The notes beneath the pieces were generated by a model, which was given only the letters and a program-made list of their open reading frames with translations, searched no databases and was not told the origin of the DNA. A stretch of DNA of 64,000 nucleotides from Syncephalis plumigaleata. Lineage: Eukaryota; Zoopagomycota; Zoopagomycetes; Zoopagales; Piptocephalidaceae. Shown piece after piece: positions 1-64,000 of this stretch. The stretch is taken from contig JAIXMF010000016.1 of NCBI GenBank assembly GCA_025201365.1, positions 1-64,000 on the forward strand, written 5' to 3'. The translations under genes and the position numbers were made by a program. Within the stretch, counting starts at the first letter, position 1, and the number at the start of each line of letters is the position of its first letter.

Positions 1-42
1 ACACATATAACCATAGAACTAACTAGCTAATTATCTCTGTAG

Positions 43-3000
43 AAAACGACTACTGCTGATATAGGGGTTATCGAGTCGGTTGACATTACTGATTTCATGT
101 GTCATCGACGTCTTACTATGAAATTCGGTCCTCATGTTAATTTCGTAGTTGGCAACAATGGCAGTAAGTGTTGCTACTACTACTACTACTAGATGAGCTT
201 GATACACTATAGTTTAACCATATATCTAGGTGGTAAAAGTGCCATTCTTACTGCAATTATTATATGCTTGGGTGCTAAAGCCAATGTGACACAGCGAGCT
301 ACTAATTTGCGATCATTGATACGAGAAGGTGCCAGGTAAAGTGAATGTGTATACGCACACGCTTATATATATATATATATATATCAACTCATCATTATAT
401 AGTGCGGCAGAGATTGTCATAAGATTACGAAATCGTGGTGCAGACGCATTCCGTCCTGAACAATTTGGATCGGAAATACTAGTGGAGAGACGTATATCAC
501 GCGATACAGCCAATCAGTATCGATTACGAAATGGAGACACGCATGCGGTTGTATCTACGAAACGTGAAGATCTAATTGCCATGTGCGATCATATGGGTAT
601 TCAAGTGGATAATCCAATGAATATATTGTCACAAGACACTGCGAAAGCATTTCTTAGCAGCTCTAAACCAGAGGATAAATACGAGGTAAGTTAGGAAGTA
701 TAGCAAGTAGTTTAGCAATACACTCAATGTGCATCATGTAGTTTTTCGCTCGTGGAACACAGTTAACTCAATTGAGCGAGGAATACGCGTTGATTCGTGA
801 ATCAATCGAGAATACAGAACGACTATTAGTGCCGAAACGTCAGGCATTACCCGATATGAAGAGTGCTTTACGTGAGGCTGAATTACGTCTACACGATATG
901 CAACAAGCGCGTGAGCTGGAAACGAGACTCGACGGACTAAAGAACGAGATGGCCTGGGCACAAGTCGAGGAACTGGAAAAGGTAAACTATATATCGATGC
1001 TAGTATTGATTGATTGATTGAATAGTTACTCATTATAATGATACGCAATAGGAATTACGAAAGATTGATAAACGAGTGGCCAAAGCACAACAACGCATGC
1101 CAATGCTGGAGGAGAGTCTAGCCAAGGAGAATGTACGTAATAGTGAAATAACCATTTCTACAAAGTATTAATTCGCTTGCGAGTATATAGTCAGAGAAAG
1201 ATGCGCTTAAGCAGCAGATTAATAACCTTGTCATGGAGATCCAAAAGCATGAACTACAAGTTCAACCGGTCAAGAATGAAGCCGATCAGATCTCTAATCA
1301 ATTACGCGATATTAAAAGTCGTCTGATGGACTTTGCAGTAAGTTACTTGTCATAGAAGATGTGCCAGTTTATTTATTTATTTCTATAGAATGAAGAACGT
1401 GATATGAACTCAACTATTCGTCGATTACGTGCTACCGTGGAGGAACACGAGAAAACAATCGAAGATGAAACGAGGAAAGCACAACAAAGTCAAGCGTAAG
1501 TGAATAATGACCAATGAGACAAATAACATGATTACTTACTAATAATAATGAATTAGATCGAACAATGAAGCAATCACAGCTAATATTGCTACTATTCAGA
1601 ATACTATCGCTGAGCTGCATCAACAAGAGGTTCAGTATTACAAGCAAGAAGAGGAGCTTAGAGGAGAGTCGAGTCAGACAGAGAGTAGTATTATCAAGAT
1701 GAAGCAAGAGGTTCAACGTGAACGAGAGGAGATCCAACGAATACATCACTACATTGAAACGATGCGCGAACAGCAGGGGATCGAGTCAAGGCATTCGGGC
1801 GTAATATGCCTCAAGTATTGGCGGCAATCAAACGAGAGCAAGGATGGCACGACATGCCCATAGGCCATTAGGCAGCTTGTCAAGCTCATTGAATCTAAAT
1901 GGGCCGACACGCTAGAATCATTATTGGGCAATGCATTAGGCGATTTCATTGTCACTAATCATGCCGATAAAGAGCGTCTAATGCATATACTACGAGCACA
2001 TCAATGGTAAGTCATTATTAATTTGATGATGATGATGTTACGGGATGTTTACATTCTCTATTAGTGGACGATCCCGTGTCTATATAACACCCGATGATGC
2101 ACACACGATCATTCCAAGGGTGAACCAGATCCGCAATATCTTACTGTACTACGAGCACTACAGGTAATGATAAGCATAACATACCATAAAGTATATAAAC
2201 ACTAATAGGCATTTCATATGTTTATGCAACAGATCAATCATCCTCGAGTGACACGACAGCTTGTTATTCAAAATCGAATTGAACAAATCCTACTTATTGA
2301 AGAGCGTATAGATGCAGAACGTGTAGTAAGTAATGGATTCCCCACTAATGTGCTGGCATGTTACACGCGAGAAGGTTTCAGTGTTGGTACACGGTATGTA
2401 TTATTAAGTAAGCATCATTGTCGTATAATCATGATCTAACTAATGGATACGTATATGTGTATTCTATTAGATCGGGTGGATCTGCCACCATTGCCATGGC
2501 ACAATATCGTGGACCACCTCGACTTACGGTGGATATCGAGCGTAGAATCCAACAATATGAGATGCAGAAAGAGCAACATCAAACGAGCGTACAAAAGACG
2601 GAATCCAATTTACGACAAGTGCAACAGCAAAAGCAACAATTGATGCAACAAATCGATAAATTCAAGTAAGTAAACTGTAATACGATTGAGCTGTAACTAA
2701 CGACATATAGAAAAGTATACTGGCCAATCGACGTACCATTCAACAGCATCGTCGTGAATTGGAAGAGTTACAAGATCAATTACAAGTAATACTTCATATT
2801 GCTATTAGTAAATGGTATAATTATTAATATCATACAAATAGGATACTAGACCCACTAACTTGGCAGTAATTGAAGAGGAGAAACAACGAGCTCAACAAGA
2901 AATGACATGACTAAACAGCAATATGCTCAGTTATCCACTGAGAAACGACGAGTGATAGGTCAAGAAGCAGAATTAAAGCAGCAATTAGCACGCTTACGCG

Positions 3001-4317
3001 AACGATTAAGTGCAAGTAAAGAGGATACTGATCAGATTAAGGTGAATGATATTAATAACAGCTAGTTACTTTACTAACATAACATAACATAATATAATTA
3101 GAAACATATTGATGAATTACATACCGATCAACTTAAATGCGATGCACGTATACAACACTGGCTACATAAGCAACGAGACGAGCTAGAACGTGTGGCAGCC
3201 ATCAATGATGAAAAGGAACAACATCAAGCTAAAGTGGAAGTAAGTGTTATGTAAACATCGTCTACATTGCAAATGAACCACTCATCATTACTCGAATAGA
3301 TGGCACGACAACAAGCGGCGAGTTACTGTCAAGAACGTGTTCCAGTCACTAAATCAGCCAGTGAATTAGATCGAGAAATACATCAAATTCAATTACGACT
3401 TGAAGAAGCGGAGAAAAGGTGTGCTCACCGATTATTGATACACATTGCACACGTACTAACATCTACATAATTGTGTAGTATTGGTGCCACATTAGATCAA
3501 GTAATCGGTGATGTCAATCAGAAACGAGATGCTTATCAGCGAGCAAAGAATGATCTTGAACGTATTGGACAGGAAGTCGAGGTAAGTCATTATCAATCAT
3601 AGTTAACATGTAGACTAACATGACAATCTACAATGATGATGACAATAGTTGTTTAAGAAGGCATTGAGTACACGATTAAAACGACTCGATGCTTATAAAC
3701 ATCTAGTAGCTCGACGTGCTCGTCATAACTTTTTATGGCATTTGGCACAGCGTGGTTACGCGGGTAAACTGGAGTTTGACCATGAAAGACGACGATTAAC
3801 ACCGAGAGTAAGTGAATGACATCTATATAAACAGTTCTACATTCTAATCATGCATTACTATTAGGTACAAACAGATGAACATATAAAGGATCGTACAGCC
3901 GAAAAGGATCCACGTTCTCTATCCGGTGGCGAGAAATCATTCTCTACTATTTGTCTATTACTTGCACTATGGGAATCAATGGGTTGTCCTATTAGAGGGT
4001 ATGTACATATACTATTAGTACTACTACTACTACTACTAACTGTGATTGTAGATTGGATGAATATGATGTATTCATGGATGCCGTTAATCGATCCATTAGT
4101 ACGCGTATGATCATTGAAAGTGCCCGATTAGCACAACAAACACAATTCATTCTAATTACCCCGCAGAGTATGGAGTAAGTAGTCATCATAATCATTATAA
4201 TATCTACTTACTTACTATGATGCTTATTGTTATAGTAATATTCAATTAGGTCCTGATGTTCGAGTACTTAAATTACAAGATCCAGAACGTAATCAAGGTG
4301 TATTACCCTATCATTAA
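43..4317 (+). CDS. SMC6: SMC6, SMC5/6 complex ATPase (5' end outside window)
   Basis: Structural maintenance of chromosomes protein 6, the partner of SMC5 in the nuclear DNA-repair complex. The first visible exon (43-163) reads [20 protein letters not shown] and leads into a Walker A motif GNNGSGKSA that is split by an intron. Next come [20 protein letters not shown] and [18 protein letters not shown], typical of SMC6. Long coiled coils flank a hinge near 1.9-2.5 kb. The C-terminus has the ABC signature [20 protein letters not shown], Walker [14 protein letters not shown], and LITPQSM, ending [12 protein letters not shown]. There are about 18 short introns with GTAAGT donors. The frame breaks near 1,778, 1,865, 2,118 and 2,908 although protein similarity continues on both sides. 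Assembly errors are the likeliest cause, but a decayed copy cannot be excluded. The true start lies before base 1. Confidence 0.93.
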
Positions 4318-4519
4318 ATCTACTTGTCATTATAATCTTATATCTGTATGTGTGTGTGTGTGTGTAGGTTGGATAGTCAAATACTATTCAATTGACTTGC
4401 ACTTAATAAATACAATTACTTGAACATGAGAGTGTATATACAAATTATAATATCGAATTTAACTTTTAATAAAATAATGGTTAAAAAATTAACATCTACG
4501 ATATTCAATCTTGTTCTTC

Positions 4520-4999
4520 TTACGCCGATAGAACGGATATCTCAGTGGTGGCTGCAGATGCTGGCAATTCACCATGTACACGCTTATTCGAGTGTGGACA
4601 ACGTAGGGTTAATTGTGCGGCACCATTCTCGCGTACTGTAATATCGAAATAGACACGCTGATTCTCTTCCGTAGGTAGGCCAAGATCGGTTAACGTAAGC
4701 TGAGCAATCGAGTGTGTTTCACCGGTTGCCGATCTTTCCACTAGATTGACACGACATGTTCCGCATCTCGTTCAATAAGACGATGACGCTTCACTGGTAA
4801 TGGTGTACCCGCCGTGATAATCGCTTCAAATTGATTCGTCTTATTAATAATACCATATCGCGTGATAGATGTGCTACACTTGTTGGTTCGAGGTAAACAC
4901 GCATGGCTGATTGTACTGCAGCATCCATCATGGTAGTGTCGACGGGTGTTGCAGTGCCACTGGGTGCCGCACTTGTTGTCGGTGTATCTTCTGTACGTT

Positions 5000-5031
<32 letters not shown>

Positions 5032-6803
5032 GCTGTAGTAGATGGCTTAGGTCCTGATTTACCTTTACCTCCCTTGCCGCCCTTGCCTCCTTTACCCTTC
5101 TTATTGCTACGTGATGGTGTGGACGATAAAGGTGGTGCCACCGGTGTAGACGTGCCACTGACTTGTTGACTAGTCGATGGTGTATCCTCTTTGTTCACCT
5201 TGCTTACAGATGGATCAGCTGGTAGTACCATAGAGGCACAGGTACTATTGCAAGCTAGTAGGGATGCTTGAATGGCACATCCGAGTGCAACTGCCTCATC
5301 AGGTTCAATATCAGTTCGAATCTTAATGGGATTGTCATTGCCATTGCCGTTGCCATTGCTGCCTTCACTCTGGTGCTCATTGCTCTTTGATAGCAACTTA
5401 TTCAATTGCGAGTGTAATAGAGGAAGTCGTGATGCACCACCCAATAGTAGTACTTCGTTAAGTTGCGGCATGCCATTAGTGCCATCCGTCGACCATTGCG
5501 CAGCATCGATCACTTCCTTAATTACAGCGATACATTGTTGCACGATAGGTGCCACTGCTGTATCGAATACCGCTCGATGTACATTGACATTAAGATCAAT
5601 GCCGTCGGCGATCGATTCAACGGAACAAGGTGCACTTGGACGCATGCCTAGAATACGACGTGTTGCTTCGGCCGCTAGGACAAGCTTGGCCATGGAGCGT
5701 GGTCGGTCACTCAAGTCTATACGGTGACGACGTGTAAATTCACGCTGTAAATGATTGGCCAATGCTCGATCTAACGCTTGTCCACCAAGGCTGTTCTCCG
5801 TACGTGACACTAGACGAGAGTAGAGGCCACCGCGTACGGCATAGGCATGAACACGTAGCGTACTACCACCGAGATCGATTAATAAACGATTGATATCACC
5901 TTGACTATTAATTGATGCTGCTGCTTCTGCGGTATACTGCTACTATTGTTCGTCATAGTATCAAATGCCAGTTGAGCTGCAGCTGGTTCGCTAATGGTTT
6001 GATAAACAGCGAGTCCCGCCATTTGCGCTGATTTAATAAGACTCGCCCGTTGTACGGGAGTGAAATGAGCAGGATAAGCTAATACGGCACCCGTTACAGA
6101 TTGACCAAGTGCGAATTCCGCACTAGCACGTAGCTTCTCCAACATAACCGACACCACTTGTTCCGGTGTATAGAACGTTGATTGCTCGCCTTGAATCGGC
6201 TCTCCCTCGTCATCCCATTGTTCCTCTGGTGGTATCTCTAATTGTAATCGACCATGTTCATCGGTTAACACGACACGATTGCCATGCTTGCGAAACATAT
6301 CAATAGCCGATGAATCCTCCATACTATTCAAGGTAATTGTTAAACCATATTGATTGACATTATCCCATTTATAACATTATTATTTACCTAGTACATCCAA
6401 GTAGTTCGTTAAACCCGACAACCGCACGTGTAGGTTGACGTAAATGCTGTTGACGTGCTACTATACCAGTTAACTAGTAGATAGTAATAAACAGCAACAT
6501 GTCACCATTAGTACTAGCTATTATCGAATAGTTAACCATTAGCCTGATTACCTTTTCACTGCCCGAGAAAGCAACATAAGCAGGCACCATATGATCACCA
6601 TCATCATTGGCTACCAAGTGAGGTCGACCATCCTATATTGACTCTATAAGTTAACTATACAATATATACATATATATGTATATATAAGTACTTACCTTGT
6701 TGATAACAGCAACTGATGCACGTAAGGTACCCAAGTGAATACCAATAACACCGGTGGCTGCCTCTGAACCAGTTGCATTATTCAAAGCTGAAGTATCTGC
6801 CAT
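4520..6803 (-). CDS. SSZ1: SSZ1-like Hsp70 family protein (ribosome-associated complex)
   Basis: Atypical Hsp70 of the SSZ1/HSPA14 type; family members act with a J-protein (zuotin) on ribosomes in nascent-chain folding. The start at 6803 gives MADTSALNNATGSEA, followed by VIGIHLGTLRASVAVINK in the first phosphate-loop position. Introns follow at about 6.7, 6.6-6.5 and 6.4 kb. Later segments are VTGAVLAYPAHFTPVQRASL, ISEPAAAQLAFD, and SVESIADGIDLNVNVHRAVF with EVLLLGGASRLP, which match the SSZ1 pattern better than canonical Hsp70. A Gly/Lys-rich stretch and an alanine run (about 5,000-5,110) are inserted before the end of the ATPase-like region. The tail returns to a beta-domain-like stretch ending EISVLSA. 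The reading frame changes near 5,940 and between 4,741 and 4,870. It is convergent with SMC6, with about 200 bp between the stops. Confidence 0.83.
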
Positions 6804-8420
6804 GACTAATAAACAGATGAACTAACAGGTAGCAAGTTAGCAACTAGTTTATTAGCAAGTTGCTATGTTTCTTACTTCTACACGCGATCCTCGTTTTGAA
6901 TTATAACAACAACAGCAGGTTCAGGTACCGTGAAAGAAAGAAAAAAAGAAGAAATAAAGAGAAGCAAAAAAATCCACGACATTAATGGCTATATCTGCGT
7001 GTGTGTGTTCTCTCTCCATATAATTTTCTTTTTTTTCTTAACCCAGATTTTCCTGTTTCGCAAACTGAGCTTGTATCGATCCATTTTGACAATGCGAGAG
7101 AGCGACATCACTAGCAAATATTGTCATTCCGGTTTTACTTGCACGCGTACGATAAAAGAAAGATAAGCCATCAACGCATTCCTTATCCATTGAGTAAACC
7201 TACTCTATGCTAAACAATGATTGTTATAGCTGCAGCTCTGTCACGCTATAGCAATCCGGAATCCATTGACATATACATCACCTATAACATATATATATAT
7301 ACGTATGTACATACGCACACACCACGCACACATACACACACACGCGGATGCTTGCATAACTCACTTGATTACGGTTACCTTTTCCCTTGCTTGGCTTAAG
7401 CTTTTACTTGTTCCTTTTTCTTCCATTATCTTTATTAGCCACTCAATCGATTGTGTATCCTTCCATCTCATCCCATTCTAATCCTATTCCATACTACAAT
7501 TGGCGTATTGCTCCATTATATTGCTATTAACAAATAGGGAAATTGCCATAGACTTTGGTGAATGACACGCTTTCCCATTTAGTGGTATACGCCACCCATA
7601 TCAACTAGTTTTCGATCACACGCCGACTATAAAGCTACTATTGCTGCCACCGTTGCTCATATTAATACTACTATAGTTGGTGTAATTACTACTAGTTTCA
7701 TCCCCCGCCAACGCCTTTTGCAGCAGGTCGGTTACTCTTCCTATTAGCTCTCTCACTTTTACCTCTTGCCTTCTTGCCTCTTCTTGCCTCTTCTATTTCT
7801 CCTACTATTCCTTTTATTCCACTCTACGGTCTACCTATTATTATATTGTAGTCTTAGTCAATATATATATGTTAGTACGTCTTGAGTAGTTGCTAATTAT
7901 ACCTTTCGTATTCCGTGCAATTTATTTATTGCTAATCATCAAGTCATCTCTACTATTATTGTTATTACGTTGTTATTTGACGGTCCGCTTTATTCACCTT
8001 CACTATTACTACTATTCCTATTACTACAATAGTAATACTAGTGGTCCGTCTTTAGCTATCACTATTTGTTTTGGTGTATTTACATACCAGACGGCTCTAG
8101 ACTAATATTACACTTGTCTGGGTAAGTTTCACTAATAGCTAGTGTTTATATATATAATAGTCTCCATCCTCTAACTAATCTACTTACTTTCTATTATCCA
8201 GTTATTCTATACACCCACACTTGGTATTCCTGCGTGTGTATACCGCCACCTTTATTATTATTATTATTATTATTACCATAGACTATAGCTCCCCTTTTTT
8301 CCGTCTTAACGGAACAACATCCGTATTTGTACATCCGTAACACTACTGTCACCCGTTAACTCGCCTATCATTTCGATTACTGGCAGCTGTTGTTATAGTT
8401 GTTACTCACTTGTCTAACTA

Positions 8421-8451
<31 letters not shown>

Positions 8452-8536
8452 GTCTGTCTATCTGTTGGCTTGTTGTCCGTTTGATTGTTCGTTTGCTCGA
8501 TTGTCTGCATCCTAGTGTGGTTGGCTATAAATCCGG
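6804..8536. other. Divergent intergenic region with simple repeats
   Basis: There is no supported gene in this 1.7 kb between the SSZ1-like gene (leftward) and the membrane-protein gene (rightward). It holds pyrimidine-rich tracts, a CA-rich run near 7,310-7,345, a TTA run near 8,250-8,275 and the TGTC repeat listed separately. Open frames here are low-complexity and lack splice-joined partners. It presumably holds the promoters of both flanking genes. Confidence 0.6.
8421..8464. repeat. TGTC/TATC tetranucleotide microsatellite
   Basis: Direct TCTG repeats with occasional TCTA units, about 60 bases upstream of the ATG at 8537. It probably lies in the 5' leader or promoter of the 7-TM-like gene. 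Confidence 0.9.
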
Positions 8537-9954
8537 ATGGATTTGCTGGTTGAACTAGCCGGCACCGATCCAGATCTCAATGGTCCCGTGGCATTGCCGC
8601 TATGTGTTGTATGGACGGTGGCAGCCCTAGTCGCCATCTACTATCGTCGTCGATACGGTCCCAATGTCGGCTATTATAGTGCCATGATTATGGCTGCCGT
8701 ATTAATGGCCATCCTGCAACTACTCTTGTTCCTGCTCTCGTACAACAATCCATCAGTAATGATGGCACGACAAGTGGTAGCGGCACTTGGCACCCTACTA
8801 CTTAGCTGGTTATTGATTTCCGTATTAACTAGCTGGAGTGAATCCAGTAGGGTGATGCGTATCAGTCCGAGGCAGTTAATCCAACTTATCAGGCTACGCG
8901 CAAAATGAATGACCAGCCACCTCGTCTACCCAAATTGACCTTCCTATCCACGCCCATCAATGAACTGGAAGTTATTTACCCGAATAATCAACGACTCTCG
9001 CAGCTTATTCCGGAATCAACGGCACCATATCGTATTGCTCCACAGGAGAATGACACGTTCCCGGCCTATCAGCCGCATTTCTCGCAGCCACGTTTCCGCT
9101 ACCTCACCACTAGTCTGCAAATAGCGAATACAACGGCGTTTATTGCCGCAGTAGTCGGTCGTATTGCTGCTATATTTAGTCAAAATGCAAATCTTGAACT
9201 ACCCTTTATAGTCATCGCTTGTATACTGCTCGGTTCATCCTTGTATCGGTCATTGTTTCGGCCAGTCTATTCTGGCGAATGGGTCGCAACATGAGTATAG
9301 CGCACGACGCCCGCTCCTCGTTCTAATACTATTATCAGGACTTGAAATTCCTCGTTGCGTGTCATTGGCATTCCGATCAGCGGATATGGGCTGGTATATC
9401 GGTTCCGAGGTGTTTACAGCTGTCTGGCTTTCCTCGCACTATGGCCAGGCATGCTTAAGAATGTGACGGAATTCGTCGTCAAAGAGGATGACGCGTTTGA
9501 GCAGCGCGGTCTAGTACGTCTCGATCGAAGTGACATTCATGCTAGTGATAGTAATGCTAGCAACAAGAGGAATTCAGCAAAGTTTGCCACGAGAAGCATC
9601 AATGGGGATGATGCAACAACAACAGGAAATGACGAACAAATACCGCCTACATCACCACGCTTCGCCATGACTTCGAGACTGGCACGTACGCAGTCTGCCC
9701 TTTATGACATTCGAAGAACGTCCATAAGTAGTCTTAAACGAGTCTACGATATGGCTTCTCCATTCTCCACCGCCGAGAATGCGGAGGAAACAAGAAGGAA
9801 ATCAGAGGAGAAGGTGATGCAAGAGCGTAAACGATGGACCATCACAATGGATATTTCACCAGGAGAAAGTCTAGTAGATATGCTACAACGCGATTTACAA
9901 GGAGTTTTCGACGATAGTAATAAGAATAGTGACAATAATAGCAACATAAATTAG
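8537..9954 (+). CDS. Multi-pass (about 7 TM) membrane protein, unrecognised
   Basis: Three overlapping frames join into one likely protein. The first (8537-8908) starts MDLLVELAGTDPDLNGPVAL and carries three membrane helices: CVVWTVAALVAIYY, AAVLMAILQLLLFLLS and VAALGTLLLSWLLISVLTSW. The second (from 8905) carries TAFIAAVVGRIAAIFS and LPFIVIACILLGSSLY. A third frame across 9,260-9,460 gives RRPLLVLILLSGLEIPRCVS and WYIGSEVFTAVWLS. The frame then returns to a hydrophilic, Ser/Thr- and Lys-rich C-terminal tail to 9954. Seven helices plus a long cytosolic tail resemble a receptor or an RTA1-like lipid-exporter topology, but I see no diagnostic family motif. The breaks near 8,905, 9,260 and 9,460 look like base-calling errors, because membrane character continues through each. 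Confidence 0.6.
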
Positions 9955-10078
9955 ATTTAGCCAGTTCCTTGCAACATCCACCAGCAGCAGTGGTTACAAC
10001 AACGGCAATTACAAGAAATCGCGTATAAGATCATTTATTTCCACACGTTTAATAAAGTTATACAAAATGTTAACCCTA

Positions 10079-10748
10079 TCAGTTATTTGAAACGAGTGCA
10101 GTTAGCGTTCTAGTTAGATCACCATCATGTAGACGTAATTTCTGCTCGGCAACAATTCGTGTCAGCTCAAATTCATTCATCTAAACACATGAATTAGTAG
10201 ATGCGTAGCATTAATATGTTTGCTAATAAAAACTACTTACAACAAATTGCACGGCATTATCATCAAGCGCAATCTTATTCACTTCAACTTGACTATGATA
10301 GCATGTTATTGTCAGTATGAATAGGAGGAATATCCACAAGTAATGACATATCAGTAATAAAAACAACGATTACCTTTGAGCTCGGGCAGCTTTACGTTCT
10401 ATCTCAGTTTGACGGATTTCTTTAAGCGCCTATCCGTATAATATGAGCGAGTTATCATAAACATGCTTGTTCTATACGTTTATACGGATTCTATCCTTGC
10501 ACACTACAACTTACCTTTTCTACCGTTGAGAACTCGAGTTCGCCCGATTGCATCTCGTTTAGTATGTTAAGCATATCACCCATATCTTTGGTAGCTTGCG
10601 CGCCATGTCCCTTTTGCTCCACTTCCTGCTCTTCGCCCTGAGCTGGTGAGTCTACTGGTGCAGCAGCAGCAGCAGCATTAGTATTAGCCGTAGATTCAGT
10701 AGCACTAGGCTTGGAGGTTGACTTTTTTGATTTTGCTTTTCGCGACAT
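10079..10748 (-). CDS. HYPK-like protein with C-terminal NAC-type UBA domain
   Basis: Small protein in four exons on the minus strand. The start at 10748 gives MSRKAKSKKSTSKPS, an Ala/Glu-rich N-terminal half. Exon 1 ends at a GTAAGT donor just after EFSTVEK (10515). The following exons give ALKEIRQTEIERKAARAQ, then VEVNKIALDDNAVQFVV, and finally NEFELTRIVAEQKLRLHDGD and LTRTLTALVSNN before the stop. The last two blocks match the UBA-like C-terminus of huntingtin-interacting protein K (pattern: E.t...AE..LR.h.Gdl...L.aLv). In that family the protein binds the NatA N-terminal acetyltransferase near the ribosome. The orthology is inferred from this pattern only. Confidence 0.72.
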
Positions 10749-10910
10749 GATCAAACTGTGGAATAAAAAACACGGGATTCAATTAAAAGGAAAAGCTTAC
10801 AGGCGTTTCTTTTCTTCTACAAAATAACACCAGCTACTTATCCTCCCTTGCTTTATATCGTGCTACCACTATCTCGTTGACACTATTGCTTGTAATTCCT
10901 AGCTTAATGT

Positions 10911-12506
10911 ATGAAAATGCCTAGGAAACGAAAGGCATCTGTAGTGGATACGGAACCTACCACCATATCTCCATCGAGTAGGTCAGTGCGTACTAGAAGA
11001 CAATCGAGAACAGATACGACAACTTTGAATGAACCACCAGTAACACCAGTAATAATGATAAGCAAAGCATGATTGAACATGAAAAAGTTACTACGCCAAA
11101 GAGAACACGACGTAGTACTACTACTAAAAGTATGACAACTACACCACAATCGACAGAAGTAGTAGTACGTAAACGACGATATACAAAGTCGAAGGAGAAT
11201 AATAGTAATAAAATGTGACTACAAGTGAAGGGGAACAAGCAGACTTGATAAGCGATGATACACCGACACGTAAGCAAGTTACAACTAATGACTTGCCTAC
11301 AATGGTGGATATACTATACAGTAAAGTCAAAACAGCAACATAAGCAGCGTGTATCGTCCAAAGCACCGCGTAGTAGAAATCAACGGAAGCATCAGCAAAC
11401 TACAGAAACGACCAATGATGATGACAATGCTCATGTCCTGACCCGAATGCAATAACCACAGTAACAAATGAAACGATAGCAATAATACACCAATTGATGC
11501 GCATCATCATCTGTATCATCTACTAAACCCGTAGCAGAAAGAGCACCGATCGAGCCTGCACATCATTATCCAATTCTACTACCCGCGCCATTACCACTAT
11601 CCACATGGACATCGAAACTGATCAGCAGGTCGATTATTTTACGCGAAATCTACCCATTGAATCTATAAAGCATACGGATCCATTTCTATTTCGTAAGTCA
11701 TTGTAATAGATGACAGATCATTTACTGATACTCCTACTAGGTAATTTGGCACATGGTATTCGTAAACTAAGTCTATATGGAACAGCTGAACAGCGTCAGA
11801 TGGCTATGCTAGCGTATAAATCTGTAAGAAATCATCTAATTATTATTGAATAATATGTATATATAACTGAACATTTAAAATGATACTACAGATACTGGAG
11901 GCATTGGCCGGTGATGTTGCCGGTAAGCTGCTATAACCATTCTTTATTGCTCATTTCATTCTAGACTAAACACGATCAATGAATAGATGATGATCCAGAA
12001 AAGGACACACTCAAGCGTATTTACACGTTTCTAGCTTGGACATTCGAGCCGCATGTCTATAAGAAAGAGGAAGAAGCCAGCAATCCACCGATGCCTTCAC
12101 TTATGCCCGATGGTAATAGCAAGCAGCGTGCACTATTGAACCACGTAGCATACTAATCTATTGCTCCCAACTAGATATTAAGCTATTACAAATGTTTCTT
12201 TTGCAAATCAACGCTGATCTGCATAGCCAGTCGACCGATGTGTCTCGTCGACAGATTCATCGGCAAATCAATCGTGTTTACATTGATCCAAAAACCCGTC
12301 AGCCAGTTGATCTCAATCGACGGAAAGAGGGCAATTTCCTGCCACAAGTAATGAATCCACTGGGTATACATGAGGTGATAAGAAGACGAACCGGACAAAC
12401 AAGGACGAGAAAGCCCAAACAAGCAGTGGAATCGGGTGTATCCAGTGATACATCACAGGAACAGCATAGCAACAATAGTAATGGAGAGGAGAACGAGGAA
12501 GAATAG
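10911..12506 (+). CDS. Basic, probably nuclear protein, unrecognised
   Basis: The start gives MKMPRKRKASVVDTEP, and an ATG two codons later is an equally good choice. The N-terminal third is Arg/Lys/Thr-rich and low-complexity, with several frame changes between 11,070 and 11,620. A conserved-looking helical part follows in short exons: AHGIRKLSLYGTAEQRQMAM, LEALAGDVA, KDTLKRIYTFLAWTFEPHVY and, from about 12,180, MFLLQINADLHSQS through NPLGIHEVIRRRTGQ. The protein ends in an acidic NGEENEEE tail at 12506. Introns at 11,695-11,741, about 11,823-11,890, about 11,922-11,985 and 12,111-12,174 have normal splice signals. I do not recognise the family. The basic start and acidic end suggest a chromatin or nucleolar role, which is inference only. 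Confidence 0.6.
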
Positions 12507-12705
12507 AATACTAGGATTATTGTACATTAGCAAATACATGAATATATAGGATATCATTGACATGTAGTATTCGGTAAACTCATCTGTTATCATATCACTT
12601 CGTTATTACGTTGTTACGCTGTTATCAACTTCTTTATTGAATAAAATAAGGATTAGTGTTATAAAAATTAGGATTACAAGCTAATAAATGGTATTATTGT
12701 TATTA

Positions 12706-13278
12706 TTATAATTGCTGGCATGTCAGCAGTGCGACATCCGATAATGAGGTATTGCCCCCTGACTGTCGACGATCCTCTAGTACGGTGAGTACACTGACCG
12801 ACATCGGTTGTCGTGGTTGAGTGCAAATACGCGAGAAGCGTTTCACTACCGGATCATTATCGGGACCGGTGTAGTTGACGTTGAACGGGACAAGCACGAC
12901 ATGCTTGCTATACATTTCAGTCTGCACGTTGCCCAATACCGATTTTGCTATGAGGGTTTTCGTAGCATGGTCCATGATGGTTACGGTGATCGTGTTGAAG
13001 AACCATATATCGGCACGAGCATTCTCCACTATAAGAATGGCATTATATCTGACGGTGAACCCGTCCTCCCTCATTACCAGGTCTCCCGATTGTTGCAAGC
13101 CGCGGAATTGAATACTCGGCTCCGATACAGATGACCTGCTCAGTATGAGTGGAGCGAAGAAGAGAGTGAACAACACGACGATTAGACATAGTAGACCGAA
13201 TGCACCATAAGCGGCTGCCTGGCAATATTCATTCTCTAGTTTGCGATATCTTCGCGCGGAGATACGACGACTCGCCAT
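12706..13278 (-). CDS. LEA2-like single-pass membrane protein 1
   Basis: The start at 13278 gives MASRRISARRYRKLENEYC. One membrane helix follows, AFGLLCLIVVLFTLFFAPLI, and then an extracytoplasmic domain of about 130 residues with the alternating pattern of the LEA2/NDR1 beta-sandwich (for example FTVRYNAILIVENARADIWF, then VTIMDHATKTLIAKSVLGN). This topology, a short basic cytosolic start, one helix and a lumenal LEA2-type domain, is common in fungal vacuolar or plasma-membrane proteins of unknown role. The upstream in-frame extension to 13,356 begins at a non-ATG codon and is rejected. A second protein of the same build lies at 18,320-20,008. Confidence 0.7.
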   Translation of the reverse strand: MASRRISARRYRKLENEYCQAAAYGAFGLLCLIVVLFTLFFAPLILSRSSVSEPSIQFRGLQQSGDLVMREDGFTVRYNAILIVENARADIWFFNTITVTIMDHATKTLIAKSVLGNVQTEMYSKHVVLVPFNVNYTGPDNDPVVKRFSRICTQPRQPMSVSVLTVLEDRRQSGGNTSLSDVALLTCQQL

Positions 13279-13802
13279 GACTAAGAGGCTGAAGCAAAGA
13301 AGTAAAGCGTAAGGATAAGATGACAAAAAAGGTTGCGAGACGAAAAGACGGGTCAAGGTGTGAAATGTAAGAAAGAGAGAGAAAGAGAGAAAGAGAGAAA
13401 GAAAGAGAGAGTAAGGAACAACAAGCGGTGTCCCAATGGAATGCCAAAGTTTGTATCTGTTAAAGTTAGACTGGAGATGATAGTAGGAAGACTTAATCTT
13501 TTATTTACTTTAACGTAAAATATACGACTATTTATATAAGTAACATGATGTGCGTTGCACATCTTATATCATTCAACATGTATAGTAGATCAAAGTCGTA
13601 TAATAGTTTCTCATATGTGAAAAGACGGGACGCAATAGTCGCTAACATTTACGATTTCCAACAGTATCAATTCTTCTGATTAGGGCATACAGTGCTTTTC
13701 CATCCAATTTGCGCAGTTAGCCATTGTTTTTACGAATAAATAATAGTTTACACTTACAAGTATTTTGGGGTGTAGATAGCGATAACTATCACGGATGAAT
13801 TG
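13279..13802. other. Intergenic region with GA-rich repeat
   Basis: No supported gene. It contains the upstream region of the LEA2-like gene, including a purine microsatellite at 13,371-13,411, and AT-rich sequence that is probably the 3' flank of the small leftward gene ending at 13,803. Confidence 0.5.
13371..13411. repeat. GAAAGA/GAGAGA purine microsatellite
   Basis: Forty bases of GA/GAAA repeat on the plus strand, which is a pyrimidine tract in the leader of the leftward LEA2-like gene. Apparent open frames across it are low-complexity. Confidence 0.85.
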
Positions 13803-14093
13803 TTATTTATTGTTTGGTTCCTCGATGTCCTTGTCCTCCTGCTCTTGAATGATTGGAAGCAACGGCACTTGGATGAAGTTGTGTTGGAACATCGGTTCCA
13901 CTACGAAGGCAGTTGGTGATTTGAATGAAATCCAGACGAGCAACCATAACCCGATTCCACAAACGATACTCGAATCCTTTAACTTGCATGTCCTCTTAAT
14001 CATTGTTTCGATGTGTGCATCTAATAGAATAATGATTAGTATACTGTAATAAATATCAAAGTGTAATGAGGTATACTTACCGTAAGGGATCAT
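13803..14093 (-). CDS. Small single-TM protein, possibly a mitochondrial inner-membrane subunit
   Basis: Two exons. Exon 1 is short: ATG at 14093 encodes MIPY and ends at a GTAAGT donor. The second exon continues DAHIETMIKRTCKLKDSSIV, then a membrane helix CGIGLWLLVWISF, then FQHNFIQVPLLPII and an acidic end KDIEEPNNK. The product is about 76 residues. A short basic start, one helix, then a PLL motif and an acidic tail loosely resemble small respiratory-complex subunits such as QCR10. That is a weak resemblance, not an identification. Confidence 0.45.
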   Translation of the reverse strand: MIPYGKYTSLHFDIYYSILIIILLDAHIETMIKRTCKLKDSSIVCGIGLWLLVWISFKSPTAFVVEPMFQHNFIQVPLLPIIQEQEDKDIEEPNNK

Positions 14094-14304
14094 GACAAGT
14101 AGTAGGACACTTTCTCATTGATAGTGTGGGAGCTATGGTTGCTCGATTTGCTCAAGCACAATGTGTAGGCGATATACAATAAGGTAGTGTGAGTAGAGTG
14201 TAATAGGGACGATTGAACTGGAAGATGAAGATAAGTTTATTCAATTCGTACAAAATAGGACCCATATTTATAGTGGATAATGTAATAGTATTCAATATTG
14301 AACT

Positions 14305-14639
14305 ATGGTGAGCGTTGAAGGACATGGCTGTAATACCAGCATAGACACCAATCTCATGATGCAGGAATGGTTGGGGGTAATAATGAGCAATAAGAGCGCA
14401 TTTCAGAAAGGATTACGTATACCTCTAGATACATTTAGTCAGTGGTGTTACCTTCAGATGCTCAAGAAAAAAAATCAGTGCAACAACGAGGATCAAACAC
14501 GAAAACAACTTATCCGTGATTGTTATCGCTTTGCATCCAAGATATGTAAGTTCTATCAACGTGCCTATTACTTATTATCATTAATTGTAACATATGCTAT
14601 CGCAATCATTAACATCTCCCTCAACTGCTAGGGCAATGA
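14305..14639 (+). CDS. Small helical protein, unrecognised
   Basis: ATG at 14305 opens a two-exon frame. It includes SAFQKGLRIPLDTFSQWCYL and, near the end, DCYRFASKI. A GTAAGT donor in the last stretch and a CTGCTAG acceptor at about 14,631 close the protein as KIWQ and a TGA at 14,637. The length is about 82 residues. The charged, helical composition looks like real protein rather than chance, but I recognise no family. Confidence 0.35.
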
Positions 14640-15184
14640 CAACTACTCAATAATAATAGCAATGCGATGATGATGTTAACTATTGTGTTAATCTATTTAT
14701 TAATAAATGCAAATGTTAAAGGATAAATGCGCAAATTGGATGGAAAAACACTGTACTTGCAATAAACTAAGATGTAACGTATCATCGTAAATTAGTAAAC
14801 AATAAAGTTCAATTAAAGAGAAACATTAATGCTGAAACAATTTAATTAATACGTAATTGATCAATTTAATTAATGGCTAATCATCCGGTAGTCATGGTTT
14901 ATATTAAATCATACATGATGGCATACGCGGGTCTGCTGTTACCTGGCTACCATGAAATGCATAAACTATACCTGAGCCCGTTGGAAAGAGAGGAGTTTAC
15001 TCATCATCATCATCATCATCGTTTGCATCGTCTGCATCATCTACATCAAGTCCTTGTGTCTGTTGTTTGTCTTTATCCCCTTTTCACGGCTTCTTACTCG
15101 ATAGTTGACTTGTCGAGAGTGTTGTTGGGTTTCTTTTATATTATAACGACGCAACATTACCTTTAACTTCTTCATTATCGCATC
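14640..15184. other. Intergenic region, no supported gene
   Basis: AT-rich sequence with several AATAAA-like sites. A CATCAT run at 15,001-15,020 would read as an acidic tail ending in a stop on the minus strand, but no upstream exons could be joined to it. The plus-strand open frame starting at 14,873 is mostly His/Leu low-complexity and is not accepted. Confidence 0.4.
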
Positions 15185-17995
15185 ATGCAAGCCTATCGAA
15201 AATGGCGAGATCGCTCGTTTCAAACAAGTGATGCCGGTGATGTGAACGTGCATAAGCACAAATCACAAATAGACGACGCGGACAACAAATCATCCATACC
15301 AACGAATGATGCGGCTGTACCAAGAAGTCAGCCTGATCATAGTTATGAATTGAAAATGGCATCGAACACCATGGATCACAAGTGGACCGAGTCATCGCCA
15401 CCTTCACCGATCATTGCCGTGGATATACTGGCCACCTCTTTGCTTAAATCCAACGAGTCACCATTCGTGGCCGTAAACGAATCGAATAGAAATCGGAGAC
15501 AAACAAGACAACAACAACAGCAACAGCAACAGCAGCAACAAGATACATTGCTAGTTGCATCATCAGATACATGTTGTCCACCCGATATATGCATCAAGAG
15601 TGAGGAGAGTAACAAAGTAGTATGTGTAACGGATAACGACAATATAACAGAGGATAGAATGGACGAGCTAGCCCACGACTTTACACATCAAATGAATGTT
15701 AACTCGTCAACACCAAAGAGTAGAAGACATAAAAGCCGTGCTCAGTTTTACGACAGTTCGAATACAAATATCTCCTCAAATAATAGCGCATTAAATTATG
15801 AACAACAAAACAAGAGGAGGTTGAGCGACAATCGTCCATTACAACCAATAGAGGAATGACAGATTATGCACACACACTAGGACCAGTGGATGCATACCAT
15901 TATCCAGTACTACCACCCCATCACCAGTTACCAGACAACAATGAGACACTAGATTCATCCTATTGCTTTACTAAGCAACAGCAACAGCAACAACAACAAA
16001 AGAAAGAAGAGAAGCGTAAATCAAAAAAGAGCAAGAAGAAGAAATCAAAGAAGCAGCGTGATAACAACACTAGCAAACAAGATAAAAAGTCACGTCACAA
16101 ATCTGATAAAAAATCGACACCTACTTCTAAAAAGGCTCTACTTTCACTGCCCGAGAAATATCGTCGTCCCGTACAAGGTCTGGAGCGTATCAAGCAGTCG
16201 AGAGGCAATGACGACGACGACACAAATGATCTCGGTACGAGTTATGGCAGTACCAAATTGAAAGGATTAAGCGTGGGTGCATCATTGAGTTACGATCAAA
16301 ATGGTGTACAATGCTGGTCGGAACAAGACTTGGAACGAGTGATGCAGAAACAAATGGCGCAGATACAAGCACAACGCGAAAAGGAGGCACAACGTCGACT
16401 ACGTAAACAAGCGGATGAGGCACGTCGTGAACAGTTACTGAATCAATGGAAGAGTATGGTAAATGATAAACTACAAGATGGACCATTAGCGACGAATACA
16501 ACGAATGCCATGAGATCGACAACACGTCATTATCATAATAGTAACAGTAATAGTAATAGTGGTAGTAGATACAGACAACATCACGTACTAGACATTCTGG
16601 TTATGCTTCTACGAGTGGTACTAGTAGAGTACATCCAACGTCATCACGTTCGCAGCCTAGTTCAAGTGCCACTCCACAACCAGGGATAAAAACTAATCGA
16701 CGTACACGACCGGTAATGCCTGTACCATTTCAGACATCAATATCAACACCATCGATGCCGATATCGACTAACTTTCGATCAGGCTATGGTCAAGGAGCAT
16801 CAACATCAGCTATCGCACGACGTTACAGTGGTAGTAATCATAGTGGTTATAGTACATGTGGTGGCGGTGGCGGTAATCGTATATATCGTTGGTTATCTGA
16901 ATCATTTGTTGGTGTGGCACCAAGTGATCAAACACCATCACCACCTGTATCGTTTCGTAGAATGTCGCTTACTCAATTGGCTAGTCGAGATGGTTGCAGT
17001 GCTAGAAGTGGTGATATTCCAGAGGAAACAAGTGCCATGCAATTCCCTTCTATGATGAGTGGATATCCAGCATCATCATCTCATCCTTATCATCAGCAGC
17101 AGTATCATCCAATGCAGCAACCTCATCGTCCTTCTATCATTCCAATGTGCTACCCTATAGTTATACTAATAATTATCACCAACAACAACCATTATTATAC
17201 ATGAATCAACCAGTTAATTATAATCAAGTACGACCGTATACACCTAATTCCTATTTCCCTTATACGGGCTATCCTATGTCACGTCTATCCACTTATTCAT
17301 CTATACATTCCTCACCTAGAGGATGGCCTATGTACGATAATCAGCCATTGAATAATTACAACACTATTCCATCAGGATTAGAAGGTGGTGCATCGAAATT
17401 AGTCGATTCAGACAGTGATGATAATGAACCATTAACAGCGAAACTATTACGGCCATTACCACCGACATTATCATCAGCATCATCACCTGCTATCGTTGCC
17501 CCTATGTTCAATTGTAAAAGCAATCATAGTGATGATGGTAGTGATATTATACTAAGACGAAAGCAAAAGAAGCATATATTACCAACGGTTGCACCGCCAC
17601 CATCATTGGCACCATCGCCCATTAGTCAACGTACTACTCGATTACATCAACAGCAATCTATGACATCATCATTTAGTTCATCAAATAATAGTGTCAATGA
17701 TAATGTGCATCAATATACGATCAACAATGTAGCTCGCTCGAATACGAACAAAGCAACTAGAAACAGTGACATGGATATGGAAGCAGATGCTGCTTGGAGT
17801 TCCATCGGTAATCCACCACCATGTGTCGATGGATGGCGTGGTGTAGTGACAATGACAAATGAACAACCTGTAGCTACATCTATGAATCAGCGAGGTAGAA
17901 TATCATCAAGAACCGTAAAGAATACAACATCCATCTACGCTGATTCCATCGATGATAGCGATAGTGATTCAATTTCTCTCTCTTCCTCTTTCTCT

Positions 17996-18028
<33 letters not shown>

Positions 18029-18047
18029 TTCCTCATTTTCATCTTAA
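15185..18047 (+). CDS. Large Ser/Asn/Gln-rich, basic low-complexity protein
   Basis: A chain of overlapping frames (15185-15859, 15856-16689, 16716-17204, from 17147) reads as one long, mainly disordered protein. The start gives MQAYRKWRDRSFQTSD. There are glutamine runs near 15,510 and 15,980, a KKSKKKKSKKQ block, and the most protein-like segment LPEKYRRPVQGLERIKQ followed by SYDQNGVQCWSEQDLERVMQ with a short charged coiled coil. Pro/Tyr/Ser-rich sequence follows, and a serine run at about 18,000-18,035 ends at TAA 18,045-18,047 in one frame (an alternative frame runs to 18,070 through phenylalanines). I recognise no domain. The overlaps at frame changes are probably sequence errors, though a short ATGA overlap at 15,856 could in principle be two genes. 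Confidence 0.55.
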
Positions 18048-18319
18048 TCTGCATTATTATAGATAGATAGATATATTATTATTATATGTAATCCATAGTT
18101 TATCTCTTTCATAATTTATAAACTTGCCATAGAATGTCATAATGTATTACAAATAATATTGAATCAATTATTAACATCATCAGCATACGTTTAACAATCG
18201 TAATAATATTTTAAAGACGCTAACTAATAAAGAGATTTATTTAAATATAAACGAATGCATAGTAATAATAATATTAATTCGATAATGGTGGTATACTGAA
18301 TAATGGAATCAAGTAATGC

Positions 18320-20008
18320 TTATGGTGTTTGACAATTGTAATTAGCAGCGGCTGTGCTCGTACCCTTAAAGAATGTCAAACCAGCTATTTGGAAGAATAT
18401 ATTAAAGTTCAACGACAATAGCTGTCCATTATCACAAGCATTGGACATGCCAACTAACGCAGGATCAGTGGCATTGCTCGCGTTATACTTGATCTCTACG
18501 GGCACTTTAATACCCGTAAATCCTCTACTGAGTCTTAGATTATTCAAGCTACCCGTACCAATCTTGCCATTACTAATGAGATGTGGATCAGTCACATCAA
18601 CTGTAACCGTTTTAAATGGCCAAGGTATAAAATTGGGATTCTCAACGCTCAACACGACCGACCAACTACCCTCCATGCCGGTAGTCTTGTCAATAGGTGT
18701 TTTACCAGGCATGTTAATCACCATTCCTTTAGTAGTGTTCACACTGCTAACCGAAGCGGTGGGTATACGTGGCCATGCAAAGAATAGAATAAGCGCTATG
18801 GCTATCAAGACAAAGAATGTAACTATAATACAGTATCTTTGGCGACAACCGCAACATCTGCGCTCTAGTTTGAATTTACCATAGGCAGGACCTGTAGGAT
18901 CTAGTATGGGGCCTACAGGTGCCGGTGCTACTACTGGTGGTCGACTAGTACTGCCACTAGCACTATATCCATGACCAGTAGCAATAGGTTGATTGCCATG
19001 CGCGTTAGTACGTGATGGACGAGAACCATCAGGGAAATCCCATACATCAGCAGCTGGTTTATCAGTTGGCTCTGATGGGTTATTAGCGTAGGGTGCATTT
19101 GATGAACCATTATAATAATTGTTATTATTATGATTGTTATGTGGTACCGAGTGCATTTCATAATTATCATGCTGATATTGTTGATGTAGATGTTGATGCT
19201 GATAATTAGCTGGTCCGCCATAGGCATTATGCTGTGATGAATAATCTAATTTAGGATTAGCATATCGTTCATCTTGATCCATTCCATATGCATTGGATGT
19301 CCATAGTATTGTTGATGTGTAGATGATGCTGCATACGTATTGTTATTGCTATTGTTATTATGTTGATATGGCTCATTATTGTCCGGATAGTTGTTATTAT
19401 AGACTGGATATGCTTCGGGAGCACGTATACTACCATGGCTGCTATTGTTGTTCGCATTAGCGTATGGTTGATGTGGTGCTGGCAATGGCACACGCGAATG
19501 ATCCATGTCCGATTGATTATTGCCATAGCTATTCGACAATGGCGAGACACCCGCTGCGTAGGAGGCCATTGGCGTACGATTACCATCTAGAATAGAGCTG
19601 GGTGTAGCCGATGCCATGTTGTTCACCGCATCTAAATGATGATTACGTGGATAGCTTTGCCATTCTAACATTAGAGGAATCCATTAGTACAATGTCTATT
19701 GAATCATTTCATTCTATCTATTTCATAGTTAAGAAAAATACCTTGATTATTGGCAGTATTGCCATTACCAGATGAGTGGGAATTCATGGAATGTGGCGCA
19801 GCCAATACCTCTCCTTTTCCTTTTCATTATCGTTGCGAATACCATAGGCTTGTTCGCTAGTACTGTCATCGCTGACGTTACTATTGTAGCGTCCATTCAT
19901 ACGACCATCAGCAGGTGCATTAAAGAGTTGTGCAGCTTGCGTGTCATGGTTTATATGAGAATCTTGCGACTGATATCGAGTATGGTAACCGCCTTGCTTG
20001 GAAGCCAT
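18320..20008 (-). CDS. LEA2-like single-pass membrane protein 2, Asn/His-rich cytosolic tail
   Basis: ATG at 20008 gives MASKQGGYHTRYQSQDS. Exon 2 (from about 19,671) encodes a long disordered Asn/His/Tyr/Pro region. After a frame change near 19,280 it continues to CCGCRQRYCIIVTFFVLIAI, a Cys-rich collar plus the membrane helix, then the extracytoplasmic LEA2-type domain with GSWSVVLSVENPNFIPWPFK, TVTVDVTDPHLISNGKIGTG and ending AAANYNCQTP. The NPN and PW residues after the first strands are typical of this fold. It shares its architecture with the protein at 12.7-13.3 kb but has a much longer cytosolic part. The likely location is the vacuole or plasma membrane (inference). Confidence 0.72.
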
Positions 20009-21283
20009 TATTTATTAATACTAAACGTATTCGAGACTCAATGCCGCTGAATGCTACGCAATTAGCAGAGGAATAGCCTATGGCGAGAAAGAAAGAAAGA
20101 AAGAAAGAAAGAAAAGGGCTATGGCAATAGGCTATATCGTCGTTTGATAGTGTTGTTGCTGTTGCTGTTGTTGCAATTAGTAGCGTATTCTAGATGCTTT
20201 ACCAACAACGTGTCAATAGATATAATAATAATAAGTGTAGTTCGAGGATTAGGAGTGATGATAGCGAGAAAGAAAAAGAAAGGACAATTAGCTATAAAGC
20301 AAAGTGAAAAATCTGGTAAGAATAAGCAACGTGCAAGTGCGTGTGTGTGCGAGCGAGTGCGTGTGCGAGTGTGCGTGTGGTTCTATTAAAAGAACCTGAG
20401 CAACTATCACACTAAGAGCAAGCCAAGAACAACGAACAACGAGCGACAACTGACTTTTAAGCCGTACTGGTTATTTAGAAACAAGTCAAGTGTAGGAGCA
20501 GCAACTGAGAATGAAGGAATGTTATAGGAAAAAGTAAAAAAATACTGTCGGAGAATGACAAAATGTTGTCGGAGAGAGAGGAACAGAATGCTATCAAAGG
20601 AAGATAGAACGTTACTGCAAATGGACGAGAAACAAAGTGAAACAAACTAGAAATCGTAACTCGGCTATCTTAACCTATAAAAGCAGGTAAATCATATAAT
20701 TAATATTACTGTGTGTATGTGTGTGGTGTGGTGTGCGTTAAACAAAGCAAAAGAAAAGCCTTTGAGAAAGAAGGAGAGGAGAAACAAGGAATGTAGACGT
20801 TGATATCCGAGTAGAATCGAAGGTGGTAAAGGAGAGGAAGAGAGAGAGAGAGAGATGCCAATACAAAGTAATGAAAAAATAGATCGTATTGAGTGAAGAA
20901 ATCATATGAGCATGAGTTACACATGTGGAATAATTGCCATTTAAGGATACCAGACTAGTACATTATCAGCAAGCAATGTTGTAATGAGTGTTGCGTTCAT
21001 TGACAATCGACGCTGCCAAGGATGAGAAACAGCATCAAAGGCCAGGCACACGTCTATGCGCGCATATCCATGTGTACATCACATACACATACATACATAT
21101 GTAGATATAAATGAACATGTATAAAAATGAATCTAGTCAATGAAGATTAGTAGCAAACTGTTTTATATATTGCTTGGATAACTAATGATGGCACACACAG
21201 TGATTTGTTTACAACTGACGTAGAACAAAGAAAAAGGTACGACGTGTTCTCATGATAGTGTAAGCATTACTTCTGTATTGCTA
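20009..21283. other. Intergenic region with microsatellites
   Basis: No supported gene. Contents include a GAAA repeat at 20,085-20,114, GTGT-rich and GTGCGA-rich tracts near 20,335-20,380 and 20,710-20,735, and a GA run near 20,838-20,855. It holds the upstream region of the LEA2-like gene and the 3' flank of the universal stress protein gene. Confidence 0.5.
20085..20114. repeat. GAAA tetranucleotide microsatellite
   Basis: Seven or so GAAA units just upstream of the leftward LEA2-like gene. Confidence 0.9.
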
Positions 21284-22375
21284 TTATTCTTGTAATAGTG
21301 GTTGTGGCTGAGATTGTGGTTGAGATTGAGATTGGCTGGTTGGCTTAACCACAAGTACTGGACATTCAGCATTATTGACGACATACTCGCTAACACTACC
21401 TATAAGCACACTACATTTGAAATAAAACGTTAGCATACTAGTATCATCTCTCGTTCTCGCTTCATATATCATTTACCGTTTAAGAGTGGATAGACCACGA
21501 GAACCCAAGACAATCAGCGATGCATTGGTGTCTTTAGCGGTGTCGCAGATGGTACTCTTCGGATCAGTATTGCGAATGATTACACGTTGCACGGTAATCT
21601 ATAGGTATACATACAATAAAGAAGTTACAGCAGGAGAAATAATACACTGAGAGACAAGTGCGAGTGTGCCACTTACACTATTATTCGCTAGGGAATGGGA
21701 CAGTTCACGTAGAATCTCTTCAGCCCGTTCGCCTGCCTAAAATGTTATTCGTATCGGCCGATGTAGGCGATTTAGTAATGATTAGCGTTTCATATGATTA
21801 CTCATTAATGGAGGAAGAAGATCAATTGGCAGACAAGATTGAATTATGTGCAACTTACCGTTTTAAGAAAGGCTTTTTGTTCTTGTTCACCATACGACTC
21901 TAATGGAATGATCAAATAATCGTATTGCTATAGTTAGTAATTCTACCAGTTGCTCTATTCTTATCATCATCATCATCGTCATCATTCATCATTCCATGCT
22001 AATTAGCTATGTTTAGAATAGTTCAATTTGCATCAAGATAGAATACACGACACAGCTGTCGCCATCCCACCTCCAACCTAGCCCAATGTACTATCAATCT
22101 CACCAAGCGTAACGGATTTCAATAGAAATGAGTCTAGAAATCCGGCTCCATCGTCCTGTACGACCGATAATAGAACAAGGTGATCCTTGCCTGGCCGGAG
22201 AATATATTTCTCCATCCTACGACATGCATTCGTTAGCGACAACTACTAGGAAATAGTCAGCCTGATCGTGCCGTGCTATCTACCATTCGAATGCTTCTCG
22301 TGCATTAGATGAATTGTCGAAGGCCATCAAGACCACGCGTCGCTCCTCGAGAGGCACTTCCATCAAGGCGGACAT
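21284..22375 (-). CDS. Universal stress protein (USP) domain protein
   Basis: Six or so short exons on the minus strand. The start at 22375 gives MSALMEVPLEERRVV, then AFDNSSNAREAFEW, a Rossmann-like first strand. Next come KDHLVLLSVVQDDGAGFLDS, YDYLIIPLESYGEQKAFLKT, AGERAEEILRELSHSL and ITVQRVIIRNTDP. The nucleotide-binding signature is GSRGLSTLKR ... LIGSVSEYVV ... CPVLVVKP, the G-x2-G-x9-G-S type of ATP-binding USPs. A Gln/Ser/Pro tail ends at 21284. The role is presumably stress tolerance in the cytosol; no partner is evident. It is transcribed divergently from the dioxygenase gene at 23.5 kb. Confidence 0.85.
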
Positions 22376-23510
22376 GTTTAACGATGATAATGTAAAATCG
22401 CTTGGCAAACAGGTGGAAAGAAATGAAGAAGAATGAATAAAAAAACTAGAAGTTGGATGTTGTCAACGTCAAAAAGGAATATGAGACACTGTCAAACAAA
22501 TGAATTGTACGAGAAACCATCAGGCTATTTGTAGTGTTTTGCGAGTGTTCTACGAACTAGACTAGCTACGTCATTACTGACATTTACGTTTCACTCGGAG
22601 TTTCACGGAATAAAGCAGTGTGCCGAATCTTTCCGATTTACCATTTTAAGCGATTGTCAATGCATGGAATTGTCAATGCATATTAGCATTGCATACTAGC
22701 ATTGCATGTTAAGGTAGGGTCATTATGCCAGCATAATAACTGATCATGCTCAGCTGACCTCGTAAATGTCACGAGTACTAATTGAGGTTAATTGCTCAAG
22801 TTGTATTACCAGAATTGCAGATAGGAAGTAGATGCGCACCTGCCAATCATTGTAACCAAAAAGTTGCTACAGCCTATACCGTATCTTGGATGTTTAATGA
22901 ATGGTCACACATGTGCGCGCTTATTTAAGCGTATACAATGTTAAGCTGCACATATCAACTAGCAGCCTACATACTATCGTAGCAATAATGCATACGGCTA
23001 ATTGTAACGATATGCTTAGCATTCTATAAATAGTCACAGTCAAGGCTTAATACTATGATAATGATGATAATGATGATAATGTTGATGGCAATGGTACCGG
23101 TTAAACCTTCTAAACGTGTAAAGTCTTGACGATACATTTTGATTTGCAAGTAGGTTGGCATAAGCATCGTGTGTTACACCGCTTTATGCATTTACCCATC
23201 TTCTAAGCCCTTCTTTCTGTTCTACATCTTTGTAACTATGCTAAGCAAGAGATATCGTACACACATGACCGTATCATTTTATATTTAATCCTCGATAAGT
23301 GCTCTCCTTTTTTCCTTGTTAAGATCATAATCAAACGCAGCCGATACTTTACCTAAATCATACGCACACACACACACCTTCATAAGCGCTAATACTCGTT
23401 GGTAATTATTTTCATATAATAAGCAAAGCGAGACTATTAGTTCAATTGTAAATCTACACTATTTCCATACTCAGCTAGTACAGCAACAACGACGATCTAC
23501 TTGGTTCAAC
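22376..23510. other. Divergent promoter region
   Basis: 1.1 kb between the universal stress protein gene (leftward) and the 4-hydroxyphenylpyruvate dioxygenase gene (rightward). I see no ORF worth calling. Local short repeats include TGTCAATGCAT-type copies near 22,660-22,710 and a GATAATGAT repeat near 23,055-23,080. Confidence 0.5.
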
Positions 23511-24735
23511 ATGACTGTCGCTTTCACTGAGGGTAACGAGACCGGTGGCGATCGATTCCTTAGCTTTGACCATATCACCTTCTGGGTCGGTAATGCGAAA
23601 CAGGCAGCCTCGTACTACACCACTCGATTTGGATTCAAGCAAGCGGCCTATCGCAGTCTTGAGACTGGACATCGCAATGTTTGCTCGTACGTCGTTAAAC
23701 AGAATGACATTACCTTTGTATTCCAGGCGCCGTTAACGCCCAATAAAAAGGATATGGTCGAGCATCATGCCATACACGGTGACGGTGTTAAAGATGTGGC
23801 ATTCACCGTAGAGGATGCTCGAGCAGCTTGGACGGTAAGTACACAGTAATGCTTAAACTAATTAGTAATCGCTAATGTTGTTAATGATGATGCATTCCTA
23901 TTCCTATTAGTATGCGGTAAATCGTGGAGCCAAATCAATTCGTGAGCCTTGGACCGAGACCGATGCCGATGGCACTGTCGTGATGGCCACCATTGCAGCA
24001 TTTGGCGATGTCGAGCATACGTTTGTCGAGCGCAAGAATTATCACGGCATCTTCCTGCCCAATTATTCCACTCCTCGTTATAATGATCGATTGGAGAGTA
24101 CGTTGCCGCCGGTACGTCTACTAACTATCGATCATGTGGTTGGTAGTCAACCCGAGGGAGAACTGGAGCCGGTATGCGACTTTTACGAGAAAACGCTTGG
24201 TTTCCATCGATTCTGGTCGGTGGACGATACGCAATTCGACCCGCAGTATAGTTCGATGCGATCAACTGTCATGGCATCATACGATGAGAAGGTCAAGATG
24301 ACCATCAATGAACCGGCTCAAGGCAAAAAGCGTAGTCAAATCCAAGAGTACGTCGATTATTATGGCGGTTCTGGTGCTCAGCATATTGCTCTAGTGACCG
24401 ACAATATCGTAGATGATATATCGGCGATGCGTGATCGTGGTGCCGAATTCCTAGCTATACCCGACACCTATTATGATAACCTGCGTTATCGCTTGAAATC
24501 ATCTAGTGTTAAGATTACCGAATCGATAGAGGAATTGCAACGACTGGGCATTCTCGTTGATTACGATGAGAACGGCTATCTATTGCAGTTGTTCACTATT
24601 CCTGTCGAGGATAGACCGACACTCTTCTTGGAGGTCATCCAACGACGCAATCATCAAGGATTCGGTGCAGGCAATTTCAGAGCACTGTTCGAAGCTGTTG
24701 AACGCGAACAGAATATTCGTGGTAATTTGGAGTGA
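23511..24735 (+). CDS. HPD: 4-hydroxyphenylpyruvate dioxygenase
   Basis: Fe(II)-dependent enzyme that turns 4-hydroxyphenylpyruvate into homogentisate in tyrosine breakdown. Two exons, with an intron at 23,835-23,910 in phase 0. The N-terminal vicinal-oxygen-chelate domain starts [20 protein letters not shown]. The C-terminal domain has all three metal ligands in context: His in LLTIDHVVG, His in GAQHIALVT and Glu in LFLEVIQR. The C-terminal gate helix region is [18 protein letters not shown], as in the family. Length (about 383 residues) is normal and the frame is intact. Confidence 0.96.
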
Positions 24736-25173
24736 TACACTATTTACCACTATTTACCACACATTGTCTAAATGTTTATAAATGACATTATCATCATATC
24801 ATAACAACAGCAGTATGCTTTCTAGTCCATGTTAACTTGTGTTTATTACTAATGTTCCTAATAATCAATTGACATTCTCGTAGAAATGATATCAAAGGAA
24901 AATCGCTTTATAGTAAAATCAATCAGGTGAAAAAGTAACTTGAGCTGATTTGGAAAAATGAATCACACTGATCTTGATTGAAAGAAAAAAAAAGAAGAAA
25001 GAAAAGCAAAGTAAAGAGCAAAGTATCGCGCCTTCTCTTTACGCTTTCCTTATTGTCTATCGAGTCTTATTGCGTCGTCGCTTCATACTTAGCGTAGCTG
25101 TTCCATTACAAGCAGCGTTGTCCTTGCACATTGTGTTCGTTTCTGCTTCTCCTTCCTCTTACATACTTTGATT
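24736..25173. other. Intergenic region between HPD and PRMT1
   Basis: 3' flank of the dioxygenase gene and promoter/leader of the methyltransferase gene. It contains a purine tract near 24,983-25,010 and a pyrimidine-rich stretch before the ATG at 25,174. No other gene is seen. Confidence 0.5.
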
Positions 25174-26640
<1,467 letters not shown>

Positions 26641-26880
26641 TATGCGTAAACTCGATAGCAAGTTATCTGTCTGTCTTTTTTCCCAAAATAAATCATTTAT
26701 AGATTTGTTGTTTGAGCTACAATAGAAGAAACATTTATTATAGTTAATAGATACCGCCATGTGTATATATGGAATGCTTAGATGCTAATATAATCAATAT
26801 ATGATGTAAAGAGAAAAGAAAGACTAGGCAATCCTTAATCGATGGATAGACTTTCTTTATGATCATCAATCGATGAACTA

Positions 26881-28611
26881 TTACGAGTGGGTGATTCGAT
26901 GGATTGCTCGTTTGACTCGATCGATAATCTTCTTATGTCGTTTTTGCCTTGTATCTCCTCCTGTTGTGCTACGTTGCTGCTGTTGCTGTTGCTGTTGTTG
27001 TTGTTGTTGCTGGTTGCTGCTTTCGTCTTCTTGGATGGTGGTCGTGGCACCTTGTGCGATCGGTGATGTGTGCGATGCAACGGGAGTGTGCGCGGTGCCG
27101 GTGAGTTCTGGTCCTCGGTTGTCGAGTTGATCACTTCCACTCGATTGGTTTTGTTGTGGCTGTTGCTGCTCATCGAGGATGGGTGACGATGATCCGCCGT
27201 TATCGTTTTGTTCAATGTTGTCACCATGAATGGGCGACGCCACATACGAATCGTGCGGTTCGATAGACGACGAATCAATCCGATGGGACGATTCGACGGG
27301 TAGATCAGGATCGGTGTCGATATTACTAGTGTTGCTGGTGCTGCTGCGGCTGCTTCGTCGTCGTTGTCGGTGGTATTGTCGGTGCCGTTCTTGGTCTTTA
27401 CTAACCGATAAGATGTAGGTGCCCATGCAGTTATTGGCTGGCTAAGAGGAATACATCAATGGATGTGTCGAGCGTAAATAACAAGTACAAAACATAAAGA
27501 TACGAGATCATAAGTAAATACTCTAGTAACATATATTGTATCAACTGATTAAATCTACATACCGATAATGATGTTGATGCTGCTGGTTGATTTGTCATGG
27601 CTAGTACTGCTGCTGACGTCGCTGCTACTGCTGCCGTATTGGTGGTGGCCATAGCAACACCTGGTAGTTCACACGACGAGTACACGCTTGTAAACTCGAT
27701 GGAACTCGGAACAATATTCGATTGTCGGCGAGCTTTCGTTAGATCGAGTAAAGTTTGCGCAAACAAATGCCCTTGAAACTCGGCCACTCTTAACTCTAGC
27801 GAGCTAGGTGTTTGTTTATTGTCGTGTCCAGCGAGTGTTCCAGCACCGAATGCACTACATCCATGCATCACATTGCATCCCATAAGTAAATGTTGCGCAC
27901 TATTGCCTAGAATATCATATAATTAGACGTGTATCTCACGTAGATGCATAGCAATTCGATCAATCATGCTTACCAAGTGGTAAATACATCATACCATGAT
28001 TAGCTAGCTTGGTCATGAACGATAGGGCGGCCGTTTCTTGACCGCTATTGAATGTAGAGGCAGAGAAAAAAGTACCGGCCAATTTACCTGTTAGCGCTTT
28101 CCTATTGATATTAAACTAGTTAGTAAATACTTTAGAACATTATTGCTATATTCTTACTCTCTCCACAATAGTGTGGTATGATCCCATAAATCTTGAACTG
28201 GTGCAGGAATACTGCCAAAATAAAGCCTAGTAATAAACAACGATTGTATTAGCCATACTGAATACTAGTGTGATTCATTCAATAACAAACAAACAACATA
28301 CGGAAATCCAAAGAGAAATCCATCAGCTTCTGCAAGTTGATGCGGTTCAATAGTTGGTATATTGGCCGGTTTGTTTACATTAGGTCGCGAGACTAGTTCT
28401 AATAGTAATCGATTTCTTTTGTATTAACAACAAATGAATTATCATCATCATCATCGTATAACATACCATTAGGCGATAGTCCCTCTGGTATTTGATACAT
28501 CGATACGTGAACACCAGGCACTGCACTTGCTCCACGTTTCTGTGCCTCTGCCATAGCATGAACATGACCATGAAGCGTGTAGTAAACGATAAATAGCTTG
28601 CACACTGCCAT
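26881..28611 (-). CDS. WrbA/Pst2-like flavodoxin-fold quinone reductase with long disordered tail
   Basis: ATG at 28611 gives MAVCKLFIVYYTLHGHVHAM, the FMN phosphate-loop region. Then come VSMYQIPEGLSPNG, TIEPHQLAEADGFLFGFP, PVQDLWDHTTLLW, LTGKLAGTFFSASTFNSGQE, FMTKLANHGMMYLPLG and HGCSAFGAGTLAG, matching fungal Pst2/Ycp4/Rfs1 proteins (NAD(P)H:quinone oxidoreductase type IV family, often at membrane eisosomes). Six introns have normal signals. Unusually, after the domain a further 250 or so residues follow: Ala/Thr-rich sequence, then Ser/Asp-rich sequence with a glutamine run near 26,975-27,010, and a basic amphipathic end DRVKRAIHRITHS. Typical family members are about 200 residues. The basic tail could bind membranes (inference). 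Confidence 0.86.
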
Positions 28612-29047
28612 ATCTACTAATTAGATGATACGATACGATACGATACGATACACTTGACAAAAATAACGAATGATAATGCTGTTGGTTGGTTGTCTAGCTA
28701 CACAGCGTATTATTAAAAGGTAATCACTAGTCAGAAGAGATATGAAACCAAGATTATTCATATAGTTAATACAGGTCAAACACGAGTCTTAGTAACAGCG
28801 AGTAAGAAAGAATTCATTGTCACGAGTTTCATCGGAAACCGTGACGGAAACTTACGTGCATAAGCATTTTCTGTTCGAGTGTGACTGTCATCTACACGGC
28901 ATTGATTACACTAAGAACGCTAAGACAATTCTTGTAATTTTTATTTGATTTGCTAATTCTTAATATCACTAAAGTAAAATCATATTGAACTAACTAACTG
29001 CACGTATGTAAGAAATGAGAAAAAGAAAAGGATAAAACTAATGCTGT
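28612..29047. other. Intergenic region
   Basis: Upstream region of the WrbA-like gene and 3' flank of the small gene ending at 29,048. A five-unit GATAC repeat (28,627-28,652) lies directly before the WrbA-like start. No other gene is supported. Confidence 0.5.
28627..28652. repeat. GATAC pentanucleotide repeat
   Basis: Five tandem CGATA/GATAC units, 15-40 bases upstream of the ATG of the leftward flavodoxin-fold gene. Confidence 0.85.
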
Positions 29048-29598
29048 TCACACTTCACGATGAATATGCACGGTACAGATACACGACATTGAGTGTCGAG
29101 TTGATTCGTCATCATCGTTGTTGTTGTTGTTGTTGTTGTTGTTTGCTTCCTCATGATGATGAGGCTGATTGACACGCCACGATAATGTCGGCCAAACTCG
29201 GATTTCCGACTCACAAACAAACGAGTACTATATACGTTGACCATCAAAACATGGTCATTGTTAGTTATACTATTTAATACATCTGTATATGTATATGAAG
29301 ACATACCTCATGTTTTAGTGTTTCTACGGCACAGTTATCACTCCTTTCCAATTGCTCACTAGGTCGAATGTGTAAATCAATACTGACACCAATGAGTCCG
29401 TTGGACTGTACGACAGCTATATTCATCAGGTCACAATGGTATGATTAGTAACATTATTACACTAGTAGCAGTTATAACAAGATCACACTTACGTTGTTGT
29501 CGCGTGTGTTCCTCAAGTTCACTTTCTAATATCGATATTGTTCTGTAAGTAGACGAGATGTCTTTAACGATGTCGATAATGAGTTTGTTGCTCGCCAT
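29048..29598 (-). CDS. Small protein, unrecognised (possibly the 3' part of the next gene)
   Basis: Three exons. ATG at 29598 gives MASNKLIIDIVKDISSTYRT, a helical stretch with ESELEEHTRQQ. Exon 2 reads VVQSNGLIGVSIDLHIRPSE and ends LKHE. Exon 3 reads SFVCESEIRVWPTLSWRVNQ, an asparagine run, and ends CTVHIHREV at 29,048. About 130 residues. The upstream gene stops only 51 bases before this ATG and has a second frame that also looks protein-like into this region (NDLWHDIYKKLSLEEDNG), so both may be one gene split by a sequence error. Confidence 0.45.
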
Positions 29599-29648
29599 TG
29601 TCCTCTTCTAACGATAGTTTCTTGTAGATATCATGCCATAGATCATTA

Positions 29649-31119
29649 CTAGCACGGATACATGATGCTGTTCCACTGACGATAACACTGATGGGGCATC
29701 ATCACCATTTCCTCTGGTAACATAGTGGTGGCAGTAGCAGTATTAGTGGTAGCAGTCCATGATGGATTGGACATGACCTCCATAGTTGTCCATGGTGTAT
29801 CATGTTTGCTTGCTACTTTGTCATAGTTATTTGTATCTGTATCAATACTATCATTACTGCTACTAGTGCTACTACTACTACTGCTACTACTGCTAGCATC
29901 ATGATTACTATCTCCATGATTATAGTTAGTAGTGGAATGCCATGGATAGGCGTCTTTTATCGGTAACAATGGTGATGGTAACCATTGTGGTGTCGGTAAG
30001 GCAGGCGTGTCTTGTGGTGCCACTCGAGGAGAAGTGGGCGTTTTCAGTATAGAATCATTGGCATGCCACACCAGTTGATCTGTTGATGACAGTGTCGTAT
30101 TCGATGCGAGAGATGGCGATAATAAGTGGGATGATGTCGTGATCGACTCGGTCAACGGTGTAAGTGCCAGTTTCCCTAGCCATTGCTCGACACTATGAAC
30201 GATCTCCCCGGTAGCCGAGCAGGGATGACTACCAAGTTGAGGCACCTATCATTTATCGTACATCAACGATTAGCATACATGTTTGCGTACGCCATATCAT
30301 TATCATTCACGACCGCGCATGTATCGTACAACTTACCGCGACAAAGCTAGGACTTTTTCCATTGAAGAAATAAATGGCACCAGTAAAGAGACAATCAGCG
30401 CTTGTTGCCACCGAGGAGGGACATGCTGATGCCGTAGCCGTTACACGGCGTATAGTATCCAGTTGCGGCATGGAACAAAGCCTATTTAGTCGAGCAGTTG
30501 AACTAGAACTAGACCTTGAGCTAACAGTAGTAGCAGTAGCAGCAGCAGTATTAGTACTAGTAGGACTACTAGTAGAAATAGTAGAAGTATGAGGATAAGT
30601 AAGTGTAGATTGAACAGTGGGAATACTAGTCGATGCTTCTGCCAGTGTCGATGATGTATTCTTGAATGGCATACTGGTTAAGGGTGGGGTTTGTGGCAAT
30701 GTATAACGACGACGCTCACGCCATGACACCATGTGCTCGTCAGTTTTGGCTTTATTTTTGTGGCATGTTTCCATTGTTGCTGTTGACGATGCTACCATCA
30801 ATTCCAAGGCAGTCGACATTAAGGGAGGCATGGACGACGACGACGACGACGAATGACCATTTGGTGCTACTGCTGCTGCTTCTGCTTCTGTCGCATCTGT
30901 AACAACATTCCCACTACCATGCATGCGTGCAGACCCGATAGTAGGAGCAATGCAAGTAGCACTACAACTGGGAGACATTCTATCCTTGTGTGCCTCTATT
31001 GACAAAGAAGGAAAAGGGGAAGACAACTGTGGCAGCACCTGTCCACCATTGACGTCATTACTCCTCGCGTTAGCATTGTTATACACACGATTATAATTAT
31101 CTGCAGTAGTAGAGGCCAT
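29649..31119 (-). CDS. Ser/Thr-rich low-complexity protein, unrecognised
   Basis: ATG at 31119 gives MASTTADNYNRVYNNANARS. The protein is dominated by Ser/Thr/Ala runs, with islands such as MVSWRERRRYTLPQTPPLTS and RLNRLCSMPQLDTIRRV. One intron at about 30,246-30,336 joins GKSPSFVA to VPQLGSHPCSATGEIVHSVE with QWLGKL. A serine run sits near 29,840-29,880. The RRYTLPQTPP and CSMPQLD islands look like phosphorylation or docking motifs, but I cannot name a family. An in-frame upstream extension starts at a non-preferred position and is rejected. Confidence 0.55.
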
Positions 31120-31974
31120 TTCTCTCGCACTCTCTTTCCTTTCTCTCTCTCGCTTTCTTCTTTGAAACGGTAAATGACGATGAATATCAATAATGTCTAA
31201 TGGACAAGTTGTATTTCCATACAAGTAGCATAGGAATATTGATGATTATAGGGAGAGGATCATTTCAAAAAGTAGGGGCAATTTAGAAACACAAGGTATA
31301 GCTCTCGTAGTATAGGATGGATCAATATCAATCACTATCTCATTATCATTTGATGATATGGTCGTGTTAATAATAATATGACGTGGTGTCGCCATAGTGA
31401 AACATGTCTCATTGAAATATTTTAATAACTCATAATAGCAGCAGCATTAGCATTAGCAGCAGTACATGTGATAGCAATGATTGTATAGTAAAATGGCATT
31501 GTGTGGTAGCAATAATTTGTTAATGAATTGATGTGTGGATGTGTGTGATATGATTGTTGTTGTCGTCGTCGTGCAATAGTGCGCGGTAAGTAAGGTGAGA
31601 TGATAGTTGCCAAGCTCTGTATACATCATACGTATTTGCGTATGCATACATGACGCACGCATCATGGATCAATTAATATGCACGAGCGTATGTGTATAGT
31701 AGAATGAGATAAGGTAAGGTAAAGTTAATGTGGAAATAAACGTGTTATAATGATTACTGAAAGAGAAAGAACGCGTGTACATATAATATGTATGTCTGTC
31801 TGTCTGTACGTATGTATGTATGTATGCATGCATAGTCAGAAAGGATTGATGATGATGGTGGTAATGATGTCATTATAAACGTACGTGTAAATACTATGCT
31901 CATTTTCTACATCCACATCAGAGTTACTACACGCGTACACGCGAGACAAGGCTATGCAAAAATCAACGGTATGC
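31120..31974. other. Intergenic region
   Basis: Upstream of the Ser/Thr-rich gene, whose leader has TCTCTC tracts, and 3' flank of RAE1. It contains GTATGTATGT and CATGCATG-type repeats near 31,790-31,830. No gene is supported. Confidence 0.45.
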
Positions 31975-33568
31975 TTATCGTTTCTTAGGTGCACGCGGCT
32001 TTACATCTTCATCTTTAACGGCATGCAAGAATATTTGCTGCTTGTCACTGCTCGACGCACGTTGATGTCCCTATAATGAATCGAGTAGAGCAGCAGTGTC
32101 ATGCATGTTAGTTACATCTAGTATAGTTCAATAGGAGGATGCCTACCTTGGACCAGTCATAGCTTACTGCATAGGCAAATATCGCGCCATTTCTATTGAA
32201 CGTTGTGCATGGAATGGGAGCACCCACATTGTTGAACATCTTAAGCCGTTGTTTCGAGTCCTTGTCCCAAAAGTTGAATGTGCCATCGGATCCTGCAGTC
32301 GAGAATGTACCATGAACAGGATGGAAGCTGATCGCGTTCACCGAGTAGACTTGACTGTTATCACGATGACACTTGAACGAGAAGTTATTGCTAATAGAAC
32401 AACATGTAATCATAGATTAATATTAATATCTAGTTATGTTATATTGGTGTATATCACTTACACGGCATCCTTTTCTTCCACATACTGAATAGCAACACGT
32501 CCTTCAATACTACCCACGGCAAAGCCATTACCAGTAGGGAAACAGGATACACATCGAGTTTGCCATTTCAATGGTGATTGTAAGCTCTAGTTATTGCACA
32601 TAACATATAGTTGTAAGTCAACTAGTTACTAACTGATTACACATTGACTCACCTTGAATGGTGTAGTTGGCGAGTTAAGATTGAATATTTGAATATGTCT
32701 ATCTGCACAGCCAACCACTAGTAATGGAAATAGAGCATCCATGGTGTAACAGCGTTCAGGTAATTGTACAGATGCCACTGGATTAGGCTGTCGACAATCC
32801 CAATACTACATACAAATGTAATAAATAATCGATTAGATTTGTGTATTTTACGCATATATATATAGATATATAGATATGCATTGCTGTCTAAAATGTCTCG
32901 CGTACCTTCAACATTTTATCCCATCCACCCGTGGCTAGAATGGGCTGACCTGCTGTATCCACCCATCGCATACTTCTAATAGTTCCATCATGCTGGGCAA
33001 TCTGCTGAGACTGGCCCGATTGCAAGTCGTATAATCGTGCTGTTTTATCTCCTCCACCAGAGGCCAACTTGGAACCATCCTATATACACGATGACGATGA
33101 TGATGATGATGTGGTATGAGTGATTAGTCCTAATACTCCTAGCACAATATACTTGCTCGTTATGAGTCATATGCTTACTTTTGACCATGCACAGCAAAGC
33201 ACCGGTCCTTCGTGATTGTACATTGCTTTACCTACTGTAGAACCATTAGGCTGTACCTCGTAGATACGCACCTAGCATATAACAAGAAAGTATAAGAATA
33301 AAGAGAATCGAGAAGAATACGCGCCTGTGCGTTTGTTTACACTTACTTGGTTATCCCACGATGTAACGCTTAGTAGATCGGCCGTTGGACTAAAGGATAA
33401 ATCGGAGATACCATCACTAGGTGGTTGCGATACCTATATATGTATATGCATATACATCGCGTATCAGTACAACTGACAACATCAAAAGGCAAGAGCACGC
33501 CGATAGAGGAGTGAGACGTGTAAACAAGAAGAAAATACCTCAAAATCCTTTGCTTGATTCATATTCAT
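31975..33568 (-). CDS. RAE1: RAE1/Gle2 mRNA export WD40 protein
   Basis: Nuclear-pore-associated WD-repeat protein that works with NUP98 in mRNA export and spindle assembly. ATG at 33568 gives [20 protein letters not shown], the usual short lead into the first blade. Exons then give [123 protein letters not shown] and [18 protein letters not shown], ending VKPRAPKKR. The order and wording of these blades are those of RAE1. Nine or so introns. Possible non-coding leader introns lie at about 33,575-33,910. The frame appears intact. Confidence 0.94.
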
Positions 33569-34029
33569 CGTTGTCTTACTATTGACAGATATTTAGTATA
33601 CGATAGTGCATATAGACAAGTGAACAGGTAAACAACGTTGTAATCTTACCTGATCGTCGCTACAATCGTTGGACAATCAAAAGAGAAAGAGAAAGAGAGC
33701 GAGAAAGAAATAAAGAAAAGAGGATAAAAGGAAGAAATAACAACAACAATAATAACAACATATAATCATGACGAATTAAACAAGCCTTTTTCTTAATCTG
33801 TCGAACACTCTTTTCCTATTATATTGCCTTACACAACACATAGTACTAACAGTGCAGTGACCACCACCAACAACAACAACACCTTTACCACTTACTTCGA
33901 CTGCCATTTTGACTGGCATCCACCTTTCGTCTATTTTACTCTACTCTATTTCAATACTAGTCGGCTACTTTACCGTATTTCTTAGTATTCAACCATTCAA
34001 ACTACGTGTGTCTATTCACATCCTCTTCC
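33569..34029. other. Divergent promoter region of RAE1 and the acidic-protein gene
   Basis: It holds probable 5'-leader introns of RAE1 (a GTAAGA donor near 33,650, and a GTAAGT donor near 33,900 after a four-codon frame MAVE that does not lead into the RAE1 frame), a GAAAGA tract and ACAACA runs. No separate gene is supported. Confidence 0.45.
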
Positions 34030-35507
34030 ATGATGAAGCATAACAGCGACCTTACTGAAGCCGTCAACGTCGAGTCACTCTATACACTACTGGCTCATCT
34101 GGACGACTTGACCACAAATGGTGCAACATCGCCTGTGACGCCTTTATCGCCTGCGACACCTGTAGGTGGTGCGGGTCAGACACAGGTACATGTGGCCCAG
34201 TTACTACGTGCTTACTGCGCTGGTACTGACGTTACCGGTCTGCCTACGGAGCCAGCATCGATTGTGGAGACAATCCGTCGTATCGGCGAGCAGTGTCGAG
34301 GTCAACCGAGCTATCATGCAATGGTTGACCGTGTTTGCGAAGCCTATCCCACGCTACGACGCATCCACAAAGCTTTTCTCGATGGTGGTCCCAAGGATGC
34401 CGTTCATTGGCCTGGTTTCCTGCAAACCTTGCGTCTTGATGCCAATGAAGTCGGACACGCCGAGGTCGAGCGCGACATGGAGCGATATCTAACAATACAG
34501 CACGCGTAAGCGATGATTGTCGATTCCGTGTCTGGCGTGTTGTCCTAGAAGCAGGTATGATCGCAGATCTAGGTAAGTAATCGTGTCAATGCAATGAACA
34601 ATGATAACAGGTATTTGATAACTCACTCATTCATTCACCATATGGAATAGGTGTATCTCGTCGACAATTAGATGCACTACACGAAGCATTGGGCTGCGAT
34701 GATCGCGTCCACTATTCTACATTACACGCATTGCGATCGGCTTATGAACGACAATTGTCGTGGCCTGATGTTATGCACGCGGTAGGCGGTCTCGTACGTA
34801 TGATGAAGCCGAATGTATGGGAAGACACGCAGGCAATGGAGGCGGTGTAGCCAATGTACTCCGTGATATGGGTACACGCGTTCGTAATGTCTACGGCGGT
34901 CCGATGGATACGCTAACACGTAGCGAGCCCAATTATGATAACAACACTAACATGTATGAAATTGAAGATGACGACATTATGGAATTGGAACGAAATGCTA
35001 ATTCATACGAAGGTATTTATCATATGACATACAGGTATTGACGTATAGATTTGTTTACTAATCTTACATGTATGTGTGGATACATGTACGTACATTATTA
35101 TGCTAGAAATGCTCGATGCAATGGAACATGGCGATGATGATTACGGCTATGATGACGAGCACACTCATTCATCACATCGATTCTACGCTGACTCGGAAGG
35201 AGATCATAGTTTCAATCATGATTCCTATGGTCAACAAAACTACTACGATCCAGATGAGTACATGTACGGTGGCAGTCAGGATGGTTCCCCGATGATAGAT
35301 CGTAATGAACCAGATACGGCACTACTTACAGCGTTAGGTCCACCGGTAGTGGTATCCGATCCGTATATTGCTCGGGTCAACACACCCGAAGAACAGGCAC
35401 TATCGGTGATGATGCATGAATTAGCACTTGACGAATCGTCTACTACTACTACTACTACTACTACTACATCAGAAACAATAATGTCAAGAAATACAAATAA
35501 CTATTGA
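34030..35507 (+). CDS. Acidic protein, unrecognised
   Basis: ATG at 34030 gives MMKHNSDLTEAVNVESLYTL. The first part is helical (VHVAQLLRAYCAGTDVTGLP, ETIRRIGEQCRGQPSYHAMV, HKAFLDGGPKDAVHWPGFLQ). A frame change near 34,505 leads to FRVWRVVLEAGMIADLG, an intron, then SRRQLDALHEALGCDDRVHY. After another change near 34,845 and an intron at about 35,013-35,106, the C-terminal half is very Asp/Glu/Tyr-rich (MEHGDDDYGYDDEHTH) and ends in a threonine run before 35507. The paired helical segments hint at EF-hand-like or helical-repeat structure, but the calcium loops are not convincing. Unrecognised. Confidence 0.5.
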
Positions 35508-35782
35508 TTAGCATAGTTGTTTACCACGAGTTCTAGTCAAAAACTATGCGCGTGTATCCAATGAATGGCTACTTCCTACCTATTCACTTTTCCTAGTAGA
35601 TCTTGATTCCAACTCATTTAGATTGTTTCATTTTTAGTAATAGCTGTAATAAATCTTTAGTAGATGGTTATAGAATAATGAATATGCCATGACAGCATCT
35701 TATTTATTACTATTTACATTCATTAATAAAATTGGTTTTTTGTCATGTTCACTTGTTTATACAGTAAAAAGTAAAATGATGA

Positions 35783-37222
35783 CTATTTACTATGCCATAA
35801 TCCTTGTCGAGCCATGCTTACATGATTATTTCTCTCATGAGTATACTCATAGCTACCATCATCATCTGAAATAATCGATGATACTGAATTGTCGGATACA
35901 AATGAATGACCGGATAATACAACATCATCGCATGATGTGACATGTTCGTCGACTAAGAAGGAAGAATAATCGCTGTTGACATTATCCCAATATAAACACA
36001 TAACCATAATGACAAGTGAGATAGAAAATGCCCAGTTGCGTACTCCATATCGTCCAATCGACGTCTTTTTGAAATGTAAGCATGCAAACTAGAGGAAAGT
36101 TCACTAGCATCATAATTAGTTTAACTACAAATTGCAATACCAATACAGATTTGAATCTTACCTAATACTTGGAATCCTAGTGATCTCGCACTTAATGCGC
36201 CACTTTCCTAGATGCTCTATGATAAGCTTACAATAACCCAAGAAAGTATCGATAGAGAATAATACATACCCTACCATACCAAGTGGTCCGTAGTTGACAT
36301 GAACTCTGAATCATTAGGAGGATTAGATTGAAAATACCCAATGGATGTTTCCATTCACGTAGATGAATTGCATCAAGCATATTGGAATTAATCGAGATTA
36401 TAGTAAAACTAGCTGTTGCAATAATAACAAGCAACATAAACATCATGCAACTTGGGCAGTAATCCATTCTGTCGTTGCTTGAACACCTAGTCTATCACGC
36501 TTTCCCAAGAGGTAATAGTCGCATACGCCAATATTTATGCAAGCACTAGTTTGAACAGTATCTCTTGTTCAACGGGAGTACAATACTTGTTAGGTATCGT
36601 CGATCTGAGGAAAGTAATAAACGCTACATGCGAATCTATTCGTGATTCAGTTACGATATTAAACGGATGATGAATTCATACGACCGAGATAGAGGAGTGC
36701 AAGGATACATTATCAAGAGGAAACAGTCGCAGTCACTAGTTGGAAACAGTCAAGCAATTGATACGTACAAACGGATAACGGCTATCGTATATAGATGTTA
36801 GTAGTCCAACATTGTGGATCGATCAATTAAACGCTATAGTACCATTTGCATACAACATTGCATTGCACTCGTTCGTTGAAGTATAATATTTACGGCATTG
36901 CACCAGTTCCGAATGCACAAAGAAACGTATACCATATACTTAGACCGCTACTTGTACGTAGTCTAACAATCCGATGAATTTGTATAGCATAGGAATAAGC
37001 TAACAAGCAGTAGAGTACAATTCTGATTAGAAACATCGCGATACTATATGAGAACTCGCAGGATGGCGAATCACGATAAATGAGCTTATTCCAATTCTCA
37101 ATCATTAATATCGGTGTCTGTATGATCTTATTTAAAATACTCGGTATTTCGGTAAACAATAATGATGGTAGAGACATAAAATACAACTGAAATAATATAC
37201 TTCTTACGGTTAGCGAGTACAA
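35783..37222 (-). CDS. Probable PQ-loop family membrane protein (model incomplete)
   Basis: The 5' part (36,890-37,222) has a helix FLIRIVLYCLLAYSYAIQIH followed by RIVRLRTSSGLSIWYTFLCA, which fits the PQ-loop pattern (aromatic-x-x-Q-I-x-R, basic stretch, S-x-GLS, helix), with the usual proline replaced. A middle piece (36,228-36,467) carries MLLVIIATASFTIISI, and a short exon reads SGALSARSLGFQVL, again like a second PQ-loop helix junction. The last exon gives NWAFSISLVIMVMCLYWDN and a Ser/Asp-rich tail to 35783. The exons between 36,470 and 36,880 could not be joined in one frame. Proteins of this family move amino acids or sugars, or act as membrane sensors, in endosomes and vacuoles. The start is uncertain. 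Confidence 0.4.
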
Positions 37223-37671
37223 AGCGTACGCGTCATCAAATCAGATTTATATTAACAATTACGTCACCAATAATAGTAAAATGCCACTGCAATGAGACAA
37301 GAAGGTAACTTTGGGAAAGAGTTCATACAAAAGATATATATCATACTATCATGTTCATTACTAGTATACATGGTGTTCGACACAATGTCAATAGCAAGTG
37401 TATGGTGGTTGTAACAGGAGTACGCGTCATTATTGATGGAGTATTCTGAAATGATGATACTGTGTAGATTCAGACAATTGATAGATCATGCGGTTACACG
37501 ACATTCAGCATTCATCACTAATTGTTATGATGATTAAACAGATGGATAACTTTCCTTACATTCCACTTTAATCGACACTCATATGCATCGTGTACATCTA
37601 AAAGTGATTAAATGATAGTGACTATATTGACACTCCTTAGATGCATGTCTAATTCAATAGTAATAGCTCAT

Positions 37672-37705
37672 TTGTACATTCATATGGTGAGAGGAATGCT
37701 ACATG
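37672..37705 (+). repeat. 34-base imperfect direct repeat, copy 1
   Basis: It matches 38,422-38,455 at 29 of 34 positions; all five differences are transitions. Both copies contain GGTGAGAGGAAT then CTACATG. Function unknown. Confidence 0.7.
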
Positions 37706-37945
37706 ATACATCGTAAACAAAGACGACAATACAATTATATTCCCATCGACTTGAACAGCTCATGTCGATATTGCTTCATGCATTCGGACTGCATTCGACA
37801 ATTGACAGAAACAAGCATGACATGTATTCCTCCATCTAATTGGTACTCATCTGCTCGGTGTGTTACTACACCAATACTACTTGTCATTTGGTATTTGTCT
37901 GTCCATTGTATCCGTCAATGATCACTCGCCTATTGACTACCACTC

Positions 37946-37991
37946 ACTACTACTACTACTACTACTACTATTACTACTACTACTACTACTA
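37946..37991. repeat. CTA trinucleotide microsatellite
   Basis: About fifteen CTA units with one interruption. A shorter CTA run also sits in the leader of the micro-exon gene at about 38,943-38,965. Confidence 0.9.
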
Positions 37992-38421
37992 TTCATTCCA
38001 TAATACACTAGTCATGTATACAGCAATCACTACAATTATTGTAATAATATCATCGTATCATCAATCAATACAAAGTAGTCAACATATCTGGATGTACAAT
38101 ACAAACAAGCAATATCAGTTGATACAAGTGTACGTGTGCATCATTCACTGAACATACCGATAGCTATCAATGATAATGGTGATACGACATATTCTGGCCA
38201 TTTGATTGATGTCTACATAATTGCACTAATAGGAACAGGTATTTGTAACCTATCAAGGTGTTCGGTATCACGAATAAACATACGTACAGCCAACTCTCTT
38301 TTCATATGCACAGTCCCATATGCATAGCTTCTAATCTGGAGATGATCAATTGATAAGTTTAATGTCGTTTGGCATTCACCAATAGCAATGACTGGTATGT
38401 GAATTCAACGGCAGACATATA

Positions 38422-38455
38422 TTGTACGTCCATGCGGTGAGAGGAATACTACATG
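38422..38455 (+). repeat. 34-base imperfect direct repeat, copy 2
   Basis: Second copy of the repeat at 37,672-37,705, 750 bases downstream and about 430 bases before the TATA box of the micro-exon gene. Confidence 0.7.
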
Positions 38456-38880
38456 GATGCTGCTGGTTGATTTTCAATGAGGATTGTGATGCGATCATGC
38501 AAAGATGGGCATAGAGGATCAACTTGACATTGTTTAACACCGGACATTCGAACTACATGGCCAATTGATAAATGCAAGTTAATGCTTGCATTATTGATGT
38601 ACTACTTACAAGCAGCGGATTGACAATGCAGCCATACCAATATTCACTACTGAGTTGCATGATGCTGTTAGAGCAGTATTGCCCTATCATTCAGATAGTA
38701 CATCTACTGGTCAATATCCGCATGAATGGCATGGTAAACGTGCAGTCTGATGGATGTTCCATCATTCCGAGTACAATCCATGTACAGAGGAGAGTATCGT
38801 ATGGAGATGGTCTGACTGTGGCCTATGGCCATCGTATTATGTCCACTAGGAATATCCGCCATCATCATCATCATCTCGGC

Positions 38881-38886
38881 TATAAA
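38881..38886 (+). promoter_or_regulatory. TATA box of the micro-exon gene
   Basis: TATAAA followed by TCAAGC, 194 bases upstream of the ATG at 39,080. The intervening leader is strongly pyrimidine-rich (TACTCTACTCTACTAC type), as in highly expressed fungal genes. The position is plausible but no start site is mapped. Confidence 0.55.
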
Positions 38887-39079
38887 TCAAGCACTTTTTG
38901 ACACACTCGACTTGCCATCTTCATACTCGCTCTTCTACTCTACTCTACTACTACTACTACTACTATCATTACTCGTATATACCACTGCCTTATATTCTCG
39001 TTCTATTCTACTCTCACTACTTTCTACTCTCGTTCTAGTCTGTTTATTTGTCTATCGATTCCGCTAGGCCAACATCAAC

Positions 39080-42000
39080 ATGAAGTTCTCTGCCGTTCTC
39101 GCTATTGCCGTCGCCGTTGTCGCTCTCACCAGTCTGGTCGCCGTTGAAGCCAAGCCCACTAGGATGCGTCGTCGTGGTATGTCACAGGAACAACAAGAAC
39201 AATGACGATAATGGACACTAGCTGATTAATTAATGATTGCTCGATAGCTGGCAAGTCTACCATTTGACCACAATGTCCCATGTATTAACCATGCTGTATC
39301 ACTATTTGTACATTTATTCCGTCAATAGTTGGTATGTTGTCAGTGTAATAATGATCCCATTCAATGTGCTAACCGTAATATAATCATGCTCAATCCTCAT
39401 ATGTGTGCGTGTGTGTGTATTCCAATAGTCGAACGTAGGTTTGCCGATAAATAAATAAACCACTTGACATGCTACTAATCGTATTACCATATCGCCACGG
39501 TACATGGATCAATAGGCCGTAAGTAGTAGCCATGCCATGCTGACCATACCATTCAATGAGCTAACCATTCATATGGAATTATTCCACAAATAGGTGGTAC
39601 GTATGACTACTATGTCCGTATCGATTGATGTACTAATCGTAACCTATTGTTTCATTGTTTACCGATGATTACCGATAGCTCGTAAGTTCATGTATATCAA
39701 ACGATTGTTTTGACGTGCTAATCACGCTATAATGTTTATTACACATATTTTTTTGTTAGCTCAAGACAGTAAGCAGGTTTATTGACTACTGCAAGCATCA
39801 TACTAATTGTGATATAAATCAAATCATACGTGGTTTCATTTGGAAGTTGTAAGTTACCATTGTTATTGTCATTATGATGTACTGATTATAATATGGCACT
39901 TAATCCACGTATGCTCCTGTATGATAGCAAGTAAGTTGTCATTCTGACCACAATGAATGAGATACTAATTATACTATGGCGTATGATCCACACCTGTTCT
40001 TGTACGATAGGCTGTAAGTCACCATTCTAACTGTAATGAGCGTGGTACTAACTACGATACGGCACACGATCCGCGTACGCTTATGTATGATAGCTCGTAA
40101 GTCATCATTCTGATTGTCATTAATAATGTACTAATTATAACATGACATATGGTCCACGTATGATTATGCTTAACAGCTCGTAAGTTACCATTCTAAGTAT
40201 GACGTGCGCTATACTAATTACAATATAATCTACGATTCATTTGTGATTAACAGAATGTAAGTCAGCATTCTAATCGTAACATTTAACATGCTAAAGACAA
40301 CCTGGTACACGATTTGTCCATGGCTATACTCAATAGGGGGTAAGAAGTCAACACTCTAGTCACAACAGATAATGCGCTAACGATGATGTGTGCCACACGA
40401 TTTACACGTGATTATTTGCAATAGGCTGTAAGTTAGCACGCTGATCACAATACACACAATACGCTAACGGTGATGTTATACGCAATCCACGTATGTTCAC
40501 ATACAATAGAATGTAAGCTAATATCATTATTGCGAGATGTAGTACGCTAATGACAAATGACGCTCGATCCACGTATGACTATGCATAACAGCTGGTAAGT
40601 TGACGCTAGTTTACAAGTAATAATTTACTAACTACCTTGTGGTACACGGTATGCGTATGATTATGTGTAACAGGCTGTAAGTTACTACTTGACTGTAGCC
40701 TATAAGTGTACTAATTATACTATGGCACACGATCCATATGTTCCTATATGATAGGGCGTAAGTAATCATTCGGATTGTACTGAATGGGTGCTAACCACGA
40801 TATGACACATGCCCTGCATATCCTTGCGTATGATAGGACGTAAGTAAGCATTCTGACTGCGATGAATGAGGTATTAACTATGATATGACTCACGATCCAC
40901 GTATGTTGTTGTATGATAGGAAGTAAGTTACCATTTTAGCTGTAATGAGCGTGGTACTAATTATGATATGCCATGTGATCCTCGTATGTTTGTATATAAC
41001 AGTTTGTAAGTCATCAATATAATTGTAAGGAATGAGTACTAATACCAATGTGGCACATGATCCTCGTATGTTTGTATATGATAGATCGTAAGTAATCATT
41101 CTGACTGCAATGAATGAGTGTACTAATTGTAGCGTGGCACATGATTCCGTGTATGATAGAAAGTAAGTTATCATTTTAGCTGTAGCCTATGCGGTACTAA
41201 TTATAGCGTGTTACACGATTTTCTTATGTTTTTGTATGATAGTATGTAAGTGATCATTCTGACCGTAATGAATAAATGGAGTACTAATCATCCTATGGCA
41301 CACGATCCACATATGTCTGTGTATGCTAGTGGGCAAGTTAGCATTTTGGTTTCAACCTATAGTATACTAATCTTAGTATGCCATACGATCCACCTCTGTT
41401 CCTGTATAATAGTTCGTAAGTAATCATTCTGGCTGTAATGAGCGTGATACTAATTACAATATGACAAATGGTTCGCCTATATTCTTGTATGATAGGCCGT
41501 AAGTTACTATTCTGGCTGTAATGCATGGATGTACTGACTACAGTATGGCATATGATCCACGTATGTTCTCGTGTTATAGAGCGTAAGTTAACATTTTGAC
41601 CGCAATGAATGGCGTACTGACTACAGTATGGCACATGATCCACGTATGTCTGTGTATGATAGGTCGTAAGTTAACATTCTGATTGTAATGAATGAATGAT
41701 ACTAACTACGATATGACACACGATCCCTGCATGTTTCTGTATATCAGCCTGTAAGTTGCCATTTTGATCGTAATGTATTAATGTACTAATCACAGCATGG
41801 CATACGATCCACCTATGTTCTTGTGTTATAGAGCGTAAGTTATTGTTCTGACCGTAATACACGATGTACTAACTACTGTGTAACACATGATCCACGTATG
41901 TTTCTGTATGATAGAATGTAAGTTAACATTACTATTGTAATGCATGTATGGGCTAATTATAATATATATCTTCGTGTACAATAGGCCGTAAGTAATTGTT

Positions 42001-42730
42001 CTGATCGTAATGAATGGATGTACTAATTACACTATGGCACACGATTAACATACGTTCTCGTATGAAAGGGCGTAAGTTATTACTCCACTTGTAACCTATG
42101 TCATACTAACCCCACTATGGTACATAATTCATATATTTTTGCATACGATAGGCCGTAAGTCATCATTCCAGTGGTAATGCGTGGATGTACTAATCACAAT
42201 ACGGCATGCAATTCATGTCTGCTTGTCTATAACAGGCTGTAAGTGATCATTTTGGCCGTAATGAATGGATGTACTAATTATACTATGACACACGATTAAC
42301 ATACGTTCTTGTATGAAAGGTGGTAAGTTATCACTCTAGTTGTAACCTATGAGGTACTAATTGTGATATGGCTCACGGTCCACATACGTTCTCGTACAAA
42401 AGGAGGTAAGTTACCATCCCACTTGTAACCTATGTCATACTAATCCCACTATGGTACATAATTCATATATTTTGCATACGATAGCACGTAAGTCATCATT
42501 CCAATGGTAATGTGTGGATGTACTAATCACAATACGGCATGCAATTCATGTCTGCTTGTCTATAACAGATTGTAAGTGATCATTTTGGCCGTAATGAATG
42601 ATGCGCTAACGACTATATGCCACATTATTCCCGTATTCTCTTGTATAACAGCTTGTAAGTTACCATTTCAATCGTCATCTACGATATGCTAATTACACTA
42701 CAGTCCAGTTTAAACGAATGATAGGAATAA
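39080..42730 (+). CDS. Secreted peptide precursor encoded by 45 exons, 39 of them 3 nt long
   Basis: Exon 1 (39080-39176) encodes a signal peptide starting MKFSAVLAIAVAVVAL, then KPTRMRRR. Then come 3-nt exons starting at 39248, 39329, 39516, 39594 and 39679, with longer exons 39429-39434 (6 nt) and 39760-39768 (9 nt). A 2-nt exon at 39847-39848 follows. Single-codon exons in phase 0 start at 39928, 40011, 40094, 40177, 40254, 40337, 40425, 40510, 40592, 40674, 40755, 40837, 40920, 41003, 41085, 41160, 41243, 41330, 41413, 41496, 41580, 41663, 41748, 41832, 41915, 41985, 42069, 42152, 42236, 42320, 42403, 42485, 42569 and 42652. Exon 42725-42733 carries GAA and stop TAA. Joined, the coding bases total 237 with no internal stop: 78 residues, coding only 6.5% of the span. 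Dibasic sites after MRRR and VVERR suggest Kex2-type processing to a cysteine-free peptide of about 40 residues beginning APQDI and ending VEHILE. No family recognised. Every intron has a donor, a branch-like site and an AG, but splicing is unproven. Confidence 0.8.
39849..42724 (+). repeat. Array of 35 related introns of about 80 nt, each separated by one codon
   Basis: Introns 9 to 43 of the micro-exon gene. Each unit is about 83 bp: GTAAGT donor, CATTCTGA-like motif, TAATGAATG, branch site TACTAATTA, TATGGCACACGATCCA-like motif, then GTATGATAG acceptor and three exonic bases. Lengths run from 67 to 85 nt. The units are recognisably homologous but diverged; introns 1-8 upstream keep the splice signals but not the shared body. 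Introns 36-37 and the start of 38 are closely repeated as introns 40-41 and the start of 42 (offset about 333 bp). The spread of units could be by tandem duplication of intron plus codon, by gene conversion, or by intron insertion. Confidence 0.85.
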
Positions 42731-42733
42731 GCG

Positions 42734-42785
42734 GTAAGTAATAATCTACAATAATCATACCCATACTAATCCATTATGATTACAG
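42734..42785 (+). other. 3'-UTR intron of the micro-exon gene
   Basis: A 52-nt intron with a GTAAGTAA donor, an ATACTAATC branch and a GATTACAG acceptor. It begins three bases after the stop codon, too close to the stop to be a typical trigger of nonsense-mediated decay. The final exon from 42,786 is 3' UTR in the full-length form. If exon 1 were joined directly to it, the frame would add EQDKDIIK and stop. Confidence 0.65.
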
Positions 42786-42939
42786 AACAAGACAAGGACA
42801 TCATCAAGTAGATATTATAGGTATTCAAGTCAAGAATGGATTGGTGCAAGTCCCTCATTTAGTGTCCATGCCATTCAAGTCATTATTCCTTGGTACAACA
42901 ACAACAAGTATATCTACAAGATCATTTAATTATTTATTG

Positions 42940-42945
42940 AATAAA
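42940..42945 (+). terminator. Polyadenylation signal AATAAA
   Basis: AATAAA in an AT-rich stretch 154 bases into the last exon of the micro-exon gene. The SNAPC4 gene converges on it from the other side and stops at 43,097. Confidence 0.5.
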
Positions 42946-43096
42946 TATGTCGTATTCTAACCATTACACTAATCGATAGTAATGATACAATGGCGCAACA
43001 TGTAGTCCAAATTATTATTATAATTTACCAATTATTTTATAGCTGAATTCATTTCACTTCAAGTATTAACCAGGCAACATGCCAAACCTATTATCT

Positions 43097-46044
43097 TTAT
43101 TGCATTTTAACGTCAATTTGTCCTAGTAGCATTGGCCACTTGTAGAGTGATTTGAGTCGTTGTCGTAACTGACGAAGACCCGGTGAAGCCGTCATACGCG
43201 CAGTAAGTTCCGGATCATCGATGGTAGGAATAGGTGAGGCATCTATTAGGATCATTCTACGCATTAACAGAGGGCAACTTATTTATCCTCTACCACTACT
43301 ACTATTACTACTATTACTATTACTAACCTGGCACGGTATTTGTGTATTCAAGCGTACGTGCCAATGATACACCAGTTGCTTCGGAAGGTGGCCTTAGCAG
43401 AATATTAGTATCATTGCTCGTCGTTTGCACTTCTTGTATTTGTATTAATGCCTAAATAAAGCAGCATTCATCATTTAGTATACATCCCTTTTCCCTTTCA
43501 AATTCATTATTATCATCATCATTAGTAATGACACTTACGCGTTTAGTACAAGTAATCCATGACTTGAGATATCGTCCATCCTGATCGATGAGTAATGGAA
43601 TACGAGCTAGAGTAGTTGTCTCATTACTAGTAGTAGTAGCACTATTACTCGTAGCATCATTTGTGTCTCTTTTCGGTGGTTCACTAATTAAATCTGGACC
43701 CGCCCATGGTTGAGGCCAATTCAAACCTAATGCCGGCAACCATGTCGATGGTGCCACCAATGTACCATTCATACGTATATATTCACGCTGTGGCAGTTGC
43801 TGCTTATCCGGCACATCGCTGACTTGATCTATTTTTCGTTTATGTGGTACTATTGCTGCCGCTGTTGTAGTTGTTGTAGTTGTTGTAGTTGTTGCTGTTG
43901 CTGTTGTACTAGTAGATGCTACTGTATTTATTTTTATGTCACTCGATTTTAATCGCGATGTCTTTTTGCTTTGTTTCTCCACACGATCATTGTCCAGAAT
44001 GGCTCGTGGCACCAGACCCGCTGCCTTTAACTGTTTATATCGACGCCAACACTAGATTAAATGACATGTATATCCAATTTATTCAGTTAATACGCATCCA
44101 ATCTACTTGTACATACACTTACATGATTATCTGTACGCTGTATACCTATTTCTCGTGCTACTGCTGCCCATGAATGCGCACCATGCTTTGCTACCAACTC
44201 TATTAATCGTGCATCCTCCTAATAATGAACATCATACAGTCAACTCTCATATATCCTTACATTCGCAATTAGTCTGCTATTACCTCTGGACGCCATTGTC
44301 CACGCGATATACTTGGATCCAACACGTTAGTCCACCGTTCTCTACACTGAACATCGGATCGTTCCATAACGTGTGCCGCTACTTTAACCCAGTTACTTGC
44401 ACCGTGTAGTGCCACTGCACTCTTTAATGCCTATTAATGACACACAACATATTAGTTTGCATATCTCATTTCCAATGAATACTTGCCTCATCCTCCTCTG
44501 GACTCCATCGTCCTTTACGCATGCCTGGCTTGAGTGTTTTCGTCCATCGATGCAAGCATTGTTGTCCCGTACGATGATCAAAGCATGTAGCCACTAATAG
44601 TTGCAAGATTACATTAGAACTTTTCTCTCACTATCACATAGCATCATCATCATCATCATCATAGTTTACCTTGTTGCCAGTTACGTTCACCACACATGGC
44701 AACCGCTTGAGAAAGAATGGCATCTTCTTCCGGTGTCCATTTCCTATATCCATCATCATTAATTATGTTACAATTCATTGATGCTTATTTACCGTCTGCC
44801 TTGCTCCTCCCATAAATGACTACGATATTGCTTAAAGCATTGCCAACTTGTTCTATTTGTCTATACCATGATTAGTTACCGTTAATAACAAGTAATATAT
44901 CTTTTAATTACCTTCAACTCCAAAGCAATCACATCCCAATGACGTTCCTTATGCTTCTTGGCAATATTACGTAGCATGGCATCCTCCTCCACCGACCACT
45001 CATCTTTATTAATGAGCGGATGTTCATGAGCAACCCATCGTATCATACATTCAGCCGGTGTTCTATTAGACAACTATCATCATCATACATAAGTTATTAC
45101 TCTAATTAGATTGCCTGTTATAAACACTTACAAATCCTGCCGCTATCCGTTTCCAATCGATACGCGATAGAAATCGATGCTCACTCTCCACTTCATAATC
45201 ACTTAATGAGAATCCCCATGTACCTGTAGATTTCCCTCTATAATGATCCTCGTTAGAATAATAACAATCTACATTTCTCTTTCTCTTCTTCACTTACTCT
45301 AACATTCTTGTTGTAGCAATAAATTCATGATTTTGTTGACGTACCGCCACTCCTAGTAGAACACGTTCATTTTCTGACCCTATATATTACAAACATAATA
45401 TATATATATATATATATAAAATCAGCTACTATTATTATACTAATCTTAATACAACTGTCTAGTATCAACATACATTTACGCGATCGTCGAATAACCATGT
45501 TCGAATTGAGCGTCTCATTCTTCTTTAACTTATTCGAAGTGTTCGTCTATTAATCAATATCTTATTGTTAACTAGTCATTCAGTAATAATCAACATAACA
45601 ATAAACATACCACGCCATTACTTGATGAACTTGGCAGTAATGCCTTCACACTCTTAGTATTAATATTGAATTGAGCAACTTCCTCTTGCAACACATGTTG
45701 CCTATCATTATACGCACAAACAAGTTGTTGCTACCATAATGTAACCATATTCATTAGTATCTAGTATATTCTTATATTTATATATATATATAGTCAACAA
45801 CAATAATAGCTACCTTTCTTCGTTCTAGTTCACTTCGTTGACGACGAATACTCTCAATTTGTTGTCTTAACCGACTTTGATATTCACGATTAAGCTTAAG
45901 TAAATGAAATGCCTTCTCACTAGCTTCTCTCTCCTCATTACTTGGTTCAATATCGTATATCGGTGAATTCTGACCGTTAGTTAACGTACTAAGCATAGCC
46001 TGTATATCTGGATTGATATCATGACTAGTAAATAAGGAATCCAT
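43097..46044 (-). CDS. SNAPC4: SNAPC4-like Myb protein (snRNA-activating complex subunit)
   Basis: ATG at 46044 gives [18 protein letters not shown]; an in-frame extension upstream starts at a TTG and is rejected. A coiled coil ([20 protein letters not shown]) precedes at least four and a half Myb/SANT repeats: [31 protein letters not shown] then [60 protein letters not shown] and [20 protein letters not shown], with [17 protein letters not shown]. This many repeats after a coiled coil is characteristic of SNAPC4 (SNAP190), which binds the proximal sequence element of snRNA promoters. A Thr/Asn-rich C-terminal part ends [10 protein letters not shown]. About eleven introns have normal signals. 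Confidence 0.78.
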
Positions 46045-46305
46045 ATTGTATAGATTATCATTAAACAAGAAAAATAAAATAAAATAAAAAGATTGACCTC
46101 AACTGGCAGTTAGCAAATGAATAACACCATCAATATACATATACATATACATATACATGATATATACGTATATGAATCTAGTATCACTATAGTATATTTA
46201 ATAAAGTAGACGCTAGTTTATTAACGAATATTTGTTGATGACCCTTGTACGATAGGCATAATAGTCCAACTTGAATCCTTGAACGATGAGCGTATAAGTA
46301 ACTTG

Positions 46306-46581
46306 TCATTGAACATAATATCGACTTGAATAAACCGTGCCGCCTTCTTTACTATATAAAATGGCCACCTCTACTTATTGAATACTATTAGACGAGTACA
46401 TGTTACTAATATAGTCATGTACTTACCCTCTTGATACTTGAGTGTCAACGCCCGCTACCAATGATTTGACATAGTGACCTTGGCGAGCACACCAGGACAA
46501 GATGAGTTGTCCAATACTGTTATTCAACTAGTAGTATATCAAGTATTGATACAACTATCCTTGTCCTGGTCCACTCACCAT
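46306..46581 (-). CDS. Small protein, unrecognised, intron directly after the ATG
   Basis: ATG at 46581 is followed at once by a GTGAGT donor. After an ACTAG acceptor the frame reads LNNSIGQLILSWCARQGHYV, then KSLVAGVDTQVSR, a second intron, and VEVAILYSKEGGTVYSSRYY before a stop at 46,306. About 56 residues. A different frame of the last exon is also open to about 46,230 (KKAARFIQVDIMFNDKLL). The VAILYSKEGG..YS pattern vaguely recalls longin-type domains, but this is not an identification. Confidence 0.3.
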
Positions 46582-47022
46582 GGCGACAACGTCAGATCAT
46601 TCCTAGTAGGCCCAGCAGAAAAGTAAAAAGAATAAGGCGGCAAAGAGTAAAAGATGGGTGAAATGTTGCCTCTATTTATACTGATTCTTCACTCTTTCAC
46701 TTTCATGCATTGTAGATCACTTGAATATCACTTTCTCTATCACTTTCTTTGTTCAATTCCATTGTTTATTATACAATCATTTCATTGTTTATTATGTGAC
46801 AATGCTTACCATATACAGTCATTGGACGCTCTCTTTGTTCAGTATTACATCCAATTAACATAATATGTATTCATAAATGTCGTCTATTGTCGTTGTCTTT
46901 GTCTTTGTCTTCACACACACACAATAATAACACAATAGAATAAAGTGAACAATACTGTCATTATTACATTTATTGTAAATACTTTTGTGAATAGGATTAA
47001 TAACTATAACATATATACTAAA
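46582..47022. other. Intergenic region
   Basis: 3' flank of MED12 and upstream region of the small gene. AT-rich, with CACACA and TTGTCTTTGTC short repeats near 46,885-46,925. The plus-strand open frame at 46,654-46,863 lacks splice partners or conserved wording. Confidence 0.45.
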
Positions 47023-50000
47023 CTAGATATCTGGTAATTCATCTTCAGCTGGTCGTTTTTGACTAGTTGTGGCTATTACTTCAACATCATCTGTTGTTGT
47101 TGTTGTTGCTGTTGCTGCAAGTTCACCCGGTTCAGGTGAGGTTAACTTGAGTTGACGTGTATCTCCTGCTGTATGTTGTTGATGACTACCATCTACACTT
47201 GATGTAGTGTTTATTGTTGTGGGACATGACCATCCAGCGGTGACTTGTCCACCATGTATGGCTGCCACGAGTGTTGAATCAACTCGTTGTAGTCGACGTG
47301 TACCGAATAGAGCAAGTGACAATGGTGTATCATTACGTGTATCCGGTTTAATAGGCACAATGACTGTGTCATCACCAGTGCCGGGTGTGGATACGATACC
47401 GCCTGTATTAGGTGTAAATGGTGCCGGTGTTGATACAGAAGCCGGATGTCTACCCATAATCACCGGTGTATCCTCTAACCATCGCCATGGATCTAATAAC
47501 GGTGCTAGTTCGGTCGGTGTTGTATATTGATACGCATAGCGCACCTTGAAGGGGAGTACACGTCGAATACGTTCAGCGTATACCTGAGGTAGATCAAGTT
47601 GTACCTCCATATTCTATACAAGTATAAATACGCGATTGATAATCAAAAGCAATTCATCCACTTACCCTCATTGTACCGAGAACATGTTTACGAATATCAT
47701 TAGGGATTTCTATTGTATTAAGGGTTAATGAAGACATTAGTATCAAATTACTTGAATACACTTACCATCTAATAGGAATGAAAGGAGATCAAGTGTAAAC
47801 TCGAATAGACTACTCTCGCCCATTTTGTTAACATCATGATCATTATTACATGGCATTTCTACTCTATCGAAATAGGATGTATCTGTCATTAAAGGATTCT
47901 ATACAAGTTACACGATTAGTATTACACTATAGTGAATTGATCAATCAGGAATGACTAACCGTTAACAATTCTAATAAGGTTACAATCCAATTGTCAGTAG
48001 CACATGTTTGTGGTTGACTTAGCAATCTTGTCAAGAGTGGTACAGTTAAACGTAGTCGTAATTCCATACTAATAGTAATAAGAGTTACAGTATATATATA
48101 TAGATATATAGATATATTACATGATATCTTACCATAATCGCAATTGATCAAAGGTTGCTTGTTGATTAGACTAGAAATATTTCAATTATGAATATTACAT
48201 GGAATGCAATCATTGACTAATAAACTTACTTGATCCTCTTCTAATACAGTCTATGATACATTATAGATATTACAGATTAATCGATTAATACATATACATA
48301 TATATACATGTATACATGTATATTAGTTTGCTTACCTGATCGTGTTCAATTAATTTAATGGCCTCGTTGTATTTTAACGATTTACATGTCATCATCGTTA
48401 ATACCTATTCAGTATACAATACAATACATTATTATCTCATTCCTATTATTGTTATTGATCAATTATAATGCTTACCTTAGTATGAGTAACTAGTCGTTGT
48501 AGTTGTGCCAGTAGTGAACAAGCCATCTGTTCTAGTACTTTCTCCATCTTCTCATTTACTGTATCAGCTCGTGCCATTAACATTAACATGATGGTGTATA
48601 TTCTTTCTAATGATGCTGTAAACATGATTGGATTATCGACTAATCCTGGAAAGATGAGGAAATTAACGGGGAATGATGTCATAGATGCTTCAAGTAAGTG
48701 TTGACCATGTCTAATAAGCTACGTAAACCATCATTATTAGTAGTTGCTAATGGTAACATTCATTCATTCATTACTACTTACTAGACATAATACACTAGTT
48801 GGCATGTCAAAGATAATCTCATACAATAATTGTAAATCCGTAGTGGATTGCAGGACAATCGACTCAAAGAAGGCACATGCAATCGATGAATCATGCTCTG
48901 ATGTGGTAGTTGCCTTACCACTCTCATTCGTCAGTACTGTATTGCTTTCGCCATCAATGTCCATGGATGTCGTTTGACTGTCCTGCTCCTCCTCTCTCGC
49001 TCTAGATGTTTGTTCATTCTGAGGATCGTAACCTAATCCGGTTAATGCCAAATAAATAATGGCTCGATGATGAGTCAAATTCCATGGTGATAGATTGGAG
49101 AGTGCATAGGAGAATGCCTCCATATAGTATGTTTCATCCGGTGAATGGGCATTTTCTAGTCACTATTAGCTACTGTAGTAGATGGATAGTTTGACAATAG
49201 TCACAACTTACCTGGTGCTCCCGTCATGATTAATCCCGATTGAAGTATGAGCATGAATGATTCACGCGTTGTTTCCGATTTCTGTTGTACTAGATAGTTT
49301 ACAAATGACATGGGATCACTTAGACACGCTTGTTTAAACCAATTGGCCTTCAATAGTTGATGACGTAAACCGTGGCATTGATGTCGTAGTGCATCACTCA
49401 ACGGTAATGCCATTTCTAATTTGGTTAACGGTATTAATAGTGAGAGAATATTGCTACACTGTGTAAGTTGCTCGATCTGCGTGCAAATACGTGTCTCTAA
49501 CAATAATGATTCCTCTATGCTTAGTTGAACAAATGAGGATGACTTTTGTAGTAGAACAGCGGAAAGCCAGTTTAACAAATCAGCAACCAATGCTTTATCC
49601 CATGCCTGTCTCAATGCATTAATAGTAGTTCATTGATATTCATACTACAACATATACTACTTACTTGTTGTTGCGTATCATTAGTGATGGAGGTTAGCAA
49701 TGGATTAACAATCTTCTCTAAACTGTATATCAAGTCGAAACTATCACGAGCTATCAGGGTCAACAGAAGGAGTAATCTCCATTTACGATGTTCTGCCGAG
49801 GTTAACTTTGTCTGATCCGTCATAACTCGATCATTAATCCATTGTTGCAGTAGATGGCGTAGTGCTATGTCACCTCGCATTAAATAGCCGATGAGATTGG
49901 CGAATACTTGCAACTTTTGACACGCCTTAACAGGATCGTAAAGACTTTCCGCGTGTTCATCCAGCGATACGTTCAACGAGTCGAGTAATCGGGTAAACCA

Positions 50001-53000
50001 ATTGGTCTCCATGTGATATTTAAACCAAATAGACTGAGCTAGTGTGGCCACCTGACGTGTATCGAGGATTAACGGTTGGAATCGCATATCGCTAATCTGA
50101 TCGGGTAATAGGATAAGATTCGAGGTAGCAGTAGTGGTTGCCATGGCTGCACCAGCAGCTACCGTATTTGGCGTAGCATAGGAGGAATGAAGCGGATTGC
50201 TCGTCGATGCCGAAGTATTGGAAGGTAGCGGTGGCAATGAGGAATTGGCCGATAATCCACCCGAAGTATTTGTCATCTATTTCATAGACAAATCAACACA
50301 TTAATAAATGTATTATAAATACAATAATGATATAATTACTTACCAGTAGAGTAAACTCTGGATCTGCCAACTAGAATAGTAATCACATATGTATGTAAAT
50401 AACTAAATACTCTATCATTTGACTCTATTCATTCAATTACCTTTGCTTTTACTTGATCTACCGTACCGTAACCACGGCTTATTAGTCGTTTCAAACTGTT
50501 CATCATATTAAAGCCGCAACTCTTTATGCCTAGTCGTGCATACTACAATTCAAATATAAATAAGAGCTTTTGCATAATTAAATAATATAATATGACTTCT
50601 TACTTTAGTGGCAATCACATCAAACACCTTAGTCTGCCATTGTAACGCCATTATACAAGTGTCATGTCGTAGTAGTGTATCTATGCAAAGTATACACATT
50701 GCTTGATCTTCGGTATGATCAATTACCCATAATACTAACTAAAATAGGTAATCAGATATTAATTACTATGTCATAGATGTAACTATTCCATCAGTCTTAC
50801 TTCAATCAAGGTACGCGTGTCCTGCACTATCTCCATAATATTAATGATGGTGGCCAATTGTCGTGCATTAAGTAGCGACGATCCAGGCGATGTAATAACC
50901 CGCCAATTATCCAATCCAATTCTATTGTAATCGATTAATGCTGTAATCATTACGGATAATGCATGTTCACATCACTTACTGCACTTCTTTGACGACAAAT
51001 TGTTTAACAAGTGGCATAAGCCATTGTCGCGTAATGTACACTTGACAGTATCGACTACTATCCTTTAGTAGGGTTACCGTATCTTCATCGAGTTCCAGTT
51101 GTAGCTCGTCATCCAGTGTGGCATCATCAATTAATGGCTCTGTCATAGCAGCTACAGGTGTGAATGTACGACGTGATTTCAGATTGGCATCCGTCGAATT
51201 AGCTTGATCATCATGTCTCGTAGCAAGGGCAGATGTGCCGTTCATTTGAAATGCATCCGAGTTGTTGTTACTGTTGTTACCGTTGTTGTTATCTAGATTG
51301 CTGGCAGCCAAGTAGGGCAGTTTGTCTGATAGTCGTGTTACAAGCGTATGTATAGTATTCTCCTCGGGATTCAACTAGTATTCATACGACTATAGTTAAT
51401 TGATGCATAATCAATCAGCTATCTACTTTACTTACAGTCGAGTTGATACCGTACAAAAGAATATGACGCTGATTAGCCGCTGCTGAATTGGTGTTCTTGA
51501 ATGGAAGTGCCGTCAAGATGTTTATTTGACGTTGCGAAAACTATAATGGATTGTATAAGCTGCTGCTTTATCATCAAGTAGCAGACATGGGTATAACTAC
51601 TTACCGATTCCGACATCGAATTCTGTAGTGTACCACAGACCACAAGTCGTCTTAAGTATCGCGTATACGAGAATACGTTATATTGTATTAATGATCATAG
51701 AGTCGTACTAGTCGTTGAATATCTTCTAATAATACGTATGAATAGATTAGTATAACAACATAACAATAATAATAATAAAGAAACGACATACCATCTACAG
51801 ATTGTTCCAGGAATTCAACGAGTATCGATTGTAACTCGGTCTGCACCGATTTCTCCGATGATTGACGCAGCTTAGTGAGTAGGGCGGTTGCAACTAGATG
51901 CAATCATCATTGTTTCCCGCAATAATAGTCCATTGGCATAGCTGCTTAACGGATTGTGCCAGTTGTTTATGTGTTCGATCAATCCATGTTGCATGGCCGA
52001 TTCTCGTGATTTTGGATCGAGTAACGCATGTAATAACTAGTATCATCATCAATGTAAATAAATAATAGATCTATAGTAAATAGTGGGCGAACCTTATACA
52101 CCACTAGTTCCGGTTCCTTGACTCTAATGGTAAACGCTTGATTACGTTGTTCAATCTTCACCAAATAGTCTTGTAGCAATTGTGTTTGCTGCGTGGCAGC
52201 CACTACAATTGAATCGATGACGACAATCGTTTTAGTGTTAGCTCGTAGCGATGCCATGATTTGGGTTGGACGATAGCATCCGGCCAACGAATACATATCA
52301 ACTAGTGGTGTGGCATTAGTAACACATGTGTATTATTTGTGCCATCAATTACTCACTTGTAAAGTGACAGCAATTTCATCTATGGCATGTTGAAATCGAC
52401 GTGATTTACCCTCTGTTTCCGATAAACGAAATACCTATACGGATAAATAACAGTATTAGTGTACACACACGCGTAACATGATCGAATACAACTTACCGTT
52501 TGCAACTTTTCGAGTAATGCATTAATCAATATACGAGACAATGCTCGAGATCGGATGATATCATCAAGTAGGGCAAGTACTAGAGGAAGTAGCACGACCG
52601 TTTGTTCCAATCCAGATGTAGCGAGTCGATCGAGTATCCATTTTAGAAAATGACGCTGATCTACAAGACCTTCATTGTGCAATGACTCGGCCAATCGCGT
52701 ACTATATATATATATATGATAGAATTGTGCCATTAGAATAAGACGAAACAAATAACATGCCGATGAATATCGCCCATTACCTGTACCACCATCGACTAGT
52801 CCATCGATTGCGCGATTCTTCATTCTGCCAGGGTCGGAATGCATTGCCCACCATACGCCCTGTCATGTAGCCCATACTAGGTGTACTCGTAGTTCGAGGA
52901 CCGCCTGCCAACTCGGCTAATTGAGCCTCGAGGAATTGAGCCAGTGTATTCTTCAACTCTAGCGATAATGTAAATGTCGATCCAGTATCCTAAATGAAAT

Positions 53001-54389
53001 AAACATCCAGTAAGTATATGAGATGAATTTCCCTTACTTTATTTTGCTTGCTTGTTTACTTACCAAATCAGCCAGCGAAGTAACCTTAATACTCCAGATG
53101 GCTCGTACCAATGGTGGTTGTCGAGTGGCTAATGCCTCTAGCAATTTTTCCCCTTTTAATCTACAATTATTGCAATACAATAACAGATGATTCAGTAATG
53201 ATGATGATGTGATGATGGACATCTACACAACTACTCTGATAATTACCCTGTAGGAATACTATGAGCTAGTGCATGCAATGGAACAGATACATTGCTTAGA
53301 TCAAGTAGCCACTGTTCCTTCTTCAGATCAGATACACGATATTTGGTGGGTGGTCTCCAGCTTGATTCTCTACTCGCATGATTATTACGTTAGAATCCAT
53401 CAATGGCCCCACGTCTAATCGATCACTAATTACCTTGGTAAACGTGTAGAACGCGTTTGTTGACGTGCTACATCAGTTAGAAACTCTTCTAATGCAGTCA
53501 ATGTATTTGTATTCTTCCAATGATCACATAGAATATTTCGTGCCGACATTGATTCATTCTAACAATAATCAATACAATCCAGTGATCGGCATTAGTAATC
53601 GTTTATCGATAATCCAGCCAAGAATAATACTTACTTCAAGAATTGCTGTCGCTTTATAGCCTTGTTGAATTACTTGTGTATTTAATTGATATTCAGGTTG
53701 ATCTGATCGATGAGGATAGTAGTCCGGATACTCTAATAGTAATCAATCTCGTTAATACTCTCGTCTAATCTTCATTCTCATGCTTACCATTGGCTTGCTC
53801 GTTATGCAACGGTGGCAACATCTTAGGCGGTGTCAATCGATAACGCGTAATCGGTGGCATTTGTTCGTGTCGTCGTCCGCTCGATGTCGTGGCATTTGGC
53901 GGCGGTGATGCCACACTCATCTGCGACGGTGATCCCGTGGCTGGATGACGCGATCCATGCGATGTGCGTGCATGTCCACTTAACGCGGAGGCTTGCGCGG
54001 CAAATGCACTTAAATGCGAGACACCCGGCGTGCCTGAACCAACACTACTGCCCGTTCCTATACTGGTGTAGGGCGTTGGTCGATTATACGAAAAGTGGCC
54101 CATAGCGACGCGTGACGCAAACGCACTCGGTGATGCCGAGAATATGCTGGGTGTCCGCCTAATGCACGGTGAGCATTTGCATTTTGATTGGTGGTCGGTA
54201 GCGTTGGATGATGCGGCTGACTACACTATTAGATGATGACGATCCGGGCGTTATATGCCCTATGTTATATATGCAATACATATATAAAAGTGAAGAGAAG
54301 AGGAGATAGTTCGCGTTAGGAATCCGTTTTAATTCAAGTTGCGACATTTCATTCAGAATGCACTTCTTACCTGGCAACTTGTTGGACAT
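47023..54389 (-). CDS. MED12: Mediator complex subunit 12 (MED12/Srb8)
   Basis: Large subunit of the Mediator CDK8 kinase module, which represses or tunes RNA polymerase II transcription. The first exon at 54389 gives MSNKLPG. Further exons give a Gly/Ser/Pro-rich lead (MGHFSYNRPTPYTS), RYRLTPPKMLPPLHNEQAN, then YPDYYPHRSDQPEYQLNTQ and LKGEKLLEALATRQPPLVRA with IWSIKVTSLADLVSKQ, the Med12 domain. About 25 introns of 50-100 nt follow, with helical segments such as HMETNWFTRLLDSLNVSLDE and KLQVFANLIGYLMRGD in the middle. The C-terminal exon reads MEVQLDLPQVYAERIRRVLP and ends AEDELPDI. Frame changes occur near 54,150 and in several other places. The 7.4-kb span and the N-terminal motif order fit MED12. 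Confidence 0.88.
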
Positions 54390-55190
54390 TGTATTCAATA
54401 CAGCATATGAGATACAGTCAGGCTATAGACGCGACTTAGCGAATACAGCGATAGATGGCAAGGAATAACGAATAGTAGGTAGAATGAAAAGAAAGAATAA
54501 TGCATATACGTGATCCTATGCTGGTGTAAATAAACTAAAATACTCACTATATCGCATCAAATCGCATTTACTCGTTGTCGTCGTCGTTGTTGTACTATGC
54601 GGGTGTGTGCGTGTATGTGGGATGAATGAATGAGTGGAATGGTTCGCTTTCGCTTGGTAATACAAAGTGCACGGTTTACTTTATGTGCGCATCGATCACC
54701 ATTCACATTCACGTTACGTTGATTTCCTCATTTCGTGTTTGCTTATCTCTCTCTCTCTCACCTTGCTCTCTTCCTCTCTCTCTTTACCTTATCTTCTAAG
54801 CATATATGCACCTATTGGATAGTCTATATTGTGCAGTTATTGTATGTTTCTTTGTTTGCTTAAAGGTGAGTAGCTGGACTATTCCAACTGTTTAGTTAAT
54901 AACTCGTTATCAAAGGTGCACTAACCGTTATTGTTCTGAACAGCCTGATCATTCACAAATAAGGCGATACTTTTTGGCTTTCTCCGGTTTACTAGTTTCC
55001 ACTCACTGGCAACTATATGCGTAGACCGTGCAATCTCATTCGCTATTTATGCCTGGGAAGCTTACAGGCTATTCACGTTTTTAGTAACGAGTGTTGAGCA
55101 ACACACACATATATATGCTAGTACCCCGCATTATTACGATATCATAGCATTTACATCATTATCTATCGTGTATACGATACTTTATTAGGA
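54390..55190. other. Divergent promoter region of MED12 and SCAP
   Basis: 0.8 kb with CT-rich tracts (TCTCTCTCTC near 54,747-54,785), GTGTGTGCGTG near 54,602 and ATATATA near 55,110. No gene is supported. Confidence 0.5.
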
Positions 55191-58100
55191 ATGACTCGAC
55201 CTTACTTGACAGTTGATACTGAAGACGCAGCATTAATCAATGCGAATGCTACCACTACCGCTGCTTCCACTGCTTCCACTGCTGCTTCCACGAGCAATAT
55301 CGTCAATAATGCCTCGACTACATCACGGACTAGTAATATAGCAGCGGATACTAGTGCCAATATAGCAACATCTTCTACATGCAAGAATCAATCATTACGA
55401 CGTAATATCGAGTATATATTCTATTGGGTTGGAAAACATGCTGCAGCACGTGCCTTGTTCTACCTTACCGTTTCAATACTGTTCATGTTCATTGTAAGCT
55501 ATCCCGCACTTCGTGCACAATTGATACGACTTCGTCTTCATCAAGTGGATCAAGATAGATTCTGGCGTAATCCTGTAGTATCACAAACCGTCATCGATCA
55601 TATTAAGCATGAGGCGGGCATTGGCAAGTCTATTCATTTGCAGCGTTTCTTTATCGATTTACCGGTGGTAGACGCAACAAATGATACCGCCACCACAGAT
55701 ATTCTCAGTCCGGATCAATGGTATGCTGCCTATCAGGTAGAGCTATTCCTTGCTCAGGTATTAAATAATGCCAGGGCAAAGAATGTCACATCCTGTCTCA
55801 TTACCAAATCGTTAAACATCAAGCGACAGTATAACATAGCCGATGAATTATGCTTTATTATGGGGCCATGGTCTAATCCACAGCAAATGTTGACATCGCA
55901 ACCTGAAATAGCGCAAAATGACTCATTACACAACTATAAGCATATGCTGAACAGCATTATAGCTAATCAAGATGAATGGAAGCGTAGCAATCTATTTGAC
56001 GAATGGTTAGAGCAGATTCATCGATTACGTCTTCCGTCTATCGATGAGGAACTTACGGTAGGCAGTTTAGCCGGTATAAAATACGACTGGCGACAACAAC
56101 GCGTCAAGGCCATTCATTCCATCGTGTTGAGCTATTTCTACGTTACCGACGAGAATACCTCGTCTATTCCATCGTTATCCTCCGTGTTAATGGAGAAACA
56201 GCCATTGGGTATTCAGTTTACATTTCCAAACACTACAGCATCCGTACCGCATGCCATCAAGATACGCTCGCATACTCATCCGCTGGATCCACCTATCGGA
56301 CTAGTAATGATATTTGCCGTGTTAACTTGCGTTTTCTTTTGTGCCTCTTATTCATTGGGTAGTGTGGAGTTGGTTAAAAGTAAAAATGGCATTGGATTCG
56401 CAGCCGTGCTTTCCATTATATTCTCCTGGTCCATGTCCTATGGATTCTCCGCTGTACTAGGCATTGTCTACGAGGTTATGCCGAGGCAAGTGCAACATTC
56501 ATTTAGCAAATAACTCATGAATACTAACCCTACGATAATCTACCGAATATTAGCTGCGAACTCCATATGCTTATGGTTTTAGTTAGCTGTATTGAAAACA
56601 TGTTTATCGTCACCAATTCCGTTGTATCAACCTCGATGGATCTACCCGTAGCGGAACGAGTTGGACGCGGTAAGTCGAACGTGAAGCCACCTAGCATGCA
56701 ATGTTTAATCGTGTAATTCATAGGATTTCGCGCTGTTGGCATACCCATGTCCACTGGTGCTCTCGTTCAAATCGGCATCTTATGGATGGGATTCTTTTTT
56801 AGCACAGGTGCACTAAAGGTAATCGTCAACTTGTTTATTATTGCATTGCAATTACTAACATGATAATCAGGAATTCTGTTTGTTAATGGTGTTCACCATA
56901 TGCTATAGTCATATACTGCAATACTCTTTCTTGTTCCCATTCTATGCATTGATATACGACGTCTTGAGGTGAGTGCACATGAATAACTATGGATCAATGA
57001 TCGTTTGATAGCTGACTACTTTGCAATAGCTTGCAGATTTACACGATCGACGTGTTGTACGTCAGATTCAACGATTTCCCTCGCATGGTCAATTGAATAT
57101 ACCGGATCAGTCATGGCTGCAAGAACGAGAATCTAGCGATATTGGTGAATCAAGGGTTACAGTACTCGGTATATCAGTGCGACGCTATCATACACTAAGC
57201 ATTATCGGCGTAAGTTACTATAAATATATACAAGTACAACAACTAATAATACTATCACTTGCACAATATATTAGATTATATTCTGTTTATTGACTATAAA
57301 CACGTTATACTCACCGCCACATGCTATCTTTGACGGTTACCGCCCTTCACCACGACCATGGGATCGTACACTATTCAGTGTATCATCATGGTTGCCATTA
57401 ATGCCACAAGCACCCATTCAATTACCAGTGATACTGGAAGCACCGATACACATTAATGTAACCGATATCAACGAGATAACGACGAGTAATGATTATCTTC
57501 GACATTTACTATTGAATCAACTTGATCTAATTAATGATACAAGTATGACAACAACAACAACAACAACACCTACTGGATCAGATACATGGTCACTATCTTT
57601 GCTAATCACTTGGTGTCTATGGCTTATTGTATTTGGATCTATTGTACAGATTAGTCTGTATCTATATCAATTATACACGCGTAATCGATCCAGTGACGAT
57701 GAGCATAAATCAAAGGTGAAATCTCATTCAAACACGTCTAATCTCTCGACTGAACCAATACCCACTATTACTTGGTTGAATGATGGAAAGCATCCATCTA
57801 ATCTAGTACATACAAATGAAATCCACCACTTGGACGTCAATAGTCATGGCAGTGTAGTATCGGCTAGCGTGGAAGGTATCGTGGCATTATGGCGGGTAAC
57901 CAATCAACGCTCATTACTCCCATCGGCATCCACACCATTATCACCTGTTCGATTGTATCCACTAACGAATAATACACGTAAACCTGCACAATATGAACCC
58001 GACGAGTTACTTTGCACCTGTGTGCTAATAGATCCACAAGACATGTGGGCAGCTGCCGGTTACGAAGATGGATCAGTGGGAGTGTGGCGTCTCTCCGATG

Positions 58101-59117
58101 GTCAACCATTACATCAATTCCAACCTAGAATCACGCGTGAACATTATAGTAGTAATGACGACAGTACAGAATCAACAAGTAGATATAACACCGGTCCAGT
58201 TATTAAACTATTACTAGACACGGCTACTTATTGCCACTTGATTGTTGTTCGTCAATCGGGTCAACTACAACGATGGGATTTAATCTCGGGACATTGCGAG
58301 CAAACATGGTACCACACAGTACCCAATAGTACAACGGTGACACCACTATTAACTACGGCACACATAACTACGGATAGTCGATACATTTATACTGCAGATA
58401 GAGATGGTTATGTCAATATATGGCAGTTACATCGTCCTAGTAACCACACATATGCTTCATCATTATCGTCCACACCATCCACACCTATTGCTAGTACGAG
58501 TCAATATCCATTCCCGTCATTATCATCACAACAACAACAGCAACAGCAACAGCAGCAACAACAAAGATATCATCGTCATTTATTATTCACACCTATACTA
58601 AGTGAAGATCATTTAGAAATAGATAATAGTAATAATAATAATAATAATGAACAACACGATCATAGATCAACACAAGATGACACTCAACAAAGCAATAATG
58701 AGTATCGTCATACAACAGATGAAGATGAATGGGGTATTCAATGGCAATGTAGAGTACAGGCTGATACATCAATCTTATGTCTAGCTAGTAATCATACTAA
58801 ACAGCAATCACTCAAGGAAGAACAAGATTGGATACTTGCCGGTTGTCTCGATGGCACTGTATGGATATGGCGAGTGAAAGATGGCCATTTACTAAAAGTA
58901 CTAGCTCCTTCATTAACTACTGAAGCAACAACAACAACATCATCATCTCTCTTATTGCCTATTACAAGATTGGTTGTGGCACCTATTCATGGATTAAGAG
59001 CGGGTGATTTTTCAACATCAATCACGGCTATTCGATCCAATTATGATGCTATTCTATGGCGTGTCTTTCATGCTGATGATTGTCAGTGTACTGTACACGC
59101 ACCATCTACTACTACTA

Positions 59118-59155
<38 letters not shown>

Positions 59156-59541
59156 TCTACACAAAGTAGTAATAGTAATAGTGATAATGATGATATATAT
59201 CAACATACTACTACTACTACTACTACACCTGGTATTAGTTTAGCTGCCACACTTCATGGTTGTATTGAATTACATCATGGTGAAGCAATAGCCTTTCCTA
59301 TGGCTGAGCAAACTATTGGTATAAGACAGCAACAACAACAATCATTGACAACGAATACATCACTACATCAATCTAATTGGGAGTTTATTCTATGGAGTGA
59401 TGACAATACAAATACTCATATTAATAGTATAATACATCATGAAGAAGAGTCAGCATTAAATAATCATGAATTGCTTGAATCAACTGGTACCACTAAAATA
59501 ATACCAGAGCGTGTATTTATTAAAGAGAGCATACCATTATC

Positions 59542-59573
<32 letters not shown>

Positions 59574-60016
59574 TATCATCAACATCATCAACAATGGATA
59601 GTTGGAGGACTCGTTTATCTCGTTTACCATCTGGATATTCATTACGATCTCGCTTCTTAACTAGTAGAACGAGAAATGATGAATCCTATCCATTAACTGA
59701 TACTAATACAGACACGATGATATTGCCATTTACGCGTATTCATTGTATGGCAGCTGCTGAACCATTTGCCGTAATTGCTTGTGGTAATCGTATAGTACGT
59801 GTATTTGTTGAACAACATCAATTATTCATGGGTCATGGATCATCGAATCATTTATTCTACACGACAACAACTGCACCTTCCTCAAGACGACCCTCACTTT
59901 CCACTTTATCATTTGGTACAACTACTGCTATTCATCGTAGTAATACGAATAATAGTAGTATTAATAGTAATACTAGTCATCATGAAATGGATGAAGTAGA
60001 TGAGGAAGATGAGTAA
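55191..60016 (+). CDS. SCAP: SREBP cleavage-activating protein (SCAP) homologue
   Basis: Sterol-sensing escort of SREBP between ER and Golgi. ATG at 55191, then an Ala/Thr/Ser-rich lead and the first helix ARALFYLTVSILFMFIVSYP. The lumenal loop (about 230 residues) precedes the sterol-sensing domain: LVMIFAVLTCVFFCASYSLG, AAVLSIIFSWSMSYGFSAVL, then, across an intron at 56,486-56,553 with a GC donor (GCAAGT), VSCIENMFIVTNSVVST, MDLPVAERVGRG, EFCLLMVFTICYS and IDIRRLELADLHDRR. A last helix (SLLITWCLWLIVFGSIVQIS) leads to C-terminal WD repeats, for example EIHHLDVNSHGSVVSASVEG and WAAAGYEDGSVGVWRLSDGQ. Glutamine (58,528-58,563), histidine (59,119-59,153) and threonine runs interrupt the WD region. 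One frame change lies near 56,915. Confidence 0.92.
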
Positions 60017-60129
60017 TAACAGCAAACAGTAACGCATTATTATTAATCACTTATTTATTTATTTATACTTTATATATATTGCTTATGTACATTAATAAAT
60101 ACTATACTCTTTAATTAATATACAATTGA

Positions 60130-61815
60130 TTAACGTAGTGTCATTTCTTCATGTCTCAAGTAACGCCATGCCTTTGATGGCAATGGTGTATCGGTTAGTG
60201 CATCAAGTGCTAGTATTCTACGTTCTGCACGATAAGCACCTGGTGCATCGCGTTCCTTTGTAATCAATACGGTACCGTCACGTTTTACTAGTAGACCACG
60301 CGCTCTTAGCCATAATAGAAAGAAGTGTGGATCTTTTGATGGTGTAAACGTGGTCGGACTCAATCGATGATGATATGCGTGCTCGTATAATCGTAGTAAA
60401 TGATCGGCACGCGTGTCACTCTCCACCGGTAGTAATAATTGTAGTCTACCTCGTAATTCAGCTGGTAGTAGTGTGGCATAGCCCATTTCACTTGGTGCCT
60501 CGCGTATTTGTAGGTAAGTTTGCTCGTTCGGTTGAATGACCGCCAAACGTTCCTCTCGTCTGCGTCTATCCGCTAGAATACGTTCCTTTTCCTCGATGTT
60601 CAAATGAGCGATGGCTTCTCGATCCTCTTTATCTTCATCGTCATCATTATTAGGGTTATTACTACTATTATTTAATGATGATGATGCTGATGATAATGAT
60701 ACCGGTAGCATACTAACTAGTCTGCCTAAACTTTTAGCATCACCGATAAATCGATTAAAATCGGCCAATACTAAAGAAGCGGGTATGGCTCGATTATGTG
60801 CGAGTGTCGCGTATTCTTTATCGAATATCGTTTTCGCTTGCTCTAGCGGTACATACAAACACATACCGATACTCTCCAGTTGACGTATATAACGACGTCG
60901 TGTACGTACCACTACCGGCGATACGTGCTGTAAAGGACAGCCATCATTCAACTTACAAGCATTTGCACGAAATCGAAAACATAATGGAATACGACTTTCA
61001 CGCATGGTTCTAGCGTGGAGTAATCCGCATAAATAGTCGGTACACGGTCGCTTATCAAGGAAGTAGCGACAAATGATGAATCGCGGTATTATCTTCAACG
61101 GATCATCTAGCAATGGAATCGAGTTCACATTACGTAATAAATCGGGATCCTGTGGTTTAGTCGCAGATAATTGCGCTGCTACCATAAGACGAGCTAATGG
61201 ATCTGGTTTAGCGATTGCGGTAGATGATTTCGATCCAGATTCATTGTTGTACTTTGCATCTGGTGCTGACGTAGATGCCAATAATGCCGAGTGTGGTTGT
61301 CCACTTTCAGATGGCCATTCTTGCTTGATCTTTTGCGCAAAAGAGGTATTGGGCATGAGTTCTTGAACCTTATCTTTAGTAAAGTATTCACCCGATCTAA
61401 ATCTATTAAGCATAGCTTGTAGACTATATGCATAGATGAATAGATAGATAGATAGATAGAAACATGTTTAGTGACAGTGTAAATATATACATAGTGTTCA
61501 TGTATCCACTTACACTGGATGTTCACGCGGTTCTCCAAGAGCAAGCCATGATTGTTCAGGTCGCGCGATATTTGGATCCATCGAGCATATATCCGAAACT
61601 ATCGATAAAAGTCGTAATAGCTCGACTGGACGCTGAGGATAAAGATCGTTGTAGAGAAGAATCAACTGATCTACGGTCATTCGTAGTAAAGCGCCATTCG
61701 TGGCTTTGGCCTGCGTAAGCAAGTAGCCGTAACAACGATGAATATTCTCTATTAACTCGTCGTCATCGTCAATATACTGAATGTTACTTTGACTATGCTC
61801 AGTATTGTCATTCAT
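60130..61815 (-). CDS. Tandem CCCH zinc-finger protein, unrecognised
   Basis: Two exons. Exon 1 from ATG 61815 gives MNDNTEHSQSNIQYIDDDDE and a helical stretch ending LGEPREHP at a GTAAGT donor. Exon 2 (from about 61,425) continues SLQAMLNRFRSGEYFTKDKV. The zinc fingers are ICRYFLDKRPCTDYLCGLLH (C-x8-C-x4-C-x3-H) and LCFRFRANACKLNDGCPLQH (C-x7-C-x5-C-x3-H). A charged coiled region (LNIEEKERILADRRRREERL) follows, and a C-terminal helical domain ends SKAWRYLRHEEMTLR. CCCH pairs usually bind RNA. The rest has no family I recognise. Frame intact, about 530 residues. Confidence 0.75.
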
Positions 61816-61847
61816 TGTAGTATATATATAATATATGTTTACAAATA

Positions 61848-61865
61848 AGCGTAAATAAAAAGAGA
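61848..61865. repeat. Target-site duplication of the LINE, left copy
   Basis: An 18-base sequence starting AGCGTAAATAAAAAG, repeated exactly at 63,576-63,593 on the other side of the retrotransposon fragment. Confidence 0.85.
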
Positions 61866-63575
61866 GAAATAATGTTTTTATTGACCAATAAAGAAAATTA
61901 ACAATTTATACATCAGTCGATAATGGGGAGTGAAAATTTACATTTAAGGCATCGCATAACCATTGCCACTTGTGACCAAATGTCGAAGTAGACGAAAGCG
62001 TTAACGCTGTGCGATATTTTGCTCGTATAATATTCTGTAATGTATAGGACCATGAGTTGAATATATGTTGGTGATCAGACGGTTTGTCATTGTAGATGCT
62101 GGCTATACGAGTGCTGTGTATGGCCCACAGCGCGCTAATGATAGATATATGGTTAGTAATACTGGCTTTGCCCGAGTGTAGGGTGTAAGAAAGTGTGACG
62201 ATTGACTTCCAATTGAAATCTACTGACGGAGAAATTGATAATCGTGCTAGTATGTTTGTCCAAAACTGCTGAACTGGAGGGCATGACCAAAACGAATGCT
62301 CTAGGGTTTCATTGGGATGTTGACAACGTGTACAAGGAACAATAGCGTTAGCCCACTTGGACACCTTCGCACCGCTCCAAATTCCTTTGTTGTTGAGCAG
62401 CCACATGAAGGATTGGAGTTTTGGTGAGATTGCTGGGTTAGCTATCCGTTTCCATAATTGCTTGGGATCTACCGATGGATCGATAGTTGAGTGATGGGTA
62501 GCTTTTAACGATTGGATTGACTTCCTACTGAGGTTAGCGGTAAACGACTCGATTGGCTGTGCGTTAACAATGAGTAGTTTGTGGATAGCGTCTTGCCATT
62601 TAAGAGGAGGTTGTTCGCCTGCTTCCATGAATCTCTCTTTGATGTTTTGAGGAATTATGAGCTTCCTGTTCCCGAGGTGTTTCGCAACACCTTTGTGGAA
62701 AGGCGATGATGAAGGATTAATGCGGTATTGGTTGTGGGACTCGTTCCAAGTGAAGAGATCGGACATGGATGTAACATTGTGTCTTCGAGCGGACGTACCT
62801 GCCTTAACTGGTTTGCCTGCGTCTGTTGTTATGATACACTCGAAAGGTAGAGCTAGTATGGTTTGAGGATCGAGTTTTGCGATGTCGGGTTGTATCGAAC
62901 CACCAATTGCTGACCACGCCATCAATTTATCACTCCATGGAGAGGATAATCTGTTGTTGAGACGGCACTTGTAGAACGAGTTGAGGAGAAAGGCGTACGG
63001 TTGAAAGCCTGCCTTGGATAGGGTTTGCTGTAGCAGATCTCTAGCCAGGTAGCTCCAGGGAGGGGCTGACGGCTCGAAGACTCTTTTGAACCATTTAGTG
63101 AGTAGACATTGAGCTTGTATAATTGGTGGCAAGAGGCCAAGACCTCCTTGAATCCTTGGTTGCATTATCTGCTCTAGCGATACTCTGGCTTTCTTACCTC
63201 GCCAAATAAAGGAGCGCATCATTGAATGAAGAGATGGTATTGTAGTGCTGCTCGGGGCAGCGACATGTGATGCGAACCAGAATTTAGAGAGAATAAAAGA
63301 GTTGAGTAAGAGGATTCTACCTTTAACTGATAGATCTCGCTCTCGCCATGAGTCGATACGTTTAGCAGCCGAGTTTAGAATGAGTTGTTGTTGATGGTCG
63401 ATAGCGATTTTTCCTTTGGCGAAATAAATGCCTAGGTATCTAAACGGCTCGTCCCATCGTTGCGAGGAGAAAGGTATCGTGCCTGGTGTGTTCGGGAGGG
63501 CTAGAGTGAGGGACTTGTGTTCATTGATTTTTGCATCGCTAGCTTTTTGGTGAAGGAAAAGGCCTTTTTGCAAGG
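61866..63575 (-). mobile_element. 5'-truncated LINE (non-LTR retrotransposon) insertion
   Basis: A 1.7-kb insertion flanked by an exact 18-base target-site duplication. The element reads leftward. It begins inside the reverse-transcriptase C-terminal region (5' truncation, as usual for target-primed reverse transcription) and ends at left with a short A-rich 3' end (CAATAAAAACATT on the minus strand). The single large frame is intact. An exact duplication and an intact frame argue for a recent insertion. It lies between the CCCH gene and the last gene, and interrupts neither coding region. Confidence 0.85.
61906..63573 (-). CDS. LINE reverse transcriptase, C-terminal part (5' truncated)
   Basis: About 555 codons, open to the 5' junction. 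The thumb region reads FRYLGIYFAKGKIAIDH and ERDLSVKGRILLLNSFILSK, then FIWRGKKARVSLEQIMQPRI and QGGLGLLPPIIQAQC. The C-terminal zf-RVT-type domain has PKLQSFMWLLNNKGIW and CTRCQHPNETLEHSFWSCPP, a C-x2-C ... H ... C zinc-binding arrangement. The fingers, palm and YxDD catalytic site, and any endonuclease, are missing because of the 5' truncation. The nearest relatives would be L1/Tx1-like LINEs; the clade cannot be fixed from this part alone. Confidence 0.88.
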   Translation of the reverse strand: MQKGLFLHQKASDAKINEHKSLTLALPNTPGTIPFSSQRWDEPFRYLGIYFAKGKIAIDHQQQLILNSAAKRIDSWRERDLSVKGRILLLNSFILSKFWFASHVAAPSSTTIPSLHSMMRSFIWRGKKARVSLEQIMQPRIQGGLGLLPPIIQAQCLLTKWFKRVFEPSAPPWSYLARDLLQQTLSKAGFQPYAFLLNSFYKCRLNNRLSSPWSDKLMAWSAIGGSIQPDIAKLDPQTILALPFECIITTDAGKPVKAGTSARRHNVTSMSDLFTWNESHNQYRINPSSSPFHKGVAKHLGNRKLIIPQNIKERFMEAGEQPPLKWQDAIHKLLIVNAQPIESFTANLSRKSIQSLKATHHSTIDPSVDPKQLWKRIANPAISPKLQSFMWLLNNKGIWSGAKVSKWANAIVPCTRCQHPNETLEHSFWSCPPVQQFWTNILARLSISPSVDFNWKSIVTLSYTLHSGKASITNHISIISALWAIHSTRIASIYNDKPSDHQHIFNSWSYTLQNIIRAKYRTALTLSSTSTFGHKWQWLCDALNVNFHSPLSTDV

Positions 63576-63593
63576 AGCGTAAATAAAAAGAGA
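63576..63593. repeat. Target-site duplication of the LINE, right copy
   Basis: Exact 18-base match to 61,848-61,865, next to the truncated 5' end of the element. Confidence 0.85.
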
Positions 63594-63665
63594 AAGAATG
63601 CGAGTCGAAATATTAATTTATTAATTGATGCCACTATATCACAATTGCTTGAACTAATTTCTCAA

Positions 63666-64000
63666 CTAGTTTCGTTTTAATCCACCTCGTTTAGCCTATA
63701 TAAATATAACATATATTAGTATCGATATGTAAACATATATGTAAATAGATAGATACCTCATCACGACGTTGTTGACTACGTAGACGTTTAACGTAACGGT
63801 CACGCTTTAGTTCCGAGGGTGTTTTCTTCGATTCCGTGCGATAATTTTGTAGGTAAACGGCCACGCGTTTCTCCACTATTTCCATGGATAGATTCGTGCC
63901 GGTCAACTCGCCTAAAGCGAGAATCTGTTGCGCTACCGCTTGTCGAAATTCGATATTAATCGGATCGCCAAGACGTGCCGCAGGATCATAACGATGCCCG
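63666..64000 (-). CDS. C-terminal part of a gene running off the window, unrecognised
   Basis: The visible part reads DPINIEFRQAVAQQILALGE, then LSMEIVEKRVAVYLQNYRTE and SELKRDRYVKRLRSQQRRDE. An intron at about 63,696-63,757 follows, and the last exon AKRGGLKRN stops at 63,666. It is rich in Lys/Arg and helical. The start lies beyond base 64,000. I do not recognise the family. Confidence 0.55.

Follow-up and report, generated by a model that had tools for sequence, protein, structure and literature searches.

Dozens of consecutive predicted single-codon exons in a gene family of Syncephalis plumigaleata

Introduction

Zero-length exons are known from recursive splicing, in which an acceptor adjoins a donor so that stepwise removal regenerates a splice site. 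In micro-exon genes (MEGs), the first exon carries the signal peptide. MEGs are described as specific to schistosomes and as composed mainly of short symmetric exons (up to 36 bp) coding for host-exposed proteins, with splicing proposed to vary the protein; a leading signal-peptide exon is hinted at for MEG-3.1 (PMC8293314). The bicycle genes of aphids are described as putative effectors that form a rapidly evolving family; their small exons are numerous, with almost all of the internal ones in phase 2, and a megacycle gene among them has >100 microexons and a protein of ~2000 aa (PMC9168663). By our own arithmetic on that account, the mean length of the megacycle exons is at most ~60 nt. The described 1-nt exon of Fusarium CYP621A and Arabidopsis APC11 and the 3-bp exon of Drosophila homothorax indicate that exons of 1 to 3 nt can be spliced (PMC12940212, PMC7392893), and RNA support is given for the ultra-small exon in Fusarium (PMC12940212). 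Among fungal proteins, Kex2-processed repeat proteins (KEPs) are described as processed secreted precursors (PMC7329392, PMC6339444).

We analyzed a stretch of 64,000 nucleotides of Syncephalis plumigaleata DNA (hereafter, the window) that holds a gene in which much of the protein appears to be encoded one codon per exon, an arrangement at the limit of what splicing would allow. The species is a mycoparasite, i.e., it parasitises other fungi.

Results

Gene structure

By means of a dynamic-programming parse that relied on splice signals only and was blind to the reading frame, positions 39080 to 42785 of the plus strand were resolved into a 97-nt leader exon, 44 introns, and 43 tiny exons. The features are as follows.

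38881..38886, plus strand: TATAAA box, read directly; putative promoter element
39080..39176, plus strand: exon 1 (97 nt) with the ATG, a predicted signal peptide MKFSAVLAIAVAVVALTSLVAVEA (by eye), and RRR; from the parse
39177..42785, plus strand: span of the 44 introns, each with a donor, a branch-like site, and an AG acceptor; from the parse
39248..39848, plus strand: micro-exons 2-9 (3, 3, 6, 3, 3, 3, 9, and 2 nt) and their introns, giving AVVERRAPQ.. over split codons and bringing the frame to phase 0; from the parse
39928..42654, plus strand: exons 10-43, 34 consecutive single-codon exons, with introns of 67-85 nt; from the parse, the strict pattern, and codon-position composition (see below)
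42725..42733, plus strand: exon 44 (9 nt), GAATAAGCG, with the final codon GAA, the TAA at 42728-42730, and 3 nt of 3' UTR; from the parse
42786..42945, plus strand: terminal exon, 3' UTR, up to the AATAAA at 42940-42945; read directly

The parsed introns (n = 44) measure 52 to 97 nt, and the internal exons (n = 43) measure 3 nt in 39 cases, 9 nt in two, and 6 and 2 nt in one each; thus, as in micro-exon genes, they are mostly tiny and a multiple of 3, with 42 of the 43 being 3, 6, or 9 nt long. The splice signals are strong throughout the array, with GTAAGT at 35 of the 44 donors (the others being GTATGT, GCAAGT, and GTAAGC, two each, and GTAGGT, GTACGT, and GTAAGA, one each) and TAG, CAG, and AAG at 30, 10, and 4 of the 44 acceptors. 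Exon 1 ends in phase 1, codons are split across micro-exons 2-8, and phase 0 is restored by the 2-nt exon 9 (39847-39848), so that one exon equals exactly one codon only from exon 10 onward. The joined frame comprises 78 codons and the TAA, i.e., 237 bases; the 3' UTR takes in the final 3 nt of exon 44 and continues in the terminal exon (from 42786). An earlier note on this DNA had described the 44 introns, the 39 exons of 3 nt, the 237 joined bases, and the closing TAA, all of which the frame-blind parse recovered; its run of 34 consecutive one-codon exons likewise stands (exons 10-43), and the phenomenon proved larger than first reported. Searches of the window with Rfam (gathering scores) and ARAGORN gave 0 matches and 0 genes, respectively.

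The window contains 24 matches to the strict pattern GTAAGT-N25..50-CTAAY-N25..50-AG-NNN-GTAAGT, all of them inside the array, versus 0 in 100 dinucleotide shuffles. Genome-wide, it has 1,439 matches versus 6 for the reversed pattern. When the exon length was varied from 0 to 15 in 255,818 bases (the window and 20 loci), there were 219 matches at length 3 and at most 9 at any other length, with 0 in the reversed control. The shuffles and the reversed pattern rule out a chance origin of the array.

The array triplets as codons

Three lines of evidence, namely, uninterrupted joined copies, a match between an array and an intronless paralog, and codon composition, concur in identifying the array triplets as codons. 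First, the exact 25-base join of window exons 1-7 is found uninterrupted at C223:1619860, C318:148543, C318:1235666, and C374:19625; with up to 1 difference, the 5' join occurs at 6 places (these 4 identical to that of the window), with 0 in the reversed control. The 3' join TAAGC..AACAAGACAAGG is uninterrupted at 15 places with up to 1 mismatch, 4 of them without mismatch. The variable parts of the window gene and of L010 were also searched for and no uninterrupted copy was found, an empty answer that in itself shows nothing.

Second, in another array (L036), where 61 of the 71 internal exons are 3 nt long, the 14 exons after introns 50-63 spell LDLFGTIAFEKKQKD, and the paralog L043 encodes LDLFGAAAFEKRQKD without interruption; 12 of 15 residues are identical, as good a match being obtained in 0 of 5,000 shuffles. 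Between the two stretches of L036 that match, its frame is shifted by tiny exons of doubtful standing. Tandem duplication of single units does not by itself account for an array stretch that agrees with an uninterrupted gene at the level of residues, and intron gain, or loss via spliced RNA, probably occurs as well. To see whether a single intron family is common to both gene families, as with introner-like elements (near-identical intron copies in unrelated genes), 32 window array introns were compared with 22 chosen L036 introns, and the similarity was only weak (median core identity of 0.620 versus 0.592 for branch-kept shuffles, with 25% of the pairs above the 95th percentile of the shuffles).

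Third, we collected 271 array triplets from 12 loci, having dropped the near-identical L018, L019, and L027, the partly parsed L023, and L025, where parsing failed. Their codon-position composition agrees with that of four intronless paralogs (L030 was left out as a near copy of L031) at a z of 12.4, and the other phases are rejected. The triplets contain 0 stops where overall composition predicts 10.3; five of them, all from L013 and preceded by a 2-nt exon, lie outside phase 0, and the remaining 266 are also without stops. The earlier note had rightly cautioned that a stop-free run alone is weak evidence. With each codon position's own composition, only 2.0 stops are expected in the 271 triplets (P of none, 0.14). 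A codon-usage model trained on nine long window open reading frames was a poor yardstick, with log-likelihood ratios negative in every frame (frame 0 being best) and no extra signal against position-preserving shuffles (z of 0.4).

A large family with intronless members

The leader exon scored at 150 places in its own genome, the window copy included, and homologous 3' ends scored at 40 of 208 candidate places. Arrays are present in 15 of the 20 paralogs fetched, the longest having 83 introns, and L029-L033 are intronless. The TATAAA box is common to many paralogs, intronless ones included: upstream homology reaches it in 4 of 5 intronless loci (561 bases in L040, 392 in L041, and shorter stretches in L037 and L038), and L039 shares only the 71 bases adjoining the ATG. 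Judging from these loci, the family is large and has intronless members.

The frame-blind parse was applied to 17 of 22 start sites; L014, L015, L017, L020, and the first site of L027 were left out because their 3' anchor lies within ~310 bases, leaving no room for an array. L014 and L015 are intronless copies read in another frame. Only 8 of the 17 loci (the window copy, L009, L010, L011, L012, L016/L018, and L024) have a frame that is open to a stop in the penultimate exon. The stop of L013 falls in the terminal exon, L026/L027 stay open to the end of the piece read, L019/L022 show a frame shift, L021/L028 show an early stop, and parsing breaks down midway through L023 and altogether for L025. 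Near-optimal alternative parses, in the choice of which the frame was used, open L019, L021, and L028.

The putative product

Exon 1 encodes what by eye looks like a signal peptide (MKFS, a hydrophobic stretch, and VEA), and the window product has RRR and RR sites and a single mature region; APQDIQALLNGANLAGDEFIK is a predicted mature peptide. A search with the joined protein, as the earlier note had recommended, recovered only six S. plumigaleata models, mainly via the leader. Apart from S. plumigaleata models, the protein searches, whose sensitivity was that of shared 5-residue words, returned one NCBI entry and four JGI proteins only, and found no homologues in other named species. At the Pfam gathering score, the window product matched 0 families and L043 none, and L010 had only a subthreshold match (E of 0.17). 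In a nonsystematic inspection of 23 deposited or unnamed proteins, no array product was recognised, and some of them read through intron 1 (P0136).

Divergence of codons and introns

Codons differ between paralogs about four times as often as the introns beside them. Our preferred count, in which no phase-0 unit of the 12 loci enters more than once, gives 45/180 differences (0.250) in triplets versus 553/9500 (0.058) in the flanking introns. The residue is changed in 23 of the 24 differing triplet pairs, with one silent, an excess that suggests selection; the one-codon exons seem to allow the protein to change by single residues. A wider set of 86 pairs, including split-codon units and within-locus pairs of two near-identical loci, gives similar values (0.236 versus 0.063, with 31 of 32 residue changing). 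In paired units, CTAA mismatches at the branch, a site partly selected by the parse, number 7/240 versus 256/3926 elsewhere in the interior of the upstream intron.

It could be argued that the codons merely appear fast, as introns homogenised between paralogs by gene conversion would leave behind codons under no selection to change. The window and L009 would suit such a history: their introns lie in the same order with a median identity of 0.938 (32 of 44 at ≥0.90), yet 13 of 34 single codons differ, 9 of these at two or three bases. Old codons should, however, carry silent changes, which are seen in only 1 of 37 same-residue pairs and in the one differing pair noted above, and we regard this explanation as unlikely.

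The numbers of bases changed (0, 1, 2, and 3) in the 60 phase-0 unit pairs are 36, 7, 13, and 4, against 25, 25, 8, and 1 for independent sites. Along with the 23 of 24 residue-changing pairs, this distribution hints at a form of diversification at the level of whole codons. Codons might be heritable cassettes between conserved intron ends, swapped, added, or lost whole between units (e.g., by template switching where the acceptor and donor motifs are conserved), and new peptides would thereby be built up in frame, one codon at a time; versions thus completed might later become fixed as intronless genes by way of spliced RNA. We put this forward tentatively, as an idea with a minor chance of being correct.

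Proposed explanation and remaining alternatives

As read from the sequence, this is very probably a protein-coding gene of a large S. plumigaleata family, with a variable C-terminal part encoded one codon per exon and a secreted, processed peptide as its product; actual splicing, secretion, processing, and biological role are what we infer. The uninterrupted joins, the match between L036 and L043, the composition, and the residue-changing differences all support the earlier proposal of a gene for a secreted protein in which dozens of exons amount to one codon each. Each ~80-nt intron would be recognised singly by its own donor, branch site, and acceptor (intron definition), the presence of these signals in every intron allowing the spliceosome to recognise introns one by one. 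The introns would presumably be removed in succession, every removal lengthening a growing exon by one codon. The pre-pro-peptide would run from the signal peptide through RR/RRR Kex2-type sites to a short mature peptide, of ~40 residues here and differing between paralogs. As the units of the array, each made up of an intron and 3 nt, all share one phase, the duplication, deletion, or skipping of a unit would change the product by exactly one residue and leave the frame intact. The mature peptides diversify faster than the introns, which would suit secreted molecules engaged in an arms race with host fungi; the likely role is that of secreted, dibasic-processed, diversifying peptides.

Alternatively, the single-codon exons might be real but optional, with mRNAs taking different subsets and one gene yielding a population of related peptides. 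Any subset of the 3-nt, phase-0 exons of the window array would preserve the frame, and the in-frame TAA of L028 sits in one 9-nt exon whose omission, by hand reading, does so too; L028 is open in a near-equal parse that gives this exon a length of 3 nt. Against this, splice-signal strength does not flag anywhere in the window array, and the residue-by-residue pairing of LDLFGTIAFEKKQKD with its uninterrupted paralog fits full inclusion in L036. Optional inclusion is rather improbable. Far less credible is one large intron holding a tandem repeat, with exon 8 or 9 spliced to exon 44 and the triplets never in mRNA. The earlier note had warned that constant 3-nt spacing may follow from a tandem repeat, and duplication could indeed be its source, as array introns resemble one another (median identity of 0.68 versus 0.57 when shuffled); a plain satellite or one long intron is nevertheless rejected on the grounds of coding composition in one phase only, with no stops, and of the homologous protein that the L036 triplets spell, to which the residue-changing differences between little-changed introns may be added. 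A degenerate satellite or pseudogene array of formerly functional exons, in keeping with the TAA of L028, the unparsed middle of L023, and the other-frame reading of L014/L015, is the least probable of all, given the copies open to a stop without use of the frame and the residue-changing excess that points to selection.

Implications and comparison with known systems

If these genes are spliced as predicted, the spliceosome can remove >80 introns from a single small transcript in which most adjacent introns lie just three bases apart, a test of how far intron definition can go and how small an exon can be. Gene structure would here be tied to peptide evolution, the codon being the unit duplicated or lost without a frameshift. 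Many small secreted proteins of S. plumigaleata appear to be built from one-codon-per-exon genes, and because gene finders seem to miss such genes, its secretome, and perhaps that of its relatives, would be underannotated.

The window gene shares short symmetric exons with MEGs but is fungal, and 39 of its 43 internal exons are 3 nt, with 34 single-codon exons in a row; protein searches, limited to shared 5-residue words, found no sequence relation to MEG proteins. Its array exons are in phase 0, unlike the internal bicycle exons, described as phase 2, and with no animal proteins among the protein-search matches, descent from bicycle genes is not indicated. Exon 1 of its relative L035, with RR-separated repeats, recalls the KEPs as they are described, whereas the window product has one mature region and no repeated peptides. 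No gene with several consecutive 3-nt exons was described among the matches listed from open-licence PubMed Central (titles and abstract starts). The ultra-small exons in the accounts cited above occur one to a gene, and here there are dozens in a row; unlike at zero-length exons, three bases, i.e., one codon, would stay after each step.

Architecture of the array gene

Features in the window
39080-42785, plus strand: array gene with a 97-nt leader exon 1, 44 introns and mostly 3-nt exons
4-hydroxyphenylpyruvate dioxygenase gene: coding sequence in two blocks, split by a single ordinary intron of 76 nt; 100% identical to an S. plumigaleata protein
61906-63573, minus strand: 555-residue ORF, judged by eye to resemble a non-LTR retrotransposon polyprotein's C-terminal portion

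The array gene was parsed by dynamic programming that scored only donors, branch sites, and acceptors and ignored the reading frame. This gave exon 1 (97 nt) and 44 introns of 52 to 97 nt. The 43 internal exons are 3 nt long in 39 cases; two have 9 nt, one has 6 nt, and one has 2 nt. Exon 1 ends in phase 1, and the 2-nt exon brings back phase 0, after which 34 successive exons (exons 10 to 43) are each one whole codon. The parse recovered what an earlier note had described from the sequence alone, namely, the 44 introns with 3-nt spacing, the 34 consecutive single-codon exons, and, without use of the frame, a stop-free joined frame closing at TAA. The joined translation is MKFSAVLAIAVAVVALTSLVAVEAKPTRMRRRAVVERRAPQDIQALLNGANLAGDEFIKYWFASVPSNAGAAVEHILE, with TAA directly after it; its signal peptide and dibasic sites were assigned by eye, and it had no match in Pfam. 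The strict pattern GTAAGT-N25..50-CTAAY-N25..50-AG-NNN-GTAAGT (intron, triplet, and next donor) occurs 24 times in the window, always within the array, and 0 times in 100 shuffles. Across the window and the family loci (255,818 bases), an exon length of 3 yields 219 strict matches and any other length at most 9.

A family of array loci

The genome searched comprises 32.6 Mb, with the window being bases 1 to 64000 of contig C68 (534,121 bases). A search with the joined protein, run on the species' own genome, scored 150 places out of 163 candidates (the window's own counted), mainly by the leader exon. The family 3' end scored at 40 of 208 candidates, and genome-wide the strict pattern has 1,439 matches, versus 6 when read backwards. 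The window gene belongs to a large gene family. Arrays are present in 15 of the 20 scored places that were read at length (L009 to L013, L016, L018, L019, L021 to L024, and L026 to L028), the longest being L010, in which 83 introns were parsed and 73 single codons follow one another. Protein searches matched 18 named S. plumigaleata models (6 in one search), one NCBI entry, and four JGI proteins. The leaders of JGI proteins P0137, P0138, P0140, and P0143 are similar to that of the family, so it may occur in other species. Some family regions occur twice, identical or nearly so, with one copy on a short contig and the other on a long one (C220:4122-4430 and C318:1455923-1456231; L014 on C374 and L015 on C223), and are either duplicated segments or uncollapsed haplotypes.

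Start sites far enough ahead of a 3' anchor numbered 17, and the frame-blind parse succeeded at 16 of them; at 8, the frame stays open until a stop in the penultimate exon.

Outcome of the frame-blind parse by locus
Window gene, L009, L010, L011, L012, L016, L018 (near copy of L016), L024: open without use of the frame
L013: stop falls in the terminal exon
L026, L027 (near copies): no stop reached within the piece read
L019, L022: frame shifts
L021, L028: early stop
L023: parse fails in the middle
L025: no parse

Open parses exist within 0.5 to 1.6 score units for L019, L021, and L028, and by hand reading the frame of L022 opens when the earlier TTAG acceptor is used for a 9-nt exon, and it then closes with TAA inside an exon of 6 nt. 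In L028 (C68:264200-274100), two 9-nt exons are neighbours and one of them contains an in-frame TAA; read by hand, leaving that one out would keep the frame open. L023 (contig C193) has a single-codon array with both ends apparently intact and a long middle without a clean parse, possibly interrupted by an insertion.

Uninterrupted copies of the joined exons

The coding part is intronless in paralogs L029 to L033, of which L029 and L032 encode the deposited proteins P0121 and P0127, respectively. A 25-base join (the end of window exon 1 plus exons 2 to 7) stands uninterrupted and identical at four places:

C223:1619860
C374:19625
C318:148543
C318:1235666

It recurs with a single difference at two further places, and a reversed control search gave no match. 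From these exact copies, six splice junctions of the window gene can be placed to the nucleotide. Exon 44 and the terminal exon are likewise joined without interruption at 15 places that show no more than one mismatch, and such copies of the joined exons bear out the codon reading of the micro-exons. Upstream homology takes in the TATA box in four of the five intronless loci examined (the fifth shares just 71 bases), so that in most of these loci the gene probably gained or lost its introns where it stood, without being moved. Intronless copies L014, L015, L050, and L051 bear conserved AVVERRAP-type DNA, which the ATG frame of L014 and L015 reads differently (deposited as P0139); L051 has ATA where the ATG would stand.

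A second array family

C1:1411600-1420500, minus strand: L036+L048+L049, second gene family (MELSADNNNNNN...), without a signal-peptide look

L036 was found from strict-pattern matches on contig C1 and then extended both ways. Members of the second family take two forms, a single-codon-exon array and uninterrupted copies (L042 to L045 and L047). L036 parses into 72 introns in the stretch examined, with 61 of 71 internal exons being 3 nt long. The 14 exons after introns 50 to 63 (thirteen of 3 nt and one of 6 nt) translate to LDLFGTIAFEKKQKD, identical at 12 of 15 residues to LDLFGAAAFEKRQKD in the uninterrupted frame of L043 (C318:1455923), which again supports the reading of array triplets as protein coding. 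The score is 63, and 0 of 5,000 shuffles exceeded 40. An earlier, mostly single-codon stretch (ADEEHWIHDYIYRIEKDSA...) is similar to AAEQPWIQDYIVRVRKKSA in L043, with shuffles as good numbering 0/5,000 for L043, 0/5,000 for L045, and 5/5,000 for L047. The match was first spotted by eye in the joined translation, and the shuffles are uncorrected for that. Frame shifts in the frame-blind parse fall close to doubtful 2-nt exons lying between the two matching stretches, and at a 1-nt exon toward the 3' end. By eye, an ATATCAAC-type leader just 5' of the ATG is common to the second-family copies and the first family.

Codon composition and divergence

No stop occurs among 271 array triplets from 12 non-redundant loci. 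Overall base composition would predict 10.3 stops and intron composition 18.6, but composition kept per codon position just 2.0. The position-wise composition is itself a coding signal: the array triplets have G first at 0.46, T first at 0.08, and a pyrimidine third at 0.80, and four intronless paralogs past codon 32 have 0.44, 0.04, and 0.82. The triplets have a log-likelihood of +64.6 bits in phase 0, the other phases giving -416 and -414 bits; letter shuffles give -274 bits (sd, 27; z, 12.4). When only the window's triplets are taken, the observed value was reached in 2 of 5,000 shuffles.

All 44 introns of the window gene recur in L009 without change of order (median identity, 0.938; at least 0.90 in 32). 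Yet of the 34 single codons, 13 differ between the two genes; in 9 of these, two or three bases have changed, and in 12 of the 13 the residue has. We assembled 60 phase-0 unit pairs from 12 loci, using each unit once and requiring at least 80% identity in the intron on either side; many pairs come from the window-L009 comparison and are therefore not fully independent events. Triplets differ at 45 of 180 bases (0.250) versus 553 of 9,500 intron bases (0.058), and in the 27 pairs with flanks averaging at least 95%, at 14/81 (0.173) versus 82/4,247 (0.019). Intron mismatches near the exon, compared with the rest of the intron, show no rise of the kind a local mutation hotspot would give. The residue is changed in 23 of 24 differing pairs, and a silent difference occurs in 1 of 37 same-residue pairs. 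Pairs with 0, 1, 2, and 3 changed bases number 36, 7, 13, and 4 versus 25, 25, 8, and 1 for independent sites; random codon pairs, if different, would be expected at 20, 44, and 36% for one to three changes. Exchange of whole codons between units may be a rival to selection here; strong diversifying selection is the simplest reading of fast codons beside slow introns.

Proposed working and product

C1:2472800-2476300, minus strand: L035, diverged relative ending with the family's 3' end

At the level of the DNA, the introns are intact and short, with their own signals, the triplets are codon-like, and the leader and ends are constant around a variable middle. Splicing would proceed by intron definition, with introns removed singly, because a 3-nt exon is hardly recognisable as an exon, and the tiny exons may be included constitutively or only in part. 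The product would be secreted via the predicted signal peptide and cut by a Kex2-type protease at RRR and RR, and the released peptides may act on host fungi; Syncephalis is described as a mycoparasitic zoopagomycotine genus (PMC10386755). In exon 1 of L035, RR separates four related stretches from one another. Three of the stretches have one and the same sequence (DHVPPAAFRSLE), and the arrangement fits peptide release; 16 tiny exons follow, 12 of them 3 nt long.

Comparison with known micro-exon genes

Literature searches on micro-exons of a single codon, or on consecutive or tandem ones, listed nothing relevant, nor did one on Syncephalis exons; among the matches listed in broader searches, no paper dealt with several 3-nt exons in succession within a gene. 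In the literature consulted, the nearest in plan are schistosome micro-exon genes, with exons of up to 36 bp (PMC8293314), and aphid bicycle genes, with about 17 exons on average and a megacycle gene of this kind with >100 microexons (PMC9168663). Isolated exons of 1 nt (PMC12940212) and 3 bp (PMC7392893) are also on record. We therefore regard the window gene as taking the micro-exon gene plan to a new extreme, apparently with an independent origin.
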